Part shown: positions 1 to 64,000 of the stretch, piece by piece
Layout of the letters: the number at the start of each line of letters is the position of its first letter
Position numbering within the stretch: position 1 is the stretch's first letter
Source of the DNA: Herbidospora yilanensis
GTDB taxonomy: Bacteria > Actinomycetota > Actinomycetes > Streptosporangiales > Streptosporangiaceae
Reading direction: 5' to 3'
DNA: 64,000 nt
Assembly (NCBI RefSeq): GCF_001570565.1
Contig: NZ_BBXE01000020.1
Coordinates: 1-64,000, forward strand
Program-made: the position numbers and the translations under genes
Notes under the pieces: generated by a model
What the model was told of the DNA's origin: nothing
Seen by the model: the letters and a program-made list of their open reading frames with translations, nothing else
Database searches by the model: none

Positions 1-712
1 CACCGCCACCCGGCCGACCCCGCCGGTGGTCTCGGGCGGTGGCGACACCCAGGCCCCCTCGGTGCCCGCCAACCTGGTGGTGACCAACCGGACGGCGACC
101 TCGGTCACCCTGTCGTGGGCGGCCTCGACCGACCACGTCGGCGTGGCGTCCTACCAGGTCAACCGGGGCGGCACGGCGGCCGGCACGACCGCGGCGACGA
201 CCTTCACGGTGACCGGCCTGACCCCGGACACGGCCTACTTCTTCACCGTCGTCGCCCGCGACGCGGCCGGCAACGCCTCCGCGCCCTCGGCCGGGGTGTC
301 GGCCACGACGCTGCCGCAGACCACCGCCTACGTCGCGCTGCGGGCCCGCGTCAACAACAGATTCGTGACCGCGAACGCCGGCCAGCACCTCATCGCGAAC
401 GCCACCACCGTCGGCGCCGCCCAGCAGTTCGAGCGCGTCAACCTGGCGGGCGGCCAGATCGCGCTGCGGGCCCGCTCGAACGACCAGTACGTCTGCGCCG
501 AGAACGCGGGCGCCGCGCCGCTGATCGCCAACCGGGCGGCCGTCGGCCCCTGGGAGACCTTCACGCTGGTGCAGAACCCGAACGGCTCGGTCAGCCTCCG
601 GTCGCAGGCCAACGACCAGTACGTCTGCGCCGAGAACAGCGGCGCCGCCGCGCTGATCGCCAACCGGGCGGCCATCGGCGGCTGGGAGCAGTTCGACATC
701 GTCACGCAGTGA
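1..712 (+). CDS. Secreted Fn3 + fascin-like beta-trefoil protein, C-terminal part
   Basis: The reading frame is open at the left edge (first full codon at base 2), so only the C-terminal part of a larger secreted protein is visible. A Thr/Pro linker is followed by one fibronectin type III domain (about 90 residues, ending in the typical SATTLP) and then three tandem beta-trefoil-like repeats of about 40 residues. Each repeat carries an ALRAR...NDQYVCAEN...LIANR pattern, as in the fascin-like carbohydrate-binding modules attached to actinomycete glycoside hydrolases. The catalytic domain, if any, lies outside the window, so substrate and enzyme family cannot be named. The gene ends 24 nt before recD2 on the same strand, with no hairpin between them. 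Confidence 0.8.
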   Translation, partial: TATRPTPPVVSGGGDTQAPSVPANLVVTNRTATSVTLSWAASTDHVGVASYQVNRGGTAAGTTAATTFTVTGLTPDTAYFFTVVARDAAGNASAPSAGVSATTLPQTTAYVALRARVNNRFVTANAGQHLIANATTVGAAQQFERVNLAGGQIALRARSNDQYVCAENAGAAPLIANRAAVGPWETFTLVQNPNGSVSLRSQANDQYVCAENSGAAALIANRAAIGGWEQFDIVTQ

Positions 713-736
713 GAACTGTCGCCGGGTGCTCCTAGA

Positions 737-2857
737 GTGGCGCCCGTGGAGGCGACGGTCGAGCGGCTGGTGTTCGTCCGCGACGACGAATACACGGTCG
801 CGCGGATGAGCGACGGCGGCGGCGGTTTCGTCGCCGCCGGCCGCGTGCTGGCGGGCGTGCAGCCCGGCGAGACCCTCAGGCTCACCGGGGCGTGGTCCGA
901 CCACCCCCGCCACGGGCGCAGGTTCGCGGCGGAGACGTGCGAGCGGGTGACCCCGGCGACGATCCCGGCCATCCAGGCCTACCTGGGGTCGGGGCTGATC
1001 CGGGGCATCGGCCCCCGGCTGGCGGCGGCGATCGTCGGGCACTTCGGCGCGGACACCCTGACCGTGATCGACGCCGAGCCCGACCGGCTGACCGAGGTAC
1101 TCAACATCGGCCCGCAGCGGCGGGCCCAGATCGTCGAGGCCTGGCTCGATCAGAAGGCGGTCGCCGCCCTCATGGTGACCCTCCAGGGGTTCGGGGTCTC
1201 CCCCTTGCTGGCCGCCAAGATCTATCAGGCGTTCGGCGCCGAGAGCGGAGAGGTCGTCTCCACCGACCCCTACCGGCTGATCGGGCGGGTGCGCGGCGTC
1301 GGGTTCCACATCGCCGACCGCATCGCCCTCAGATCCGGCGTACCGGAACGCAGCCCGCAACGGATCAAGGCGGCGATCCTCGACCGCCTCGAATCGGCCG
1401 CCGGGCGGAGCGGCCACTGTTACCTGCCGATGCCCGCGCTGCTGGCCCAGACGGCCGAGCTGGTGGAGCAGGATCCCGAGCTGGTCCGCGCCATGGTCGA
1501 CGCGCTGACCGCCGAACGCCGCGTGGTGGTGGAGGCCGGGGAACGGCCCGGCCGCCTCATCGTGTACGAAAAGGAGCTGCACAGCCGCGAGGTCGCGCTG
1601 GCCGGGCACCTCCAGCGCCTGATGTCGGCCCGGTCGGGCATGCCGATGCGCCACTACGACGAGGACGCCTCCCTCCACGACGACCAGCGGGCCGCGGTGA
1701 CGCTGGCGCTGACCTGCCAGGTGACCGTGCTGACCGGCGGTCCGGGCTGCGGCAAGAGCCACACCGTGCGGTCGGTCGCGCGGGCGGTCCGGGCGATGGG
1801 CGGCACCGTGACGCTGGCCGCGCCCACCGGGAAGGCGGCCAAGCGGCTGTCGGAGCTGACCGGGTTGCCGGCGATGACCGTCCACCGCATGCTGATGGCC
1901 CCCGACGACGACGGCACCACCCTGTTCGCCGAGGCCCCGGCCAGGGCCGACCTGATCGTGGTCGACGAGGCGTCGATGCTCGACCTCCATCTGGCGGTCC
2001 GGCTGACCGCCGCCATCCCCGACGGCAGCCATCTGCTGCTGGTGGGCGACACCGACCAACTGCCCAGCATCGGCCCCGGCAACGTGCTGGCCGACGTGCT
2101 GAAGGTGCCCGGCGTCCCCCGGGTGCGGCTGACCCACGTGTTCCGGCAGGCCGAGGGCAGCGGGATCGTGCGGGCGGCCCATCTGATCCGGTCGGGGAAC
2201 CTGCCCGAGCTGCCGGGGCGGGGCGGGTTCTGGTTCGAGGAGGCGGGCGACCCCGAGCTGGTCGCCGAACGGGTGGTGCACCTGGCGACCGACGGCATCC
2301 CGCGCAAGCAGGGGGTGTCGCCCGACCAGGTGCAGGTGCTCTGCCCGATGCGGCGCGGCGTCACCGGCACGGTCGAGATCGGGCGGCTGCTGCAGGAGCG
2401 GCGCAACCCGGCGCGCGACGGGGTGGCCGAGTTCTGGTCGGGCCCCGAGGTGTTCCGGGTGGGCGACCGGGTCATGCCGGTGCGCAACAACTACGACAAG
2501 GGCGTCTTCAACGGCGAGACCGCGACCGTCACCGCCATGGACCTGCCCGGCCGCACCGCCGCCCTGCGCGTCGACGACGGGCGCGAGGTCGAATACGGCT
2601 TCGACGAGCTCGACGACCTCACCCACGCCTACGCGATCAGCGTCCACCGGGCGCAGGGCAGCGAATACCCGTTCGTGGTCGCGCCGCTGGTGGCCGAGTC
2701 GGGCGGCATCATGTTGCGGCGGCGGCTGCTCTACACGCTCGTGACCAGGGCCAAGTCGTGGGTGGTGCTGGTGGGGCACCGGGAGGCCCTCGAACAGGCG
2801 GTCCACCAGCTCGGGGCGGCCCGCAACACGGGCCTGGCCCGGCGGCTGAACGTGTGA
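737..2857 (+). CDS. recD2: RecD2-type ATP-dependent 5'-3' DNA helicase
   Basis: A superfamily 1B helicase of the RecD2 (RecD-like, RecBC-independent) group, expected to unwind DNA 5' to 3' in repair. The 706 residues match the family: an N-terminal OB-like segment, helix-hairpin-helix repeats near residues 85-190 (GSGLIRGIGPRLA, LNIGPQRR, VRGVGFHIADRIA), then the helicase core. Walker A is GGPGCGKS with Lys340, Walker B is VVDEASML near 410, and the late motifs are SVHRAQGSEYPFVV and TLVTRAKSWVVL in the last 80 residues. The start is the GTG at 737; a second in-frame GTG at 746 is equally possible because neither has a clear Shine-Dalgarno sequence. The convergent neighbour begins its coding 41 nt beyond the stop. 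Confidence 0.93.
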   Translation: MAPVEATVERLVFVRDDEYTVARMSDGGGGFVAAGRVLAGVQPGETLRLTGAWSDHPRHGRRFAAETCERVTPATIPAIQAYLGSGLIRGIGPRLAAAIVGHFGADTLTVIDAEPDRLTEVLNIGPQRRAQIVEAWLDQKAVAALMVTLQGFGVSPLLAAKIYQAFGAESGEVVSTDPYRLIGRVRGVGFHIADRIALRSGVPERSPQRIKAAILDRLESAAGRSGHCYLPMPALLAQTAELVEQDPELVRAMVDALTAERRVVVEAGERPGRLIVYEKELHSREVALAGHLQRLMSARSGMPMRHYDEDASLHDDQRAAVTLALTCQVTVLTGGPGCGKSHTVRSVARAVRAMGGTVTLAAPTGKAAKRLSELTGLPAMTVHRMLMAPDDDGTTLFAEAPARADLIVVDEASMLDLHLAVRLTAAIPDGSHLLLVGDTDQLPSIGPGNVLADVLKVPGVPRVRLTHVFRQAEGSGIVRAAHLIRSGNLPELPGRGGFWFEEAGDPELVAERVVHLATDGIPRKQGVSPDQVQVLCPMRRGVTGTVEIGRLLQERRNPARDGVAEFWSGPEVFRVGDRVMPVRNNYDKGVFNGETATVTAMDLPGRTAALRVDDGREVEYGFDELDDLTHAYAISVHRAQGSEYPFVVAPLVAESGGIMLRRRLLYTLVTRAKSWVVLVGHREALEQAVHQLGAARNTGLARRLNV

Positions 2858-2898
2858 TCGGCAACTCACCCCGGACGGAACCGACGGCCGCGCTTCGG

Positions 2899-4374
2899 TC
2901 AGGCCACCGTGTTCCCGGCCGGGGTCGAGCGCGCGTGGACGCGGGCGCCGACCGGTTCGCCCGATGCCAGCAGGGCCGGGTCGGCCGTGGCGGCGAAGCG
3001 GCGGCCGTCGTCGAGGCGGGCCAGGACGATGCCGGTGCGGCGGCCGTCCCTGCTGTGCCGGATCGTGTACGTCTCGATCACGGCCGGGCCGTCGGCGTCG
3101 GTGGCGGTGGCGACCCTCGGCCAGGCGTCGACCTGTTTCCGCAGGTCCGACTGCTCGGTCCAGGGGGCGGGGGTGGTGGCGTACAGGCCGGCCGAGTATT
3201 TGCTCAGCAGGCCGCCGTTGGCGCCGACCAGGACCAGGTCGCCGGGGTGGGCACGGCAGAAGGCCACGGCCTCGGCGACGGCGTGCAGGGAGTAGGCGTT
3301 GCCGGGGCCGCCGAAGAACGGCAGGCCGCCGGTCAGGGTGAGGGGGCAGGTCAGCGGGACGGCGTCGGTGATGTTGGTGACGGCGATCGGGAAGCAGCTG
3401 TAGAGGTCGGCGGCGGCGACGTCGGCGGGGGTCGCGCCGGCCTGGGCGAGGGCGTCGGTCACGGCTAGGACGGAGGCGGGGCCGCGGCTGAGGTCGGGGC
3501 GGGCGAGGATGTCCTGTTCGCGGACGTCGGCGTGGCCGTGCACGTACACCCATCTCCCCGGCGGGACGCCCAGCTCACGCGCCTTCGCCACCGACGTCAG
3601 CAGCACGGCCGCGCCCTGGTTCACCTTCTCCCTGGCCACCACGTATCGCGGGTACGGGTCGGCGATCATCCGGTTGCGCTCCGACACCGTGACGAGTTCC
3701 CCGGCGGTGCGTTCCGTGGGGGCGGCGGCGTGCGGGTTGGCGGCGGCGACCCGGGTGAAGGGGGCGAACAGGGCGCCCATGCCGAGGGCGTACTCCTCGC
3801 GGGTCTGCCCCAGGCGGGCGCGGCGGGCGTTCTCGAAGAGGGCGTACTGGGCCGCCGCGCTGGTCAGGCCGTGGCGGGCGAGTTCGGCGTCGACCAGGCC
3901 GTCGAGGCCGTGGCCGCGGTCGTCGAGGCCGCCGGGCGCGTGCTCGGCGAAGTCGGGCCGGTCGGGCGATGCCATCAGGTGGGCGATCGTGGAGATGGCC
4001 TCCGCGCCGACGACCAGCGCGGCCCGCGACTCCCCGGCCGCGATCGAGGCGGCCAGTTCGGTCACGAGGTGCTGCGGCGACTGGCCGCCCGTCACGTCGA
4101 GGATCGCGCGGGCCGGGTCGGCGCCGACGCGGCGGGCGACCGAGCGGGGGAAGTTGTCCGACCGGCCCAGCGGGGCCACCGCGTGGGGGGTGGAGATCTC
4201 GAACTGCCGTACGGCGGCGATCGTGTCGACCTCGCGGGGGTCGACGCCGGCCAGGGCCAGGGCGGCCGCCGCGGCGGCCAGGCCGACGGGCGAGCGGCCC
4301 CGGTAGCCGGGGTCGCCGAGGCGTTCGGAGACCTGCCCGGCACCGACCAGGACAGGCGTGCGTTGATCGTTCAT
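2899..4374 (-). CDS. Thiolase-like protein (TLP1 / acetyl-CoA acetyltransferase-like)
   Basis: A 491-residue thiolase-fold protein with an extra C-terminal OB-like domain (about residues 410-491, containing TYTIRHSRDGRRTGIV), the layout of actinobacterial 'thiolase-like protein type 1'. Where classical thiolases carry the nucleophilic Cys, this protein reads GGQSPQ (near residue 97). The late catalytic loop reads GGPGNAYSLH rather than GHPxGxSG. A standard biosynthetic or degradative thiolase reaction is therefore doubtful; acyl-CoA or lipid binding or turnover is the safest reading. It is transcribed divergently from a TetR regulator across 167 bp that hold a palindromic candidate operator, so it is probably the regulator's target. 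The ATG at 4374 has no evident Shine-Dalgarno sequence. Confidence 0.8.
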   Translation of the reverse strand: MNDQRTPVLVGAGQVSERLGDPGYRGRSPVGLAAAAAALALAGVDPREVDTIAAVRQFEISTPHAVAPLGRSDNFPRSVARRVGADPARAILDVTGGQSPQHLVTELAASIAAGESRAALVVGAEAISTIAHLMASPDRPDFAEHAPGGLDDRGHGLDGLVDAELARHGLTSAAAQYALFENARRARLGQTREEYALGMGALFAPFTRVAAANPHAAAPTERTAGELVTVSERNRMIADPYPRYVVAREKVNQGAAVLLTSVAKARELGVPPGRWVYVHGHADVREQDILARPDLSRGPASVLAVTDALAQAGATPADVAAADLYSCFPIAVTNITDAVPLTCPLTLTGGLPFFGGPGNAYSLHAVAEAVAFCRAHPGDLVLVGANGGLLSKYSAGLYATTPAPWTEQSDLRKQVDAWPRVATATDADGPAVIETYTIRHSRDGRRTGIVLARLDDGRRFAATADPALLASGEPVGARVHARSTPAGNTVA

Positions 4375-4409
4375 ATCATCATCAACGTATCAACCTGGGC
4401 ATCACGCCC

Positions 4410-4428
4410 TGACGTCACTGGTGACCAG
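4410..4428. promoter_or_regulatory. Candidate TetR operator: nested palindromes between thiolase-like and tetR
   Basis: Three overlapping dyads sit in the divergent intergenic region: TGACGTCA (4410-4417), GTCACTGGTGAC (4414-4425, 5-bp arms) and CTGGTGACCAG (4418-4428, 5-bp arms around a central G). TetR-family dimers typically bind such short dyads in the region shared with a divergently transcribed target. Assignment to the neighbouring TetR protein is inference. Confidence 0.45.
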
Positions 4429-4541
4429 CGGAATCGTCAATTTGACTGAAACGCCGTTCATCTCACCGCCCCGACTGCTCGGCGACAGCCGCCCGCGAAC
4501 CCCCGTTCGGCCGGAATTCCCGCGGTTAGCCTGCTGACCTT

Positions 4542-5180
4542 GTGAGCACCGACCCCGGCATGCCCGTTCCGGGACCCGGCCGTCCGCGAGACGCCGAGGT
4601 CGACCGGAAGGCCCTCAGAGCGGCGCTGGCCCTGTACGCCGAACTGGGCTGGGCGAAGTTCACGCTCGACGCGGTCGCCCGCCGGGCCGGCATCGGCAAG
4701 GCCGCGCTCTATCGGCGCTGGCCCAGCCGCGAGAAGCTCATCGCCGACGCCATCGAGTCGGCCCTGGTCGTGCCGTCGTTCGACATCGACACCGGCACCC
4801 TGCGGCAGGACCTGCGGGAGCTCATCGGCTCGATGCTGGCCCACTATCTGGGCCCCTACGGCCTGGCGGGGCTGCGGCTGCACGTCGAGGCGCGGGCCTA
4901 TCCCGAGTTGTTCTCCCCGGTGACGGGCGTGATCAGGAAGTCGCGGGTGCTGGAGGCGCGGCAGATGATCCGCCGCGCCATCGCCCGGGGCGAGCTCGGC
5001 CCCGGGGCGTCGCCCACCCTGATCCTCGACACGCTGCTGGGCGCGGTGCTGCAACACGTGCTGGCCACGCCGGAGGAGCTCCGCGAGGACATGCGCGCCC
5101 AGGCGCCCGCCTACGCCGACCGGCTGATCGACTTCGTCCTGACGGCGGCGACCGCCCTCTATCCCCCCGCGGCCGACTGA
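4542..5180 (+). CDS. TetR/AcrR family transcriptional regulator
   Basis: A 212-residue one-component repressor. The N-terminal helix-turn-helix spans about residues 24-68 (ALALYAELGWAKFTLDAVARR followed by AGIGKAALYRRWPSREKL, the signature TetR recognition helix). The C-terminal ligand domain is all-helical and resembles the TetR_C_11/16 group; its ligand is unknown. The GTG at 4542 is preceded by a good actinobacterial -10 hexamer, TAGCCT (4527-4532), about 10 nt upstream, which implies a very short or absent leader. It probably represses itself and the divergent thiolase-like gene. The last 22 bp overlap the 3' end of the convergent aldo/keto reductase gene. Confidence 0.9.
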   Translation: MSTDPGMPVPGPGRPRDAEVDRKALRAALALYAELGWAKFTLDAVARRAGIGKAALYRRWPSREKLIADAIESALVVPSFDIDTGTLRQDLRELIGSMLAHYLGPYGLAGLRLHVEARAYPELFSPVTGVIRKSRVLEARQMIRRAIARGELGPGASPTLILDTLLGAVLQHVLATPEELREDMRAQAPAYADRLIDFVLTAATALYPPAAD

Positions 5181-5965
5181 ACGCGGTCGTACTGCTCGTC
5201 GGTGAGTTTCAGGCCGGCCGCGCGCAGGTTCTCCACGAGGTGGACCTCCGAGGTCGTGCCCGGGATGGGGAGCATGGTCGGCGACCGCCGGAGCAGCCAC
5301 GCCAGCGACACCTGCGCCGTCGTCGCGCCGGTCTCGGCCGCGACCTCCCGCACCCCGGGATGGGACGACGCGATCGGGTAGAACGGCACGAAGGCGATGC
5401 CCAGCTCGGCGGTGCGATCGACCATGGCCTCGTGGGTGCGGTCGCCGGCGTTGTAGGCGTTCTGCACCGCCGCGATCTCGGTGATGCGCAGCGCGGCGTC
5501 GAGTTGCCCGACGCTCACCTCCGACAGGCCGATGGCCCCGATCTTGCCCGCCTCCCGCAACCCGACCAGCGCCCCGAGCTGGTCTTCGAGCGCGACGAGC
5601 GGGTCGATGCGGTGCAGGTAGAACAGCGGGATGTGGTCGGTGCGCAGCCGCCGCAGGCTGAGCTCGGCCTGCTGCCTCAGGTAGGCGGGGTGCCCGACGG
5701 GCACCCATTCGCCCGGCGACGGCCGGGCCTCCCCCGCCTTGGTCGCGACGATCAGCCCGTCGGGATAGGGGTGCAGCGCCTCGGCGATGAGCCTCTCGTT
5801 GTCGCCGAGGGCGTAGGCGTCGGCGGTGTCGATGAGCGGCACCCCGAGGTCGGCCGCCTTCCTCAGCAGCCGGACGGCGGCCGGGCGGTCGGCGGGCCCG
5901 TGCCAGATGCCGGGGTCGGCGAGCCGCATGGCGCCGAAGCCGATCGTGCCGGTGGGGATGGTCAT
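5159..5965 (-). CDS. Aldo/keto reductase family oxidoreductase
   Basis: A 268-residue NAD(P)H-dependent aldo/keto reductase with a (beta/alpha)8 barrel. The catalytic tetrad is visible in order: Asp and Tyr in LIDTADAYALGDNE, Lys in VATKAGE, and His in FYLHRID. The cofactor-binding end reads PIPGTTSEVHLVENL, the usual dinucleotide-phosphate loop. I place the start at the ATG at 5965 because it forms a 4-nt ATGA overlap with the stop of the upstream YjbR-like gene, pointing to translational coupling in a two-gene operon. The substrate cannot be predicted. The 3' end overlaps the convergent tetR gene by 22 bp. Confidence 0.9.
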   Translation of the reverse strand: MTIPTGTIGFGAMRLADPGIWHGPADRPAAVRLLRKAADLGVPLIDTADAYALGDNERLIAEALHPYPDGLIVATKAGEARPSPGEWVPVGHPAYLRQQAELSLRRLRTDHIPLFYLHRIDPLVALEDQLGALVGLREAGKIGAIGLSEVSVGQLDAALRITEIAAVQNAYNAGDRTHEAMVDRTAELGIAFVPFYPIASSHPGVREVAAETGATTAQVSLAWLLRRSPTMLPIPGTTSEVHLVENLRAAGLKLTDEQYDRVQSAAGG

Positions 5966-6309
5966 GACGGGTCTCCCAGGTGTTCGCGGGCCACTTTCTT
6001 CGGGACGCACATCTGCCAGGCGTCGACGACCAGTTCGCGCATCTGCCCGGGGTCGAGGCGGTCGAGCCGGCACTCCACCCACTGGTAGCGCATGTCGGCC
6101 GGGCCCGGCAGGAAGAAGGTGCCGGGCTGGGCCGCGACGAGCGCGGCGCGCTCCTCCTTCGGGTAGCCGAAGCCCATCGTGGTCTCGTCGCGGGAGAAGG
6201 CGACGTAGACGATCCGGCCGACACGGAACTTGACCCGGTCGCGGATCAGGTGCTCGGTGGTGCGCGGCAGGGCCAGGGCGACCCGGCGTACGTCGTCGAC
6301 TCCGACCAT
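5962..6309 (-). CDS. MmcQ/YjbR-like protein (DUF419)
   Basis: A 115-residue protein of the MmcQ/YjbR family, with a CyaY-like alpha/beta fold. The family pattern is clear: an N-terminal VRRVALALPRTTE, a central basic strand segment (RVKFRVGRIVYVAF), and the C-terminal LVVDAWQMCVPKKV. The family is often annotated as DNA-binding but its cellular role is not established. Translation starts at the ATG at 6309 behind a near-perfect ribosome-binding site (AAGGAGGT, 6-7 nt upstream). It is the first gene of a two-gene operon with the aldo/keto reductase (ATGA overlap). Confidence 0.82.
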   Translation of the reverse strand: MVGVDDVRRVALALPRTTEHLIRDRVKFRVGRIVYVAFSRDETTMGFGYPKEERAALVAAQPGTFFLPGPADMRYQWVECRLDRLDPGQMRELVVDAWQMCVPKKVAREHLGDPS

Positions 6310-6407
6310 CGGAAACCTCCTTGAACGCGAGCGTCCAGGGCACCGTATCCAGGGGTACCGACAACTCCGCGGCGAAGTCGACCAAGGCCCTGACAGGCAC
6401 CATTTAC

Positions 6408-6428
6408 TCTTAGGAAACTTTCTTTTAC
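6408..6428. promoter_or_regulatory. Candidate operator upstream of the LPMO gene
   Basis: The AT-rich stretch 36-56 nt before the LPMO start contains AGGAAACTTTCTT, an imperfect inverted repeat around a central C (5 of 6 arm positions pair), preceded by TT. Its AT content stands out against the surrounding sequence. Similar GGAAA/TTTCC dyads occur upstream of secreted polysaccharide-degrading enzymes in actinomycetes as far as I recall, but no cognate regulator is encoded here. Confidence 0.3.
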
Positions 6429-6463
6429 ATTGCTCGGAAGCCCCCCAGGAAGGAGAGCTTCAC

Positions 6464-7210
6464 ATGAGGAAAACGATCTTGTCGATCGTCACGGCGCTGG
6501 CCGCCGTGGCATCGACGCTGGTCGTGCTCACCGGTCCCGCCCAAGCCCACGGCTACATCTCCTCGCCGCCGAGCCGGCAGGCGAACTGCGCCCAGGGCCG
6601 GGTCGCCAACTGCGGTCCGATCATCTACGAGCCGCAGTCGGTCGAGGGCCCCAAGGGCCAGCGCAACTGTCACGGAGGTCTCTCGCAGTTCGCCCAGCTC
6701 AGCGATGAGAGCAAGCCGTGGCCGGCGACGTCCGTCGGGCAGAACGTGACCTTCAACTGGGTCCTGACCGCCCGCCACGCGACCAGCACGTGGGAGTACT
6801 TCATCGGCAACACCCGGGTCGCCGTCTTCAACGACGGCGGACGCCAGCCGGGTGCGACGGTCTCGCACAACGTCAACCTCGGCGGCTTCTCCGGACGCCA
6901 GCGCCTGCTGGCCGTCTGGAACATCGCCGACACCCCGATGGCCTTCTACAGCTGTGTCGACCTCCAGATCGGCGGTGGCGGCAACCCCAACCCGCAGCCG
7001 TCCCCGACGCCGACCGTGACCCCCCGTCCCCCGTCGCCCACGCCGACCGTCACCCCGCCCCCGGCGGGTGGCACGTGGCGCACCGGCACCTACTACGCCA
7101 CCGGTTCGACCGTGACCTACGGCGGCGCCACCTACCGCTGCCTCCAGGCGCACACCTCGCTCGCCGGCTGGGAGCCGCCGAACGTGCCCGCGCTCTGGGC
7201 CCGCGTGTGA
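6464..7210 (+). CDS. AA10 lytic polysaccharide monooxygenase with CBM5/12 (chitin-type)
   Basis: A 248-residue secreted copper enzyme that oxidatively cleaves crystalline polysaccharide. The signal peptide (residues 1-28) ends AQA, so the mature protein starts HGYISSPPSRQ; His29 becomes the N-terminal histidine of the copper brace and His105 (in RHATSTWEY) is the second ligand. The AA10 domain (29-170) is followed by a Pro/Thr/Ser linker and a small C-terminal module (about 205-248, GTWRTGTYYATGSTVTYGG...WEPPNVPALW) typical of CBM5/12 chitin-binding domains. Chitin is therefore the likely substrate. The start ATG has an AGGAAGGAGAG ribosome-binding site. A 13-bp hairpin follows the stop. Confidence 0.93.
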   Translation: MRKTILSIVTALAAVASTLVVLTGPAQAHGYISSPPSRQANCAQGRVANCGPIIYEPQSVEGPKGQRNCHGGLSQFAQLSDESKPWPATSVGQNVTFNWVLTARHATSTWEYFIGNTRVAVFNDGGRQPGATVSHNVNLGGFSGRQRLLAVWNIADTPMAFYSCVDLQIGGGGNPNPQPSPTPTVTPRPPSPTPTVTPPPAGGTWRTGTYYATGSTVTYGGATYRCLQAHTSLAGWEPPNVPALWARV

Positions 7211-7247
7211 TCCCGCGTGTAGTCACGCGTGGGGTCCGTTGAAGACC

Positions 7248-7280
7248 GCCGGCACGGCGCAGTCCGCGCGCCGTGCCGGC
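7248..7280 (+). terminator. 13-bp hairpin after the LPMO gene
   Basis: Perfect 13-bp inverted repeat (7248-7260 pairing with 7268-7280) with a 7-nt loop, placed 38 nt after the LPMO stop and 23 nt before the DUF305 gene. There is no T-run, as is common for actinomycete terminators. Confidence 0.65.
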
Positions 7281-7302
7281 TCCGGACAACAATGAGGGAG
7301 CC

Positions 7303-7830
7303 ATGAAGCGTCTGGCAATCGTCCTCGCCCTCGTGGCCGGATGTTCCGCCCCGGCCGAGCCCGTCTTCAACGCCGCCGACGTGATGTTCCTGCAGATGAT
7401 GATCCCGCACCACGAGCAGGGCATCCGGATGGCGAAGATCGCGGAGGAGCGGGCCGCGCGCCCGGAGGTGCGGGCGCTGGCGTCGGCGATCCGGGCCACC
7501 CAGTCGGACGAGGCCGAGACCATGACGACCCGCCTGACCGGGTGGGAGCAGCCGATGCAGGCGCCGCCCGGCTCCCACGACGCCCACGGCGGCCTGCACG
7601 AGACCCGCGCCTCCGACATCCTGTCGCTGGAGAAGATGCCGGCCGGCGAGTTCGACGTCAGCTTCCTGAACCTGCTCACCGGCCACCAGCACAACGCCGT
7701 CGACATGGCCCGCACCGAGGTGAGGACGGGCCTGGACGCCTCGACGAAGGATCTGGCCGGACGCATCGCGGCGTCGCGCGCCGCCCAGATCCAGGAGATG
7801 CTCCGGCTCCTGGCGGCACCGTGGCGTTAA
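7303..7830 (+). CDS. DUF305 lipoprotein
   Basis: A 175-residue lipoprotein. The short signal sequence ends in a lipobox (VAGC; Cys14), so the protein is probably tethered outside the membrane. The body is a four-helix ferritin-like DUF305 domain with the paired family signatures FLQMMIPHHEQGIRMA and LLTGHQHNAVDMA, whose His/Met residues suggest metal binding. DUF305 proteins often accompany copper handling, and the upstream gene encodes a copper enzyme (LPMO), but a hairpin separates the two, so a functional link is only a suggestion. The start is the ATG at 7303 behind GAGGGAG. The next gene starts 35 nt downstream on the same strand. Confidence 0.88.
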   Translation: MKRLAIVLALVAGCSAPAEPVFNAADVMFLQMMIPHHEQGIRMAKIAEERAARPEVRALASAIRATQSDEAETMTTRLTGWEQPMQAPPGSHDAHGGLHETRASDILSLEKMPAGEFDVSFLNLLTGHQHNAVDMARTEVRTGLDASTKDLAGRIAASRAAQIQEMLRLLAAPWR

Positions 7831-7865
7831 CCCGCCGGACAGGTTGGTGCGGCAGCCTCTCACGC

Positions 7866-9179
7866 GTGAATAGCACCCCCAAGGCCGCACTCGCCGTCGG
7901 CGTCCTCGCCACCGTCCTGCTGTCCGCGGCCCCCGCCTCGGCGGAGGGCCCCAAGGTCGTGACGACCGACAACGAGACCCCGGTCCTCTACGACGACGAC
8001 CAGGGCGGCAACGCCTCCGGCGACGACCCCGCCATCTGGGTCCACCCGCGTGACTCCCGCAAGTCGATCGTGATCGTGACCGCCAAGGAGGGCGGCCTGC
8101 GCGTCTACGACCTGGAGTCCCGGGAGCGGCAGTCGCTGAAGGCGACCAAGGCCCCGCGGCGCGACGGCGTCGAGGGACGCTACAACAACGTCGACATCGC
8201 CTACGGCATCCCGCTGGGCGGCCGGAAGGTCGACGTCGCGGTGGTGTCCGACCGCTACAACGACCAGATCCGCTTCTTCGCCATCGACCCGTCGGCGGCC
8301 GAGCCGCTGCGCGAGGTGACCGCGCCCGACCAGGCCTTCCTGTTCAGCCCCGACCGCGAGACGGTCGGCGAGGAGCACACGGCCTACGGCCTGGCCGTCC
8401 ACCAGCCCCGTCCGGGCGAGGCCTACGCGGTCGTGACCCAGGAGGGCGCGACCACCCTGGCGACCGCCCGGATCGTCGAGAAGAACGGCGGACTCGGCTA
8501 CGCCGACGTCGAGAAGCTGACCATGCCGTCCGAGTTCCCGCTGCCGAACGGGAAGACCTGGAAGCCCTGCGAGGAGCCGGGTGTGCTCCCCCACTTCGAA
8601 GGCCTGGCCGTCGACCAGCGTTCGGGTGTCCTGTACGCCGCCCAGGAGGACGTCGGCCTGTGGCGCGTGCCGCTCCCCCTCGGTTCCAAGGAGCCGAAGC
8701 TCGTCGACAAGGTGAAGGACTTCGGCGTCGAGGACGTGTACGACGAGGAGACCGAGGAGTGCGCGCCGGTGGACCCGAACGCCTCCGGCTTCGGCGGCGA
8801 CCGCCTCACCGCCGACGTCGAGGGCGTCGACGTCTACTACGCGGGCGGCGCGACCGGCTACGTGATCGTCTCCAGCCAGGGCGACGACACGTTCTCCGTC
8901 TACGACCGCCAGGGCGCGAACAAGCCGCTCGGGACCTTCCGGATCAAGGGCGTCAAGGGCGTGGACGACGTCAACGGCTCCGACGGCCTCACGGTGACCA
9001 ACCGCCCGGTCGGCAGGTTCACCAAGGGCCTCCTGGTCACCCACGACGAGCCCGACACGGGCGCGAACGTCGACGAGGAGCGCGACGCGACCAACTTCTC
9101 CTACGTCTCGTGGGACGACGTCGCCCGCGCCCTGAAGCTGAGGGTCAGCACGAAGCCGGGCAACGACCCCCGGTTCTGA
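7866..9179 (+). CDS. Secreted beta-propeller phytase
   Basis: A 437-residue secreted phytase of the calcium-dependent beta-propeller family, which releases phosphate from phytate. The signal peptide is residues 1-27 (cleavage after ASA). Family motifs follow in order: DDPAIWVHP, a YNNVDIAYGIPL strand, DRYNDQIRFFAID, EEHTAYGLAVHQ, and late ADVEGVDVYY and GSDGLTVTNRP blades. Acidic residues supply the calcium sites. I take the GTG at 7866 as start because it directly precedes the basic n-region of the signal peptide; its Shine-Dalgarno sequence is weak. It probably acts in phosphate scavenging from plant material. No PHO box is obvious upstream. Confidence 0.92.
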   Translation: MNSTPKAALAVGVLATVLLSAAPASAEGPKVVTTDNETPVLYDDDQGGNASGDDPAIWVHPRDSRKSIVIVTAKEGGLRVYDLESRERQSLKATKAPRRDGVEGRYNNVDIAYGIPLGGRKVDVAVVSDRYNDQIRFFAIDPSAAEPLREVTAPDQAFLFSPDRETVGEEHTAYGLAVHQPRPGEAYAVVTQEGATTLATARIVEKNGGLGYADVEKLTMPSEFPLPNGKTWKPCEEPGVLPHFEGLAVDQRSGVLYAAQEDVGLWRVPLPLGSKEPKLVDKVKDFGVEDVYDEETEECAPVDPNASGFGGDRLTADVEGVDVYYAGGATGYVIVSSQGDDTFSVYDRQGANKPLGTFRIKGVKGVDDVNGSDGLTVTNRPVGRFTKGLLVTHDEPDTGANVDEERDATNFSYVSWDDVARALKLRVSTKPGNDPRF

Positions 9180-9296
9180 CGAGTCAGCCGGCCTCGTGCG
9201 GGGTCCGCGCAAACGGCGTCGACGATCATGGTCAGCGCGGCGCAAAGACCTGTCGCGGGTCACATCCTCGCAGTTCCGGACGGGTAGTCCCGGCGG

Positions 9297-10727
9297 ATGG
9301 CGACCTGTGCGAGGCCCGGCGTCGTGCTGGCCATCTGCTGTGTGAGCGTGTTCATCGTCGGCATGGACAGCAGCATCCTCAACGTCGCCCTGCCCTCCAT
9401 CCAGACCGCCTTCGGCGCGAGCATCGCCGGGGCGCAGTGGACCCTCGACGCCTACACGCTCACCCTCGCCTCGTTCCTGATGTTGTCGGCCTCGACCGCC
9501 GACCGGATCGGCCGGCGGAAGGTGTTCCAGACGGGCCTGGTCGTCTTCACCGTCGGCTCGCTGCTGTGCAGCGTGGCCCCGACCCTGGAAACGCTGACCC
9601 TGTTCCGGGCCCTCCAGGCCGTCGGGGGCAGCATGCTCAACCCGGTCGCCATGTCGATCATCACCAACACGTTCACCGAGCCGCAGGAGAGGGCCAGGGC
9701 CATCGGGGTCTGGGGCGGCGTGGTGGGCGTCAGCGTGGCGGCCGGGCCGCTCATCGGGGGCATGCTGGTCGAGTTCGTCGGCTGGCGGTCGGTCTTCTGG
9801 GTGAACGTCCCGATCGGGATCGCGGCGTTCGTGCTCGCCGGGCTGCACGTCCCGGAGTCGAGGGCGCCGCACGCCAGGAGGCCTGACCCGGCCGGGCAGG
9901 TCCTCGTCATCGCGACCGTGTTCCTGCTGACGTTCGGCATCATCGAGGCGCCGCACAGCGGCTGGGGGTCGCCGCAGACCGTGCTCTCCCTGTTCGCTTC
10001 GGCGGTCTGCCTCGGCGCGCTCATCGTGGTCGAGCGGCACCGCCCGGAGCCGCTGATCGACGTCAGGTTCTTCAAGGCGCCGCCGTTCGCGGGGGCCACC
10101 GGGATCGCGTTGCTCATGTACACCGCGCAGGGCGGGTTCCTGATCGTCAACACGCTGTACCTGCAGGACATCCGGGGCTTCTCGCCGCTGGAGGCGGGGT
10201 TGTCGATCCTGCCGATGCCCCTGTTGCAGGCGCTGTTCGGGCCGATCTCCGGCCGGGTCGTCGGCCGGTACGGGCCGCGCCCGTCCATCGTGCTCGGCGG
10301 CGCCGGGAGCATCTGCGCCGGGCTGCTCGCCGCCGTCCCGGCCGACCTCCCCACCGGGCCCCGCATGTACGCCTGCTACGCCCTCATGGGCTTCGGCCTC
10401 GGCTGGCTGAACGCCGCGATCACCACGACGGCCGTCTCGGGCATGCCCGACGCGCAGGCCGGCGTGGCGGCGAGCATCGTCTCGACCATGCGGCAGACGG
10501 GCGTCACGCTCGGGGTGGCCGTGGTCGGAAGCGTCGTCGCCTCGCACGTCACGACGCTCGCGCCGGGTCCCGGCTTCACCGCCGCCTACCGGATCAGCTG
10601 GGCGATCATCGTGGCCTGCGGGGCGCTGGTGCTCACCGTCGGGCTCGTCACGACCGGCCGGTGGGCGCAGCGGGCCGTCTACAAGCAGGTGCACAAACAT
10701 CCCCTGGAGAAGATGTGGCATCCGTAG
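9297..10727 (+). CDS. MFS transporter, DHA2 (14-TM) family
   Basis: A 476-residue major facilitator of the drug:H+ antiporter-2 (EmrB/QacA) family, with about 14 hydrophobic segments. Diagnostic stretches include the first-helix motif MDSSILNVALPSI, motif A after TM2 (STADRIGRRKVFQ) and a motif C-like WGGVVGVSVAAGPLIGG in TM5. Such pumps export hydrophobic compounds; the substrate is unknown and no regulator or biosynthetic genes lie beside it. The ATG at 9297 follows a CGGCGG-rich leader with no strong ribosome-binding site. Confidence 0.9.
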   Translation: MATCARPGVVLAICCVSVFIVGMDSSILNVALPSIQTAFGASIAGAQWTLDAYTLTLASFLMLSASTADRIGRRKVFQTGLVVFTVGSLLCSVAPTLETLTLFRALQAVGGSMLNPVAMSIITNTFTEPQERARAIGVWGGVVGVSVAAGPLIGGMLVEFVGWRSVFWVNVPIGIAAFVLAGLHVPESRAPHARRPDPAGQVLVIATVFLLTFGIIEAPHSGWGSPQTVLSLFASAVCLGALIVVERHRPEPLIDVRFFKAPPFAGATGIALLMYTAQGGFLIVNTLYLQDIRGFSPLEAGLSILPMPLLQALFGPISGRVVGRYGPRPSIVLGGAGSICAGLLAAVPADLPTGPRMYACYALMGFGLGWLNAAITTTAVSGMPDAQAGVAASIVSTMRQTGVTLGVAVVGSVVASHVTTLAPGPGFTAAYRISWAIIVACGALVLTVGLVTTGRWAQRAVYKQVHKHPLEKMWHP

Positions 10728-10784
10728 GCACTCGCCTTGAGCCGGTGGAATGAGGGACATGCCGTTATCGAGCAAAGGATCTCA

Positions 10785-11714
10785 ATGAACGCGACCGGCA
10801 CCGGCTGGACCTATGCCCTCGTGACTCCGGACGCGCTGATCACCCACGCGCTGCCCCGGCTGTTGGACACCTTCCGCTCGGCCGGACTCGATCCGGTCGC
10901 CGCCGAGCTGATCCGCCTGGACGCGGAGACGATGGTGGGTCTCTACGACGCGTCCACGCGCGGCCGCTCCGTCACGCTGCCGCCGCCCCGCGCCTTCCAG
11001 TTGTGGTATGACCTCGGCCCCGCCTGCCTGACGATCCTGCGCCACGACGGAGCCGATGCCTGTGCGGCGATGGGCCTGCTCAAAGGGGCCACGGATCCGG
11101 CCTCGGCACGGCCCGGTTCCATTCGGCACGCCGGCGAGAACATCCTGATGAACCTGGTCCACTGCCCGGACGACGAACCCTCCGCACTCGCCGAGCTGCG
11201 CCGACTGGTCGGTCCCCGGCGTGCCGAGGCGCTCCGGCGTCAAGCCGCCGTGTCCGACGACCGGGTCCGTCTGCTCACCGTCGACACCGTGGAGGCATCG
11301 GCGCCCCTGTTCGGCGGCCCGCACGCCTTGTCACTGCCGTTGGCCGTCAATCGGCTCCGCCTGCGTGTCGTCCAACACCTGGCGATCACCGGCCGCGCCG
11401 CGCCGGACCTGCTGCCCCTGCTGGAGAAGGCGCGGCTCGCCCTGCTGGAGGAGCACGACGAGCTCATCGGCATCGAAACGAGTCCGGCCCGGACCGCGGC
11501 CGCACGGGCGCGCGACGGCCGGGTGCATGCGCTGTTGCGGGATGCCGCCCGGGCTGCGGGGGCCCCTGCCGCGGAGAACGCCCTGAACGGGCTTTCCGGC
11601 GTGCTCATGGGGTCGTCCGAACACTGGGCGCCGCTTCTGGAGGCGATCCGCGCCGCGGACGTCTATCTGTCGGACCTGGAGAGTGCCGTGCTGGAGCAGA
11701 GTCACTACATCTGA
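10785..11714 (+). CDS. Protein with an N-terminal NDP-kinase-like domain
   Basis: A 309-residue cytoplasmic protein. Residues 8-145 look like a nucleoside-diphosphate-kinase fold: WTYALVTPDAL at the start, then RPGSIRHAGENILMNLVHCPDD, which matches the family block around the phosphorylated histidine (here His126, preceded by the conserved Asn). However, the lysine of the canonical LxKPD motif is Thr14, and the C-terminal 165 residues have no NDK counterpart and no domain I recognise. It may be a degenerate or repurposed NDK that binds nucleotides. The ATG at 10785 has AAAGGA five nt upstream. It ends 18 nt before the convergent secreted-protein gene. Confidence 0.6.
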   Translation: MNATGTGWTYALVTPDALITHALPRLLDTFRSAGLDPVAAELIRLDAETMVGLYDASTRGRSVTLPPPRAFQLWYDLGPACLTILRHDGADACAAMGLLKGATDPASARPGSIRHAGENILMNLVHCPDDEPSALAELRRLVGPRRAEALRRQAAVSDDRVRLLTVDTVEASAPLFGGPHALSLPLAVNRLRLRVVQHLAITGRAAPDLLPLLEKARLALLEEHDELIGIETSPARTAAARARDGRVHALLRDAARAAGAPAAENALNGLSGVLMGSSEHWAPLLEAIRAADVYLSDLESAVLEQSHYI

Positions 11715-11732
11715 GAGCACCCGCACAAGCCG

Positions 11733-12137
11733 CTAGTCGTCGGTGCCGCGGACGACCGAGGCGACCGGGCCGGGGCAGCGGACCGTCACGGTGGTCGTGC
11801 GGTCGTCGGCCGACTCGAAGGTCACCGAGGCCGACGGGGCCGGGCCCCGCTCGACGTCCTCCACGCTGTGGTTCTGGGCCGGCGTCCACGACAGCAGGAC
11901 CGCCCGGTCGCCGGAGCAGGCGGCGGTGACCGAGCCCTCCGCGTACGCGAAACTGCCCCCCGCCCGCAGGGTCACGCCCGGCGGCGGGGGCGGCTGGGCC
12001 GAGGCCGTGACGAGCGCCTGCTCCACCTGGGCCTCGGTCAGGGCCCCGCCGGGGGCGATGAGCGAGACCGCCCACGTGCCCGCCGACGCGGCGCACGCCG
12101 CCGCCAGCAGCCAGGCCGCCAGTCCCGCTCCGCGCAT
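11733..12137 (-). CDS. Small secreted or lipid-anchored protein of unknown function
   Basis: A 134-residue exported protein. The N-terminus MRGAGLAAWLLAAACAASAG is a signal sequence with a possible lipobox around Cys15, so it may be a lipoprotein. The rest (AQPPPPPGVTLRAGGSFAYAEGSVTAACSGDRAVLLSW...) looks like a small beta-rich domain with two cysteines that could form a disulphide. I do not recognise the family. It lies divergent to the response regulator gene and shares with it a 12-bp inverted repeat whose arms form both ribosome-binding sites. That suggests a link to the two-component system, either as target or as signal partner. Confidence 0.6.
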   Translation of the reverse strand: MRGAGLAAWLLAAACAASAGTWAVSLIAPGGALTEAQVEQALVTASAQPPPPPGVTLRAGGSFAYAEGSVTAACSGDRAVLLSWTPAQNHSVEDVERGPAPSASVTFESADDRTTTVTVRCPGPVASVVRGTDD

Positions 12138-12138
12138 C

Positions 12139-12187
12139 GTCCGCCTTTCTCGGGGAACCTCGACAAGTAGTACCCAGAAAGGCGGAC
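12139..12187. promoter_or_regulatory. Perfect 12-bp inverted repeat spanning both divergent ribosome-binding sites
   Basis: GTCCGCCTTTCT (12139-12150) and AGAAAGGCGGAC (12176-12187) are exact reverse complements 25 bp apart. Each arm lies immediately upstream of one of the divergent start codons (ATG 12137 on the minus strand, GTG 12190 on the plus strand), so each mRNA reads AAAGGCGGAC just before its start. The 25-bp centre is too short for two promoters with leaders. Transcripts starting further back would carry both arms and could fold the ribosome-binding site into a hairpin. Confidence 0.6.
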
Positions 12188-12189
12188 AG

Positions 12190-12873
12190 GTGGCACACCT
12201 GCTTCTCGTGGAGGACGATCCCCAGGTCAGAGCGGCCCTCACCCGGGCGCTGACCGGTCTCGGGCACGCCGTCACCTCGGCGCCCCAGGGCATGGCGGGG
12301 CTGACCCGGGCCCTGGAGGAACGGCCCGACCTCGTCGTGCTGGATCTCGGGCTGCCCGACGTCGACGGCTGCGAGGTGCTGCGCATGCTCCGGGCGGTCA
12401 GCACGATCCCGGTGATCGTCGCGACGGCCCGCGACGCCGAGCCGGAGATCGTGAAGGCGCTCGACGCGGGCGCCGACGACTACGTCGTGAAGCCGTTCGG
12501 CGCGGCGCAGCTCGACGCCCGGGTGCGGGCGGTGCTGCGGCGCGGCCGGGAGCAGGCCGAGCCGGAGGTGATCGTCGTCGGCGGGCTGCGGGTCGAACCG
12601 GCGGCGCGCGAGGCGTGGCTCGACGGGCGCAGGCTCGACCTGACGCCGAAGGAGTTCGACCTGCTCTGCTACCTCGCCGCGCGGGCCGGGCAGGTGGTGC
12701 AGAAACGGGAGCTGCTGGCCGAGGTGTGGCGGATGGCCTGGGGCGGCGGTGACAAGACGGTCGACGTGCACCTGTCGTGGTTGCGCCGCAAACTCGGCGA
12801 GACCGCCCAGCGGCCGCGCTACCTGCACGCCGTGCACGGGGTCGGCGTCAAGATCGTCGACCCGGGCCGGTGA
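12190..12873 (+). CDS. OmpR/PhoB-type response regulator
   Basis: A 227-residue response regulator. The receiver domain (1-115) carries the acidic pair in LLVEDDP, the phosphorylated Asp in LVVLDLGLPDVDG (near residue 52) and the Lys in DDYVVKPFGAAQLDARV. The winged-helix output domain (130-225) has the OmpR pattern LTPKEFDLLCYLAARAGQVVQKRELLAEVW and TVDVHLSWLRRKLGE. The GTG at 12190 is chosen because AAAGGCGGAC sits directly before it. The stop overlaps the start of the histidine kinase by 4 nt (GTGA), so the two are made together. Targets are unknown; the adjacent secreted proteins on either side are candidates. Confidence 0.92.
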   Translation: MAHLLLVEDDPQVRAALTRALTGLGHAVTSAPQGMAGLTRALEERPDLVVLDLGLPDVDGCEVLRMLRAVSTIPVIVATARDAEPEIVKALDAGADDYVVKPFGAAQLDARVRAVLRRGREQAEPEVIVVGGLRVEPAAREAWLDGRRLDLTPKEFDLLCYLAARAGQVVQKRELLAEVWRMAWGGGDKTVDVHLSWLRRKLGETAQRPRYLHAVHGVGVKIVDPGR

Positions 12874-14129
12874 GGCGGCGGCTGGCGTCGCTGGCGCTGG
12901 CGACGACGTCGCTGGTGCTGGTGGCGTTCCTGGTCCCGCTGGCCGTGCTGGTGCAGGCGCTGGCCGCCGAGCGGGCCACCGGGACGGCGGCGGCCTGGGC
13001 GGGGTCGGTCGCGGCGACGGCCGCGCTCGGCGACCGCGAGGCGCTGGCCGCCGCCATCGCGCAGGCGAAGGGCGCGGGCGTGCCGGTGACGGTGTTCCTG
13101 CCGGGCGACCGGTTCGTGGGCGAGCCCGCGGCCGGCGGGCCGGGCGTGCGGCTGGCGCGGCTCGGCCGCAGCCTGACCGTCGACACGCCGCAGGGCCGCG
13201 AGGTGCTGGTCGCGGTGCAGGGCGACGGGACGACCGTGGTCCGGGCGCTGGTCCCGCCGGAGCGGCTGCGCGAGGGGGTGACGCGCACCTGGCTCGTGCT
13301 CGGCCTGATCGGCGTGGCGCTGCTGGCCGTGGGCGTGCTGGTGGCCGACCGGCTGGCCCGGTCGCTGATCGGCCCGGTCGCCGAGGCGGCGGGCGTGTCG
13401 CGGCGGCTGGCGGGCGGCGACCTGGCCGCGCGGGTGACACCCGACGGCCCGCCGGAGATCCGCGACGTCGGCGCGGCGCTCAACCAGCTCGCCGGGCGGA
13501 TCGACGGCCTGCTGCGGCGCGAACGCGAGTCGGTCGCCGACCTGTCCCACCGATTGCGCACCCCGGTGACGGCGCTGCGGCTGGAGGTCGACGCGATGCG
13601 CGACCGCGAGGACGCCGCCCGCGTCGGCGCGGCCGTGGCCAGCGTCGAGCGGATGGTCACCCAGGTCATCACCGAGGCCCGCCGGTCGGGCGCGGAACGC
13701 GGGCCGGGCTGCGACGCGGCGGAGGTGGTGGCCGAGCGGGTCGCGTTCTGGTCGGCCCTGGCCGACGACCAGAACCGCCCCCGTTCCGTACGACTGGCGT
13801 CGGGCCCGCTGCCCGTCCCGGTGCGGGCCGAAGACCTGGCCGCGCTCGTCGACCTGCTGCTGGAGAACGTGTTCGCGCACACCCCCGAGGGCACCGCGTT
13901 CGCGGTCGACCTCGCCGCACGGCCCGGCGGCGCGCGGCTGACCGTCAGCGACGAGGGCCCGGGCTTCGACCGGCTGGACGAGCTGGTCGAACGGGGGGTC
14001 AGCGGCGCCGGTTCGACCGGGCTGGGGCTGGACATCGCCCGGCGGACGGCCGAGGAGTCCGGCGGGACGCTGCGCGTGCGCAACGGGCCGGTGGGCGCCC
14101 AGGTGATCGTCGACTTGGGAATTCCTTAG
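12870..14129 (+). CDS. Sensor histidine kinase (HAMP, HisKA, HATPase)
   Basis: A 419-residue membrane sensor kinase. TM1 is at about 5-28 and TM2 at about 138-162 (WLVLGLIGVALLAVGVLVA), enclosing an extracytoplasmic sensor of about 110 residues. HAMP follows (RRLAGGDLAARV), then the H-box SVADLSHRLRTPVTALRLEV with the phospho-accepting His near residue 226. The ATPase domain holds the N-box (LLLENVFAHTPEG) and G-boxes (DEGPGFDRL, GAGSTGLGLDIARRTAEESGG). The GTG start overlaps the regulator's stop (GTGA). The signal is unknown. The gene is followed after 78 nt by a small exported PepSY-like protein, a type of partner often seen beside such kinases. Confidence 0.92.
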   Translation: MRRRLASLALATTSLVLVAFLVPLAVLVQALAAERATGTAAAWAGSVAATAALGDREALAAAIAQAKGAGVPVTVFLPGDRFVGEPAAGGPGVRLARLGRSLTVDTPQGREVLVAVQGDGTTVVRALVPPERLREGVTRTWLVLGLIGVALLAVGVLVADRLARSLIGPVAEAAGVSRRLAGGDLAARVTPDGPPEIRDVGAALNQLAGRIDGLLRRERESVADLSHRLRTPVTALRLEVDAMRDREDAARVGAAVASVERMVTQVITEARRSGAERGPGCDAAEVVAERVAFWSALADDQNRPRSVRLASGPLPVPVRAEDLAALVDLLLENVFAHTPEGTAFAVDLAARPGGARLTVSDEGPGFDRLDELVERGVSGAGSTGLGLDIARRTAEESGGTLRVRNGPVGAQVIVDLGIP

Positions 14130-14207
14130 GAAACCGGCAGGGCCTCGATAGGCCGCGCTCCCCGATGGTGGAGGAACACCCGCGAAACCATCAGAAGGAG
14201 ACGACAT

Positions 14208-14567
14208 ATGCGCAGGAAGACCGCCATCGCCACCGGTGTTCTCGCCGCCGCCCTGGCCGCCGGCGTCACCGGGGCCGGGATCGCGTCGGCCGACAGCGAC
14301 GACGGCACCGAGACCCCCGACCGGGCCCCCGCCAGGCCGACGGTGCTGGTCGACGCCGCTCAGCGCACCGCGGTCGGGCAGGTCCCCGGCGGCTGGGTCG
14401 TCTCGTCCGAACTCGAAGGCCCGACGTGGGAGATCGAGGTGGCCGACTCCGACGGGACCGTCAAGGAGGTCTACGTCGACGCCGCCAAGGGCACGGTCGT
14501 CCAGGCCCCCGCGGACGAGGCCGACGAAGCCGACGAAGCCGACGACGCGAACGACGCCGACGACTGA
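14208..14567 (+). CDS. Exported PepSY-like protein with acidic tail
   Basis: A 119-residue secreted protein. The signal peptide (1-28, ending IASA) is followed by a single PepSY-like alpha-beta unit (VDAAQRTAVGQVPGGWVVSSELEG then WEIEVADSDGTVKEVYVDAAKG). The C-terminus is a low-complexity acidic tail of Asp-Glu-Ala repeats, encoded by near-identical GACGAAGCC units. PepSY domains are thought to inhibit peptidases or sense envelope conditions, and such small proteins are often regulated by the neighbouring kinase. The acidic tail could bind divalent cations; that is inference. The ribosome-binding site AGAAGGAGA precedes the ATG at 14208. Confidence 0.8.
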   Translation: MRRKTAIATGVLAAALAAGVTGAGIASADSDDGTETPDRAPARPTVLVDAAQRTAVGQVPGGWVVSSELEGPTWEIEVADSDGTVKEVYVDAAKGTVVQAPADEADEADEADDANDADD

Positions 14568-14584
14568 CGCGGCCCCGGCACTAC

Positions 14585-14614
14585 GACGGCGGCCGGCCCG
14601 GTCCGGCCGCCGTC
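14585..14614. terminator. Bidirectional 12-bp hairpin
   Basis: A perfect 12-bp stem (14585-14596 with 14603-14614) and a 6-nt loop lie in the gap between the stop codons of two convergent genes. It could terminate transcription from both sides. Confidence 0.7.
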
Positions 14615-14620
14615 ACATGA

Positions 14621-15424
14621 TCACAACTTGCGGGCCACGCCGCCGAAGGAGTCGATGGGGCGCTCGTACTCGGTCGGGTGCCACTGCGCGAGCGGGACCA
14701 GGCCGGGCTCGACGAACTCCAGGCCGTCGAAGACCGACCTGAGCTCCTCGACGGGGCGCAGGAAGTAGGGCACGCCGCCCGACTCCACGAGCTTGTCGGC
14801 CCCGTCGCCGATCTCGTCGCCCTCCGAGCTGTCCCAGAAGATCATGTAGCTGCCCGAGGGGACCTCGGCCATGACGCGGTCGACGATCGACTTCAGCTCG
14901 TCGAGCTTCTCGACGTAGCCGAGCACGCCCATGAACATGACGCAGATCGGCTTGGTGAAGTCGAGCACGTTCCGCGCGTCGGCGACGATCAGCTCGGGGT
15001 CGTGGTAGTCGGCCTCGACGTAGGTCGTCACGCCCTCGGGGGTGGTGTTGACCAGCAGGGCGCGGGCGTGCACCAGGACCATGGGGTCGTTGTCGACGTA
15101 CACGATCCGGGCGTCGGGGTGCACCGACTGGGCGACCTCGTGGGTGTTCTGCATGGTGGGCAGGCCGGTGCCGATGTCGAGGAACTGCTTGACGCCGCCC
15201 TCCTCGGCCACCCACTTGACGGCGCGGATGAGGAACTTCCGCGACTGCTTGGCCATCGTGACGATGTCGGGGTAGACCGACGCGACCGCGTCGCCCGCCT
15301 GGCGGTCGGCGGCGTAGTTGTCCTTGCCGCCCATCCAGTAGTTCCAGATGCGTGCCGCGTGCGGCGTGCTGGTATTCAGCCTGGCCGCGTAGTCGGCCCG
15401 CGGATTCGTGTATTCGTCGGCCAT
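14621..15424 (-). CDS. SAM-dependent methyltransferase, SAV2177/DUF574 family
   Basis: A 267-residue protein of the large actinobacterial SAV2177 family. The N-terminal signature RLNTSTPHAARIWNYWMGGKDNYAADR is diagnostic. It is followed by the SAM-binding loop FLDIGTGLPTMQNTHEVAQ, the acidic strand VYVDNDPMVLVHARALL, and the block WHPTEYERP near the C-terminus. The methyl acceptor is unknown for this family, whose paralogues are numerous in actinomycete genomes. The start is the ATG at 15424. The gene stands alone, convergent with the PepSY gene across a hairpin. Confidence 0.9.
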   Translation of the reverse strand: MADEYTNPRADYAARLNTSTPHAARIWNYWMGGKDNYAADRQAGDAVASVYPDIVTMAKQSRKFLIRAVKWVAEEGGVKQFLDIGTGLPTMQNTHEVAQSVHPDARIVYVDNDPMVLVHARALLVNTTPEGVTTYVEADYHDPELIVADARNVLDFTKPICVMFMGVLGYVEKLDELKSIVDRVMAEVPSGSYMIFWDSSEGDEIGDGADKLVESGGVPYFLRPVEELRSVFDGLEFVEPGLVPLAQWHPTEYERPIDSFGGVARKL

Positions 15425-15528
15425 TTCGGCTCCCTGTACGGAAAAAAGTCCGGGACGTCAAGATCATACTTTCCTGGGCAAAGTACGTTACAAGACCAGT
15501 ACAAGTCGTTCCCGGCAAACTGGGCCAC

Positions 15529-16059
15529 ATGAGTGAGATCGCCGACGTCCTCAACGGAGTCACCCCCGGCCGCCGCGGCCCCGGCCCCATCGGGAAGATC
15601 ATCCTGATCCTGTGCTGGCTCGCCGTGTGCGGCCTGTCCATCTACGGCTCGGTGCCGTCGTTGCTGCTGGCCACCGGCCAGGTCGGCACCCCCGGCACGC
15701 TGACCGTGACGTCGTGCGAGAAACTCGGCCAGGGCCGCTACGACTGCGACGGCGTCTTCGTCCCCGCCTCGGGCGGCCCGGCGATCGCCGTCGACGCCTC
15801 CCCCGACTCCGAGGCCGGCGAGGTCACCCCCGCCCAGCTCACCCCGGAGGGCGACCGCGCGGCGCCGAGCGGGACCAAGGGGATCCTGGCCGCCCTCAGC
15901 CTGGCCGGGGTCGGGATCGGCGGCCTCGGCTACCTGCCCTACGTGCTGATGTACTGGGCCCGGCTGCCCGGACGCCGGTTCGCGGCGATCGCCGGCGCGG
16001 TCGTCTCGGTCGGCGGGCTGCTGCTGGCGATCGCGGGCGTCACGGCGTCCGTCCTGTGA
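15529..16059 (+). CDS. Small membrane protein, unknown
   Basis: A 176-residue protein with three predicted membrane segments: about 20-48 (IILILCWLAVCGLSIYGSVPSLLLA), 120-143 (ILAALSLAGVGIGGLGYLPYVL) and 152-175 (FAAIAGAVVSVGGLLLAIAGV). Between the first two lies an approximately 70-residue outward loop with a Cys pair (TSCEKLGQGRYDCDG) likely to form a disulphide. I do not recognise the family. The ATG at 15529 has only a weak GGGCC-type ribosome-binding site. The AT-richer upstream region shared with the divergent methyltransferase gene probably holds its promoter. Confidence 0.65.
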   Translation: MSEIADVLNGVTPGRRGPGPIGKIILILCWLAVCGLSIYGSVPSLLLATGQVGTPGTLTVTSCEKLGQGRYDCDGVFVPASGGPAIAVDASPDSEAGEVTPAQLTPEGDRAAPSGTKGILAALSLAGVGIGGLGYLPYVLMYWARLPGRRFAAIAGAVVSVGGLLLAIAGVTASVL

Positions 16060-16074
16060 CTTCTCCCGAGGCGG

Positions 16075-16623
16075 TCAGGGCAGCTCGATCAGCAGGCCTC
16101 GCGAGGAGAAGAATTCACGGTCGAGAAAGCGCCCGGCGATTCTTCCCAGGATGGCGAGATACTCCGCGAGCTGCCCGTCGGTCGACGCGGTGTCGTATTT
16201 CAGATCCTCCCAGTAGCCGCGGTACTCCTCCGCCTCGTAGACGCTTCCGTCGCACACCCCGTCATGGGTGTAATAAAGTTCTTCGATCTCATATGTGCCG
16301 CTGACGCATGAGACGTCGAAAACATGCCGCCCGCCGGAACTGAGCGGGTCTGAATCCACCATCCAGCCGTCGAGGTAGACGACCACTGACCAGCCGGGGG
16401 CGAGGCGGCCGATCCAGGCCCGATAACGACGCCCTTCCCCGGTCTCCTCCGGCGACTCCACGGCGGCGTGGAAGTCGCACGCGACCGTCTTCGCCATGTC
16501 GACGCCGAGCCGCCGGGCCACTTCCCCGACGTCATCGACGCTCGCCCACTGAGCCATGAACGGGTCGTAGATCCCGTGTTCACGCAGGACCTGCAGCTGA
16601 TCTTCGGGAGGAAGCGCGCGCAT
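16075..16623 (-). CDS. Acidic cytosolic protein, candidate immunity protein to the NucA/NucB effector
   Basis: A 182-residue soluble protein with a clear excess of Asp/Glu over Lys/Arg and no signal peptide or membrane segment; no family recognised. It lies directly downstream of the giant secreted nuclease gene on the same strand. Small acidic cytosolic proteins in this position are typical of immunity proteins for nuclease toxins, which I infer but cannot show. Two starts are possible: the ATG at 16623 (used here), or a GTG at 16692 that overlaps the nuclease stop (GTGA) and would add 23 residues. The GTG version would place a perfect 12-bp hairpin inside the coding region, so I prefer the ATG. 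Confidence 0.55.
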   Translation of the reverse strand: MRALPPEDQLQVLREHGIYDPFMAQWASVDDVGEVARRLGVDMAKTVACDFHAAVESPEETGEGRRYRAWIGRLAPGWSVVVYLDGWMVDSDPLSSGGRHVFDVSCVSGTYEIEELYYTHDGVCDGSVYEAEEYRGYWEDLKYDTASTDGQLAEYLAILGRIAGRFLDREFFSSRGLLIELP

Positions 16624-16645
16624 GGGGATACCGGTCTCCGCGGGA

Positions 16646-16682
16646 GAGGGCGAGAAGCGCAAACATACCACTTCTCGCCCTC
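16646..16682 (-). terminator. 12-bp hairpin between the nuclease and candidate immunity genes
   Basis: GAGGGCGAGAAG (16646-16657) and CTTCTCGCCCTC (16671-16682) form a perfect stem with a 13-nt loop, starting 6 nt past the giant gene's stop. It may terminate or attenuate transcription into the downstream small gene. Confidence 0.6.
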
Positions 16683-16688
16683 CCGGAA

Positions 16689-19600
16689 TCACGGTGCGAT
16701 GAGCACCCAGAACGGGTTTTCGTGTCCAACCCGGAAATCTGCCCAGAATTTCTTGAGCATCGTTCCCTGGAGACCGTTCTGCCCGGTGTTGACCACCTTC
16801 ACCGAATAGTGTCCCTTAGCGGATCCCGCCCCTTCCAGAGTCGAGGCGAACGGATATTCGTCGCAACTCAGCTTCTTGTTCATGGGCAGCTTGTCCGCGC
16901 GTTTCGGAGCGGGATACAGCGCCCCCTCGTAGTATTTGCAGTAATTGATGCTCCGGGCGTGCGACACCCGCCATTTCTCGCGTGCCTCATATTCCTGCTG
17001 GGTGGCCGGCGGGACGGTCAGGCGTTCCGGGAGCAGCCAGTTCATCTCCTGCCCCGGCGTGCCCACGTCCATGTTGTAGAGCTCTCTTCTGGAGAAGGCC
17101 AGCCTGTTGAACTCGCTGGTCTCCTCTCCCTTACCCCTGGTCAGCGGCTTTCCGGCCGCGTCGTCGCCGTCCCCGTCATATCGGGGGGCACCCCAGTTGC
17201 CGTAGATGACCTTGTTCCGCTCGTTGCCGCTTCGAATTCGTGTGGGCGGGTAAGCCGGGGTCGCCCATTCGTTCCCGCTCCGGAGCGGTGGGTTGGTCAG
17301 GGCGTTGTTCGGATTGAGGGCCTTCTCGATGTGCAGGATGACCTCGATGAACTTCGTGTCCTCCGGTGCGCTCTTGGACATCACGAAGACACGCTTCGCC
17401 CGGGTGTTGATACAACCGCGGAACCGGTCGGGCACCTCCGGGTCGCCGGCGCCGAACTTCAGGCTGTCGCAGCGGAAGTTCGGCACCCAGCTCAAGAGGT
17501 GGGGCTCGCCCTTCCCGTGCCGCCGGATCCCCTCCACCTTGCCGTTGCTGTCGAGGGCCTTGTCACTCCAGGCCCTGATGGTGATCCAGGGCAGGCCGTT
17601 CCATCGGAAGACGATGTGCGGCGCGAGAGTGCAGATGAAGGCGCTCGACGGATCGACGGTCGCCGAGACGTTGAACGCCGCGATCGGGCCGGTCCTCCAT
17701 TGGGTGATGTCCTTCGTCCTGGACGGGACGTCGACCTCGCATTCGCCGTCGCTGAAGTGCGTCGTGCGGGCGTCCAGCTCCAGGGAGATGGACAACCCGC
17801 TCAGTTCCGATCCCGGCACGACGACGTTTCCCTTGTCATCGACGACCGCGAATTCATCGATCATGAACCAGGCCTTCATGTCGGTCGGCCTGACACCGCT
17901 GCCGCCGCCGTCCACCACCGCGTTCCCGGTCGCGTCGCCGAGGTAGCTGTGGATCACCCAGGTGGCGCGGAAGCGGAGGGCGTAGTCGTCGTCGAATATC
18001 TCTTCCCCGGCCTTGCAGATCTCCCTCAGGACGAAGTGCTTGATCCGGCTCTTGCAGAACGACTTCTTCTTTCTGCCGGTCGAGTCGTCCTCTTCGTAAT
18101 CCTGCAGGTAGAGATAGGAAGACCAGCAGGAGTTGTAGGGCTTCTCCTCGATCCGCGCGTCATACTCCGCGTATCCGGTCTCCTTGCCCGCGACCTGGCA
18201 GTCCTGCAGCTCGACCCGCTCGTAGTCGAAATCGCCGCTCGTGGCCGCCGCCGCGGAGGCGCGCATCACCGGTTCGGCGCGAGAGGCCGCCGGGCCCGGT
18301 TCCAGGGCGGCGACCTCGGAGGCGTCGAGCGGTCGCTGGTAGATCTGCACGTCGTCGAGGTCGCCCACGACCCGGCTGCCCAGGGTCATGGCGCCGTCGG
18401 CGTGCCAGGCCGGGAAGCCCACCGGGGCGGACCCGACGAGGGCGCCGTCGAGGTAGAGCGTGGCGGTCCCGGCCGCGGCGTCGTACACGCCGGCCAGGTG
18501 GAACCATTCGTCCACCGGCGGCTCCACGCCGGAGAGCACGCCCTCTGTCTCGGCGTCCGCCGTGTCCTCGCTGGTGAGGGTGAAGACCAGGCCGTCGCCG
18601 GGGGTGTTGCCGAGACGGAACGGCGACTGGTGGCCGCCTCGCTGTTCGACGAGGGAGTAGTCACCCTCCTTGTCGCTCCAGCGCGACCACGCGGCGACGG
18701 TGAAGCTCTCGTCGGTGTCGACCACCGGACCGGTGGTCCGGGCGAGTGGTTCCTCGCCGGGCTGGGTGACGTCGACGGTGACCTGCCGCCAGTCAGACCA
18801 GGGTGAGGTCTCCGGCCCCGCGACCGCGCGCAGCCGCCAGCGCACCTGCCAGCCGTCGGTCAGGGTGCCCGCCGGAACCGTGATGGCGGCCTGGGCGCCG
18901 GAGGCCACGGCCGCCGACGTTCCGGTCCAGACCTGGACGCCGTCGTGTTCGATCTCGGCCTCGGCGGTCAGCGGCTGACCGGTGGGATTGGTGAGGGTCG
19001 CGGTCAGCTTGGGCGTGAGAGTGGTGGCCACCGTCGAGCCGTCCACCACCTTGGACGGGACGAGGGAGAGGTTCGTCGCACCCGGCTTGGGCACCGTGAC
19101 GGTGAAGCCGAGCCAGTCCGACCACTCGGACGCGGCCGTCGTCGACACCACGCGGGCCCGCCAGCGCACCTGCCAGCCGTCGGTCAGCGTGCCCGCCGGG
19201 ACGAGAATGCTCGCCTGTCCGCCCGCCGGGACGGAGTCGGCGCTCCCGGCCCACACCTGGGCGCCGTCGTGCTCAAGCTCGACCTCGGCCCGCAACGGCC
19301 GGCCGGCCGGGTCGAGCACCTGGACCAGCAGCGCCGGAGTGCGGGTGGATGTGACGGTCCCGCCGCCCACCTGCTCGGACGGGCTGACCTGCAACGCGCC
19401 CACGGCCGGTGCTGACACGGGGTCGGGCAGGTCGACGGTCAGATCCTGCCACGAGGACCAGGGAGACCCGACCGTCGTGACGGGGTTGACCGCGCGAACC
19501 CGCCACCGCACCTGTTGCCCGTCGGTCAGCTGCCCCTCGGGCACGGTGACCGAGGCCTGGGTGCCGGAGGCGACCCCGTTCGCGGCGCCGGCCCAGATCT

Positions 19601-22600
19601 GGCCGTCGCGGTCGAGCTCGAACTCGGCGCGCACGGGTTGCGCGGCCGGGTCGGTGACCAGGGCGTGCAGGGTCGGCGTCAGGCTCGTCGTGACGTTCGC
19701 CTGCTGTGAGGGCGTCACCTGGAGCTGGCTTACCACCGGGTTCGGGACGTCCACCACGGCCTGTTGCCAGTCGGACCACGCCGACTGGGTGGTGGCGGAG
19801 GCCGCCCGCGCCCGCCAGCGCACCTGCTGGCCGTCGGTCAGTGTCCCGGCGGGGATCGTCACGGTGGCCTGGCCGCCGGAGGCGACGGCGGCCGACGTGC
19901 CGGTCCAGACCTGATCGATCTCGAACTGCCCGGTCAGGTTCCCACCCGCCGGGTCGCTCACCGTCCCGCTCAGTTGCGGGGTGAGCGAGGTGATGGTGGT
20001 GACGCCGTTCACCACCTGAGCCGGCGCGGCGGCCGGCCCGGTGATCGCCGGGGCCGAAGCCGGACCGGCGGTGGTGACGGTGAGCGTGGGGGCCGGGCCG
20101 TAGCCCCAGTCGTCCTCGCCGGAGACGAAGACGCGGTAGTTGTCGTTGAGGTTGCTCTCGTTGGGATGCATCAGCACCAGGCCGTGGTTGGCGGCCCCGG
20201 CGGCCCAGTCTTGGACGATGCCGGTGATCGCCCACTCCATCGGCTGCACCCCGTCGGGGCAGGTCGTGCCGTGGCCGACGCGGTTGACCACCGCGTCCTC
20301 GGTGGTGGCGGCCGGCTTGTTGCCCCAGGTCAGGTTGAGCTCGTTGAACGCGGCCGTGAGCCGCCGCACCTGGATTCCCGGCCCGACCTGGACACCACAG
20401 TTCTGCGCTTCGAGGTTGGTCAGCGCCAGCTTGGCGTCGGTCACCGTCGCCCCGGCCAGACCCGTCGTGGCGAACCGCAGATGCGTGCGGGTCAGCTCCC
20501 CGTAGAAGCGGCCGGCCACCAACGTGCCCGCGGTCGGATCGGCCGGGAAGCCCGAGGTGTTGGACGACCACACGTCGACGTCGTCGTTCAACGGCAGGGT
20601 GACCGTCGGGTCCACCCGCACCGGATACGTCGTGCCCGGGTCGGTGAGGAACCCGTGATCGGGCCTGAGCACCAGCTCGGTCCTGCCGTTCTCGGTCACG
20701 ACGTCGGTGGCGATCACCTCACGGTCGGCCGCCTCCTTCGCGTCCCACATCACCGGCCGCGGCGCGGACGCCACCGTCTTCTTGCCGTCGGACAACAACA
20801 GGCGGCCGCCTTCGCCCTCGGTCAGGGCCATGCCCTCCGTTTCCACGCCGATCCGCAGTTCCAGCGGCTTCGCCGGGCGCTGCCGCAGGATCACGTCGTG
20901 CCGGAAGCCGGTCGGCAACACCGTGACGACCAGGTCGGCGCCCTCGCCGGCCGCGTCGGCGAAGGTGACCGTGTTCTTCCGGACCGTCGGCCGCTCCAGC
21001 GGAGTCGGCCAGCGAAGGGCGTAGGACCGGCCGTCGCCGGTGCTCATGGCGACGAACGGCCCCGTGCCGCCGGTGGAGACCTCCACGGAGACGCCCGCCG
21101 CCGGCGCCTTCGGCCGCAGCACGGCTTCCTGGTTCACCAGGTCGGTGTCGATCGGCACCCAGCCCTCACCTCGCCTGACCCGGACCGGGCCGGCGGTGAA
21201 CTCGGAGCGGAAGGTGCCGTCCGGCTGGGCGTAGGTGATGCTCGTGGCCGTGGTCGCGTCGGCCACCTCGACCGGCTCGCGCGACCGGGCCGCCTCGCGT
21301 GCGGCGGCGGCCTGCGCCAGGGACGGCTGGTTCGAGACCGCGTTCCCGTTCTCGCGGGCGACCCAGGAGGCGGTCTCGGTCAGGCCGGCGTCGTGGCCGT
21401 TGCCGGAGGAGTCGGCGGCGGTCGCTCCTTCTCCCTCGTCGAACGTCCAGTGCCCGGCGGCCCGCTTCAGCGTGGTGAACGACCACGTGTGGGTGTCCAT
21501 CGCGTTCTCGTAGGCGTCGACCGCTCCCGGAATCTCGGCGGTGTAGACGGTGCCCGGCTTCAACGGCCGCGCGGGGGTGAAGGTCATCACCGTGCCGGTC
21601 GCGTCGTTCGCGAACCCGCCCTCGACGACGGCGCCCCGCGGGTCCGTCAGCACGATCTCGACTTCGCCGACCTCCTCGCTGAACGTCGCCGCGACGGCGG
21701 TGTCCAGCGGCACGTCGACGGCGCCGTCGGCCGGGGTGGTCGACAACACCTTGGGCGGGGTCGTGTCGTCACCGTCGGGGTTGCCGCCGGTGTCGTCGGT
21801 CTGTTCTCCGGGGTCGGCCGGCGAGAGCAGGTCGGTCCCGATGAGGGAACCTCCGCCGTCCCTGCGCCGCGCGTTGGCGGCCACCAGCTCCGCGGTCACC
21901 GCCGGGGGCACCTCCCCGATCTCGGGCAGGTACACCGATCGCTCCAGGGCCTCCTCGTATTCGGGGATCGAGGTGAGCGGCTCGGCCGAGGTGAGGACGA
22001 CCGTCTCCCGTTGGGGCGGGTCGGGCATGACGAAGTCCACCGTCAGGATCGGCGGGTGCATCCGACCCCTGCAGTCCTCCAGCGGGGCCGTGCGGCAGCC
22101 GCCCGCCTCCTCGGGGCGGTAGCGCCGCCAGTTGCGCAGCTCGGACTCGTCGCCGGCGGTGAGCCGGATGCCGTGGTTGGTCTCACCGTCGACCCACGCC
22201 TGGACGATGACGTCCAGGGAGTGCGTCAGATCCCACTCGTAGGCCATCGCGCCGGTGCAGTCGGGGCTGTAGGCACCCGGCTCGTTGTCCGCGCCCAGGC
22301 TCGTGGTCGTCGGCTGGGCGCCCCATTCCAGCGACAACTCGTCCCACGTGGAGGTGATGCGCCGCGCGGTGATGCCGGTGCCGACCGATCCGCCGCAGGC
22401 GTTGGACAGGTAGTTCCACAGGTGCAGGTCGGCGTTGTCGACCGTGGCCCCCGCGAACGTGGCGGGGATGTTGGGGAACTTGAGGTAGCCGCGCCAGCGC
22501 TTGGCGACGTTGCTGGCGTAGGACTTGCCGACCACGATCTGGTCCTGGTTGAAGGTGTTCCAGCTGTCCTGGTAGTCGACGTCGTTGATCCAGGTGTCCA

Positions 22601-23537
22601 TGCCGCCGTACTGGCCGGTGTGGCCCTCCCACCAGTCGTCGGCGGCGGCCGTCATCGTCACCGGGTAGGTGACCGCCGGGTCGGCCAGGAACGCGGGATC
22701 CGGGGTGAAGACCAGAGTGGCGCCGTCATCGGCGAGCGTGACCTCGGCCCGGCCGCTCTCGCCCGTGTCGAGCGGGCCGCCGGTGTCGGCGGCCCTGGCG
22801 TCCTGCAGCAGGGTGGGCCGCACCTCGGTGACCGTCCCGCCGTCTTCGCCGACGATCGTGAGGCGGTTCTTGTCCTTCTTGAACGACATGCCGCCGGGCA
22901 GGTCGACCGGGACGCGGAAGGACACCGGACCGGTGGGCCGCTGCCGGATGACGACCTTCTGCCGGAAACCGGTCGGAGTCGCGGCCACCAGCAGGTCACG
23001 GCCCTGCCCATAGGCGTTCGCGTAGGTCGCGGTGTTGCCCTTCAGCTTGGGTGCGGGCAGCACCGACGGCGCGCCGATGTCGGCCGCCTGGCTCTTGAGC
23101 AGGGCTTTGTCCCGGCCGTCGGACAGGGCGAGGTCTCCGGCCGCCGCCTTGGGCCGGACGGCGCCGTCCACCGCCACAAGGGTCGTGTCGATGGCGGTGA
23201 AGCCCCTGCCGTCGGCGCTCCGCACGCGGATCGGCTCGGTGCTGAGCTCCATCCGGACCGTCTTGCCGTCAGGGTTGGCGTAGTAGGTGGCGCTCTCCGA
23301 GCGCATCGACTCGATCTCGACGCGACGGTTGTCCTTCTTGGCCTGGGCCAGTGCCAGCTCGGCGGGCGTTTCGGGGATCTTCGGCGGCGCCGCGGCAGGG
23401 GCCGGCGGCGGCTGCGCGGGGGGATCGGCGCTCGCGGGAGTGGTCATCAGCGAGAGCGGCAACGTCAGAACCGTGATCAGGGCAACCTGGCGGCGCGTCC
23501 GGGCGAACCTGCCCGACGCTAATCGTGAGATCTTCAA
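16689..23537 (-). CDS. Giant secreted multidomain protein ending in a NucA/NucB nuclease domain
   Basis: 2282 residues, with a signal peptide (1-37, cleavage ASA). Two copies of an N-terminal beta module (about 75-290 and 780-970) each precede a DNRLRE-type stalk module (about 300-500 and 975-1160). An SbsA-type Ig domain (590-690), the start of a LamG domain (695-722), four Ig-like repeats ending WSDW/WSSW (1170-1590) and the rest of the LamG domain (1598-1748) follow. A Cys-rich region (1760-2100) leads to the C-terminal NucA/NucB-type DNase with its signature CDEYPFAS (Cys2225). The layout is that of a secreted effector or polymorphic toxin: a long stalk with a nuclease tip. The start is TTG at 23537, behind GAAAGG. 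A perfect hairpin and a small acidic gene follow. Confidence 0.85.
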   Translation of the reverse strand: MKISRLASGRFARTRRQVALITVLTLPLSLMTTPASADPPAQPPPAPAAAPPKIPETPAELALAQAKKDNRRVEIESMRSESATYYANPDGKTVRMELSTEPIRVRSADGRGFTAIDTTLVAVDGAVRPKAAAGDLALSDGRDKALLKSQAADIGAPSVLPAPKLKGNTATYANAYGQGRDLLVAATPTGFRQKVVIRQRPTGPVSFRVPVDLPGGMSFKKDKNRLTIVGEDGGTVTEVRPTLLQDARAADTGGPLDTGESGRAEVTLADDGATLVFTPDPAFLADPAVTYPVTMTAAADDWWEGHTGQYGGMDTWINDVDYQDSWNTFNQDQIVVGKSYASNVAKRWRGYLKFPNIPATFAGATVDNADLHLWNYLSNACGGSVGTGITARRITSTWDELSLEWGAQPTTTSLGADNEPGAYSPDCTGAMAYEWDLTHSLDVIVQAWVDGETNHGIRLTAGDESELRNWRRYRPEEAGGCRTAPLEDCRGRMHPPILTVDFVMPDPPQRETVVLTSAEPLTSIPEYEEALERSVYLPEIGEVPPAVTAELVAANARRRDGGGSLIGTDLLSPADPGEQTDDTGGNPDGDDTTPPKVLSTTPADGAVDVPLDTAVAATFSEEVGEVEIVLTDPRGAVVEGGFANDATGTVMTFTPARPLKPGTVYTAEIPGAVDAYENAMDTHTWSFTTLKRAAGHWTFDEGEGATAADSSGNGHDAGLTETASWVARENGNAVSNQPSLAQAAAAREAARSREPVEVADATTATSITYAQPDGTFRSEFTAGPVRVRRGEGWVPIDTDLVNQEAVLRPKAPAAGVSVEVSTGGTGPFVAMSTGDGRSYALRWPTPLERPTVRKNTVTFADAAGEGADLVVTVLPTGFRHDVILRQRPAKPLELRIGVETEGMALTEGEGGRLLLSDGKKTVASAPRPVMWDAKEAADREVIATDVVTENGRTELVLRPDHGFLTDPGTTYPVRVDPTVTLPLNDDVDVWSSNTSGFPADPTAGTLVAGRFYGELTRTHLRFATTGLAGATVTDAKLALTNLEAQNCGVQVGPGIQVRRLTAAFNELNLTWGNKPAATTEDAVVNRVGHGTTCPDGVQPMEWAITGIVQDWAAGAANHGLVLMHPNESNLNDNYRVFVSGEDDWGYGPAPTLTVTTAGPASAPAITGPAAAPAQVVNGVTTITSLTPQLSGTVSDPAGGNLTGQFEIDQVWTGTSAAVASGGQATVTIPAGTLTDGQQVRWRARAASATTQSAWSDWQQAVVDVPNPVVSQLQVTPSQQANVTTSLTPTLHALVTDPAAQPVRAEFELDRDGQIWAGAANGVASGTQASVTVPEGQLTDGQQVRWRVRAVNPVTTVGSPWSSWQDLTVDLPDPVSAPAVGALQVSPSEQVGGGTVTSTRTPALLVQVLDPAGRPLRAEVELEHDGAQVWAGSADSVPAGGQASILVPAGTLTDGWQVRWRARVVSTTAASEWSDWLGFTVTVPKPGATNLSLVPSKVVDGSTVATTLTPKLTATLTNPTGQPLTAEAEIEHDGVQVWTGTSAAVASGAQAAITVPAGTLTDGWQVRWRLRAVAGPETSPWSDWRQVTVDVTQPGEEPLARTTGPVVDTDESFTVAAWSRWSDKEGDYSLVEQRGGHQSPFRLGNTPGDGLVFTLTSEDTADAETEGVLSGVEPPVDEWFHLAGVYDAAAGTATLYLDGALVGSAPVGFPAWHADGAMTLGSRVVGDLDDVQIYQRPLDASEVAALEPGPAASRAEPVMRASAAAATSGDFDYERVELQDCQVAGKETGYAEYDARIEEKPYNSCWSSYLYLQDYEEDDSTGRKKKSFCKSRIKHFVLREICKAGEEIFDDDYALRFRATWVIHSYLGDATGNAVVDGGGSGVRPTDMKAWFMIDEFAVVDDKGNVVVPGSELSGLSISLELDARTTHFSDGECEVDVPSRTKDITQWRTGPIAAFNVSATVDPSSAFICTLAPHIVFRWNGLPWITIRAWSDKALDSNGKVEGIRRHGKGEPHLLSWVPNFRCDSLKFGAGDPEVPDRFRGCINTRAKRVFVMSKSAPEDTKFIEVILHIEKALNPNNALTNPPLRSGNEWATPAYPPTRIRSGNERNKVIYGNWGAPRYDGDGDDAAGKPLTRGKGEETSEFNRLAFSRRELYNMDVGTPGQEMNWLLPERLTVPPATQQEYEAREKWRVSHARSINYCKYYEGALYPAPKRADKLPMNKKLSCDEYPFASTLEGAGSAKGHYSVKVVNTGQNGLQGTMLKKFWADFRVGHENPFWVLIAP

Positions 23538-23708
23538 TACCCGGCCTTTCGAACAGATGTCTCAAAACCGGTTGATCATCACATGCGTCATGGCCGCGGT
23601 AAAGCCGGTTTTTCCGGGAGCACGCCGGCGTCACCGGCGCGGGGCCGTACGGGACGCCTGTTCACAACGGCCCGGAGTCCGGAGACGGTCCGGCGGCGGG
23701 CACACCTC

Positions 23709-23746
23709 ACGCCGGCCGGAGCCGCCTCGGGGCGTCCGGCCGGCGT
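23709..23746. terminator. 12-bp hairpin between the MBL-fold gene and the giant gene's upstream region
   Basis: ACGCCGGCCGGA (23709-23720) pairs with TCCGGCCGGCGT (23735-23746) around a 14-nt loop. It begins 8 nt past the stop of the MBL-fold gene (minus strand) and probably ends that operon. The remaining 170 bp up to the giant gene's start hold no gene. Confidence 0.6.
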
Positions 23747-23753
23747 GAAACGT

Positions 23754-24350
23754 TCAGCGGGTTTCCGCCCCGATCGTCGTGTCGGGCCCGTGGCCCGTCT
23801 TCACGACGGTCTCCGGGGGCAGGGTCAGCAGCTTCGCCGCGATCGAGGCCACGATCGTGTCGTAGTCGGAGAACGACCGCCCGGTCGCGCCCGGACCGCC
23901 CTGGAACAGGGTGTCGCCGGTGAAGACCACTCCCAGGTCGGGGGCGTGGAAGCAGCACGCGCCCGGCGCGTGGCCCGGCGTGTGCAGGACCGTCAGGGTC
24001 GTGCCGCCCACCTCGATCGTCTGCCCGTCGGACAGTTCGCCGTCGGGGGCGCGGTCGGGGTGGGTGAGCCGCCACACCGGCAGGTCGTCGGGGTGCAGCA
24101 GGATCGGCGCGCCGGTCGCCTCGGCCAGGGCGGGGGCCTGCCGCACGTGGTCGTCGTGGGCGTGGGTGGCCAGGATCGCCTTCACGTGCCGGCCGCCGAC
24201 CACCTTCAGGATCGCGTCGACGTCGTGGGGGGCGTCGAACACGACGCACTCGGCGTCGTCGCCGAGCACCCACACGTTGTTGTCGACGTCGAAGGTCTGG
24301 CCGTCGAGGCTGAAGGTGCCCGAGGTGACGGCGTGGTCGATGCGGGTCAT
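23754..24350 (-). CDS. MBL-fold hydrolase, partner of mycothiol-dependent formaldehyde dehydrogenase
   Basis: A 198-residue metallo-beta-lactamase-fold hydrolase of the glyoxalase-II type. The metal-binding motif THAHDDH lies near residues 70-76; later ligands are His in [12 protein letters not shown] and Asp in VVFTGDTLF, and a final His sits in KTGHGPDT. The ATG at 24350 overlaps the stop of the dehydrogenase gene by 4 nt (ATGA). The same gene pair occurs in mycobacteria and other mycothiol producers, which supports a role in hydrolysing the S-formyl-mycothiol made by the dehydrogenase. That step is inferred from context rather than visible in the sequence. Confidence 0.85.
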
Positions 24351-25435
24351 TTCCAGACCACTACCGACCGGAGCACGTCGCCGTGGTGCATCTTCTCGAA
24401 CGCGGCCTCGACGCCGTCGAGCGGGATCGTCTCGGAGACGAACGCGGCCAGGTCGATGCGGCCCTGGAGGTGCAGGTCGATCAGCATCGGGAAGTCGCGG
24501 GTGGGCAGGCAGTCGCCGTACCACGACGACTTGAGCGAGCCGCCGCGGCCGAACACGTCGAGCAGCGGCAGCTCCAGGCGCATCTCGGGCGAGGGCACGC
24601 CGACGAGCACGACGGTCCCGGCCAGGTCACGGGCGTAGAAGGCCTGCTCGTACGTCTTCGGGATGCCGACCGCGTCGATCACGACGTCGGCGCCGTGGCC
24701 GCCGGTCAGGTCGCGGATCGCCTCGACGGGGTCGGCCGAGGAGGAGTCGACCGTGTGGGTCGCGCCCAGGTCCTTGGCCCATTCGAGCTTGCGGGGGTCG
24801 ATGTCGACGGCGATGATCTTCGCCGCGCCGGCCAGCCGGGCGCCCATGACCGCGGCGATGCCGACGCCGCCGCAGCCGATGACGGCGACGGAGTCGCCCC
24901 GGCCGACGTTGCCGGTGTTCATCGCCGCGCCGAACCCGGCCATGACGCCGCAGCCGAGCAGCCCGGCGACGGCCGCGCCGGCGGCCGGGTCGACCTTGGT
25001 GCACTGCCCGGCGGCCACGAGGGTCTTGTCGGCGAACGCGCCGATGCCGAGGGCCGGTGACAACACCGTGCCGTCGGCCAGGGTCATCTTCTGCGTGGCG
25101 TTGTGGGTGTTGAAGCAGTACCAGGGGCGTCCGCGCAGGCAGGCGCGGCACTGGCCGCAGACGGCCCGCCAGTTCAGGATCACGAAGTCACCGGGCGCGA
25201 CCTCGGTGACCCCCTCGCCGACGGCCTCCACGACGCCGGCCGCCTCGTGGCCCAGCAGGAACGGGAAGTCGTCGTTGATCGCGCCTTCGCGGTAGTGCAG
25301 GTCGGTGTGGCAGACGCCGCACGCCTCCACCTTGACCAGCGCCTCGCCCGGGCCCGGATCGGGCACGAGAATCGTCTCCAGCGTCACCGGGGCGCCCTTG
25401 GCCCGGGCCACCACGCCGCGTACTTCGTGTGTCAT
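24347..25435 (-). CDS. mscR: S-(hydroxymethyl)mycothiol dehydrogenase
   Basis: A 362-residue zinc-dependent medium-chain alcohol dehydrogenase of the mycothiol-dependent formaldehyde dehydrogenase group. It oxidises the formaldehyde-mycothiol adduct with NAD. Catalytic zinc ligands are in [15 protein letters not shown] and FLLGHEAAG; the structural zinc lobe is [15 protein letters not shown]. The Rossmann motif is [19 protein letters not shown] with an acidic end ([11 protein letters not shown]). The start is the ATG at 25435, directly before the family N-terminus. It is the promoter-proximal gene of a two-gene detoxification operon with the MBL-fold hydrolase. Its presence indicates a mycothiol-producing actinobacterium. 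Confidence 0.92.
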
Positions 25436-25480
25436 GGACCGATTGTGCTGGACTGGATCTCTGACCGGAAGGAGCACGCC

Positions 25481-25543
25481 GTGCCGCCTCGCGATGACGA
25501 CCTGTTCAAGGCGACGCCGGCCCGGATCTGGACGAACCCCTGA
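25481..25543 (+). CDS. Possible 20-residue small ORF divergent from mscR
   Basis: A GTG at 25481 with a strong ribosome-binding site (GGAAGGAG, 6-9 nt upstream) opens a 20-codon frame ([20 protein letters not shown]) ending in TGA at 25541. Its last 38 bp run antisense to the end of the BASS transporter gene. It could be a small peptide or the remnant of a longer gene. No family can be assigned. Confidence 0.25.
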
Positions 25544-26387
25544 CGGCGTAGCCGAAGACGAGCGTGGTGCCGAACATCAGCACCCCGTAGACGGCGGGCG
25601 GGATCGACATCGTCGAGTTGTTCAGCAGGGTCGGGCTGAGGGCGATCGTGATGGCCAGGGTGCTGTTGTGGATGCCGATCTCCATGCCCGACGCGATGGC
25701 CTGGCGGCGGCCGACCCGGAACAGGCGCGGCAGCCAGTAGCCGATGGTCAGGCTGATCGCCGAGAACAACACCGCGACCAGGCCGACCGAGGCGAGGTGG
25801 TCGAGCAGCCTTTCGCGCTCCTGCACGATCGCGCCGGCGATGACGGCGGCCAGCACGAGCGCCGAGGCGACGCGGACCGGCTTGTCGGCGCGGTCGGCGA
25901 ACGACCGCCTCCAGGCGCGGACCAGCATGCCGATCACGACCGGGATGAGGACCAGCGCGAACACCTGGAGGACCTTGTCGGCCTGGAGGCCGAGTTCGCC
26001 GCCGCCCTCGACGAAGTGGCCGATCGAGAGGTTGACCACGAGCGGCAGGGTGAACGCGGCGAGCACCGAGTTGACCGCGGTCAGCGTCACGTTCAGCGCG
26101 ACGTCGCCGCCGAACAGGTGGCTGTAGAGGTTGGCGGTGGTGCCGCCGGGCGAGGCGGCCAGCAGCATCATGCCGACCGCGAGCAGCGGTTCGAGGTCGA
26201 ACAGGACGACCAGGCCGAAGCAGATCGCGGGCAGGATCAGCACCTGGGCGACCAGGGCGATCACGACGGCCTTGGGGCGGGTGGCGACGTCGGCGAAGTC
26301 GCGGAGGGTCAGAGACAGGCCCAGCCCGAACATGATGAGGGCGAGCGCGGCGGGCAGCGCGACGGAGGTGAGAATCGACTGTTGCAC
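25506..26387 (-). CDS. Bile acid:sodium symporter (BASS) family transporter
   Basis: A 293-residue integral membrane protein with about nine to ten hydrophobic helices and BASS-family signatures: [15 protein letters not shown] in the first helix, [19 protein letters not shown], and [16 protein letters not shown] in the crossover region. Bacterial members move organic anions (bile acids, pantoate, other carboxylates) with sodium; the substrate here is unknown. The start is the GTG at 26387 ([12 protein letters not shown]), which puts the first helix at the N-terminus; longer versions add unlikely residues. It is transcribed away from the ChvE operon, separated by 141 bp with two LacI-type dyads. 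Confidence 0.88.
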
Positions 26388-26450
26388 GGAACACCGTATT
26401 TCTCGGGGGTTCCGCCGGTTGTAGCAGCCGCCCTGCCGGCGATCAAGGGA

Positions 26451-26464
26451 TGGTAACGCTCCCA
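26451..26464. promoter_or_regulatory. Possible second LacI-family operator
   Basis: TGGTAACGCTCCCA matches 12 of 14 positions of TGGGAGCGCTCCCA, the operator bound by CebR/CelR-type LacI regulators in actinomycetes. It lies between the BASS gene and the ChvE operon, 78 bp before the operon start. The match is to remembered consensus only. Confidence 0.3.
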
Positions 26465-26493
26465 TCCCGTTGACTCGGTTTCATAACGAACTA

Positions 26494-26521
26494 TTGACAC
26501 GTTTTATGTTAACGATAACAG
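26494..26521 (+). promoter_or_regulatory. Promoter of the ChvE operon overlapped by a LacI-type operator
   Basis: A consensus -35 TTGACA (26494-26499) is followed after 16 bp by TAACAG (26516-26521), 7 nt before the ATG at 26529, so the transcript may start at the start codon. The dyad TGTTAACGATAACA (26507-26520, 5-bp perfect arms) covers the spacer and -10. It is a typical LacI-family operator and would block RNA polymerase. The likely repressor is the LacI protein at the end of this operon. Confidence 0.65.
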
Positions 26522-26528
26522 TCTTCGC

Positions 26529-27644
26529 ATGACGCACGTGAGATTCCCTCGGATCGCCGCCGCCCTCCTTATGGCCACCGCCCTGGCCGCGTGCGGGTCC
26601 ACCCAGAAGACCGTCGACGCGGAGGCCTCCCAGTCGGCCGCCGCGGGCCCGGCGGGGGCCCTGGTCGGGGTGACGATGCCCACCAAGTCGTCGGAGCGCT
26701 GGATCTCCGACGGCGACAACGTCAAGGCGGGGCTGGAGAAACTCGGCTACCAGGTCGACCTCCAGTACGCCGAGAACGACATCCCCACCCAGATCAACCA
26801 GATCGAGAACCAGATCACCAAGGGCGCCAAGCTCCTGATCATCGCCTCGATCGACGGCACCGCCATCACCACCCAGCTCCAGCAGGCGGCCGACAAGAAG
26901 ATCCCGGTCATCGCCTACGACCGGCTGATCCGCAACTCCCCCAACGTCGACTACTACGCCACCTTCGACAACTTCAAGGTCGGCGTCCAGCAGGCGACCT
27001 CGCTGCTCCAGGGCCTGAAGGTGGACGACTCCACCAAGGGTCCCCTCAACGTCGAGCTGTTCGCCGGGTCGCCCGACGACAACAACGCGACGTTCTTCTT
27101 CAACGGCGCGATGTCGGTGCTCCAGCCGTACATCGACAAGAAGGTCCTGAACGTGAAGAGCGGGCAGACCGACTTCAAGACGGTCGCGATCCTGCGCTGG
27201 GACCCGGCGACCGCGCAGAAGCGCATGGAGGACATCCTCACCAAGACCTACAGCGGCGGCGACCACGTCGACGGCGTGCTCTCCCCCTACGACGGCCTGT
27301 CGATCGGCATCCTGTCGGCCCTGAAGTCCAACGGTTACGGCACCTCTGAGCAGCCGTACCCGGTGGTCACGGGCCAGGACGCCGAGCTCGCCTCGGTCAA
27401 GTCGATCCTCGCCGACGAGCAGTACTCGACGATCTACAAGGACACCCGCCAGCTCGCCGACGTGACCGTGAAGATGACCGACGCCCTCCTCAAGGGCGGC
27501 AAGCCGGAGGTCAACAACACCACGGACTACGACAACGGCAACAAGGTGGTCCCGTCCTACCTGCTCGACCCGGTCATCGTCGACAAGTCCAACACCCAGA
27601 CGCTGGTCGACTCCGGCTACTACGAGGCCTCCGAACTGCAATGA
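26529..27644 (+). CDS. chvE: Monosaccharide ABC transporter substrate-binding protein, ChvE type
   Basis: A 371-residue lipoprotein with a signal sequence ending in lipobox LAAC (Cys22), followed by a periplasmic-binding-protein-I fold. The sequence follows ChvE ([21 protein letters not shown], then [45 protein letters not shown]), a binding protein for several pentoses and hexoses. The start ATG has no Shine-Dalgarno sequence and sits 7 nt after a -10 box, so the mRNA is probably leaderless. The stop overlaps the ATPase gene start (ATGA). With the next two proteins and the LacI regulator it forms one transport and control unit. Confidence 0.93.
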
Positions 27645-29197
27645 GCTCTCCAACCCAGGGTGACATCCTGCGGATGCGGGAGATCACCAAGACCTTCCCC
27701 GGCGTACGGGCGCTCCAGGACGTGAACCTGTCCGTGCGCCGGGGCGAGATCCACGCCATCTGCGGCGAGAACGGCGCCGGGAAGTCGACGCTGATGAAGG
27801 TGCTGTCGGGGGTCTATCCGCACGGCTCCTACGACGGCGAGATCTCCTTCGACGGCCAGGAGTGCCGGTTCGCCGGCATCCGGGACAGCGAGCAGCGGGG
27901 CATCGTCATCATCCACCAGGAGCTGGCGCTCTGCCCGCAGCTCTCGATCGCGGAGAACATCTTCCTCGGCAACGAGCGGTCCCGGCGCGGCCTGATCGAC
28001 TGGAACCGCACCAACCACGAGGCGCAGGCCCTGCTGGACCGGGTGGGCCTGCCCGAGAACCCGGTCACCACCGTCTCGGACATCGGCGTCGGCAAGCAGC
28101 AGCTCGTCGAGATCGCCAAGGCGCTGTCGAAGGAGGTGCGGCTGCTCATCCTCGACGAGCCGACGGCGGCGCTGAACGACGAGGACTCGGCCCACCTGCT
28201 CGACCTGCTGCGCGGCCTGCGGGCCGAGGGCATCACCTGCGTGATCATCTCGCACAAGCTGAACGAGATCGCCGCGATCGCCGACCGGGTCACCATCCTG
28301 CGCGACGGCCGCTCGATCGAGACCCTCGACATGGACGCCGACGACGTCACCGAGGACCGCATCATCTCGGGCATGGTCGGCCGCGACCTGGAACACCGCT
28401 ATCCGCCGCACGAGCCGTCGATCGGCGCGGAGGCGTTCCGGATCGAGGACTGGACCGTGCACTCCCCCGTCCAGCGCGACCGCGTGGTGGTCTCCAAGGC
28501 CAATCTGTCGGTACGGCACGGCGAGATCGTCGGCCTGGCCGGGCTCATGGGCGCGGGCCGGACCGAACTCGCGATGAGCGTCTTCGGCCGGTCCTACGGC
28601 GTCGACATCACCGGCCGGGTCTACCGCGACGGCCGCCAGGTGGAGATCAGGAGCGTGCGCGACGCGATCGGCCACGGCATCGCGTACGCGACCGAGGACC
28701 GCAAGCGCTACGGCCTGAACCTGATCGAGGACATCAAACGCAACATCTCGGCCGCCGACCTCGGGCGGCTGGCGCGGCGCGGCTGGGTCGACGACAACGA
28801 GGAGTACCGCGTCGCCGAGGGCTACCGCCACGACATGAACATCAAGGCCCCGAGCGTGCTGAGCGTGACCGGGAAGCTGAGCGGCGGCAACCAGCAGAAG
28901 GTCGTCCTGTCGAAGTGGATCTTCACCGACGCCGACGTGCTGATCCTCGACGAGCCGACGCGCGGCATCGACGTGGGCGCCAAGTACGAGATCTACTCGA
29001 TCATCAACCGCCTCGCCGACGCCGGGAAGGCCGTGCTGGTCATCTCGTCGGAACTGCCCGAACTGCTGGGCCTGTGCGACCGCGTCTACACCATGTCGGC
29101 CGGTCACATCACCGGCGAACTGCCCCGGCACGAGGCCACCCAGGAACGCCTGATGACACTCATGACCACGCTGACCAGCAAGGACCCAGCCCGATGA
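27641..29197 (+). CDS. mmsA: Multiple monosaccharide ABC transporter ATP-binding protein
   Basis: A 518-residue ATPase made of two tandem ABC domains, as in all sugar importers of the RbsA/XylG/GguA class. The first domain has Walker [10 protein letters not shown] (about 40-48), signature [13 protein letters not shown] and Walker [12 protein letters not shown]. The second domain has the usual degenerate P-loop ([15 protein letters not shown]), signature [14 protein letters not shown] and Walker [14 protein letters not shown]. The ATG overlaps the chvE stop (ATGA), and the stop overlaps a 25-codon small ORF that leads into the permease gene. Confidence 0.94.
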
Positions 29198-29271
29198 CCG
29201 ACTATCGAGGCCCGCACGCGCCGACCTGCCCGCGCCGGGACCACCTCGCCACACACCTGGAGGTCCGATGA
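29194..29271 (+). CDS. 25-residue coupling ORF between the ATPase and permease genes
   Basis: An ATG at 29194 overlaps the ATPase stop (ATGA) and opens a 25-codon frame ([12 protein letters not shown]... ending HLEVR) whose TGA at 29269-29271 overlaps the permease ATG at 29268 (ATGA again). AAGGA lies about 10 nt upstream of its start. The double overlap would let ribosomes pass from ATPase to permease without a gap. Whether the peptide has its own role is unknown; chance is possible. Confidence 0.45.
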
Positions 29272-30506
29272 GCAGCGTCTCCGCCACCGACGTCCCCGCC
29301 GGGCCGCCGCCGGCCGGTCCGGCCAGGACCACCGTCTTCGGGGTCTCGCTCAACATCCGGCAGAGCGGGATCTACATCGCCTTCGCCCTGATCGTCGTGC
29401 TGTTCACGATCCTCACCGAGGGCGCGCTGCTCCAGCCGCAGAACATCTCGAACATCATCGTCCAGAACTCCTACATCCTGATCCTGTCGATCGGGATGAT
29501 CCTGATCATCATCGCCGGGCACATCGACCTGTCGGTCGGGTCGGTCGTCGCCGTCACGGGCGCGATCGCCGCCGTGCTGATGGTCGACTACGGCATACCG
29601 TGGCCCGTGGCGCTGGTGCTCACCCTCATCGCGGGCGGGCTCATCGGCGCCTGGCAGGGATACTGGATCGCCTACTTCGGGATTCCCGCGTTCATCGTCA
29701 CGCTGGCCGGGATGCTGCTGTTCCGGGCGCTGACGCTGACCGTGCTGGGCAACCAGGGCATCGGCCCCTTCCCCGACCCCGTCAGGACGCTTTCCAACGG
29801 GTTCACCGACGGCTACTTCGGCAACGTCGGTCTGGGAGTGCTCGGCGGGGCGGACACCTTCTCGCTGCTCGTCGGGGTCCTCGTCGTCGGCGGCATGGCG
29901 CTGTCGCAGTGGCGGACCAGGACCGCCCGGCTCGGCTACCACCAGGCCGTCGACCCGCTGCCGGTGTTCCTGCTGAAGATCGTCACGGCCGCCGCGGTGA
30001 TCATGTTCGTGGTGGTCCAGCTCGCCCGCTTCCGGAACCTGCCGTGGGTGCTGGTGCTGCTCGCGGGGCTCGTGCTGGCGTACTCGCTGGTCACGAACCG
30101 GGCGGTGTTCGGACGGCAGATCTACGCCATCGGCGGGAACCTGCAGGCGGCGGTGCTGTCGGGCATCAAGGTCAAGCAGGTGGTGTTCTGGATCTTCGTC
30201 AACATGGGCGTGCTGGCCGCGCTGGCGGGGGTAATCTTCGCGGGCCGGTTGAACCAGGCCGGGCCGACCGCCGGCAACGCCTTCGAGCTCGACGCCATCG
30301 CGGCGGCGTTCATCGGCGGCGCGGCGGTGCAGGGCGGCGTCGGGAAGGTAGTGGGCGCGATCACCGGAGGCCTCATCATGGGTGTGATCAACAACGGCAT
30401 GTCCCTCATCGGCTCACCGAGCGAGCGCGTGATGCTCGTGAAGGGCGTCGTGCTGCTGGCTGCGGTGGCATTCGACGTGTGGGCCAAGCGGCGCGCCGCC
30501 CGTTAG
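29268..30506 (+). CDS. mmsB: Multiple monosaccharide ABC transporter permease
   Basis: A 412-residue inner-membrane permease of the RbsC/GguB type with about 10 to 12 helices. Recognisable family stretches are LLQPQNISNIIVQNSYILILSIG, the conserved AGHIDLSVGSVVAVTGAIAA (usual start of the permease core), YWIAYFGIPAFIVTLAGML, and the EAA-like cytoplasmic region around YAIGGNLQAAVLSGIKV. It pairs with the ATPase and ChvE-type binding protein. A GGAGGTCC ribosome-binding site precedes the ATG at 29268, which also overlaps the stop of the 25-codon ORF. Confidence 0.92.
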   Translation: MSSVSATDVPAGPPPAGPARTTVFGVSLNIRQSGIYIAFALIVVLFTILTEGALLQPQNISNIIVQNSYILILSIGMILIIIAGHIDLSVGSVVAVTGAIAAVLMVDYGIPWPVALVLTLIAGGLIGAWQGYWIAYFGIPAFIVTLAGMLLFRALTLTVLGNQGIGPFPDPVRTLSNGFTDGYFGNVGLGVLGGADTFSLLVGVLVVGGMALSQWRTRTARLGYHQAVDPLPVFLLKIVTAAAVIMFVVVQLARFRNLPWVLVLLAGLVLAYSLVTNRAVFGRQIYAIGGNLQAAVLSGIKVKQVVFWIFVNMGVLAALAGVIFAGRLNQAGPTAGNAFELDAIAAAFIGGAAVQGGVGKVVGAITGGLIMGVINNGMSLIGSPSERVMLVKGVVLLAAVAFDVWAKRRAAR

Positions 30507-30524
30507 GTCATAGGCTTGGATCCC

Positions 30525-31547
30525 ATGACCACATCCTCCGGCGGCGAGCCGGCCGAGCGCACCAAAGCGGCCGTTCTCGAAGACGTCGCCGGCCTCGCGG
30601 GCGTCTCGGCCATGACCGTCTCCCGCGTCCTGAACGCTCCGGAGAAGGTGCGCCCCGAAACCCGCGCGCGGGTCCTCGCGGCCGTCCAGGAGCTCGGCTA
30701 CCGGCCCAACTTCGCGGCCCGTTCCCTCGTGACGGGCCGCTCGGGCGTGCTCGGAGTGGTGAGTTTCGACACAACCCTCTACGGCCCCGCCTCCACCCTC
30801 TACGCCATCGAACGCGCCGCGCGCGAACACGACTACCTGGTCAACATCGCCAGTCTTGAGGCGATGACCCGGCGGTCGATCGCCGAGGGCGTCGACCGGC
30901 TCCGGCAGCAGTCGGTCGACGGCGTGATCGTGATCGTGCCCCACGAGTCGGCCGCCGACGGGCTGCGCGACCTGCCGCCCGACCTGCCCGTGGTCGACGT
31001 CGGCGGCGGCGAGCGCCTGTCGGTCCCGGCCGTGGCGGTCGACCACCACGCCGGCGCGGTCAGGGCCACCCGGCACCTGCTCGAACTGGGGCACCAGACC
31101 GTCCACCACCTGAGCGGCCCGGCCAACTGGATCGACGCCAACAACCGCATGCAGGGCTGGCGCCATGCCCTGCGCGGGCGCGAGATCCCGTCGCCGCTGG
31201 CCGGCGACTGGTCCGCGAACAGCGGCTACGAGCAGGGCAAACGGTTGTCGCGTGACCCGTCGGTGACGGCGGTGTTCGTGGCCAACGACCCGATGGCGCT
31301 CGGCCTGATGCGGGCCTTCCGCGAGGCCGGCCGCAGGGTGCCGGAAGACGTCAGCGTGGTCGGCTACGACGACGTCCCGGAGGCGGCCCACTTCTGGCCG
31401 CCGCTGACGACGGTCCGGCAGAACTTCGCCACCCTGGGCCGTCAGGCCTTCCAGCTCCTGCTGAACCGGATGGTCGGCCACGACACCTCCGAACGGCGCA
31501 CGGTCGAGCCGGAACTGGTCGTCCGGGAGTCGACCAGCCGCCGGTAA
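30525..31547 (+). CDS. LacI family regulator, likely repressor of the ChvE operon
   Basis: A 340-residue repressor. The DNA-binding head (about 15-70) has the LacI pattern VLEDVAGLAGVSAMTVSRVLNAPEKVRPETRARVLAAVQELGYRPN, read here in pieces: helix-turn-helix DVAGLAGVSAMTVSRVLN and hinge YRPNFAARSL. The periplasmic-binding-protein-like effector domain follows and ends in LLLNRMV...VEPELVVRESTSRR. I use the ATG at 30525; TAGGCT (30511-30516) eight nt earlier looks like its own -10 box, giving a near-leaderless transcript. The location after the permease gene and the LacI-type operator before chvE point to control of sugar uptake. Confidence 0.9.
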   Translation: MTTSSGGEPAERTKAAVLEDVAGLAGVSAMTVSRVLNAPEKVRPETRARVLAAVQELGYRPNFAARSLVTGRSGVLGVVSFDTTLYGPASTLYAIERAAREHDYLVNIASLEAMTRRSIAEGVDRLRQQSVDGVIVIVPHESAADGLRDLPPDLPVVDVGGGERLSVPAVAVDHHAGAVRATRHLLELGHQTVHHLSGPANWIDANNRMQGWRHALRGREIPSPLAGDWSANSGYEQGKRLSRDPSVTAVFVANDPMALGLMRAFREAGRRVPEDVSVVGYDDVPEAAHFWPPLTTVRQNFATLGRQAFQLLLNRMVGHDTSERRTVEPELVVRESTSRR

Positions 31548-31604
31548 ACCCGAATTACCCCGCCCATGACCTGATCGCAGCACCCCAGCGGGCAACGATC
31601 TTCC

Positions 31605-31946
31605 ATGGACGACGTCTGGTTGATCGTGGCCCGGGGGGTGTTCGGGGGCGTCCTCGTGATGTGCTTCGCGCTGCTCGGGGAGGCGACCTCGCCGAAGCGG
31701 TTCGCCGGGATCTTCGCCGCCGCCCCGGCCGTGGCCATCGGCGGGATGGTCATCACCGCGCTGAGCGACGGGCCCCGCGATCTGGCGCGGTCGGGGCTCG
31801 GCATGATCGCCGGAGCGGTGGCGCTGGTGGCCTACTGCGCGCTGGCCGTCCCGCTGGTCCGCCGCTTCGGCGCGCTCAAGGGCTCGACCGGCGCGCTGGC
31901 CCTCTGGGCGCTCGTGGCCTGGCTGGGCTGGACGGTGATCTCGTGA
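31605..31946 (+). CDS. DUF3147-like small membrane protein (first of pair)
   Basis: A 113-residue protein with four hydrophobic helices (starting VWLIVARGVFGGVLVMCFALLG, then FAGIFAAAPAVAIGGMVITAL). The pattern SPKRFAGIFAAAPAVAIG resembles DUF3147 membrane proteins, whose function is unknown. The start is the ATG at 31605. The next gene encodes a second, related protein 10 nt further on; the junction contains a 15-nt tandem repeat of TGACGGTGATCTCG-like sequence. Confidence 0.65.
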   Translation: MDDVWLIVARGVFGGVLVMCFALLGEATSPKRFAGIFAAAPAVAIGGMVITALSDGPRDLARSGLGMIAGAVALVAYCALAVPLVRRFGALKGSTGALALWALVAWLGWTVIS

Positions 31947-31956
31947 CGGTGATCTC

Positions 31957-32415
31957 GTGACGGTGACGTTCCGGGTGTCGCGGCTCCGGAGCACCCGGCC
32001 GCGCGACCTGCTGGTCAGGTTCGTGTTCGGCGCGGCCATCTCGGTGATCGCCGGGCTGGTCGGCGAGCGCTGGGGGTCGCTCGCCGGGGGCGTCTGGCTG
32101 GGGTTCCCCGCCATCCTGGGCGCCACCCTGACGCTCATCGAGGAGGAGGAGCACAAGCGCGGCCCGGCCGCCAAGGACGCCATGGGGGCGATCTTCGGGG
32201 CGGCCGGCCTGGTCGCCTTCGCCGCCTGCGTCTGGCTGCTGGGGCTCCGCCTTTCCCCGTGGCTCGTGCTCCTCCTGGCGCTGGCGGCGTGGATGGCCGT
32301 GGCCGCGCTCATCTACGTGGTCAGCGAAGCGAGCAGATCGCGTCTTCGATCACGCGGGTCACGGCCTCCGGCTGGGAGATCAGGGCGAGGTGGGAGCCAC
32401 CGTCGAACTCGGTGA
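31957..32415 (+). CDS. DUF3147-like small membrane protein (second of pair)
   Basis: A 152-residue membrane protein with four hydrophobic segments (LLVRFVFGAAISVIAGLVG, GGVWLGFPAILGATLTLIE, AIFGAAGLVAFAACVWLLGL, WLVLLLALAAWMAVAALIYVV), related in layout to the preceding protein (the GVWLGFPAILGATL stretch matches FAGIFAAAPAVAIG). The start is the GTG at 31957. The last 31 residues are Arg/Ser/Gly-rich and overlap the convergent hydrolase gene by 95 bp, so the true functional part probably ends near 32320. The pair may form a heteromeric complex; that is inference. Confidence 0.6.
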   Translation: MTVTFRVSRLRSTRPRDLLVRFVFGAAISVIAGLVGERWGSLAGGVWLGFPAILGATLTLIEEEEHKRGPAAKDAMGAIFGAAGLVAFAACVWLLGLRLSPWLVLLLALAAWMAVAALIYVVSEASRSRLRSRGSRPPAGRSGRGGSHRRTR

Positions 32416-33124
32416 CCTTCGACTTGGCCCGTCTGGCCATCGCGCGCTGCGAGTCCGGCACGATGATCTTGTCGCCGGTGGCGATGAAGTACCACGACGG
32501 GATCGTCTTCCAGGCGGGCTCCTTCGACGGGCTCGTGAACGCGGTCATCGAGGCGGCCCGCTGCGTGGCCCACAACCCGGCCGACCGCGTCTTGGGCAGA
32601 TCCTGGCCGAACGCGTTCTGGAAGACGTCCTTCTTCAGGTAGAGGTCCTTGGCGGTGGTGCCGGGGGCGGCGGTCTGGTCGTAGAGGGTCTCCGGTCGCC
32701 CGCCCAGGGCCGAGCCCGTCCCGCTGAGCTCCATGGTGTTCTCGCCCGCGGCGGGGGCGGCCGCGTCGACGTACACCAGGGCCTTCACGTCGGGGTCGCC
32801 GGTGGCGGCGTTGGTGATGACCGAACCGCCGTAGGAGTGACCGACCAGGACGACCGGGCCCTCGACCGTGTCGAGGACGTCGCGCACGGTCTGGGCGTCG
32901 CTCGTCAGGTCGCGCAGCGGGTTGCCGATGGCGCGGGCGGTGTGGCCCGACCGCTGGAGCGCGGCCACCTCGCCGGCCCAGCTCGACGTGTCGGCCCACG
33001 CGCCGTGGACCAGCACGACGGTGGGTTCGACCGGGCACACCCGCCCCGGGGCCGCCTCGGCGGCGTGGGCCGGGACGACGCCCGCGAGCGTCACGACGAC
33101 GGCCAGGAGCGACTTCTTCGACAC
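32321..33124 (-). CDS. Secreted alpha/beta hydrolase
   Basis: A 267-residue secreted serine hydrolase. The signal peptide (1-25) ends AHAAEA. The fold is canonical alpha/beta hydrolase: oxyanion strand VVLVHGAWADTSSW, nucleophile elbow GHSYGG (Ser near residue 97), an Asp in the strand after SWYFIATGDKII, and His in DGGSHLALIS. The arrangement matches EstA/salicylate-esterase-like small esterases (HGAW motif). The substrate is unknown. The start is the GTG at 33124. It shares an AT-rich 170-bp divergent promoter region with the Nramp gene and overlaps the convergent DUF3147-like gene at its 3' end. Confidence 0.87.
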   Translation of the reverse strand: MSKKSLLAVVVTLAGVVPAHAAEAAPGRVCPVEPTVVLVHGAWADTSSWAGEVAALQRSGHTARAIGNPLRDLTSDAQTVRDVLDTVEGPVVLVGHSYGGSVITNAATGDPDVKALVYVDAAAPAAGENTMELSGTGSALGGRPETLYDQTAAPGTTAKDLYLKKDVFQNAFGQDLPKTRSAGLWATQRAASMTAFTSPSKEPAWKTIPSWYFIATGDKIIVPDSQRAMARRAKSKVTEFDGGSHLALISQPEAVTRVIEDAICSLR

Positions 33125-33184
33125 GGTTCCCCCCGGATGTGCGGTGAAGCCTCACTCGCATTGGTCACCAAACGAACATATCCA

Positions 33185-33199
33185 CATTTATCGTAAATG
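33185..33199. promoter_or_regulatory. Palindrome between the hydrolase and Nramp genes
   Basis: CATTTATCGTAAATG has perfect 6-bp arms around a 3-nt centre, inside an unusually AT-rich stretch 96 bp before the Nramp start. It is a plausible site for a metal-responsive repressor (MntR- or Fur-type), but the identity of the protein is unknown. Confidence 0.4.
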
Positions 33200-33294
33200 C
33201 GCAATTAATGGCGCCGCGTTTCACGGCTTACCCGCAACGGGAACATTTGACGCGGTGTGGCGATTTCCAATACCCAACAATTAGGGAAATCACT

Positions 33295-34560
33295 GTGATT
33301 GCTCGCCCCAATACCACTAAATCCGACATACGGCCATCAACGCGGAAAGTTCCCGCGCCGGCGTCCATGTTGGGCCCCGCGTTCGTCGCGGCCATCGCCT
33401 ACGTCGATCCGGGGAACGTGGCCACCAACCTGACCGCCGGGGCGACCCTCGGCTATCTGCTCGTCTGGGTCGTGGTGCTGGCCAGCCTGGTCGCGATCCT
33501 GGTGCAGTTCCAGGCGGCCAAGCTCGGCATGGCGACCGGGCGGAGCCTGCCCGAGTTGTGCCGCGAGCGGTTCGGCCGGCGCGGGAGCCTGCTGCTGTGG
33601 GCGCAGGCCGAGATCGTCGTGCTCGCCACCGACCTGGCCGAGTTCGTCGGGGCGGCCATCGGGATGCGGCTGCTGTTCGGCATGCCCGTGTGGTTGTCGG
33701 CGATCACCACGGCGGTGATCTCGCTGGCCCTGCTGGAGTTGCGGCGCAAGGGCCGCACCCGGCCGTTCGAGCTGATGAGCGCGGCGGCGCTGATGTTCGT
33801 CGGGGCCGGGGTCGGCTACGACATCCTCGCCACCGGGCACCAGTCGGCGAGCGGCCTCGCGGCCGGGCTGATCCCGAACCTGGGCGGGGCGGGCGCGCCG
33901 CTGCTGGCCATGGGCATCGTCGGCGCGACGGTCATGCCCCACGCGGTCTACCTGCACTCCGCGCTCGTCCAGGGGCGTGGGATGTCCACCGAGGCGGCCC
34001 GCGCGCGGCCGGCGCTGGTCCGGCGCATCCTGCGGTGGGACTGCTCGCTGGCGCTCGGCGTGGCCACGGTCGTCAACGTGTCGATGATCGCGCTCGGCGC
34101 CGGGCTCGGGGTGGCGAGCGGCGGCGCCTGGACCGGCGACCTGACCGCCGCCCACGCCGAACTCGCCGCCCGTGCGGGCGGGTTCGCCGCGCTGGCCTTC
34201 GCCGTCGCGTTGTTGTCGTCGGGGTTGTCGTCGTCGGGGATCGGCACGCTCGCCGGTGACGTCGTGATGCGGGGGTTCCTGAACGTGCGGGTGCCCGTCC
34301 ACGCCCGCCGGATCGTGACGATGACCCCGGCCGTGCTGGCGCTGCTGTCCGGGGTCTCGCTCACCGGCCTGCTGGTGCTGAGCCAGGTGGTCGTCTCGCT
34401 CGGCGTTCCGGTGGTGCTGTTCCTGCTGGTGTACTTCTGCCGCGACCACGACCTGATGGGCCCGCTGGTGAACGCGCCCCTCACGACCTGGGTCGCGGGC
34501 GGCGCGGCGGCGGTCGTCGCCCTGCTGGGCTGTTCGCTGCCGATCACGATGGTGTTGTGA
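33295..34560 (+). CDS. mntH: Nramp family divalent metal ion transporter
   Basis: A 421-residue Nramp transporter for Mn2+/Fe2+ uptake coupled to protons. The two metal-site motifs are present: DPGN in helix 1 (AAIAYVDPGNVATNLTAGA) and MPHAVYLHSALVQ in helix 6 (GATVMPH). About eleven helices follow the family pattern. The GTG at 33295 is chosen because AGGGA lies 7 nt upstream; an earlier in-frame start at 33208 lacks a ribosome-binding site. An AT-rich upstream region with a 15-bp palindrome suggests metal-dependent regulation. It is the only gene in its transcription unit. Confidence 0.9.
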   Translation: MIARPNTTKSDIRPSTRKVPAPASMLGPAFVAAIAYVDPGNVATNLTAGATLGYLLVWVVVLASLVAILVQFQAAKLGMATGRSLPELCRERFGRRGSLLLWAQAEIVVLATDLAEFVGAAIGMRLLFGMPVWLSAITTAVISLALLELRRKGRTRPFELMSAAALMFVGAGVGYDILATGHQSASGLAAGLIPNLGGAGAPLLAMGIVGATVMPHAVYLHSALVQGRGMSTEAARARPALVRRILRWDCSLALGVATVVNVSMIALGAGLGVASGGAWTGDLTAAHAELAARAGGFAALAFAVALLSSGLSSSGIGTLAGDVVMRGFLNVRVPVHARRIVTMTPAVLALLSGVSLTGLLVLSQVVVSLGVPVVLFLLVYFCRDHDLMGPLVNAPLTTWVAGGAAAVVALLGCSLPITMVL

Positions 34561-34577
34561 CCGTCTCCTTCTCGGCG

Positions 34578-35618
34578 TCACTTGCCCACGGGGTCGCGGG
34601 GATTGACGCGCGGCACGAAAAGCGGGTCGATCGGGGTGAACGGGAACTGCGGGAGTTCTCTCTCGGGAATGGCGAAAGTCGCCGCGAGGACCTCGCGTGA
34701 AAAGGCGGTCGCGGTGGCCCTGTACCCGATGTCGGCGGGCATCGGCTGGTCGAAGAAGATGAGGAAGTGGATCTCGTCGTCGCCGATGACCTCGATGTGG
34801 TGCGGGAAGGCGCGCGGCACGAAGTAGAGGTCGCCGGGGCCGAGCAGGTACTCGTCGAGGCTGAGGTCCGGGTCGAGGACGCGCATCCGGGCGTGGCCCT
34901 TGGCGACGTAGCCCATCTCGGCGGTGACCGGGTGCCAGTGCGGCTCCCGCATGCCGCTCTCCCTGACGCGCAGGGAGTACATGGAGATGTCGTCGAGGGC
35001 GGCCCAGAACTGGTGCCGCGCCATCCGGGCGTCGCCGTAGGAGTAGGTCAGCACCGGCGCCTGGCTCTCGATGTCGAACAGCTTGGCGTTGGGCAGCTTG
35101 GCGGTCGGCGTCACGTCGGCCGGGCCGGTGCGCCGGACGATCTGCTGGGCCGGCGACCGGTCGAACGCGGCGAACGCCGAGGCCTGGAGGTCGAAGGTGT
35201 TGCCGAGCACGGCGTCGGTCATCGCGGTGAAGCTGTCGCGTACCGAGAAGTGCCGCGGGCGCTCGCTGCGCAGGGCCAGCACGAGCTCGGCGCGGTCGGG
35301 CCCGATGTTCTCGATGTGGTAAACCGCGCCCGACTCGACGTGGTACATCTGCCCCGGCCGCACGACGAACGAGGAGAACGTGTCGGCGTTGCCGAGGATC
35401 GACACCAGGACGGTGCCCGAGACCACGTAGGCGAGCTGGTTGGCGTTGACGTTCCACTGCGGCTCGCGGATCGCGCCCGGCTCCAGCACGACCCTCTTCA
35501 GCGAGAGCCCGTCGAGGATCGGCAGCACCTTCTCGTCGACCACGGTGACGGAGCCCAGGTCGTTCTCGAACGTGGGCCGGACCTTCCCCAATGAGGTGAT
35601 GTGTGGCGACTTGCGCAT
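34578..35618 (-). CDS. Bicupin (oxalate decarboxylase-like) protein
   Basis: A 346-residue cytoplasmic protein with two cupin domains, as in oxalate decarboxylase/oxidase families. The C-terminal cupin keeps its metal ligands (REPHWHPVTAEMGYV, giving His, His, Glu; and His in FPHHIEV). The N-terminal cupin has lost three of four ligands: the motif reads REPQWNVNANQLAYV, so Gln54, Asn56 and Gln61 replace His, His and Glu. Only one metal site is therefore likely. No signal peptide. The enzyme activity, if any, is uncertain. It is transcribed away from the tRNA-like RNA and its operon. Confidence 0.82.
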   Translation of the reverse strand: MRKSPHITSLGKVRPTFENDLGSVTVVDEKVLPILDGLSLKRVVLEPGAIREPQWNVNANQLAYVVSGTVLVSILGNADTFSSFVVRPGQMYHVESGAVYHIENIGPDRAELVLALRSERPRHFSVRDSFTAMTDAVLGNTFDLQASAFAAFDRSPAQQIVRRTGPADVTPTAKLPNAKLFDIESQAPVLTYSYGDARMARHQFWAALDDISMYSLRVRESGMREPHWHPVTAEMGYVAKGHARMRVLDPDLSLDEYLLGPGDLYFVPRAFPHHIEVIGDDEIHFLIFFDQPMPADIGYRATATAFSREVLAATFAIPERELPQFPFTPIDPLFVPRVNPRDPVGK

Positions 35619-35758
35619 GTCTCTATCCCCCCGGACGCGAACTGTTTTCCCAGGTTAAGCAGCATGTGTCCGGCATTTCGGCAAGGACACGCGTCCGGCG
35701 GCCCGTGCTGTTTCCCGAAGATTGGGGGAACAAGATCTGAAATGTCGGAGATGTGCGC

Positions 35759-35764
35759 TAGCCT
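35759..35764 (+). promoter_or_regulatory. -10 box of the tRNA-like RNA and its operon
   Basis: TAGCCT, a good actinobacterial -10 hexamer, ends 7 nt before G35771, the first base of the RNA's outer stem. The -35 region is weak (TCTGAA around 35736). Confidence 0.5.
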
Positions 35765-35770
35765 TCCGGC

Positions 35771-35847
35771 GACACGGTCGTAGCGCAGAGGTCGTCGCGC
35801 CCCAAAGCGATGCGGAGGACGCCGGTTCGAATCCGGTCGGCCGTGTC
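35771..35847 (+). ncRNA. tRNA-like RNA lacking an anticodon arm
   Basis: Folding by eye gives a tRNA-like outline. A 10-bp acceptor-like stem pairs GACACGGTCG (35771-35780) with CGGCCGTGTC (35838-35847), one G-U included. TA follows, as at tRNA positions 8-9. A D arm has the stem GCGC/GCGC (35783-35786 with 35797-35800) and a loop containing AG..GG. A canonical T arm is GCCGG-TTCGAAT-CCGGT (35821-35837). Only 20 nt lie between D and T arms and they do not form a 5-bp anticodon stem; no U33-like base is placed, and no CCA is encoded. It is therefore not a decoding tRNA but resembles the tRNA-like part of bacterial Y RNAs. A -10 box sits 7 nt upstream and a T-rich ACTTTTGTT follows. It may be separate or part of the leader of the downstream gene. 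Confidence 0.6.
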
Positions 35848-35873
35848 ACTTTTGTTGCCGGAGGGGGACGCGC

Positions 35874-37202
35874 ATGGCTTCTGACGTGGAAACCTGCCTG
35901 CGCGTCCTGGCCGAGGCACGCGCGGCCGATCCCGGCGACGAGCGCTGGAGGCGGGTCCGCGAGGCCGCCGCGCAGGTCTACCGGGCGGACAAGAAGGCCC
36001 GCAAGGCGGCCCGCGACGCCGGCCGCCGTCAGCACGACGACCTCGTCAGCGCGGCCACCGAGCGCCACCGCGACCAGAACCCCGACTCCGCGCCGCCGGT
36101 CACTCCGGCCACGCGGTTGCGGCCGCTGGCCGGGACCCGGCGCTGCTACGTCTGCAAGGCCGTCTACGGCCAGGTCCACTCGGTCTACCACCTGCTCTGC
36201 CCGGCCTGCGCCGAGGAGAATCTGACCCGCCGCACCGCCCGCTGCGACCTGCGCGGACGCCGGGCGCTGGTCACCGGCGGCCGGGTGAAGATCGGCTTCC
36301 AGACGGCGCTGAAGCTGCTGCGCGACGGCGCCGAGGTCTTCGTGACGACCCGGTTCCCCGCCGACGCGGCCCGCCGCTACGCCGCCGTCCCCGACGCGGC
36401 CGAGTGGCTCGACCGGCTGCACGTCCACGGCGTGGACCTGCTCGACCTGCCGGGGGTCGCGGGCCTGCTGGAGAGCGTGCACGCGCGGTTCGACCATCTC
36501 GACGTGCTGGTCAACAACGCCGCCCAGACGATCCGCCGCCCGGCGGCCTACCACCGTGAGGTGCGGGCGGCCGAGAGCCTCCCGCTGGAGGGCCCGGCCA
36601 CCCGGATCAGCGTCACGACCGGCGTGTCCCCGGCCGCCCTCGCCCGTCCGGACGCCGCCCCCGGGGAGCTCGAAGCGCTCTTCCCCGCGGGTCTGCTCGA
36701 CGAGACCGGCGAGCCGCTCGACCTGCGCGACCGCAACAGCTGGAGCCTGCGGCTGCACGAGGTCGACGCCGCCGAGTGGCTGGAGGTGCAGCTCGTGAAC
36801 TCGTTCGCGCCGTTCCTGCTGACCTCGCGGCTCCGGGGGCTGCTGGAGGCCTCGCCGCACCCCGACCGGTACGTCGTGCAGGTGTCGGCGATGGAGGGCA
36901 GCTTCTCGCGGGCGAACAAGACCGTCCGCCACCCGCACACGAACATGGCCAAGGCCGCGCTGAACATGCTCACCCGGACCGCCGCCCCCGACTACGCGGC
37001 GAGCGGCATCCACATGAACAGCGTCGACACCGGGTGGTGCACCGACGAGCGCCCCCACCCGGAGAGGGCGGCGAGCCGCTTCCGGCCGCCGCTCGACGTG
37101 ATCGACGGGGCCGCGCGGGTGTACGACCCCGTCGTCCGGGGGGTCGGCGGCGACCCCGTCTCCGGACTCTTCCTGAAGGACTATCGACCGGTGGAGTGGT
37201 GA
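35874..37202 (+). CDS. Zn-ribbon short-chain dehydrogenase-like protein (first gene of five)
   Basis: 442 residues. An N-terminal helical, basic region (1-80) leads to a zinc ribbon with CxxC pairs at Cys91/94 and Cys109/112 (CYVCK ... CPAC). The SDR Rossmann domain starts near 125: the cofactor loop reads VTGGRVKIGFQTA and the NNAAQ motif is near 218. The catalytic YxxxK is altered: Lys360 is kept in TNMAKAAL, but the Tyr position is Thr356. A conventional dehydrogenase reaction is therefore doubtful; it may bind a nucleotide cofactor or RNA. The ATG at 35874 has a GGAGGGGG site 6 nt upstream and lies 26 nt after the tRNA-like RNA. The stop overlaps the LRR gene start (GTGA). Confidence 0.82.
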   Translation: MASDVETCLRVLAEARAADPGDERWRRVREAAAQVYRADKKARKAARDAGRRQHDDLVSAATERHRDQNPDSAPPVTPATRLRPLAGTRRCYVCKAVYGQVHSVYHLLCPACAEENLTRRTARCDLRGRRALVTGGRVKIGFQTALKLLRDGAEVFVTTRFPADAARRYAAVPDAAEWLDRLHVHGVDLLDLPGVAGLLESVHARFDHLDVLVNNAAQTIRRPAAYHREVRAAESLPLEGPATRISVTTGVSPAALARPDAAPGELEALFPAGLLDETGEPLDLRDRNSWSLRLHEVDAAEWLEVQLVNSFAPFLLTSRLRGLLEASPHPDRYVVQVSAMEGSFSRANKTVRHPHTNMAKAALNMLTRTAAPDYAASGIHMNSVDTGWCTDERPHPERAASRFRPPLDVIDGAARVYDPVVRGVGGDPVSGLFLKDYRPVEW

Positions 37203-38335
37203 CCGTGAAGCCTGTGCCCGTACGCTGCCCGGCGATCGAGCACCCCGACGTCCCCCCGGCCGAGGCGGCGGCTCTCGACCCGTTGCTCACCCGGCTGGCC
37301 GACACCCGCCCGGTCGCGGCCGACGAGGTCTTCCCGCTCGGCGCGCTGCGCCCCGACGGCCGGGTCGACCTGTGCAAGCAGGGCCTCGGCGCACCCGGCG
37401 CGGCCCGGCTGCTGCCGGTGGCGACGGCGTCGCCGCACGCCGTCCACCTCCTGCTGGGCACCAACGCCATCGGCGACGAGGGGGCGCGCGCGGTCGCGGG
37501 GGCGCTCACCGACGACCACCGCCTGCGCACCCTCTATCTCGGCTGCAACCGCATCGGCCCGGAGGGCACGGCGGCGCTGGCCGACCGGCTGAGCGGCGAC
37601 CAGAGCGTGCGCGCGTTGTGGCTCAAGCGCAACCCGATCGGCGAGGCGGGGGTGCGGGCGCTGGCGCAGATGCTCACCTGGAACAGCACGCTGCGCACCC
37701 TCGACCTGGTCAACACCGGCCTGTCGACGGCCTCGCTGGAGGTGCTGGTCACCGCCCTCACCAGCCGGGACCTCCCGCTGGAGCGGCTGTTCCTCGGCGG
37801 CAACGGCCTCGGCCCCGGCGTCGCGCCGCTGCTGGCGCGGCTGATCGGCGAGGGGGGCGTGCGGGAGCTCTACCTTCCGGCCAACCATCTGGGCGACGAG
37901 GGCGCGGCCGTGCTGGCCGCCGCGGCCGACCCGGCCCGCCCGGTCAGGCTGGGCCTCGGCGGCAACGGCGTCGGCCCGGACGGCGCGACGGCGCTCGCCG
38001 CCTCGCTCGACCGCATCGAGTCCCTCGACCTCGGCCGCCCGCCGTCGGAGCGCAGCCTCGGCGCCCCGGCCAACACCACCGGCGACGAGGGCGCGCACGC
38101 GCTGGCCGCCGCCCTGCCCGGCAGCCCGCTGCGCCGCCTGGAACTGCGCCACACCGGCCTGACCGGGCGCGGCGCGAAGAGCCTGCTGGACCGCGTGCCC
38201 GACGACACCCACCTGGAGTACGTCGGCCTCGGGCCCGGCCTGCCCCGCAAGGTGAAGCGGTCGTTCACCGCGCGCCTGCGCCCGGCCGGCCCCGGCCACC
38301 CCGACCTGGTCGCGATCGGCAGCCTCTACCGATGA
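37199..38335 (+). CDS. Leucine-rich repeat protein (RNase-inhibitor type)
   Basis: A 378-residue cytoplasmic protein with at least seven 27-29-residue leucine-rich repeats of ribonuclease-inhibitor type, roughly residues 75-345. Examples are LRTLYLGCNRIGPEGTAALA, VRALWLKRNPIGEAGVRALA, LERLFLGGNGLGPGVAPLLA and VRELYLPANHLGDEGAAVLA. Such horseshoe scaffolds bind proteins or other ligands. The GTG at 37199 overlaps the SDR stop (GTGA); GTG at 37205 is an alternative. The stop overlaps the ankyrin gene start (ATGA). Tight coupling means it is made in step with its neighbours, suggesting a complex. Confidence 0.88.
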   Translation: MTVKPVPVRCPAIEHPDVPPAEAAALDPLLTRLADTRPVAADEVFPLGALRPDGRVDLCKQGLGAPGAARLLPVATASPHAVHLLLGTNAIGDEGARAVAGALTDDHRLRTLYLGCNRIGPEGTAALADRLSGDQSVRALWLKRNPIGEAGVRALAQMLTWNSTLRTLDLVNTGLSTASLEVLVTALTSRDLPLERLFLGGNGLGPGVAPLLARLIGEGGVRELYLPANHLGDEGAAVLAAAADPARPVRLGLGGNGVGPDGATALAASLDRIESLDLGRPPSERSLGAPANTTGDEGAHALAAALPGSPLRRLELRHTGLTGRGAKSLLDRVPDDTHLEYVGLGPGLPRKVKRSFTARLRPAGPGHPDLVAIGSLYR

Positions 38336-39570
38336 CCTTCGACCGCGACGAACTGAGCCGCTGGCGGCAGGCCCGCCGTTACGCGGTCCCCCGCTGGATG
38401 ATCGAACAGGCCACGGAACGCCGCCTGGCCGGCGACTGGCAGGGGGCCTGCGCGGCCGCCGCCGTCGACGTCGCCTTCGACCCGGCCATGGCCGAGAAGG
38501 ACCCGGCGCTCGCCGACGACCTGCGGCACCTCGTGCCGGAGCTGCTGCGCTGGCACGCGCCCCGCGGCGGCAACGGCGGCGGCACCCTGGGCACCCACCA
38601 CCAGGTCACCCTGGCCCGGTACGGCGACACCGAACTGCGGGTGGTGACGCCCCAGCTCAGCGAGGGCCCGCAACGGCTGACGCTGGTCCTCGTCCCCGCC
38701 GAGGACGAGGAGGACCCGTACCTGACCACCCATGTCGACTGGACGTCGGCCCGGCACTTCTGGCACGCCCGGCACACCGCCGGACTCCGCGACGGCACGG
38801 ACGAGTCGCTGCCCGACCGCGTGCTGCTGGACGCCGGTCTGCTCACCCCCGACGACCTGCACCCGCTGGTCAGGGAGGCGCTCTTCCCCGGCCTTCCGCC
38901 GGTCGCGTCGGGCCCGCCGGAGCCGGCGCCGCCCGAGCCGGTCCGGGTGCGCTGCGGCGGGGCGTGGCACCAGGTCGTCTCCGGCGACGGCCGTCTCCTG
39001 CTTGAGCACAGCGACGAGGAACAGCGCCGTGAACGCGCCATGCGCGCCCTCGGCGGAGCCGTCTCCGGCTGCTTCGCGGTCGAACAGTCGTGGACGTCGG
39101 GCGAGGGCAGGCTGCCCCGGAGGCTGCGCGCCCAGCGCTGGGCGCTGTTCCTGCACGCCCAGCACGGCGACACCCCGGCGGTCGTCCGGCTCCTGGACGC
39201 CGGCGTCGACCCCCGGGTGCGCGACGGCCGGCAGCGCGGCCTGCTGCACGTGCTGCACCTCGTCGACCACACCGTGCTGCTGCCCCGGCTCCTCGCGGCG
39301 GGCCTCGACGTGAACGGCCTCGACTACCAGGAGCGCACCCCGCTGTTCCACGCGGTGGCCTCCTACGGCCCGCCCGCGCTGGTCGAGGCGCTGCGCGCGG
39401 CCGGGGCACGGATCGACGTGACCGACTGGGAGGGCTGGTCGCTGGCCGAGATCATCCGCCGCCGCCGGCGCAAGGACCTTGTCGCCCTGCGCGACGAGAT
39501 CGAGCGCGACCACCCCGGCATCGGCGTCGGTTACGAGAGCTACGACGACGAGGACGGGGACGACGATTAA
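38332..39570 (+). CDS. Ankyrin-repeat protein
   Basis: A 412-residue cytoplasmic protein. The N-terminal 285 residues (MTFDRDELSRWRQARRYAVPRWMIEQATERRLAGDWQGAC...) do not match a family I know; this part contains a W-rich core (HVDWTSARHFWHARH). The C-terminal 125 residues hold three to four ankyrin repeats (ALFLHAQHGDTPAVVRLLDAG, RGLLHVLHLVDHTVLLPRLLAAG, TPLFHAVASYGPPALVEALRAAG, SLAEIIRRRRRKDL) and an acidic Asp/Glu tail. The ATG overlaps the LRR stop (ATGA) and its TAA overlaps the start of the MoxR gene. A scaffold or sensor role in the same complex is likely but inferred. Confidence 0.83.
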   Translation: MTFDRDELSRWRQARRYAVPRWMIEQATERRLAGDWQGACAAAAVDVAFDPAMAEKDPALADDLRHLVPELLRWHAPRGGNGGGTLGTHHQVTLARYGDTELRVVTPQLSEGPQRLTLVLVPAEDEEDPYLTTHVDWTSARHFWHARHTAGLRDGTDESLPDRVLLDAGLLTPDDLHPLVREALFPGLPPVASGPPEPAPPEPVRVRCGGAWHQVVSGDGRLLLEHSDEEQRRERAMRALGGAVSGCFAVEQSWTSGEGRLPRRLRAQRWALFLHAQHGDTPAVVRLLDAGVDPRVRDGRQRGLLHVLHLVDHTVLLPRLLAAGLDVNGLDYQERTPLFHAVASYGPPALVEALRAAGARIDVTDWEGWSLAEIIRRRRRKDLVALRDEIERDHPGIGVGYESYDDEDGDDD

Positions 39571-40741
39571 CGACGACCTCGGCAACCTGGCCGCCGCCGA
39601 CGAGATCAACCGGCGGCTGCGGGTCCACCGCACCGAACCGGCCGCCAGCGCCCAGTTGGAGGCGCTGGCCCTGGCCGTGGCGGCGAACCTGCCGGTCCTG
39701 CTGTGGGGTGAGCCGGGCATCGGCAAGTCGGCCGGGCTGGAGCAGCTCGCCGCCGGGCTCGGGCTGCCGCTGGAGACGGTCATCGCGAGCGTGCACGAGC
39801 CGTCCGACTTCGCCGGCCTGCCGATCGTCGGCGACGACCCGGCGGTGACCGGGGTGCCGATGGCGCCGCCCGACTGGGCCGTGCGGGTGACCACGCGGGG
39901 CCGGGGGCTCGTCTTCTTCGACGAGTTGTCGTCCGCGCCGCCCGCCGTGCAGGCCGCCCTGCTGCGGGTGGTGCTGGAGCGGCGGGTCGGCAGTCTGCGG
40001 CTGCCGGAGCCGGTCAGGATCGTGGCCGCCGCGAACCCGCCGTCGAGCGCGGCCGACGGCTGGCATCTGAGCCCGCCGCTGGCCAACCGGTTCGTCCATC
40101 TGCGCTGGACGCACGACCCCCGGACCGTCGCCCGGGGGTTGGCGGGCACCTGGCCGGCGGCGCGGATCCCGTCGATCGACGCGGCGCGCATCCCCGGCGC
40201 GGTGGCGCGGGCCCGGGGCGCCGTCTCGGGCTTCCTCAGCGCCCGTCCGGGTCTGGCGCACCACCTGCCCGCCGACGCGGAGAGCCGGGGCGGGGCGTGG
40301 CCCTCGCCCCGGACGTGGGAGATGGCGCTGAAGCTGCTCGCGGTCGCCTACGCGAGCGGGACCGGCCGGGAGGCCCTCGCGGCGGCGGTGGTCGGCGCGG
40401 TGGGCGACGGCGCGGGCGTCGAGCTCATCTCCTACCTGGAGGAACTCGACCTGCCCGACCCCGACCGGGTGCTCGCCGACCCGGCCGCCTTCAAGCTGCC
40501 CGAGCGCGGCGACCGCCAGCTCGCCTTCCTGACCGCGGTCGTGGCGGCCGTGCAGGGCGACCTGACCCGGCGCCGCTGGGAGGCCGGGTGGGTGGTGCTG
40601 GCCAAGGCCGTCGACGCGGGCGTCCCCGACGTGGCGGCCCGCGCGGCGATGGACCTGGCCGCGATGCGCGACCTCGCCTGGCCGGTGCCGCCGGGCATCG
40701 ACGCGTTCGTCGACCTGCTCCAGCTCTCCGGCGCGCTCTGA
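39566..40741 (+). CDS. MoxR-type AAA+ ATPase
   Basis: A 391-residue AAA+ ATPase of the MoxR class. After a helical start (NLAAADEINRRLRVHRTEPA), Walker A reads LLWGEPGIGKSAGLEQ (about residues 46-56), Walker B LVFFDELSSAPPAVQ, sensor 1 VRIVAAANPPS, and the Arg-finger region LSPPLANRFVHLRW. No ATG or GTG is available in frame at the 5' end; the best candidate is ATT at 39566, overlapping the ankyrin TAA (ATTAA), with TTG at 39479 as the next option. MoxR ATPases act with VWA-domain partners as chaperones or remodellers; the next gene encodes one. Confidence 0.88.
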   Translation: MNDDLGNLAAADEINRRLRVHRTEPAASAQLEALALAVAANLPVLLWGEPGIGKSAGLEQLAAGLGLPLETVIASVHEPSDFAGLPIVGDDPAVTGVPMAPPDWAVRVTTRGRGLVFFDELSSAPPAVQAALLRVVLERRVGSLRLPEPVRIVAAANPPSSAADGWHLSPPLANRFVHLRWTHDPRTVARGLAGTWPAARIPSIDAARIPGAVARARGAVSGFLSARPGLAHHLPADAESRGGAWPSPRTWEMALKLLAVAYASGTGREALAAAVVGAVGDGAGVELISYLEELDLPDPDRVLADPAAFKLPERGDRQLAFLTAVVAAVQGDLTRRRWEAGWVVLAKAVDAGVPDVAARAAMDLAAMRDLAWPVPPGIDAFVDLLQLSGAL

Positions 40742-40746
40742 GGAAC

Positions 40747-41928
40747 ATGGACCGGGTGAAGTTGCTGGCCGCCCGTTATCGGGCGGCGGCCGATCGGCCC
40801 TATTTCGCCACCGCGCTGTACGCCCTCTCGATCGTCCCCAGCTCGCGGGTGCCCACGATGGGCGTCGACGCGCACTGGCGGTGCTACGTCTCCCCCGCGT
40901 TCGTCGACGCCACGCCCGTCGAGGAGCTGGCCGCCGTCTGGATCCACGAGGTCGCCCACCTGCTGCGCGACCACCACGCCAGGGCGGGGCGGTTGCCCCC
41001 GGCCGACCAGCGGGACCGGCTGCGCGTCAACGTCGCGCAGGACTGCGAGATCAACGACGACCTGCTCGCCGACCGGCTGCCGCTGCCGGCGGGCCGGATG
41101 GAGCCGCGCCTGTTCGGCCTGGCGCCGGGCCGTCTGTTCGAGGAGTACGTGCCGCTGCTGCCGCCCCACGAACATCCGCTCGACTGCGGCTCGGGCGCCC
41201 ACGGCCGTCCGTCCCCGTGGGAGATCGGCGAGGGCGCGCCCATGGTCGGCCCGGTCGAGGCCGAGTCGCTGCGCCGGCACACCGCCGAGGCGATGCGGGC
41301 CCACCGCCGCTCGCGGGGCACCCTGCCGAAGGGCTGGGAGCGGTGGGCGGAGCAGGTTCTCGAACCGGTCGTCGACTGGCGGCGGGTGCTGACGGGGGCG
41401 GTCCGCGAGGCGGTCGCCTGGGCGGGCGGCGCGGTCGACTACACCTACCGCCGCCCGTCGCGCCGGTCGGCGGCCATGCGGGGGGTGGTGCTGCCGAGCC
41501 TGCGCCGGCCGCTGCCCCGGGTGGCGATCGTGGTCGACACCTCCGGCTCGATGGGCGACGACGAGCTGGCCGCGGCGCTGGCCGAGGTGACGGGGGTGCT
41601 GCGCGAGGTGGGCGTGCACGGCAACCGGGTGACGGTGCTGGCGTGCGACGCCGACGTCCACGCCGTCTCGCGGGTGACCTCGGCCGAGCAGGTCACGCTG
41701 GCGGGCGGCGGCGGCACGGACATGCGCGTCGGCGTCACGGCGGCCCTGGCGGCGCGCGACCGCCCGAACGTGGTGATCGTGCTGACCGACGGCCACACGC
41801 CGTGGCCGGACGAGCCGGCGGCCTGCCGGCTCATCGCGGCCCTCATCGGTTCCGGGGCTCCCCCGCCGCCCGGGTGGGTGGAGACGGTCAGCGTGGGCGT
41901 CGTCTCGGCGGGCCGGGTGAGCGGGTGA
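40747..41928 (+). CDS. Metallopeptidase-like/VWA protein (DUF2201), MoxR partner
   Basis: A 393-residue cytoplasmic protein. The N-terminal DUF2201 domain carries a zinc-peptidase-like helix WIHEVAHLLRDHH (HExxH near residues 64-68) and QDCEINDDLL. The C-terminal von Willebrand factor A domain (about 255-385) has an intact MIDAS: VVDTSGSMGDDE, then GGGGTDMRVG and LTDGHTPWP. DUF2201/VWA proteins pair with MoxR ATPases, which here lies 5 nt upstream. The metal-peptidase site may be active or only structural. It is the last gene of the operon; a 10-bp hairpin follows. Confidence 0.88.
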   Translation: MDRVKLLAARYRAAADRPYFATALYALSIVPSSRVPTMGVDAHWRCYVSPAFVDATPVEELAAVWIHEVAHLLRDHHARAGRLPPADQRDRLRVNVAQDCEINDDLLADRLPLPAGRMEPRLFGLAPGRLFEEYVPLLPPHEHPLDCGSGAHGRPSPWEIGEGAPMVGPVEAESLRRHTAEAMRAHRRSRGTLPKGWERWAEQVLEPVVDWRRVLTGAVREAVAWAGGAVDYTYRRPSRRSAAMRGVVLPSLRRPLPRVAIVVDTSGSMGDDELAAALAEVTGVLREVGVHGNRVTVLACDADVHAVSRVTSAEQVTLAGGGGTDMRVGVTAALAARDRPNVVIVLTDGHTPWPDEPAACRLIAALIGSGAPPPPGWVETVSVGVVSAGRVSG

Positions 41929-41941
41929 GGAGCGCCGGACG

Positions 41942-41970
41942 GCCGCCCGCCACTGGAGGCGGCGGGCGGC
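41942..41970 (+). terminator. Hairpin ending the SDR-LRR-ANK-MoxR-VWA operon
   Basis: GCCGCCCGCC (41942-41951) pairs with GGCGGGCGGC (41961-41970) around a 9-nt loop, 14 nt after the last stop codon. It lies between convergent genes and could serve both directions. Confidence 0.65.
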
Positions 41971-42007
41971 GCCGGGGTGGGCGGAGCCGTACCGGAGAGA
42001 ACGCTTT

Positions 42008-43174
42008 TTACCAGGCCACCGGGAACGACGACAGGCCGTAGACGACGTTGAAGGAGCGGAACACCGGCTCGCCCGCCTCACGCAGGCCCGGGAAGCGGTC
42101 GAAGAGCGCGGGGAAGGCGATGCGCATCTCCATGCGGGCCAGCGGCGCGCCGATGCAGTGGTGGGCGCCGTAACCGAAGGCGACGTGGGCGAGGTCGCGG
42201 CGGGTGACGTCGAAGGCGTCGGGGTTCTCGGTCAGCGCGGGGTCGCGGTTGGCGGCCGGGAGGGAGACCACGACGGCGTCGCCCTTCGCGATCGGGACGC
42301 CGCCGATCTCGGTGTCGGCGGTGGCGACCTTGACGGCGCCCGAGTGGATGATCGTGAGCCAGCGCAGCAGCTCCTCGACCATGCCGTCGACCTTCTCCGG
42401 ATCCTCGCGCACGAGGCCGAGCTGGTCGGGGTGGCGGAGCAGGGCCAGGGTGCCGAGGCCGATCATGCTGGCGGTCGTCTCGTGCCCGGCGAGCAGCAGC
42501 AGCCCGCCGAGCCCGACCAGCTCGGCGTCGGTCACGTCATCGCCGTGGTCGCGCACCAGCATGCCGAGCAGGTCGTCCCCGGGTTCGGCCCGGGCCCGCG
42601 CGACCAGTTCGCCCATGTAGGCGGCCGAGGCCATCTGGGCCTGCCCGCGCACCTCCGGCGGCTGGCTGAAGTCGAGCAGGGTGTGCGAGCGCGCCTGGAA
42701 GCCGACGCGGTCGTCGTAGGGCACGCCCAGGAGTTCGCAGATGACCAGCGACGGGATCGGCGTGGCGAAGTCGGCCACCAGGTCGGCGGGCGCGCCGGCC
42801 CGCTCCATCGCGTCGAGGTGATCGGCGACGATCTCGCGGACGCGGGGTTCGAGGCGGCGGATGCGGCGCATGGTGAACTCGGGCGTGAGCATGCGGCGTA
42901 AGCGGGTGTGGTCGGGCGGGTCCATCATCAGCAACGCGCCCGCCTTGAGGCGGCCGGCCTGTTCCTCGCTCATCGGCGGGATGTTGATGCCGTGCCCGTA
43001 ACCGAACAGCTCGGCGTTCCTGAGCACGTCGCGCACGTCGTCGTAGCGGGTGACCAGCCAGGCGTCGCGGCCGTAGGGCGTGGGCACCTTGGTCAGGCCC
43101 TGCCGGGCGCGGACGGCGGCCAGCTCGGGATCGGGGTCGAAGCCCTGGCGGCGCATATTGAGGGGCAGCGTCAT
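42008..43174 (-). CDS. Cytochrome P450
   Basis: A 388-residue soluble bacterial P450, expected to hydroxylate or epoxidise an unknown small substrate using ferredoxin partners encoded elsewhere. The I-helix reads LLLAGHETTASMIG with the acid-Thr pair, the ExxR motif is in MVEELLRWLT, and the heme-binding loop is FGYGAHHCIGAPLARME with Cys340 as thiolate ligand. The start is the ATG at 43174, behind AGGAG at a good distance. There is no ferredoxin or reductase next to it; neighbours on both sides belong to other units, so it appears to stand alone. Confidence 0.93.
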   Translation of the reverse strand: MTLPLNMRRQGFDPDPELAAVRARQGLTKVPTPYGRDAWLVTRYDDVRDVLRNAELFGYGHGINIPPMSEEQAGRLKAGALLMMDPPDHTRLRRMLTPEFTMRRIRRLEPRVREIVADHLDAMERAGAPADLVADFATPIPSLVICELLGVPYDDRVGFQARSHTLLDFSQPPEVRGQAQMASAAYMGELVARARAEPGDDLLGMLVRDHGDDVTDAELVGLGGLLLLAGHETTASMIGLGTLALLRHPDQLGLVREDPEKVDGMVEELLRWLTIIHSGAVKVATADTEIGGVPIAKGDAVVVSLPAANRDPALTENPDAFDVTRRDLAHVAFGYGAHHCIGAPLARMEMRIAFPALFDRFPGLREAGEPVFRSFNVVYGLSSFPVAW

Positions 43175-43351
43175 GGAATCTCCTGAGGAAGATCGGCTTA
43201 CCTCAGCAAGATCCCGCCCCGGGCCGGGCCCGCGCAACCTCCCGGGGCTTGACGTCCGGTTTTACTTTTGATGGGCCGGGGGCCTCGCTTCATCGGATCT
43301 ACTGACCCAACCCGGGGCATTTTGTCCAATTATGCGAAGCAAGATGGGATT

Positions 43352-45028
43352 ATGGCGCGTCCATTGATCCCCAGCATGCGACTGGACGAGCTCCTCTCGG
43401 AGCTCCGGGCCCGGCTCGACGCCGTTCGCGCCACCCGCGACCGGGTCCACACCCTCCTGGAAGCCGTCGTGCTGATCGGCGGGGAGCTGGAACTGGAGAC
43501 GGTCCTGCGGCGGATCGTCGAGACGGCGACCGAGCTCGTCGACGCCAGTTACGGCGCCCTCGGCGTGATCGGCGACGAGCGCACCCTCGTCGAGTTCCTC
43601 CCCGTCGGGCTCAGCGAGGAGGAGATCGCCCGGATCGAGCACTGGCCCCACGGGCTCGGCCTGCTGGGGCAGCTCATCAAGGAGCCGAGACCGTTGCGGC
43701 TGTCGCGGATCTGCGACCACCCCGAGTCCTACGGCTTCCCCGAGGGCCATCCTCCGATGGGGTCCTTCCTCGGGGTGCCCCTGCGTGTGCGGGACGAGAT
43801 CTTCGGCAACCTCTATCTGACCGAGAAGCGCGGCGGGGCCGACTTCGACGAGGAGGACGAGGCCGTCGTCGTCGCCCTGGCCACGGCCGCCGGGGTAGCG
43901 ATCGAGAACGCCCGCCTGTACGAGGAGACCCGCCGCCGCGAACTCTGGTTCCAGGCCACCGCCGAGGTGACCACGAGCCTGCTGTCGGGGGCGGGACCGG
44001 GCGACGTGCTGGCCCGGGTGGCCAAGCGGATCAAGGAGATGGCCGACTCCGACACGGCCCTGGTCTTCTTCCCCGTCGAGGGCGGCACCTCGCTGCGGGC
44101 GCTGGTCGCCGAGGGCCCCGGCGAGCTGATCGGCGGGGAGGTCGGGCTCGACACGTCCCTGGCCGGCCGCGCCTACAAGACGGGCGAGGCGCTCATCGTC
44201 AGCGACGTGGCCGCCGCCGGATATGAGACCATCGGAGGGCTGGTCGTCGGGCCGGCCGCCGCGATCCCCCTGGGCGCCGCGGGTTCGGTGCGCGGGGTGC
44301 TGGGCCTAGGGAAGCGGCCGGGCCGGATCCCGTTCACCACCTCGTCGCTGGACATGCTCAAGTCGTTCGCGGCCCAGGCCACGGTGGCGCTGGAGCTCGC
44401 CGAGGCGCGCCGCGACGCCGAGCGGATCAGCCTGCTGGAAGACCGCGACCGCATCGCCAAGGACCTCCACGACGTGGTGATCCAGCGGCTGTTCGCGGTG
44501 GCGATGACGCTCATGAGCACGGTCCGGCTGGTGGAGCACCCCGAGGCGGCGGCCCGGGTGCGGCACTCGGTCGACGAGCTCGACGCGACCATCCGGCAGA
44601 TCCGGGCGACCATCTTCGCCCTCCAGGGGCCGCTGGGGCCGGACGAGTCGGGGCTGCGGGCACGGGCGGCGGAGCTGGTCGAGAACACGTACGGCGATCT
44701 GGGGTTCCGTCCGATGCTGCGGCTGGACGGGCAGCTCGACTACGGCGTGCCCGAGGAGATCGCCGACCAGGTGCTGGCGGTGCTGCGGGAGGCGTTGTCG
44801 AACGTGGTCCGGCACGCCGCCGCCAAGCGGGTCGAGGTGTCGCTGGTGGCGGGCGACGAGGTGACGCTCACCGTCGACGACGACGGCGTCGGGCTGCCGC
44901 GCGGCGGGCGGCGCAGCGGGCTGCGCAACCTTGAGGAGCGCGCGGCCACCCTGGGCGGGTGCTTCGAGGTGGCCCGGCGCGAGGACAACAGGGGCACGCA
45001 TCTGCTCTGGCGCGTCCCTCTCAGCTGA
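43352..45028 (+). CDS. devS: DevS/DosS-like GAF sensor histidine kinase
   Basis: A 558-residue soluble kinase following mycobacterial DevS closely. It has two GAF domains (about 50-195 and 220-355). The first includes FPEGHPPMGSFLGVPLRVRDEIFGNLYLTEK, where His133 lies in the block that carries the proximal heme histidine in DevS/DosT, so O2/NO/CO sensing is plausible. The HisKA_3 dimerisation box DRIAKDLHDVVIQRLF holds the phosphorylated His373. The ATPase domain ends in DDDGVGLP and GLRNLEERA. The ATG at 43352 is used. It converges on and overlaps its likely regulator gene by 8 bp, an unusual tail-to-tail order for a cognate pair. Confidence 0.88.
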   Translation: MARPLIPSMRLDELLSELRARLDAVRATRDRVHTLLEAVVLIGGELELETVLRRIVETATELVDASYGALGVIGDERTLVEFLPVGLSEEEIARIEHWPHGLGLLGQLIKEPRPLRLSRICDHPESYGFPEGHPPMGSFLGVPLRVRDEIFGNLYLTEKRGGADFDEEDEAVVVALATAAGVAIENARLYEETRRRELWFQATAEVTTSLLSGAGPGDVLARVAKRIKEMADSDTALVFFPVEGGTSLRALVAEGPGELIGGEVGLDTSLAGRAYKTGEALIVSDVAAAGYETIGGLVVGPAAAIPLGAAGSVRGVLGLGKRPGRIPFTTSSLDMLKSFAAQATVALELAEARRDAERISLLEDRDRIAKDLHDVVIQRLFAVAMTLMSTVRLVEHPEAAARVRHSVDELDATIRQIRATIFALQGPLGPDESGLRARAAELVENTYGDLGFRPMLRLDGQLDYGVPEEIADQVLAVLREALSNVVRHAAAKRVEVSLVAGDEVTLTVDDDGVGLPRGGRRSGLRNLEERAATLGGCFEVARREDNRGTHLLWRVPLS

Positions 45029-45653
45029 CCCCGTCGGACTGCATGCGGGCGGCGTAGACGGCCACCTGGGTCCGGCGTTGCATGCCCAGCTTGCCCAGCA
45101 GCCGCGAGACGTGGTTCTTGACCGTCTTCTCGGCCAGGAACATCTCCTCGCCGATCTGCCGGTTGGTCATGCCCTGGCCGATGTGCTCAAGGATGCGGCG
45201 CTCCTGGTCGGTCAGCGCGGCCAGCGGATCGCGCCGTTCCCCGAGCCGGCGCAGCATCGTCGTGGTCGCCTTCGGGTCGAGCAGCGACCGCCCTCCGGCC
45301 ACCGCCCGGACCGCGCCGACCAGGTCGGAACCGTGGATCTGCTTGAGCACGTATCCCGAGGCCCCGGCCATGACGGCCTGGAACAGGGCGTCGTCGTCGG
45401 CGTAGGAGGTGAGCATGAGGCAGGGCAGTTCGGGGAGCGCGCTGCGCACCTCGCGGCAGACGTCCACGCCGTTGCCGTCGGGCAGGCGCACGTCCAGGAT
45501 CGCCACGTCGGGGCGGAGCGCCTGGATCCGGGTGACCGCCGAGCCGGCCGACCCGGCCTCGCCGACGACGCGGATGTCGTCTTCGGCCTCCAGGAGCGCG
45601 GCCACGCCGCGCCGCACCACTTCGTGATCGTCCACAAGGAAAACGCGGATCAT
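45021..45653 (-). CDS. devR: NarL/DevR-like response regulator
   Basis: A 210-residue regulator: receiver domain (IRVFLVDDHEVVRRGVAALLE, phospho-Asp in VAILDVRLPDGNG, Lys in GYVLKQIHGSDL) plus a LuxR-type helix-turn-helix (LTDQERRILEHIGQGMTNRQIGEEMFLAEKTVKNHVSRLLGKLG, split over residues 145-190). The order matches DevR/DosR. The start is taken at the ATG at 45653; a longer form from 45671 is possible. DevR-type boxes lie just upstream, between this gene and the universal stress protein gene, so it probably regulates itself and its neighbour under low oxygen or nitric oxide. Confidence 0.88.
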   Translation of the reverse strand: MIRVFLVDDHEVVRRGVAALLEAEDDIRVVGEAGSAGSAVTRIQALRPDVAILDVRLPDGNGVDVCREVRSALPELPCLMLTSYADDDALFQAVMAGASGYVLKQIHGSDLVGAVRAVAGGRSLLDPKATTTMLRRLGERRDPLAALTDQERRILEHIGQGMTNRQIGEEMFLAEKTVKNHVSRLLGKLGMQRRTQVAVYAARMQSDGVS

Positions 45654-45678
45654 GTCTTCAAACCTATTCATCCGTTTT

Positions 45679-45733
45679 GTCCCTTAATAGGGACCAAAGT
45701 CACTCCTTGTCTGGTTAGGGACTTTCGAGCCGC
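45679..45733. promoter_or_regulatory. Cluster of DevR-type boxes
   Basis: The region between the regulator and the universal stress protein holds a perfect dyad GTCCCTTAATAGGGAC (45679-45694), the overlapping box AGGGACCAAAGTCACT (45689-45704) and TTAGGGACTTTCGAGCCGC (45715-45733). All share the GGGAC core of the DosR/DevR consensus (GGGACTTWAGTCCC). They lie 48-102 bp before the stress protein start. Confidence 0.65.
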
Positions 45734-45780
45734 AGGCCAATCGTTGTCATGGAGAAGAGGGAGAAGACCAAGGGGGAGTC

Positions 45781-46635
45781 ATGAAGGATGTAACTGTCGG
45801 TGTCGACGGTTCCGAGACGGCGCTCGCCGCCGTCGAATGGGCGGCCGACGACGCCGCCCGCCGCGGCGCCTGGCTGCGCATCGTCCACGTGGTCGACCGC
45901 TCCCCCTACGAGCTGGCCGCCTCCCCCGAACTCGACGCGGCGCTCTCCGAGGTGGCCTGCCGGATCATGAGCGGGGCCGAGAAGACCGCGCGCGCCCGCC
46001 GCCCGGGCCTGCCGACCCGCCTGGAGAACATCGAGGGCCGCCCCGCCGACGTGCTGCGCGGGCTGGCCGACGAGTCGGCCGGGCTGGTGCTGGGCAGCCG
46101 GGGCATGGGCCGGACCGCGGGCAGCATCCTCGGCTCGGTCAGCATGCAGGTGGCCGGGCACTCCACCGGACCCGTGATCATCGTGCCCGACCGGCCCAGA
46201 CGGAGGGTCGGCGAGATCGTGGTCGGCCTCGACGACACGGCCGACTGCCACCGCCCGATCTCCTACGCCTTCGAGAAGGCGGACCTGCACGGCGCCGAGA
46301 TCAGGGCCCTGCACGCCTGGTCGCTCCCCACCCACTCCTACGCCCCCGCGATCGACTACGACCTGAACACCGTGCGGGCCGGCCAGCGGGCCGTGGCGAC
46401 GAGCCGGCTCGCCCGGTTCCGGACCCGCTATCCGGCGCTGCCCGTCTCGGACGACCTGCGCTCGGCGCACCCGGTCGAGGCGCTGGTCGAGGCGTCACGG
46501 GAGGCCGACCTCGTGGTGGTCGGCGCGCACGGCCGGGGCCGGGCCGACTCCATAGTCATGGGCTCGGTCAGCCGCCGGGTGCTCCGGCACGCGCGCTGCC
46601 CCATCGCGGTGGTCCGCCCGTGCGGCCGGCACTGA
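45781..46635 (+). CDS. Universal stress protein, tandem UspA domains
   Basis: A 284-residue cytosolic protein with two UspA domains. Each begins with a VxVDGSE/VVGLDDT strand and ends in an ATP-binding loop: GSRGMGRTAGSILGSVSMQV in the first and GAHGRGRADSIVMGSVSRRV in the second. Tandem Usp proteins of this kind are typical members of DevR-controlled dormancy regulons in actinobacteria. The ATG at 45781 follows a strong AGGGGGAG site. DevR-type boxes upstream and the adjacent DevRS-like pair support hypoxia/NO control, which is inference from motif and position. Confidence 0.92.
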   Translation: MKDVTVGVDGSETALAAVEWAADDAARRGAWLRIVHVVDRSPYELAASPELDAALSEVACRIMSGAEKTARARRPGLPTRLENIEGRPADVLRGLADESAGLVLGSRGMGRTAGSILGSVSMQVAGHSTGPVIIVPDRPRRRVGEIVVGLDDTADCHRPISYAFEKADLHGAEIRALHAWSLPTHSYAPAIDYDLNTVRAGQRAVATSRLARFRTRYPALPVSDDLRSAHPVEALVEASREADLVVVGAHGRGRADSIVMGSVSRRVLRHARCPIAVVRPCGRH

Positions 46636-46697
46636 GGTTTCGATCTGGTTTCGGAGTCTTGACAGTGTCCGCCTGAGCAGCCATATTTCGGGACTAA

Positions 46698-46711
46698 CTT
46701 TACCAATAAAG
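46698..46711. promoter_or_regulatory. Candidate operator of the ROK regulator
   Basis: CTTTACCAATAAAG has perfect 5-bp arms around CCAA and lies 13 bp before the ROK gene start, downstream of a consensus-like -35 TTGACA (46669-46674). AT-rich dyads in this position suit ROK/NagC-type autoregulation. Confidence 0.4.
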
Positions 46712-46723
46712 AAAGTGAGCCCG

Positions 46724-47905
46724 ATGGCTGCGACCGATCGCGGCGATCTCACGCGGACGGCGATCCTGGCCCTGCTCGGCACGGTCGGGCCGCTCAGCCG
46801 CACCGAGATCGCCAAGGAGCTGGACCTCTCCCCCGCGACGGTCACCCAGCTCACCAAGGCGCTCATGGCGGCGGGCATGCTGGAGGAGCTCGACCTCCAG
46901 CCGTCGCGCGGCGGCCGTCCCGCCCAGCGCCTCGGCCTCGCCGGCACGGCGGGCCGGGCCCTCGGGGTGAAGGTGACCGCCGAACACCTGGTCATCGTCG
47001 AGGTCCGCCTCGACGGCGAGGTCCTCGGCTCCTGGGAGACCCCCTTCGACCCCTCCTCCCCCGACGCGCTGGGCGATTTGGCCGAAGCCGTCGCCGACGT
47101 GCTCGGCAGGGTGCCCCCGCTGCTCGGCGTCGGGGTCTGCGTGCCCGGCAGCGTCGACGACCAGGCCGCCGGCACCTGCAACGCGCCCACGCTCGGCTGG
47201 CAGGCCATGCCGGTGGGCGACCGTCTGCGCCGCCGCCTCAAGCTCCCCGTCCTGCTGGAGAACGACGTCAACGCCCTGGCGGTGGCCGAGCGCCTCTACG
47301 GCCGGGGCCGCACCCACCGCGACTTCCTGGTCCTCACGATCGGCCGGGGCGTGGGCGCCGCGATCGTCGCCGACGGCCGGGTCTACCGGGGCGCGCGCGG
47401 CGGCGCCGGCGAGTTCGGGCACGTGCCGGTCGCCGTGGACGGCCCGCTGTGCGGCTGCGGGGTGCACGGCTGCCTGGAGGCCATCGTGGGCGCGACCGGC
47501 CTCGTGGCCTCGGCCCGCGGCCGGGGCCTCGACGTGAAGACGGTCGACGACCTCGGCGTGCTCGCCGGGTCCGACGCGGCCGCCCGCGAGGTCTTCGCCG
47601 AGGCCGGCACCGTCCTCGGCCGGGCGACCGCCGGGTTGATAAACGTCGTCGACCCCGAGGTGGTCGTGGTCCTCGGCGAGGGCACCGCCCACTGGGACCA
47701 CTGGCGCGAGGGCTTCGACCCGGCGGTCCGCCGCCAGCTCATGCCGGGCCGCCGCGACATCGAGATCGAGGTCGAGAGCTGGGACGACACCTCCTGGGCC
47801 CAGGGCGCGGCGGCGCTGGTGCTCGCGACCCCGTTCGACACCGAGGGCGCGGCCGGGGAGCAGGGCCGGATGGTCAGGGCCCGGCTGATAGGGGCGAGCT
47901 CATGA
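46724..47905 (+). CDS. ROK family transcriptional regulator of the cycloalternan-type operon
   Basis: A 393-residue regulator with an N-terminal winged helix (LTRTAILALLGTVGPLSRTEIAKELDLSPATVTQLTKAL) and a C-terminal ROK sugar-binding domain. The ROK zinc motif CGCGVHGCLEA and GGAGEFGHV are intact. The glucokinase-like DVN/ENDVNALA motif is present, so it binds a sugar or sugar phosphate. I use the ATG at 46724; a GTG at 46715 is possible. It heads a run of eight co-directional genes for uptake and processing of alpha-glucans, whose expression it probably controls. A 14-bp palindrome lies between its promoter and start. Confidence 0.9.
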   Translation: MAATDRGDLTRTAILALLGTVGPLSRTEIAKELDLSPATVTQLTKALMAAGMLEELDLQPSRGGRPAQRLGLAGTAGRALGVKVTAEHLVIVEVRLDGEVLGSWETPFDPSSPDALGDLAEAVADVLGRVPPLLGVGVCVPGSVDDQAAGTCNAPTLGWQAMPVGDRLRRRLKLPVLLENDVNALAVAERLYGRGRTHRDFLVLTIGRGVGAAIVADGRVYRGARGGAGEFGHVPVAVDGPLCGCGVHGCLEAIVGATGLVASARGRGLDVKTVDDLGVLAGSDAAAREVFAEAGTVLGRATAGLINVVDPEVVVVLGEGTAHWDHWREGFDPAVRRQLMPGRRDIEIEVESWDDTSWAQGAAALVLATPFDTEGAAGEQGRMVRARLIGASS

Positions 47906-47954
47906 CGTGTCAGAAGACGAGACGCCGGCCCACGGCCCGGCCCGGAGGTGCGGT

Positions 47955-48884
47955 GTGACTCTCACCGAGGCCCCGCCGAAAGTTCCGGCCCGGCAGCCCG
48001 TCCGGCCGCCGAAAAAGCGCCTTCGCCACGCCCTCACGGTCGCCGTCTTCCTGCTGCCCTCCGCGGTCCCGCTGCTGCTGTTCACGCTGATCCCCATGGC
48101 GGGCTCGCTCTGGACCTCGCTCCACGAGTGGGACCTGATCACGCCGATGAAGTGGGTCGGCCTGGACAACTACGCCGGCCTGCTGGCCGGCGAGGAGACC
48201 CGGGCCGCGTTCGGCCACACGCTCTACTTCATCGCCGGTTATCTGCCGCTCGTCTACGCGGGCGGCCTGGGCCTGGCGATGCTGCTCAACCGGGCCATGA
48301 AGGGCCGCGACATCTTCCGGGCGATCTACTTCCTGCCCGTCGTCACGTCGTGGGTGGTCGTGGCGCTGTTGTGGAAGTGGCTGCTCAACCCGGCCTCGGG
48401 CATCGTCAACTGGGCGATCGGGCTGGTCGGCCTCGAAGGCCCCGGGTGGTGGACCGACCCCGACTGGGCGATGCCCTCGATCATCCTCGCCTCGGCCTGG
48501 AAGGACCTCGGCTTCGTGATGATCATCCTGCTGGCGGGGCTGCAGGCCATCCCGAAGGAGTACCTGGAGGCGGCCCGGGTCGACGGGGCCAACGCCTGGC
48601 AGCGCTTCCGGCGCGTCACCCTCCCGCTGCTGTCGCCCAGCACGTTCTTCGTCGTCGTCATCTCGCTGATCAACGGGTTCCAGGTCTTCGACCAGGTCCA
48701 CGTCATGACCGGCGGCGGACCGGCCGGCGCGACCCAGGTCGTCGTCGAGCAGGTCTACAACCTGACCTTCAAGTACGGCCGCGCCGGTGAGGCGTCCGCC
48801 CTGTCGTGGCTGCTGTTCGCGGTCGTGCTGGTGGTCACGCTGATCCAGGTCCGGGGCCAGCGCCGGTGGGTGAACTATGGCTAA
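47955..48884 (+). CDS. Carbohydrate ABC transporter permease (MalF type)
   Basis: A 309-residue membrane protein with six main helices after a short cytoplasmic N-terminus. The ATPase-docking EAA loop reads EYLEAARVDGANAWQRFRRVTLPLL. It is the first of two permeases of a CUT1-type importer for oligosaccharides. The GTG at 47955 follows GGAGGTG at good distance. Its 3' end overlaps the second permease by 8 bp. The gene lies 49 nt after the ROK regulator. No ATPase gene is present in the operon, so a shared MsiK-type ATPase is probably used. Confidence 0.92.
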   Translation: MTLTEAPPKVPARQPVRPPKKRLRHALTVAVFLLPSAVPLLLFTLIPMAGSLWTSLHEWDLITPMKWVGLDNYAGLLAGEETRAAFGHTLYFIAGYLPLVYAGGLGLAMLLNRAMKGRDIFRAIYFLPVVTSWVVVALLWKWLLNPASGIVNWAIGLVGLEGPGWWTDPDWAMPSIILASAWKDLGFVMIILLAGLQAIPKEYLEAARVDGANAWQRFRRVTLPLLSPSTFFVVVISLINGFQVFDQVHVMTGGGPAGATQVVVEQVYNLTFKYGRAGEASALSWLLFAVVLVVTLIQVRGQRRWVNYG

Positions 48885-49683
48885 AGCAGGCAAGTACGTC
48901 GTCGTCGTGCTCGGCGCCCTGGTCATGCTGTTCCCGTTCGCCTGGGCGGTGATCACGTCGCTGACCCCGGCGGGGGCGGTGTTGCAGACCCCGCCCGACT
49001 TCACCCCCGACGACGCGGGCTTCGGCGCCTACGAACGGCTGCTGGAGACCATGCCGTTCTGGCGGATCATGTTCAACAGCCTCTGGATCGCCGTCGCCTC
49101 GACCGTCTTCCAGCTCGTCACGAGCTCGATGGCGGCCTACGCCTTCGCCCGGTTGCCGTTCCCCGGCCGGGGCGCGCTGTTCGCCGTCTACCTGGCGACC
49201 CTGATGGTGCCGCTCCAGGTGCTGGTCGTGCCGCTGTTCATCGAGATGCGGACGTTCAACCTGACCGACACCTACTTCGCGGTCCTGGCCCCGACGATCG
49301 CCTCGGCGTTCGGCGTGTTCCTGCTGCGGCAGGCCGTCCAGCAGGTGCCGAAGGAGTTCGACGAGGCCGCGGTGCTCGACGGGGCCGGGCATTTCCGGAT
49401 CTTCGCCCTGGTCGTGCTGCCGCTGATCCGCCCGGCCCTCGCCACGTTCGCCATCTTCGGGTTCATGGCGAGCTGGAACAGCTACCTGTGGCCGCTGGTG
49501 ATCATCAGGTCGCCCGAGTTCATGACCCTCCCGCTGGGCCTGGCCAACCTGCACGGCCAGTTCACCACCGAGTGGAACGTCGTGATGGCCGGGTCGGTCG
49601 TCAGCGTCGTCCCGATCCTCGTCCTCTACCTCTTCGCCCAGAAGCACGTCATCGCGTCCGTGGCCCAGTCAGGGCTGAAATAA
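48877..49683 (+). CDS. Carbohydrate ABC transporter permease (MalG type)
   Basis: A 268-residue membrane protein with six helices and the EAA loop PKEFDEAAVLDGAGHFRIFALVVLPLIRP, the second permease of the CUT1 importer. The start ATG at 48877 lies inside the end of the first permease gene (8-bp overlap), so the two subunits are made together. It is followed 19 nt later by the binding-protein gene. Similar permease pairs accompany GH31 enzymes in the cycloalternan (cts) cluster of Arthrobacter as far as I recall. Confidence 0.92.
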   Translation: MAKAGKYVVVVLGALVMLFPFAWAVITSLTPAGAVLQTPPDFTPDDAGFGAYERLLETMPFWRIMFNSLWIAVASTVFQLVTSSMAAYAFARLPFPGRGALFAVYLATLMVPLQVLVVPLFIEMRTFNLTDTYFAVLAPTIASAFGVFLLRQAVQQVPKEFDEAAVLDGAGHFRIFALVVLPLIRPALATFAIFGFMASWNSYLWPLVIIRSPEFMTLPLGLANLHGQFTTEWNVVMAGSVVSVVPILVLYLFAQKHVIASVAQSGLK

Positions 49684-49702
49684 CAACACGAAGGAACCCC
49701 CC

Positions 49703-50962
49703 ATGGCCGGATCAGCCCGGGTCGCCGCGGCGACCCTGATCACCGCCCTGCTCGCCACCGCCTGCTCCCAGGGCTCGGCGACCCGCACGACGGAGCCCGC
49801 CGAAGGCGGCAAGGTCACCCTGCGCTACTTCACCTTCTCCGCCGCCCCCGACCACGTGAAAGACCTCGACACGATCGTGGCGGCGTTCGAGAAGGAGAAC
49901 CCCACCGTCGACGTGCAGGTGGAGACGGCCCCGTACGACCAGTACTTCACCAAGCTCCAGACCAGCCTCGCCGGCCAGACCGCCCCGGACACCTTCGAGC
50001 TCAACTACGAGAACTTCGTCACCTACGCCGGCGCGGGCAGCCTGCTCGACCTGGGCACGGCGGGCGGCGACACCGACACCTCCGGCTACGCCACCGAATC
50101 GCTGAACGCCTTCAAGCACGACGGCAAGCAGTACGCGCTCCCGGCGTCGTTCTCCACGGTCGTCCTGCTCTACAACAAGGACCTGTTCGAGAAGGCCGGC
50201 GTCCCGCTGCCCACCGCCGACTGGACGTGGGCCGACGAGCAGGCCGCCGCCGAGAAGCTCACCGACAAGGGCGCCAAGGTGTACGGCGACTTCCAGCCGG
50301 TGACCTTCTTCGAGTTCTACAAGGCGCTCAAGCAGGCCGGCGGCGAGTTCATGAGCGGCGGGAAGTCGACGTTCGACAGCCCGCAGGGCGTCAAGGCGGC
50401 CAAGTGGCTGGTCGACAAGGTCGGCAAGACCATGCCGACCGAGGCCGAGATCGGCGGCACCGCCGACTTCGACACCAACCTGTTCAAGTCGGGCAAGCTC
50501 GCGATGTGGCACAACGGCATCTGGCAGTTCGCCGGGCTGAAGGACGTGCCGTTCCAGTGGGACGTCGTCGTCGAGCCGGGCGACAGCCAGAAGGCCAGCG
50601 CCGTGTTCCACAACTCGGTGGCCGCCTCCGCCACGACGAAGCACCCGCGTGAGGCGTACGCCTGGGCCAAGTTCCTGAGCAGCTCGAACGTGGCCGCGAC
50701 GACCCGGATCGCCAGCTCGTGGGAGTTGCCGCCGGTGTCGGACCAGGCCGTGCTGCAGGGTTACCTGAAGGACCCCGTCCCGGCCAACCGCCAGGCCGTC
50801 TTCGACTCGCTGGACAACATCGCCCTGCCGCCGGTCATCGCCCGCCAGCAGGAGATGCAGGACGCCGTCACCCAGGAGCTCACCGAGGCCGCGGCCGGCC
50901 GCAAGTCGGTCGAAGAGGCCCTGACCGAAGCCGCGTCCAAGGTCGACGCCCTTCTCGGCTAG
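49703..50962 (+). CDS. Extracellular sugar-binding lipoprotein (family 1)
   Basis: A 419-residue solute-binding lipoprotein. The signal sequence ends in lipobox LATAC (Cys21). The mature protein follows the family 1 pattern (VTLRYFTFSAAPDHVKDLDTIVAAFEKENP, then YDQYFTKLQTSLAGQTAPDTFELNYENF, and KDLFEKAGVPLPTADWTW). Aromatic residues in WHNGIWQFAGL fit an oligosaccharide ligand. By context the ligand may be cycloalternan or an alpha-1,3/1,6-glucan fragment; that is inferred. AAGGAACCCC precedes the ATG at 49703. Here the binding protein follows the permeases, the reverse of the common order. Confidence 0.92.
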   Translation: MAGSARVAAATLITALLATACSQGSATRTTEPAEGGKVTLRYFTFSAAPDHVKDLDTIVAAFEKENPTVDVQVETAPYDQYFTKLQTSLAGQTAPDTFELNYENFVTYAGAGSLLDLGTAGGDTDTSGYATESLNAFKHDGKQYALPASFSTVVLLYNKDLFEKAGVPLPTADWTWADEQAAAEKLTDKGAKVYGDFQPVTFFEFYKALKQAGGEFMSGGKSTFDSPQGVKAAKWLVDKVGKTMPTEAEIGGTADFDTNLFKSGKLAMWHNGIWQFAGLKDVPFQWDVVVEPGDSQKASAVFHNSVAASATTKHPREAYAWAKFLSSSNVAATTRIASSWELPPVSDQAVLQGYLKDPVPANRQAVFDSLDNIALPPVIARQQEMQDAVTQELTEAAAGRKSVEEALTEAASKVDALLG

Positions 50963-50974
50963 GAGAGAACCAGC

Positions 50975-52030
50975 ATGATCGACTTGATGTCTCGCAGCGT
51001 CCAGGTGATCCGCGAGAATCAGTCGCCCTCGGGGGCCTATCCGGCGTGCCCGACCTTCTCGGCCTATGCGGGTTACGCGTGGCTCCGCGATGGCGCGTTC
51101 ATCGCGGAGGGCATGTCCCGCGCGGGCGAGGAGGCCTCGGTCACCGCCTTCCACCAGTGGTGCGCGCGGGTCATCTCCGCACGCGCCGCGCAGGTCGACG
51201 ACCTGATCGACAGACGCCATGACGAGACGCTCTCACCTGGGGAGATGCTGCCGACCCGGTTCACCCTCGACGGCGCCGACGGCGCCGACGAGTGGTGGGA
51301 CCACCAGCTCGACGGCTACGGCACGTGGTTGTGGCAGCTCGCCGAGCACGTCCGGCGTTTCGACACCCCGGTTCCCCTCGACGCGGTCCAGGTCGCGGCC
51401 CGCTACCTGTCGGCGTTCTGGGACAGCCCCTGCTACGACTGGTGGGAGGAGCACGTCGACCAGCGCCACGTGGCCACGCTCGGCGCGATCCACGCCGGGC
51501 TGCGGGCCGCGATCTCGCTCGGGGCGGCGAACCCGGAGATCAAGGAGGCGATCGGCGGCGTCGAGGCGCTGATCGCCGCCGAGGGCGTCTCCGAGAAGGG
51601 CCACCTGCGCAAGTGGCTGGGCTCCGACGAGGTCGACGCCAGCCTGCTGGCGTGCGTCGCCCCCTTCGGCGTGTACGCCCCCGACCACCCCGTGGCCGTC
51701 GCGACCGTCGCCGAGGTCGAGCGGCAGCTCGCGCACGACGGCGGGGTGTACCGCTACCGGGCCGACACCTTCTACGGCGGCGGCCGGTGGGTGCTGCTGG
51801 CCGGGTTCCTCGGCCTGAACCACGCCGCGGCCGGACGTCCCGACGAGGCCCGGCGCTACCTCGGCTGGATGGCCGCGCAGGCCCTGCCCACCGGCGACCT
51901 GCCCGAGCAGGTCTCCGACGTGCTGCTCTTCCCCGACCGATATGACGAGTGGCTGCGGCGCTGGGGGACGGTCGCCACCCCCCTGCTGTGGTCGCACGGG
52001 ATGTACCTGATGCTGGGAGCCGAACTTTGA
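50975..52030 (+). CDS. Cytoplasmic GH15-like glycoside hydrolase
   Basis: A 351-residue protein without signal peptide that looks like the catalytic (alpha/alpha)6 barrel of GH15 glucoamylase-type enzymes. Landmarks are YAWLRDGAFIAEGM (substrate-binding Arg-Asp), DGYGTWLWQL, YDWWEEHVDQRH with the likely catalytic acid among Glu158/159, and GDLPEQVSDV with Glu311 as likely base. The enzyme would release glucose from the non-reducing end of an imported alpha-glucan. It is shorter than most bacterial GH15 proteins, since the N-terminal beta-sandwich is absent. AGGAGAG precedes the ATG. The stop overlaps the TTG start of the next gene (TTGA). Confidence 0.8.
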   Translation: MIDLMSRSVQVIRENQSPSGAYPACPTFSAYAGYAWLRDGAFIAEGMSRAGEEASVTAFHQWCARVISARAAQVDDLIDRRHDETLSPGEMLPTRFTLDGADGADEWWDHQLDGYGTWLWQLAEHVRRFDTPVPLDAVQVAARYLSAFWDSPCYDWWEEHVDQRHVATLGAIHAGLRAAISLGAANPEIKEAIGGVEALIAAEGVSEKGHLRKWLGSDEVDASLLACVAPFGVYAPDHPVAVATVAEVERQLAHDGGVYRYRADTFYGGGRWVLLAGFLGLNHAAAGRPDEARRYLGWMAAQALPTGDLPEQVSDVLLFPDRYDEWLRRWGTVATPLLWSHGMYLMLGAEL

Positions 52031-54171
52031 TCCGTCATCGCCCCTACGGCTCCGGCCACCCCTACGCCGAGTCGGAGGACCAGCGGGTTCCGCCGCTGCC
52101 GCTCGACGGCGAGGCCGTCGAGCTCCGGGTCCGCTCGTCGGCCGCCGAGGTGGTCTGCGAGTGGGACGGCGCCGACCTGCCCATGTCGCCCGCGTTCGCG
52201 GGTGAGGGCCCGGTCGTCACCGACGGCGGGCACCTGGCCGCCGCCCAGGCCAAGGCGGCCCGCGCCGCCAGCGGGTCGTGGACGGTGACCACACCTCCGC
52301 TGGTGTTCGGGAATCGCTACCGCTACCGGTTCCGGGAGCCGGGCCGTGCCACCCGGTGGTTCGAGGTGTCGGCGGCGCGGTGGCTGCCCGGGAAGATCAC
52401 TGTCGTCGGGACCGACCGGGTGGTGCCCGGATCGGTGGAGCAACTGGTCGACGCCGACGGGCCGCGCCGGGTCCGGTTCGTGGTGCGGCTCGCGCCCGGT
52501 GATCACCTGGTCGGGTTCGGGGAGCGGTTCAACGCCGTCGACCAGCGGGGCAACGACCTCGACGCGGTCGTGTTCGAGCAGTACAAGGGGCAGGGGGCGG
52601 CCAACAGGACGTACCTGCCGATGCCCTTCGCCTTCGTCGTCGGCGACGAGCCGTGGGGCTTCCACGTGCGGACGTCGCGGCGCACCTGGTACTCCACCGA
52701 GGGCGACCTGCTGACGATCGAGGCGGAGATCTCCGGCGACGAGCTGGAGATCGTCTTCTACGACGGCCGGCCCGCCGCCGTGCTGGCGGCCTTCCTCGAC
52801 GAGGTCGGCCACCCGACGGAGCTGCCCTCCTGGGTGTTCCGGCTCTGGGCCAGCGGCAACGAGTGGAACACCCAGGCCCGGGTGCTGCACGAGATGGACC
52901 GGCACCGCGAGCACGACATCCCGGTCGGAGCCCTGGTCATCGAGGCGTGGTCGGACGAGACGACCTTCACGGCCTTCCGCGGCGCGGTCTACGAGCCGTC
53001 GGAGGAACCGCACTCCCTGAAGGACTACGCCTTCCCCGCCGACGGCCCGTGGCCCGACCCGAAGGGCATGATCGACGAGCTGCACGACCGGGACGTCAAG
53101 GTGCTGCTCTGGCAGATCCCGCTGCAGAAGACGCGCCCGCACCCCCGCCACCAGGCGGCGGTCGACGCGCGGCAACTGGTCGAGAAGGGCTACGGCGTCC
53201 GCGAGGCGAACGGGAAGCCCTACCGGAACCGGGGCTGGTGGTTCCCGCTGGCGCTGATGCCCGACCTGTCCTCGCAGGAGGTCCGGGACTGGTGGACGGC
53301 CAAGCGCGCCTACCTCGTCTCCGAACTGGGCGTCGACGGGTTCAAGACCGACGGCGGCGAGCACGCGTGGGGCCACGACCTGCGCTACGCCGACGGCCGC
53401 CGCGGCGACGACGGGAACGGCCTGTTCCCCGTCCACTACGCGCGCGCCTTCGGCGACCTGCTGCGGTCCTGCGGCAAGGCCCCGGTGACGTTCAGCCGGG
53501 CCGGGTTCACCGGCTCGCAGCCGCACGGCGCGTTCTGGGCCGGCGACGAGGACTCGACGTGGACCGCCTTCGAGTCGTCGATCCGCGCCGGGATCACCGC
53601 CTCGGCGTGCGGGATCGTCTACTGGGGCTGGGACCTGGCCGGGTTCTCCGGCGACCTGCCCACCGCCGAGCTCTACCTGCGCGCGGCCGGCACCTCGGCG
53701 TTCATGCCGATCATGCAGTACCACTCCGAGTTCAACCACCACCGCACCCCCGTCCGCGACCGCACGCCCTGGAACATCGCCGAACAGACCGGCGACGACG
53801 GGGTCATCCCGGTCTTCCGGGAGTTCGCCAAGCTCAGGGAGCGGCTGGTGCCCTACCTGACCGAGCAGGCGGCGGTCGCGGTACGCGGCGGGAAGCCGCT
53901 CATGCGGGGCCTGTTCTTCGACCACATGGAACACGAGTTGTGGTCGTACCCCCTGCAGTTCAAGCTGGGCGACGCGCTGCTCGTCGTCCCCGTCACCACG
54001 CCGGGCGCCACCGAGATCGCCGCCTACCTGCCCTCGGGCGAGTGGGTGGACGTGTGGACCGGCGCGGTGCTCAACGGTGGGCGGGAGGTCGTCCTTCCCG
54101 CGCCCATCGAGCGTCCTCCAGTGCTCTGCGCCTCCGAGCACTGGCCGCGTCTGAAAGGAATGTTCGCATGA
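52027..54171 (+). CDS. Cytoplasmic GH31 alpha-glucosidase-type enzyme
   Basis: A 714-residue GH31 enzyme without signal peptide. The retaining nucleophile is Asp442 in DGFKTDGGEHAW and the acid/base is Asp507 in FWAGDEDSTW. Upstream, RLWASGNEWNTQARVLHEMD and VIEAWSDETTFTAF resemble the isomaltosyltransferase subgroup more than maltase-type GH31. By context it would open or trim the imported cyclic or branched glucan, with GH15 finishing the job. The start is TTG at 52027, overlapping the GH15 stop (TTGA); earlier frames run inside the GH15 gene. The stop overlaps the next gene (ATGA). Confidence 0.88.
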   Translation: MIRHRPYGSGHPYAESEDQRVPPLPLDGEAVELRVRSSAAEVVCEWDGADLPMSPAFAGEGPVVTDGGHLAAAQAKAARAASGSWTVTTPPLVFGNRYRYRFREPGRATRWFEVSAARWLPGKITVVGTDRVVPGSVEQLVDADGPRRVRFVVRLAPGDHLVGFGERFNAVDQRGNDLDAVVFEQYKGQGAANRTYLPMPFAFVVGDEPWGFHVRTSRRTWYSTEGDLLTIEAEISGDELEIVFYDGRPAAVLAAFLDEVGHPTELPSWVFRLWASGNEWNTQARVLHEMDRHREHDIPVGALVIEAWSDETTFTAFRGAVYEPSEEPHSLKDYAFPADGPWPDPKGMIDELHDRDVKVLLWQIPLQKTRPHPRHQAAVDARQLVEKGYGVREANGKPYRNRGWWFPLALMPDLSSQEVRDWWTAKRAYLVSELGVDGFKTDGGEHAWGHDLRYADGRRGDDGNGLFPVHYARAFGDLLRSCGKAPVTFSRAGFTGSQPHGAFWAGDEDSTWTAFESSIRAGITASACGIVYWGWDLAGFSGDLPTAELYLRAAGTSAFMPIMQYHSEFNHHRTPVRDRTPWNIAEQTGDDGVIPVFREFAKLRERLVPYLTEQAAVAVRGGKPLMRGLFFDHMEHELWSYPLQFKLGDALLVVPVTTPGATEIAAYLPSGEWVDVWTGAVLNGGREVVLPAPIERPPVLCASEHWPRLKGMFA

Positions 54172-57100
54172 CCCGGTTACGCTCGGGCGTCACCGTCGTG
54201 GTCCTGGCGCTGCTGACCACGATGTTGTATGCCCTTCCCGCGGCCGCCCTCAGCGGTGTGCACCACAACCCGACCGGCATCGACGACCTCTACTCCACCG
54301 AGCCGACCGAGCGCTCTCCCCGCGACCCGATGGCCGGGGAGGCCGTCACCCTCAAGGCCACGACCTGGCCGATCGAGCCGGGTCAGACCGTCTGGATCAC
54401 CTGGACGAAGAACGGCGTCGCGCAGACCCCGATCGGCGCCGCCTGGGACTACAACCAGGGCGACAACACCTACTGGCGCATCAACATGGGCTCGTTCGCG
54501 CGGGGCGACTCGATCTCCTACACCGTCAACGCCGACGTCAACGGCGGCGGGCAGCGCAGCGTGGGCCCGTTCACGTTCAAGGTGACGTCGTGGTCGACGG
54601 TCACCAACGTGGTGTCGTACGTGAACAACGGCACCAGCGTCGACGTGACGACCGGCGACTCGGCGGGGTCGTTCACGCCGAAGATCCGCTTCGCCTTCCC
54701 CGCGCTCGACCGGTTCCGCACCCAGATCGCCCCTTCCGGCAGCGGCCTGAACATCACCGGCGTGTCCGGCTACACGGTCACCAACTCGGCCTCCACCCTC
54801 CAGATCTCGACGCCGTCCCTGGTGCTGAAGATCCAGAAGACGCCCTACCGCCTGTCGGTCTACAAGGGCGACGGCACGACCCTGATCACGCGGCAGTACG
54901 ACCCGTCGGTGTTCCGGAACATCGGCTGGGCCAGCGACGGCGTGTCGACGATCACGAAGATCGAGGACCACTTCCTGTCGCCGGCCGGTGAACGCTTCGA
55001 GGGCTTCGGCGAACGCTACGACCGCCTCGACCAGCGCGGCACCGACGTGCACAACTACGTCTACAACCAGTACCGAGACCAGGGGTCGTGGCGGCGCACC
55101 TACCTCTCGGTGCCCTTCTTCCTGAACTCGGCCGGATACGGCGTCTACCTCCCCTCGACCCGCTACTCGGTCTTCAACCTGAACACCCACCTGAGCGACC
55201 TGGCCGGATTCACCGTCGACACGAACGGCGCGCTGAACTCGACGCTCGACTACCACTTCTTCGCGGGCACCCCCACGGAGATCGTCGACGACTACACCGC
55301 GGTGACCGGCCGGCCGCAACTGCCACCCAAGTGGGCGTTCGGGCTCTGGATGTCGGCCAACGAGTGGAACACCCAGTCGGAGGTCACGGCCGAACTCGCC
55401 AACCCGACGACGCACAACATCCCCCACTCGGCGATCGTGCTGGAGCAGTGGAGCGACGAGGCGACCTTCTACGTCTGGCACGGCGCGACGTACACGGCGA
55501 AACCCGGCAGCGGGAAACTCGCGCTGAGCGATCTGACGTTCCCGCCGGGGACGGCGTGGAGCAACCCGAAGGCGATGGTCGACGACGCCCATTCCAAGGG
55601 CATCAAGGTCATCCTGTGGCAGATCCCGGTGTTCAAGGAGAACTTCGACACCAACCCGTCGACCGCCCCGCAGCAGCACCTCAACGACAAGGCCTACGCG
55701 CAGGCGCAGGGCTATGTCGCCGCGCAGCCGGGCGGCGTCTACCGGGTGCCGACGGGCCAGTGGTTCGGCGACAGCATGGTGCCCGACTTCACCTCCTCCG
55801 CCGCGCGGAGCTGGTGGATGAGCAAGCGCGACTACCTGATGGACGACGTCGGCATCGACGGATTCAAGACCGACGGCTCCGAGGCGATCTTCGGCCGGAA
55901 CGTCTCGTTCGCCGACGGCCGCAAGGGCGACGAGATGCACAACGCCTACCCGAACTCCTACCTGTCGGCGTACAACACCTACGTCAAGGGCAAGAAGCCG
56001 GACGGCACGATCTTCAGCCGGGCCGGCACCGCCGGGGCGCAGTCGACCTCCATCTTCTGGGCCGGCGACCAGAACTCCTCGTTCCCGGCGTTCCAGGAGG
56101 CCGTGCGGGCGCAGCTCTCCGCCGGGCAGTCGGGCGTGCCCTACACCGCGTGGGACATGGCCGGGTTCACCGGCGACTTCCCGAGCGCGGAGCTCTATCT
56201 GCGGTCGGCGGCGCAGGCGGCGTTCTCGCCGATCATGCAGTACCACTCGGAGAAGGCCAATCCCGGCGTCTCCGAGGCGCGCACCCCGTGGAACGTGCAG
56301 GCCCGGACCGGCAACACGAACGTGATCCCGTACTTCCGCAAGTTCGCCAACGTGCGGATGAACCTGATCCCCTACCTCTACACCGAGGCCAAGTCGTCGT
56401 CGGTGACCGGTGTGCCGATGATGCGGGCGATGAGCTTCGCCTTCCCGTCCGACTCCACGGCCGCCGCCCTCGACCAGCAGTACATGTTCGGCCCGCAGCT
56501 CCTCGTCGCGCCGATCACCACGGCCGGGGCGACGTCGAAGAACGTCTACCTGCCGTCGGGTGAGTGGTACGACCTGTGGAACGGCGGCCGGTTCACCGGC
56601 CCCGGGACGAAGACCTACAACGCCGGGCTGGACACGATCCCCGTCTACGCGAAGGCCGGGGCGATCATCCCGCTGAACCTCAACGCGGGTTACGAGCTGG
56701 GCGGGAACATCTCGAACAGCGTGTCGTCCTACGCCAACCTGGTGTTCCGCATCTACCCGTCGGGCAGCTCGTCGTACTCCTACTTCGAGGACTCGGCGGG
56801 GCTGAACCGGACGATCACCTCGACCGAGAACTGGGCCGCGCACACGGTCGGCGTCTCGGTGCCCGCGCTGACCACGACCAGCACGCTCCAGGTCGCCTCG
56901 ACGCAGCCGTCGTCGGTGACCGGCGCGACCGCGCGGGCCTCCCTGGCCGCGCTCCAGTCGGCCTCCGAGGGCTGGTGGTGGGACCCGGTGCAGCAGCTCA
57001 CGTACGTGAAGCTGGCCTCCAGCGTCTCCGCGCGGTCGGTCACCCTGAACGGGGTCGACAAGGCGGCCTACGAGGCCGAGTTCGGCGCCGGCGTCGGCGT

Positions 57101-57431
57101 CTCGACCAACACCAACCACGCCGGCTACACCGGCACCGGTTTCGTCGACGGCTTCGCCTCCTCGGGCGACTCGGTGACCTTCCAGCTCAGGGCCGACGCG
57201 ACCGGCAGCCACCAGCTCAAGTTCCGCTACTCGACGACGGTCGCCTCGACGCGGACCGTCTACGTGGACGGGGTCTCGGTCGGCACGCTCAACCTGCCCG
57301 CCCTGCCGAACTGGGACACCTGGGGCACCGCGACGCTCACGACCAACCTCACGGCCGGAGCACGCTCGATCAAGATCGAGTACGCGTCCAACGGCATCAA
57401 CCTGGACAACCTGGTGGTGGCGCGGCCATGA
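54168..57431 (+). CDS. ctsY: Secreted GH31 3-alpha-isomaltosyltransferase (cycloalternan-forming enzyme)
   Basis: 1087 residues with a signal peptide (1-27). The mature N-terminus (TGIDDLYSTEPTERSPRDP, then TTWPIEPGQTVWITWTKNG) follows closely what I remember of cycloalternan-forming enzymes from Trueperella and Listeria. The GH31 core has nucleophile Asp569 (GFKTDGSEAIF) and acid/base Asp634 (FWAGDQNSS). The C-terminus is a CBM35 (YEAEFGAGVGVSTNTNHAGYTG, about 955-1087). The enzyme would transfer isomaltosyl units to form alpha-1,3 links and close the cyclic tetrasaccharide outside the cell. The ATG overlaps the upstream GH31 stop and its own stop overlaps the next start (both ATGA). Confidence 0.88.
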   Translation: MTRLRSGVTVVVLALLTTMLYALPAAALSGVHHNPTGIDDLYSTEPTERSPRDPMAGEAVTLKATTWPIEPGQTVWITWTKNGVAQTPIGAAWDYNQGDNTYWRINMGSFARGDSISYTVNADVNGGGQRSVGPFTFKVTSWSTVTNVVSYVNNGTSVDVTTGDSAGSFTPKIRFAFPALDRFRTQIAPSGSGLNITGVSGYTVTNSASTLQISTPSLVLKIQKTPYRLSVYKGDGTTLITRQYDPSVFRNIGWASDGVSTITKIEDHFLSPAGERFEGFGERYDRLDQRGTDVHNYVYNQYRDQGSWRRTYLSVPFFLNSAGYGVYLPSTRYSVFNLNTHLSDLAGFTVDTNGALNSTLDYHFFAGTPTEIVDDYTAVTGRPQLPPKWAFGLWMSANEWNTQSEVTAELANPTTHNIPHSAIVLEQWSDEATFYVWHGATYTAKPGSGKLALSDLTFPPGTAWSNPKAMVDDAHSKGIKVILWQIPVFKENFDTNPSTAPQQHLNDKAYAQAQGYVAAQPGGVYRVPTGQWFGDSMVPDFTSSAARSWWMSKRDYLMDDVGIDGFKTDGSEAIFGRNVSFADGRKGDEMHNAYPNSYLSAYNTYVKGKKPDGTIFSRAGTAGAQSTSIFWAGDQNSSFPAFQEAVRAQLSAGQSGVPYTAWDMAGFTGDFPSAELYLRSAAQAAFSPIMQYHSEKANPGVSEARTPWNVQARTGNTNVIPYFRKFANVRMNLIPYLYTEAKSSSVTGVPMMRAMSFAFPSDSTAAALDQQYMFGPQLLVAPITTAGATSKNVYLPSGEWYDLWNGGRFTGPGTKTYNAGLDTIPVYAKAGAIIPLNLNAGYELGGNISNSVSSYANLVFRIYPSGSSSYSYFEDSAGLNRTITSTENWAAHTVGVSVPALTTTSTLQVASTQPSSVTGATARASLAALQSASEGWWWDPVQQLTYVKLASSVSARSVTLNGVDKAAYEAEFGAGVGVSTNTNHAGYTGTGFVDGFASSGDSVTFQLRADATGSHQLKFRYSTTVASTRTVYVDGVSVGTLNLPALPNWDTWGTATLTTNLTAGARSIKIEYASNGINLDNLVVARP

Positions 57432-60256
57432 GACGACTTCTCACGGTATTCGTGGTTCTGGCGAGCAGCTTCCTGGTCGCCCTGCCCGCCCAGGCCGCCG
57501 TCCAGCGGGTGCAGTTCACCAGCGGGTCGACGTACCTGATCGCCGAGTTCCTCGACGACGACCTGGTGCACTTCGAGCTCGCCCAGGGCACCAGCCCCGG
57601 CACGGGTTCGCCGATCTTCACCACCCCCCAGGTGGCGAAGACCGACTACACCGGGCCGACGTCGTTCAACCAGGTCGGGAACGTCATCACGACGGCGTCC
57701 ATGAAGGTGGAGGTCACCGCCGGGACGCTCTGCGTCAAGGTCTCCGACCCGACCCGGCTGCTCTACGAGGCCTGCCCGCGCAACCTCTCACAGGCGTGGA
57801 AGGGGCTCTCGGTGACGAAGGGCTCCATCCAGCACGCCTACGGCCTCGGCCAGCAGTTCTTCACCGGCGGCAGCGCCGACGGCGACTGGGTCGGCCGGAC
57901 CCGGTCGCCCGGCGGCGCCTACGGCAACGCCATGGTCTGGGACCCCGACAACGGCCCCGTGGGCAACACCCAGATCCCGGTGCTGTTCGCGGTGGGGGCG
58001 TCCAACCTGAACTACGGCCTGTTCCTGGACCAGGTCTACAAGCAGGAGTGGAACCTCAACGGCGACCCGTGGACCATCGACACCTGGGGCGACCAGCTCC
58101 GGTGGTACACGATGACCGGCCCCGACCTGCCCGACCTGCGCAAGGACTACCTGGAGCTGACCGGCCGCCCGCCGGTGCCGCCGAAGAAGGCGTTCGGCCT
58201 GTGGGTGTCGGAGTTCGGCTACGACGACTGGACCGAGATCGACAACCGGCTGGCCGGGCTGCGCACGGCCAAGTTCCCCGTGGACGGGTTCGTGCTCGAC
58301 CTGCCGTGGTTCGGCGGGGTGACGGCCGGGTCGGACAACACGCTGATGGGCTCGCTGACGTGGGACACGACCGACTTCCCGGCTCCGGCCACGAAGATCG
58401 CCGACTATTCGACGAACCAGGGTGTCGGGCTGATGACGATCGAGGAGTCGTACATCGGCAAGAACCGCCCCGAACACGCCGACATGGCCTCACGCGGCTA
58501 TCTGGTGCGGGCGGGCTGCTCGTCGTGCGCGCCGACCTACCTGACCACCAACGACTGGTGGGGCCGCGGCGGGATGATCGACTGGACGCAGAACGCGGCC
58601 GGCGACTATTGGCATGGTCTGAAACGTCAGGCTCTTAGTAATCAGGGCATTCTGGGGCACTGGCTCGACCTGGGCGAACCGGAGATGTACGACCCCGCCG
58701 ACTGGGTCTCCGGGGTCATGCCGGGCAAGCACGCGCACGCCGACTACCACAACGTCTACAACCTGAAGTGGGCCGAGAGCATCGCGCGGAACTACGCTTC
58801 GGGCACGAAGCGGCCGTTCATGCTCGCGCGGTCGGGCGCGGGCGGCATGCAGCGGCACGGTGTGGCGATGTGGTCGGCCGACATCGGGTCGAAGCTGACC
58901 GCGCTGGCCCAGCAGCAGAACGCCCAGATGCACATGTCGATGTCCGGGATCGACTACTACGGCTCCGACATCGGCGGATTCCGGCGCGAGATGCTCGACA
59001 GCGACCTGAACGAGCTCTACACGCAGTGGTTCGCCAACGGCGCCTGGTTCGACGTGCCGCTGCGCCCGCACACCGAGAACCTGTGCAACTGCGCGGCGAC
59101 CTCGCCGGACTCGATCGGGCACGTGGCCAGCAACCTGGGGAACCTGCGGCGGCGGTATGAGCTGACGCCGTACTACTACTCGCTGGCGCACCGGGCCTAC
59201 CTCACGGGCGAGCCGGTGGTGCCGCCGCTGGTGTACCAGTACCAGAACGACACGAACGTCCGGGAGATGGGCAACGAGAAACTGATCGGCAAGGACCTGC
59301 TGGTCGGGGTCGTGGCCGGGGCGAACGAGCGGTCGCGGAACATGTACCTGCCCGCGGGGACCTGGTATGACTACGCGACCAACGAGAAGCTCGTCTCCAC
59401 CGGCCAGTGGTTCAACGACCGACCGCTGTGGGTGAACGGCGAGTTCCGGCTGCCGACGTTCGCACGGGCCGGGGCGATCATTCCCAAGATGTTCGTGGAC
59501 GACAAGACCATGAACGTCGTCGGAAAGCGCACCGACGCCTCCACGCGGAACGAGCTCGTCGCACGGGTCTACGCGTCGCCGACCGCGAGCTCCTTCACCC
59601 TCTACGAGGACGACGGGTCCTCCACCGGCTACAAGACCGGCTCGGTGCGGACCACCGCGTTGAGCCAGTCTGTCTCGGGGTCGGTGGCGACCGTGACGGT
59701 CGCGGCCTCTTCCGGGACGTACACCGGAGCGCCTTCCTCGCGCTCGAACGTGGTGGAACTGGTGGCGGACACGCAGGCCAGCGCGGTGACCCTGAACGGG
59801 TCGGCACTCACGCAGTACTCCTCCAAGACCGCTTTCGACGCGGCCTCCAGCGGGTGGTACAACGCGGGTGGCGGCGTGATCGTCGCCAAGTCGGCATCGG
59901 TGGCGGTCGGGACGGCGAAGACGTTCGCGTTCACCACCGGGCAGACGCCGTCGTCGATGACGTTCAGTTGCGCAGCGGGGACGACGGTTTCCGGACAGTC
60001 GGTTTACGCGGTGGGGAACGTGCCGCAGCTCGGGGCGTGGTCGGTGGCCAGCGCGGTCAAACTTTCGCCTACCTCTTATCCGACGTGGACGGGGACCATC
60101 TCGAAGCTGCCGCCTGGGGCTTCGGTCGAGTGGAAGTGCGTGAAACGGCAGGAGGCCGGGTTCCCGGACACGGCTGACGCTTGGGAACCGGGCGGGAACA
60201 CGGTGTTCACGGCACCGGCGAGCGGATCGGGAGGGACGACCTCAGGCTCATTCTGA
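57428..60256 (+). CDS. ctsZ: Secreted GH31 6-alpha-glucosyltransferase with CBM20
   Basis: 942 residues. The signal peptide (1-25) ends AQA. The GH31 core has nucleophile Asp414 in HWLDLGEPEMYD and acid/base Asp485 in MWSADIGSKL. A C-terminal starch-binding CBM20 spans about 845-942 (SVYAVGNVPQLGAWSVASAVKL, WKCVKRQ, WEPGGNTVFTAP). Together with the isomaltosyltransferase encoded just upstream it fits the 6-alpha-glucosyltransferase that places an alpha-1,6 glucose on starch chain ends, the first step of cycloalternan synthesis. Assignment rests on the pair and the starch-binding module more than on remembered sequence. The ATG overlaps the upstream stop (ATGA). A strong terminator follows. 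Confidence 0.8.
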   Translation: MRRLLTVFVVLASSFLVALPAQAAVQRVQFTSGSTYLIAEFLDDDLVHFELAQGTSPGTGSPIFTTPQVAKTDYTGPTSFNQVGNVITTASMKVEVTAGTLCVKVSDPTRLLYEACPRNLSQAWKGLSVTKGSIQHAYGLGQQFFTGGSADGDWVGRTRSPGGAYGNAMVWDPDNGPVGNTQIPVLFAVGASNLNYGLFLDQVYKQEWNLNGDPWTIDTWGDQLRWYTMTGPDLPDLRKDYLELTGRPPVPPKKAFGLWVSEFGYDDWTEIDNRLAGLRTAKFPVDGFVLDLPWFGGVTAGSDNTLMGSLTWDTTDFPAPATKIADYSTNQGVGLMTIEESYIGKNRPEHADMASRGYLVRAGCSSCAPTYLTTNDWWGRGGMIDWTQNAAGDYWHGLKRQALSNQGILGHWLDLGEPEMYDPADWVSGVMPGKHAHADYHNVYNLKWAESIARNYASGTKRPFMLARSGAGGMQRHGVAMWSADIGSKLTALAQQQNAQMHMSMSGIDYYGSDIGGFRREMLDSDLNELYTQWFANGAWFDVPLRPHTENLCNCAATSPDSIGHVASNLGNLRRRYELTPYYYSLAHRAYLTGEPVVPPLVYQYQNDTNVREMGNEKLIGKDLLVGVVAGANERSRNMYLPAGTWYDYATNEKLVSTGQWFNDRPLWVNGEFRLPTFARAGAIIPKMFVDDKTMNVVGKRTDASTRNELVARVYASPTASSFTLYEDDGSSTGYKTGSVRTTALSQSVSGSVATVTVAASSGTYTGAPSSRSNVVELVADTQASAVTLNGSALTQYSSKTAFDAASSGWYNAGGGVIVAKSASVAVGTAKTFAFTTGQTPSSMTFSCAAGTTVSGQSVYAVGNVPQLGAWSVASAVKLSPTSYPTWTGTISKLPPGASVEWKCVKRQEAGFPDTADAWEPGGNTVFTAPASGSGGTTSGSF

Positions 60257-60274
60257 CATCGCCACACGATTAGG

Positions 60275-60308
60275 AAATGTGCCCGGATTCTCGGATCCGG
60301 GCACATTT
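60275..60308 (+). terminator. Strong terminator of the ROK-ABC-GH15-GH31 operon
   Basis: A perfect 14-bp stem (60275-60288 with 60295-60308) with a 6-nt loop and flanking AAA/TTT, 18 nt after the last stop. The next 224 bp hold no convincing gene on either strand. Confidence 0.85.
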
Positions 60309-60532
60309 CGTATTCGACCATCACATTTGACCGCGTGGAGATCTTTCTGGACATACTGTGACACCTTCGGCATCGCAAGCCATCTTGAGCTTCCTCGACC
60401 GGCCCACCTTCATGATGAGCGCGTACGTGTTCGGGCGCCCACGCCTACTTGTCCACATGCTCCCGTACCGCAGGGAGAGCGGCCTCGTAGCCATCTTGCC
60501 GGCGGGGATTCACAGATCGCCTTTGTTACTCT

Positions 60533-60748
60533 TCATGCCTTCTTCGGCCCCTGACCACCGGCCGGAGGTAAGTCGTGGTAGGACTCATCCGACATTCCCG
60601 GTAGGAGGCCACGCGTGATGGTGATGTAGACCTTGCCATAGGTGGTCTGCGTCTTCCACAGCAGGAACTGGTCCACGTCGTGTTCGGACAGTCGCCGCAA
60701 CAGGCCGAGCAGATCTTGGAACTCTTCGTCCGAGAGGGAACCGGTCAT
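60533..60748 (-). CDS. Small conserved-looking protein, unknown
   Basis: A 71-residue soluble protein (MTGSLSDEEFQDLLGLLRR, then FLLWKTQTTYGKVYITITR, ending QGPKKA). It reads as a short helical segment followed by two beta-strands; I do not recognise the family. The start is the ATG at 60748, which shares the palindrome CATG with the start of the divergent kinase gene, so the two start codons overlap on opposite strands. The ribosome-binding site (GGAG, 12 nt upstream) is poorly placed. Because the starts overlap, each gene's promoter must lie inside the other's coding sequence. Confidence 0.5.
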   Translation of the reverse strand: MTGSLSDEEFQDLLGLLRRLSEHDVDQFLLWKTQTTYGKVYITITRGLLPGMSDESYHDLPPAGGQGPKKA

Positions 60749-61478
60749 GCCGATCACGATCTCCGATGAACATCCCGAGCGCCACCTCGCGCGGCTGGGA
60801 ACGGTCTTCGCCCGGTTCGACCGGCAGGACTCCGGCAACGTCTCCTACGGCGTCGCCGCCGACGGCCACCGCCACTTCGTGAAGACCGCGGGCCACCCCG
60901 ACGACACTCCCTTTCTCACCCACGCCCAGCGCGTCGACCTGCTGCGCAACGCGGTCCGGCTCGCCCGGGCCTACCGGCACCCCGCGCTACCGGCTCTCCG
61001 CGCGGTCATCGACTCGGCGCACGGCCCGATGCTCGTCTACGACTGGGCCGACGGCGAACTGGTCGGCGTGCCACGCGAGCACCGCGACGACCCCGCCTCC
61101 GCCTACCGGCGCTTCCTCGCCCTGCCGCCCGTCCGCGTCCTCACCGCCCTCGACACGGTCGTCGACGTCCACGACCTGCTCGACCGGGCCGGCGAGGTCG
61201 CCGGGGACTTCTACGACGGTTGTCTCCTTTACGACTTCACGCCCCACCGCCTGTCCCTGATCGACCTGGACGACTACCGTCCCGAGCCCTACCGCAACGA
61301 CATGGGCCGCATATTCGGCTCCTCCCGCTTCATGGCATCGGAGGAGTTCACCCCGGGCGCCCTCATCGACCAGCGCGCCGGCGTCTTCACCATGGGCCGC
61401 CCGGCTCTTCCTCGGCGACCACCTCCACGGCCCTCTGCACGAGATTGTCACCCGCGCGACACAAGCCGGCCCGGCTGA
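60747..61478 (+). CDS. Small protein-kinase-like protein, frameshifted near its C-terminus
   Basis: 243 residues as read, a small kinase-fold protein: VDVHDLLDRAGEVAGDFYDGCLLYDF before the DFG-like SLIDLDDYRPEPY, then FGSSRFMASEEF resembling the APE segment. After TMGR (about 61399) the frame runs into Pro/Arg-rich sequence and stops at 61478. Deleting one C from the CCC at 61400-61402 restores RLFLGDHLHGPLHEIV...FCAAWRKARRN, ending at TAA 61534-61536. That is what related kinases carry, so this is a +1 frameshift, real or a sequencing error. The ATG at 60747 has AGGGA about 8 nt upstream and overlaps the divergent start codon. Confidence 0.7.
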   Translation: MPITISDEHPERHLARLGTVFARFDRQDSGNVSYGVAADGHRHFVKTAGHPDDTPFLTHAQRVDLLRNAVRLARAYRHPALPALRAVIDSAHGPMLVYDWADGELVGVPREHRDDPASAYRRFLALPPVRVLTALDTVVDVHDLLDRAGEVAGDFYDGCLLYDFTPHRLSLIDLDDYRPEPYRNDMGRIFGSSRFMASEEFTPGALIDQRAGVFTMGRPALPRRPPPRPSARDCHPRDTSRPG

Positions 61479-61532
61479 CCGCCACGCCTCGCTGCCCGAG
61501 TTCTGCGCCGCCTGGCGGAAAGCGCGGCGAAA

Positions 61533-61949
61533 CTAATAGGTGATGGAGCACCCGACGGCGGTGGGCAACGGCGACAGCGTCGCATTGGGCACCAGGATTT
61601 CGAACCCGAAGTACGCACTCTGGCCCGCGGGGATGATTTTGTTCCACGCCGCGGGGCTCCACTGATAGGTCGACGGCCTCGTGATGTTCCAGTAGCGCTG
61701 GACGACCGCGCCCTGGGAATAGGCGAAGCCGATGATCGCGTCCCAGTTGGTCGACGCGACCGTTCCGGTGTTACCGAACTTCGCGTCGACCTGCCACAGG
61801 TGCTGCGTGCCGACCATGCCTCGCCAGTTCGCCGTGAACGTCAGCGCGCAGGTGGTGGCGGCATGGGCGGGAGTCACGAAGGCGAGCGCGCCGAATAGGG
61901 CGGCCAGCAGAAACGCGGTCAGGCGCCGACGGGCACGTCGTTCTGTCAT
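61533..61949 (-). CDS. Secreted stand-alone CBM2-like protein
   Basis: A 138-residue secreted protein. The signal peptide (1-30) ends AHA. The mature 108 residues form a single beta-sandwich resembling family 2 cellulose/chitin-binding modules: two Cys near the ends (TTCALTF ... VGCSITY), Trp in ANWRGMVG, STNWDAIIGF and AAWNKIIPAGQ, and the FGFEILV strand. No catalytic domain is attached. It could help adhesion to, or disruption of, polysaccharide. Its stop overlaps the restored end of the convergent kinase gene by 3 nt. Confidence 0.72.
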   Translation of the reverse strand: MTERRARRRLTAFLLAALFGALAFVTPAHAATTCALTFTANWRGMVGTQHLWQVDAKFGNTGTVASTNWDAIIGFAYSQGAVVQRYWNITRPSTYQWSPAAWNKIIPAGQSAYFGFEILVPNATLSPLPTAVGCSITY

Positions 61950-62239
61950 GGGCCTCTCCTGTCAGGAAGCGCGCATTTCCAAAAACGCGCACGGCGATGA
62001 CCGAACGTTACGATCGGCTTAGACCACCGTCAATTGTCAATGAAAGTTACAGTTTATTCCGGATTTTCGCGAACACCGGAATGCGTGAATTGACGTGGCG
62101 AATCCCCGGGATCGGGCGTGACCTGCGCATCTCGACACCGCCGCCGAGAACGCCCGTAGTGGCCCTAAATGAATTGCCCGGGTTCCCCGCCCGATGGAAG
62201 TGTCGGCCGGGCCGAGCAATCGTGAGAGGAACCCGCGAC

Positions 62240-63718
62240 ATGGCCGCTTCCAGCACTCCGTCCACGACCGAACCCGAAGTCCGCACCGCCGCCGGTGTGC
62301 TGCGGGGCACCAGGGAGGCGGGCCTGGCCGTGTTCCGCGGTGTCCCGTTCGCCGAACCGCCCGTCGGAGCTCTGCGGTTCCGGGCGCCGCGGCCCGCGCG
62401 GAGCTGGGACGGGGTCCGGCCCGCTCTCGAACACGGCCCGCCGCCGCCCCAGTCCGGCGTGCTCGGGGCGTCGGGGAAGGCGGGCGACGACTGGCTGACG
62501 CTCAACGTCTGGACCCCCGACCCCGGCGCGGCGCTCCCGGTCATGGTCTGGATCCCCGGCGGGGGTTACGCCATGGGCCACTCCGGCCTGCCCGAATACG
62601 ACGCCGGGCACATCGCCTCAACCGGAACGGTCGTCGTCACGATCAACTACCGTCACGGCATCGAGGGCTTCGCGCACATCGACGGAGCTCCGGCCAACCG
62701 AGGGCTGCTCGACCAGGTCGCCGCCCTGGAATGGGTCCGGGACGACATCCGGGTCTTCGGCGGCGACCCCGGCCGGGTCACGGTCTTCGGCCAGTCGGCG
62801 GGCGGCGGTTCGGTCGCCGCGCTCCTCGCCATGCCCGGAGCCGCCGGCCTCTTCCACCGGGCGATCGCGCAGAGCGTCCCCGGGACGTTCTTCTCCCCCG
62901 AGCTCGCCGCCGACATCGCCGCCGCGTTCGCCGCCGAGGCGGGGGTCGAACCCACGGTCGCCGGGATGTCGGAGGTGCCTCCCGGCCTGATGCCCGAGGT
63001 CGGCGACGCGGTGTTCGCCAAGATGGCCGCGTGGCGGGAGCGGTGGGGCGTGATCACCCATCGGCCGATCCCGTTCGCGCCGGTCGTCGACGGCGACGTC
63101 CTGCCCGTCACGCCATGGCAGGCGCTCCAGAGCGGTGCGGCCCGGGACGTCGCGCTGGTCGTCGGCCACACCCGTGACGAGCACCGGCTGTTCAGCCTGA
63201 TCGACGGCACGCTCGGCCAGGTCACCCACGAGCGGGCCGAGGCCGCCCTGCGCGTGCTCGCGCCGGGGTCCTACCGCGAGGCGTTCCCGGCGGCGTCCGA
63301 CGAGGAGGTCTACGAGCTGGTCAACGCCGACTGGTTGTTCCGGATGCCGAGTGTCCGTCTGGCCGAGGCGCAGGTCGCGGGTGGTGGCCGGGCGCATCTG
63401 TTCGAGCTGACCTGGCCCGCCCCGAACTTCGGCGCGTGTCACGGCCTCGACGTGCCGCTCGTCTTCGGCAACCTGACCGGCGGCCAGACCGCCGTGCTGG
63501 TCGGCGAACCGTCACCGGAGGCGGCGGAGTTGTCCGGGCGGATGAGAGGATCGTGGACGGCCTTCGCCGCGCACGGCGACCCGGGCTGGCCCGCCTACAC
63601 GACCGGCGAACGCCTCACCCGGATCTTCGACACCCCCTCGACGGTCGCCCCCTACCCGGAGGAGACCTCGCGGCTGCTCTGGAAAGACCACGCCTTCTCG
63701 GCACTGCCGCTCCTCTAG
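62240..63718 (+). CDS. Type-B carboxylesterase/lipase family protein
   Basis: A 492-residue alpha/beta hydrolase of the carboxylesterase type B (para-nitrobenzyl esterase) family. Signatures: the N-terminal FRGVPFAEPPVGALRFRAP, the oxyanion loop VWIPGGGYAMGHS, the nucleophile elbow FGQSAGGGSVAALL and the catalytic His in FGACHGLDVPLVF. No signal peptide is evident, so it is probably cytoplasmic. The start ATG at 62240 follows GAGAGGA. The 290 bp upstream, shared with the divergent CBM2-like gene, are AT-rich near 62010-62070 and likely hold both promoters. The CocE-type hydrolase gene follows after 30 nt, perhaps in the same operon. Confidence 0.92.
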   Translation: MAASSTPSTTEPEVRTAAGVLRGTREAGLAVFRGVPFAEPPVGALRFRAPRPARSWDGVRPALEHGPPPPQSGVLGASGKAGDDWLTLNVWTPDPGAALPVMVWIPGGGYAMGHSGLPEYDAGHIASTGTVVVTINYRHGIEGFAHIDGAPANRGLLDQVAALEWVRDDIRVFGGDPGRVTVFGQSAGGGSVAALLAMPGAAGLFHRAIAQSVPGTFFSPELAADIAAAFAAEAGVEPTVAGMSEVPPGLMPEVGDAVFAKMAAWRERWGVITHRPIPFAPVVDGDVLPVTPWQALQSGAARDVALVVGHTRDEHRLFSLIDGTLGQVTHERAEAALRVLAPGSYREAFPAASDEEVYELVNADWLFRMPSVRLAEAQVAGGGRAHLFELTWPAPNFGACHGLDVPLVFGNLTGGQTAVLVGEPSPEAAELSGRMRGSWTAFAAHGDPGWPAYTTGERLTRIFDTPSTVAPYPEETSRLLWKDHAFSALPLL

Positions 63719-63748
63719 GACAGACTTCGAAGAACACGGGGGTGCCCG

Positions 63749-64000
63749 ATGAAGCTCAGAGTCGAGCGTGACCTGCGCGTGCCGATGCGCGACGGGACCG
63801 TCCTGCTGGCCGACCGGTGGTCGCCGCCGGACGGCGACGGGCTGCCGGTCGTGCTGGTGCGCACGCCCTACGGCCGGCGGCGGGCCGTCCGGCAGATCGT
63901 CGGGCCGCTGGTCGAGGGCGGTTTCCAGGCGGTGGTGCAGAGCACGCGCGGAACGTTCGGGTCGGGCGGCGGGTTCGACCCCCTGCGGCGCGAGCGCGAC
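63749..64000 (+). CDS. CocE/NonD family hydrolase, N-terminal part
   Basis: The first 84 codons of a gene that continues beyond the window. The start (MKLRVERDLRVPMRDGTVLLADRW, then VVLVRTPYGRR and VVQSTRGTFGSGG) is the typical N-terminus of X-Pro dipeptidyl-peptidase/cocaine-esterase-like serine hydrolases (PepX/CocE/NonD family). The catalytic serine lies further downstream and is not visible. The ATG at 63749 lies 30 nt after the carboxylesterase stop, with ACGGGGGTG as a weak ribosome-binding site; the two hydrolases may be co-transcribed. Confidence 0.85.
   Translation, partial: MKLRVERDLRVPMRDGTVLLADRWSPPDGDGLPVVLVRTPYGRRRAVRQIVGPLVEGGFQAVVQSTRGTFGSGGGFDPLRRERD

What the first reader, a model, noticed from the sequence alone, without database searches (positions are those of the whole stretch)
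35771..35847. tRNA-like RNA without an anticodon arm at the head of an operon
The stretch has a 10-bp acceptor-like stem, an intact D arm and a canonical T arm (TTCGAAT loop), but the 20 nt where the anticodon arm should be do not form one. A -10 hexamer lies 7 nt before the first base and a T-rich stretch follows the last. Tandem retention of three arms and loss of the decoding arm is what is seen in the tRNA-like module of bacterial Y RNAs (YrlA) and in tRNA-like RNAs reported with RNA-repair loci. It could be a ligand for the proteins encoded next, or a leader structure bound by tRNA-processing enzymes.
Basis: partly seen in the sequence, partly recalled or inferred. Interest (0 to 1): 0.88.

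Follow-up and report, generated by a model that had tools for sequence, protein, structure and literature searches.

The report
DNA-damage tRNA mimics with variable anticodons
Upstream of a five-gene operon in a soil actinomycete sits a small RNA gene that copies the shape of a tRNA but has a disabled, fast-changing anticodon arm and what looks like a DNA-damage promoter; relatives carry sets of such mimics, which suggests decoys or sensors for enzymes that attack tRNAs.

Summary
Real, and larger than reported. Window 35771-35847 (Herbidospora) has a 10-bp acceptor stem, D arm, T arm and an almost unstable anticodon arm. It belongs to a clade-specific RNA family: in 126 distinct copies the D and T arms are nearly frozen (96%, 93% identity; partly imposed by the search pattern) while anticodon arms are hypervariable (108 distinct). 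Compensatory changes are abundant. Copies stand singly or in sets of up to five, mostly before SDR-LRR-ANK-MoxR-VWA operons or parts of them. Most have a -10 box placed to start transcription at the first base of the extended stem. Copies with non-canonical arms often carry the published PafBC DNA-damage motif (36/66, 0.9 expected); canonical ones do not (1/45). They do not look like working tRNAs (serine-type 7/7 without a long variable arm, alanine-type 14/16 without G3:U70), and they are not YrlA: the arm order is not permuted, and YrlA-like RNAs sit elsewhere in this genome. Best reading, inferred: DNA-damage-induced, trans-acting tRNA mimics, bound by the operon's proteins, that decoy or monitor anticodon nucleases. 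Expression, binding and function are untested; a cis-acting leader is the main rival.

The parts
35743..35764 (+). PafBC-type promoter: TGTCGG (35743-35748) - N10 - TAGCCT (-10 box, 35759-35764)
   Evidence: Exact match to the PafBC motif TGTCGG-10N-TA-3N-T printed in PMC8151990 (passages); listed as a genome hit; enrichment. That PafBC acts here is inferred.
35771..35847 (+). tRNA-mimic RNA. Acceptor 35771-35780/35838-35847; D arm 35783-35798; disabled anticodon segment 35800-35815; variable loop 35816-35820; T arm 35821-35837
   Evidence: Rfam tRNA 38.6 bits; family model R1 87.5 bits, best other hit in this genome 58.7 (an identical sequence was in the model's alignment); covariation
35850..35856 (+). 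T-rich tract after the extended stem; possible 3' end or weak attenuator
   Evidence: Sequence; T enrichment after non-canonical copies (3.5 vs 1.7 T per 12 nt), none after canonical ones (1.9 vs 1.9)
35874..37202 (+). SDR-fold protein with four zinc-ribbon-like cysteines (C91, C94, C109, C112); at the position of the catalytic Tyr of YxxxK stands Thr356 (K360 kept)
   Evidence: Pfam adh_short 3.5e-18; these positions are invariant in 13 aligned homologues; the role of the Tyr is recalled
37199..38335 (+). Leucine-rich-repeat protein, repeats of the ribonuclease-inhibitor type
   Evidence: Pfam LRR_6 7.3e-20; best solved match ribonuclease inhibitor 1dfj, 2.5e-24; NLR proteins also match
38332..39570 (+). 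ANK protein: conserved N-terminal region (RRYAVPxWMIEQAT...) without a Pfam family, plus C-terminal ankyrin repeats; also found as the only operon gene behind some copies
   Evidence: Pfam Ank_2 in residues 271-364; PADLOC candidate model PDC-M72A matches the ankyrin part, 1.6e-8; model pLDDT 87.7; N-terminal region has no PDB match at E<=0.001; co-occurrence
39560..40741 (+). MoxR-type AAA ATPase (start codon not settled)
   Evidence: Pfam AAA_5 8.2e-08; bpMoxR 4.3e-4, below its cut-off
40738..41928 (+). DUF2201 protein: metallopeptidase-like region plus VWA domain
   Evidence: Pfam DUF2201_N 1.3e-25, DUF2201 2.6e-19; no solved relative by sequence

Best explanation
A trans-acting family of tRNA mimics that belongs to an SDR-LRR-ANK-MoxR-VWA system. 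Shown by sequence: a tRNA-like fold under selection; a conserved D/T scaffold with a hypervariable anticodon arm; in most copies a -10 box placed to start transcription at the first base of an extended, paired acceptor stem; a PafBC-type DNA-damage element on many copies with non-canonical arms; close linkage to the operon. Inferred: the transcript keeps a closed, extended stem that would be hard to mature or aminoacylate, so it does not serve translation. DNA damage induces it together with the operon. The scaffold is held by the operon's proteins, and the anticodon arm is shown to, or withheld from, nucleases that cut tRNA anticodon loops. Copies with intact arms would be baits or sensors; copies with altered loops, like the one in the window, would be uncleavable competitors or dedicated ligands. 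The ribonuclease-inhibitor-type LRR and the ANK protein would bind RNA or nuclease, and the MoxR-VWA pair would remodel the complex.
For: Covariation 0/500. Among 126 distinct copies mean identity is 96% for D arms (123 of equal length), 93% for variable loop plus T arm, 51% for 17-nt anticodon arms (81 copies; loops 41%) and 69% for 16-nt arms (25 copies); 108 arms are distinct. 111/126 have TANNNT 9-17 nt before the extended stem; a stem extension of 2 bp or more is found in 106/111 with such a box and 1/15 without. PafBC-like element (YGTCSS, 9-11 nt before the -10) in 36/66 non-canonical copies with a -10 box (0.9 expected from shuffled upstreams) and 1/45 canonical ones (0.7 expected). 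The exact motif occurs 47 times in this genome, its backward control 3 times; genes behind some of them include UvrA, SbcD, SSB, a DNA polymerase III beta subunit and a methylguanine methyltransferase. Of 91 copies not followed by another copy, 80 lie within 450 nt (median 67) of SDR, LRR, ANK or MoxR. SDR loci with an LRR match have a mimic in 28/29 cases, those without in 4/20. Mimic pattern and ANK region co-occur in 42 of 297 genomes, OR 43. LRR matches ribonuclease inhibitor. Precedent: DNA damage triggers anticodon-loop cleavage in Salmonella, and the authors suggest that the YrlA tRNA-like domain might inhibit that nuclease (PMC7790460, passages).
Against: No expression, binding or cleavage data. 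No anticodon nuclease was searched for. 30 of 66 non-canonical copies with a -10 box lack the PafBC-like element, including one Herbidospora (L033). Gene-proximal copies are canonical in 27 of 80 cases. 11 copies have none of the five genes within 3 kb. 9 of 51 pattern-bearing genomes lack the ANK match and 24 of 66 ANK genomes lack the pattern. 17 of 49 SDR loci have no mimic above 60 bits. Many loci were collected through the SDR gene, which inflates SDR linkage; the regex that collected the 126 copies demands parts of the D and T arms, which inflates their identity. Species are related, so counts are not independent events.
Confidence: 0.42

Rival explanations
1. Cis-acting leader or attenuator: the tRNA-like fold followed by a T-rich tract controls read-through into the operon, and tRNA-binding or tRNA-processing proteins shift the balance.
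For: Copies lie directly before a gene (median 67 nt); T-rich tract after non-canonical copies only; in L044 copies precede SDR, ANK and MoxR.
Against: Most copies have their own -10 box, also inside sets of up to five; 11 copies have none of the five genes near; hypervariable anticodon arms are not needed for a terminator; T runs of 4 or more occur in the 12 nt after only 9 of 126 copies.
Confidence: 0.22
2. RNA antitoxin of a type III-like toxin-antitoxin pair: the mimic binds and silences the ANK protein (or another operon protein), which would act on tRNAs.
For: [mimic-ANK] is the smallest recurring unit and is repeated three times in tandem in L257; the RNA lies upstream of the protein gene.
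Against: The ANK N-terminal region matches no nuclease or toxin in Pfam, PADLOC or PDB folds (the only PADLOC hit lies in the ankyrin repeats); the five-gene form with an ATPase and an LRR is unlike type III pairs (recalled).
Confidence: 0.12
3. Functional accessory tRNAs with various anticodons that read the codons they display.
For: 56 of 126 arms have a canonical stem and 7-nt loop, 43 of them with U33; ARAGORN calls many of them tRNAs.
Against: Identity elements missing (Ser-type 7/7 without a long variable arm, Ala-type 14/16 without G3:U70); 70 of 126 arms are not canonical; the acceptor stem is extended by 2 bp or more in 107/126.
Confidence: 0.06
4. tRNA-derived mobile repeat or attachment-site debris.
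For: Many copies, some without the operon and some on Streptomyces plasmids, one of those beside an ISL3 transposase gene.
Against: Base pairs kept by compensation, recurrent position before the same genes, own -10 boxes. No search for integrases or target duplications was made.
Confidence: 0.03

Closest known systems
YrlA Y RNA with Rsr/Ro60 (rsr-yrlBA-rtcBA operon)
   Same: tRNA-like RNA encoded with a DNA-damage-linked operon; a nuclease-inhibitor role was suggested by its authors (PMC7790460, passages)
   Different: The YrlA model places the T arm before the D arm; here the order is D-anticodon-T, without TROVE or RtcB among the five proteins. This genome has separate YrlA-like RNAs at a TROVE locus
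tRNA-like RNA reported with Band-7/SPFH RNA-repair operons (Burroughs and Aravind 2016; recalled, paper not held)
   Same: tRNA-like RNA beside a predicted RNA-damage operon
   Different: No Band-7 or ligase among the five proteins; its sequence could not be compared
MoxR-vWA ternary conflict systems (PMC8195603, passages; PMC7159879, listing and two passages of its reference list)
   Same: MoxR ATPase plus VWA partner with a system-specific third component, in multicellular bacteria
   Different: VWA is DUF2201 with a metallopeptidase-like region; further genes are ANK, LRR and SDR; the word tRNA is absent from the text of PMC8195603 and occurs in PMC7159879 once, in a reference
Bacillus cereus tRNA-Other pseudo-tRNA (PMC3399842, abstract and outline)
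   Same: A tRNA-like element that does not serve translation
   Different: Thought to be part of larger, iron-responsive RNAs beside a genomic island; the abstract mentions no family of variable copies
PafBC regulon of mycobacteria (PMC8151990 and PMC11804915, passages)
   Same: Promoter element TGTCGG-N10-TANNNT
   Different: The passages seen describe DNA-repair genes; here the element precedes a tRNA mimic

Membership tests
Translational tRNA | Cloverleaf with D, anticodon and T arms | tested here: not met
   D, T and acceptor present; anticodon arm disabled in the window copy; canonical in 56 of 126 copies
Translational tRNA | Identity elements for charging: G3:U70 (Ala), long variable arm (Ser); both recalled | tested here: not met
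   Tested on relatives: Ala-type 2/16 have G3:U70; Ser-type 0/7 have a long arm
Translational tRNA | Mature 7-bp acceptor with 3' CCA, charged | not testable with these tools
   Extended stem of 10 bp here; maturation and charging need experiment
YrlA (RF02553) | Match to the covariance model | tested here: not met
   No hit in 34000-38000 at E<=1
YrlA (RF02553) | Permuted order, T arm before D arm | tested here: not met
   Order is D then T; order of the YrlA model seen
YrlA (RF02553) | TROVE/Ro60 partner encoded next to it | tested here: not met
   TROVE lies on another contig, C27; none among the five proteins
PafBC-controlled promoter | TGTCGG-N10-TA-N3-T | tested here: met
   35743-35764; motif from PMC8151990
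PafBC-controlled promoter | pafB-pafC present in the genome | tested here: inconclusive
   Two adjacent WYL genes on C19 look like pafB-pafC (my reading); no dedicated profile test
PafBC-controlled promoter | Induction by DNA damage through PafBC | not testable with these tools
   Needs RNA-seq or northern blot
MoxR-vWA ternary conflict system | Adjacent MoxR and VWA genes with a system-specific third component | tested here: inconclusive
   MoxR and VWA adjacent in the window and in relatives; bpMoxR hit below its cut-off; which of ANK, LRR and SDR would be the third component is not known
MoxR-vWA ternary conflict system | Known third component (VMAP, iSTAND, TERNS3) or effector domain | tested here: inconclusive
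   None among the Pfam or PADLOC hits listed; not searched with dedicated profiles
Type III toxin-antitoxin | RNA upstream of a nuclease toxin gene | tested here: not met
   ANK N-terminal region matches no nuclease

The most novel reading that the evidence does not exclude
A hypervariable RNA surveillance system: each mimic displays one anticodon arm on a constant tRNA scaffold, so that a set samples the targets of many anticodon nucleases. DNA damage or attack induces it, and the ANK/LRR/SDR proteins with the MoxR-VWA machine sense binding or cleavage of the mimics and respond. This would be an RNA-based guard or decoy repertoire for the translation apparatus.
Probability: 0.28. Interest if true: 0.95.

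Novelty: categorically new. Interest (0 to 1): 0.85.

Why it matters
A family of genes that an automatic finder reads as ordinary tRNAs appears to be a separate, non-translational RNA class with a conserved scaffold and a hypervariable anticodon arm, tied to a DNA-damage-type promoter and to a protein system of unknown function. If the reading holds, it links DNA damage to tRNA attack in actinomycetes through a testable RNA, and tRNA counts in these genomes include mimics. The ANK N-terminal region would be a domain without a known family.

Tried and rejected
Chance or decayed tRNA: rejected by covariation. YrlA membership: rejected. The Rfam guanidine-III match at 37105-37160 is sub-threshold (20.5 of 36 bits). 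The ARAGORN tRNA-Ala at 21260 is most likely false: it lies antisense inside a 2282-codon ORF. A phylum search with model R1 at 1e-12 was useless as a census: 325/396 genomes match, many at 66-75 bits in genomes far from this clade, probably ordinary tRNAs (not checked one by one). The census rests on the sequence pattern instead (15/394 class genomes; 51/297 family genomes; backward control 0 in the rows listed), which is strict and misses divergent copies. SDR homologues of Bacteroidota (25 loci, L137-L161, some with little upstream sequence) carry no mimic or tRNA call. Two Virgisporangium loci show no clear mimic (39.9 bits in L124, none in L125). Fold search of the whole ANK protein: the 50 matches shown are ankyrin-repeat proteins; the N-terminal region alone finds nothing at E<=0.001. 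No match of the RNA region in phages; ANK not found on plasmids. Rows dropped: one ordinary tRNA-Gly (L037) and two identical rows before alignment A1; one copy (L056) rejected; 15 of 141 regex hits as duplicates. Copies found only by the model (for example in L043, L053, L130) are not in the 126. 'Non-canonical' includes arms with a single mismatch, so the class border is soft: searches count five pairs with a 7-9-nt loop as canonical (58 yes, 68 no), five pairs alone (60, 66), five pairs with a 7-nt loop or a 9-nt loop whose ends pair (56, 70).

Full report
OBSERVATION. The stretch 35771-35847 carries a 10-bp acceptor-like stem, a D arm, a canonical T arm and 16 nt in place of the anticodon arm. 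Rfam tRNA scores it 38.6 bits, lowest of the 57 tRNA hits listed for the genome. Thermodynamics alone would not convince: the free fold is not a cloverleaf and the z-score is -1.22. The anticodon segment alone folds at -0.1 kcal/mol; arms with five pairs in other copies average -6.4 (n=60).

RELATIVES. The SDR gene downstream was found at E<=1e-30 in 49 of 150 genomes of the family, and I fetched 49 flanking stretches. With the family model (below), 32 of these 49 loci have at least one mimic above 60 bits: 28 of the 29 loci with an LRR match and 4 of the 20 without. Named relatives with a mimic include Acrocarpospora, Actinomadura, Microtetraspora, Micromonospora, Catellatospora and Dactylosporangium, and Catenuloplanes with a copy 4 kb before the SDR; two Virgisporangium loci have none that is clear. 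Of 49 copies collected for alignment 47 were distinct. The structure holds in 93.0% of cells against 80.4% in shuffles, with 148 two-sided changes against 45.7; no shuffle of 500 reached either. The alignment was not made from the structure, but the structure was named after seeing it. Relatedness inflates such counts; slid versions, which keep relatedness, give at most 33 two-sided changes.

A SEPARATE RNA FAMILY. A covariance model (R1) gives the window copy 87.5 bits and the best other hit of the genome 58.7; a copy identical to the window's was in the model's alignment. A sequence pattern of the scaffold hits 51 of 297 family genomes and 15 of 394 class genomes, with no backward-control hit in the rows listed. 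Over 126 distinct copies (141 regex hits, 15 duplicates dropped) mean pairwise identity is 96% for the D arm (123 copies of equal length), 93% for variable loop plus T arm, 65% for acceptor strands, 51% for 17-nt anticodon arms (81 copies; loops 41%) and 69% for 16-nt arms (25 copies); 108 arms are distinct. The regex demands parts of the D and T arms, so their identity is partly imposed; it leaves the anticodon arm free. In 56 copies the arm is canonical, with anticodons such as CCA (10), GCT (7), GGC (6), GCC (6), AGC (5), CTC (4); 43 of 56 have U33. Of the other 70, 66 have fewer than five pairs in the standard register and 4 have five pairs with a 5- or 8-nt loop. The window copy and its Herbidospora sisters are of the altered kind, and the sisters differ mainly in the loop and the outer stem pairs.

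NOT WORKING tRNAs. All 7 serine-type copies have a 5-nt variable loop; 14 of 16 alanine-type copies lack G3:U70 (that these are identity elements is recalled). A stem extension of 2 bp or more is found in 106 of 111 copies with a -10 box and in 1 of 15 without. So individually transcribed copies would begin at the first base of an extended stem, whereas the copies without a box, perhaps co-transcribed, mostly keep 7-8 bp. Start points are inferred from the -10 position, not mapped.

PROMOTERS. TANNNT lies 9-17 nt upstream of the extended stem in 111 of 126 copies, with a peak at -13. Copies with non-canonical arms often carry YGTCSS 9-11 nt before it: 36 of 66, 0.9 expected from 200 rounds of shuffled upstreams; canonical copies 1 of 45, 0.7 expected. 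The window has the exact form, TGTCGG-N10-TAGCCT. PMC8151990 gives TGTCGG-10N-TA-3N-T as the PafBC motif (passages), and PMC11804915 describes PafBC as activated by single-stranded DNA (passages). In this genome the exact motif occurs 47 times, its backward control 3 times. I looked behind 30 of the 47, the window's own among them, and tested ten chosen proteins by Pfam: these include UvrA, an SbcD-type nuclease, an ATPase that I read as RadA-like, a methylguanine methyltransferase, SSB and a DNA polymerase III beta subunit; several of the 30 are not recognisable DNA-repair genes. Two adjacent WYL genes resemble pafB-pafC (my reading). So PafBC control is likely but untested. L033, a Herbidospora, lacks the motif.

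SETS AND GENES. Of 91 copies not followed by another copy, 80 lie within 450 nt (median 67) of a homologue of SDR (59), LRR (11), ANK (9) or MoxR (1); 11 have none within 3 kb. In the subset found by pattern rather than through the SDR (L220-L259, 55 copies) the next element is SDR in 14, LRR in 10, ANK in 7, another copy in 17 and none of the five in 7. L165 and others have LRR-ANK-MoxR-VWA without SDR; L257 has three [mimic-ANK] units in tandem. Sets reach five copies (L237). The order in sets varies: in L061 and L245 the gene-proximal copy is non-canonical behind canonical ones, in L230 and L235-L237 the farthest copies are canonical and the nearer ones not, while sets such as L038, L055 and L068 are canonical throughout and L037, L241 and L255 non-canonical throughout; 27 of 80 proximal copies are canonical. 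The PafBC-like element is present in 28 of 36 non-canonical and 1 of 23 canonical copies that directly precede the SDR, in 4 of 11 before LRR, and in 1 of 6 non-canonical and 0 of 3 canonical copies before ANK. Across 297 genomes mimic pattern and ANK region co-occur (42 both, 9 mimic only, 24 ANK only, 222 neither; p 3e-25, not corrected for kinship).

PROTEINS. SDR: four zinc-ribbon-like cysteines and Thr in place of the catalytic Tyr are invariant in 13 homologues, 8 from Actinomycetota and 5 from Bacteroidota, so an ordinary dehydrogenase is doubtful. The 25 Bacteroidota loci have no mimic. LRR: ribonuclease-inhibitor type; the repeats also match NLR proteins, so inhibition of RNases is only suggested. 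ANK: confident model, N-terminal region without a PDB match or Pfam family; a PADLOC candidate-defence model matches its ankyrin repeats, which says little. MoxR and DUF2201-VWA: Pfam; weak, sub-cut-off hits of MoxR to the AAA part of RtcR reflect the ATPase fold.

MECHANISM. I take the RNA to be a trans-acting tRNA mimic induced by DNA damage and held by the operon's proteins, acting as decoy, competitor or sensor for anticodon nucleases. Support: features at odds with translation, own promoter sites, a damage-type element on copies whose loop is altered, variability concentrated in the part that such nucleases cut, and the precedent of DNA-damage-triggered anticodon cleavage with a proposed inhibitory role for YrlA (PMC7790460, passages); RloC is a further anticodon nuclease proposed to respond to DNA damage (PMC2610378, passages). 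The nuclease, the binding and the outcome are inferred. A cis leader is the strongest rival.

NOVELTY. Searches for tRNA-like with MoxR/vWA/SDR, DUF2201/MoxR/tRNA, Band-7/SPFH, ankyrin/Streptomyces/anticodon, PafBC, anticodon nuclease/decoy and pseudo-tRNA/ankyrin terms listed no paper that I recognised as describing this system (listings only, and one search showed 10 of 49, 12 of 18). The held library lacks most subscription papers, and one relevant paper, Burroughs and Aravind 2016, is not held. I rate it categorically new because no known system that I could compare combines a set of tRNA mimics with hypervariable anticodon arms, a damage-type promoter and this operon; the themes of tRNA-like RNA and MoxR-vWA are known.

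Noticed in passing
G000:C27, loci L324 (2530-2762, -) and L325: A TROVE (Ro60-like) gene with two tandem YrlA-like RNAs (36.3 and 33.3 bits, below the gathering score of 69) on another contig of the same genome.
   Followed up: partly
L164, L166, L167, L221, L224, L226, L228, L231, L239, L251; plasmid loci L320-L323: Members of the mimic family without the operon genes within 3 kb; five of the eleven such copies have a CTCCAAA loop (anticodon CCA) and a 6-bp anticodon stem, as have three of four looked at on Streptomyces plasmids. Locus-tag gaps in three plasmid records suggest that RNA genes are annotated there.
   Followed up: partly
G1001:C1:497213-522511 and G951:C233: Long tandem runs of ANK paralogues; in G1001 the mimic set lies at the upstream end of the run.
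   Followed up: no
window 38332-39570: ANK proteins of several Herbidospora, like this one, lack a segment of roughly 140 residues that most relatives have in the middle.
   Followed up: no
L165, L222, L225, L227, L229 upstream regions: Copies in another family share a different promoter context, GCTATGATC at the -10 and TGATCGA or TTCGAAC upstream, possibly another regulator.
   Followed up: no
window 21260-21349: ARAGORN tRNA-Ala call that lies antisense inside a long ORF, most likely false.
   Followed up: partly
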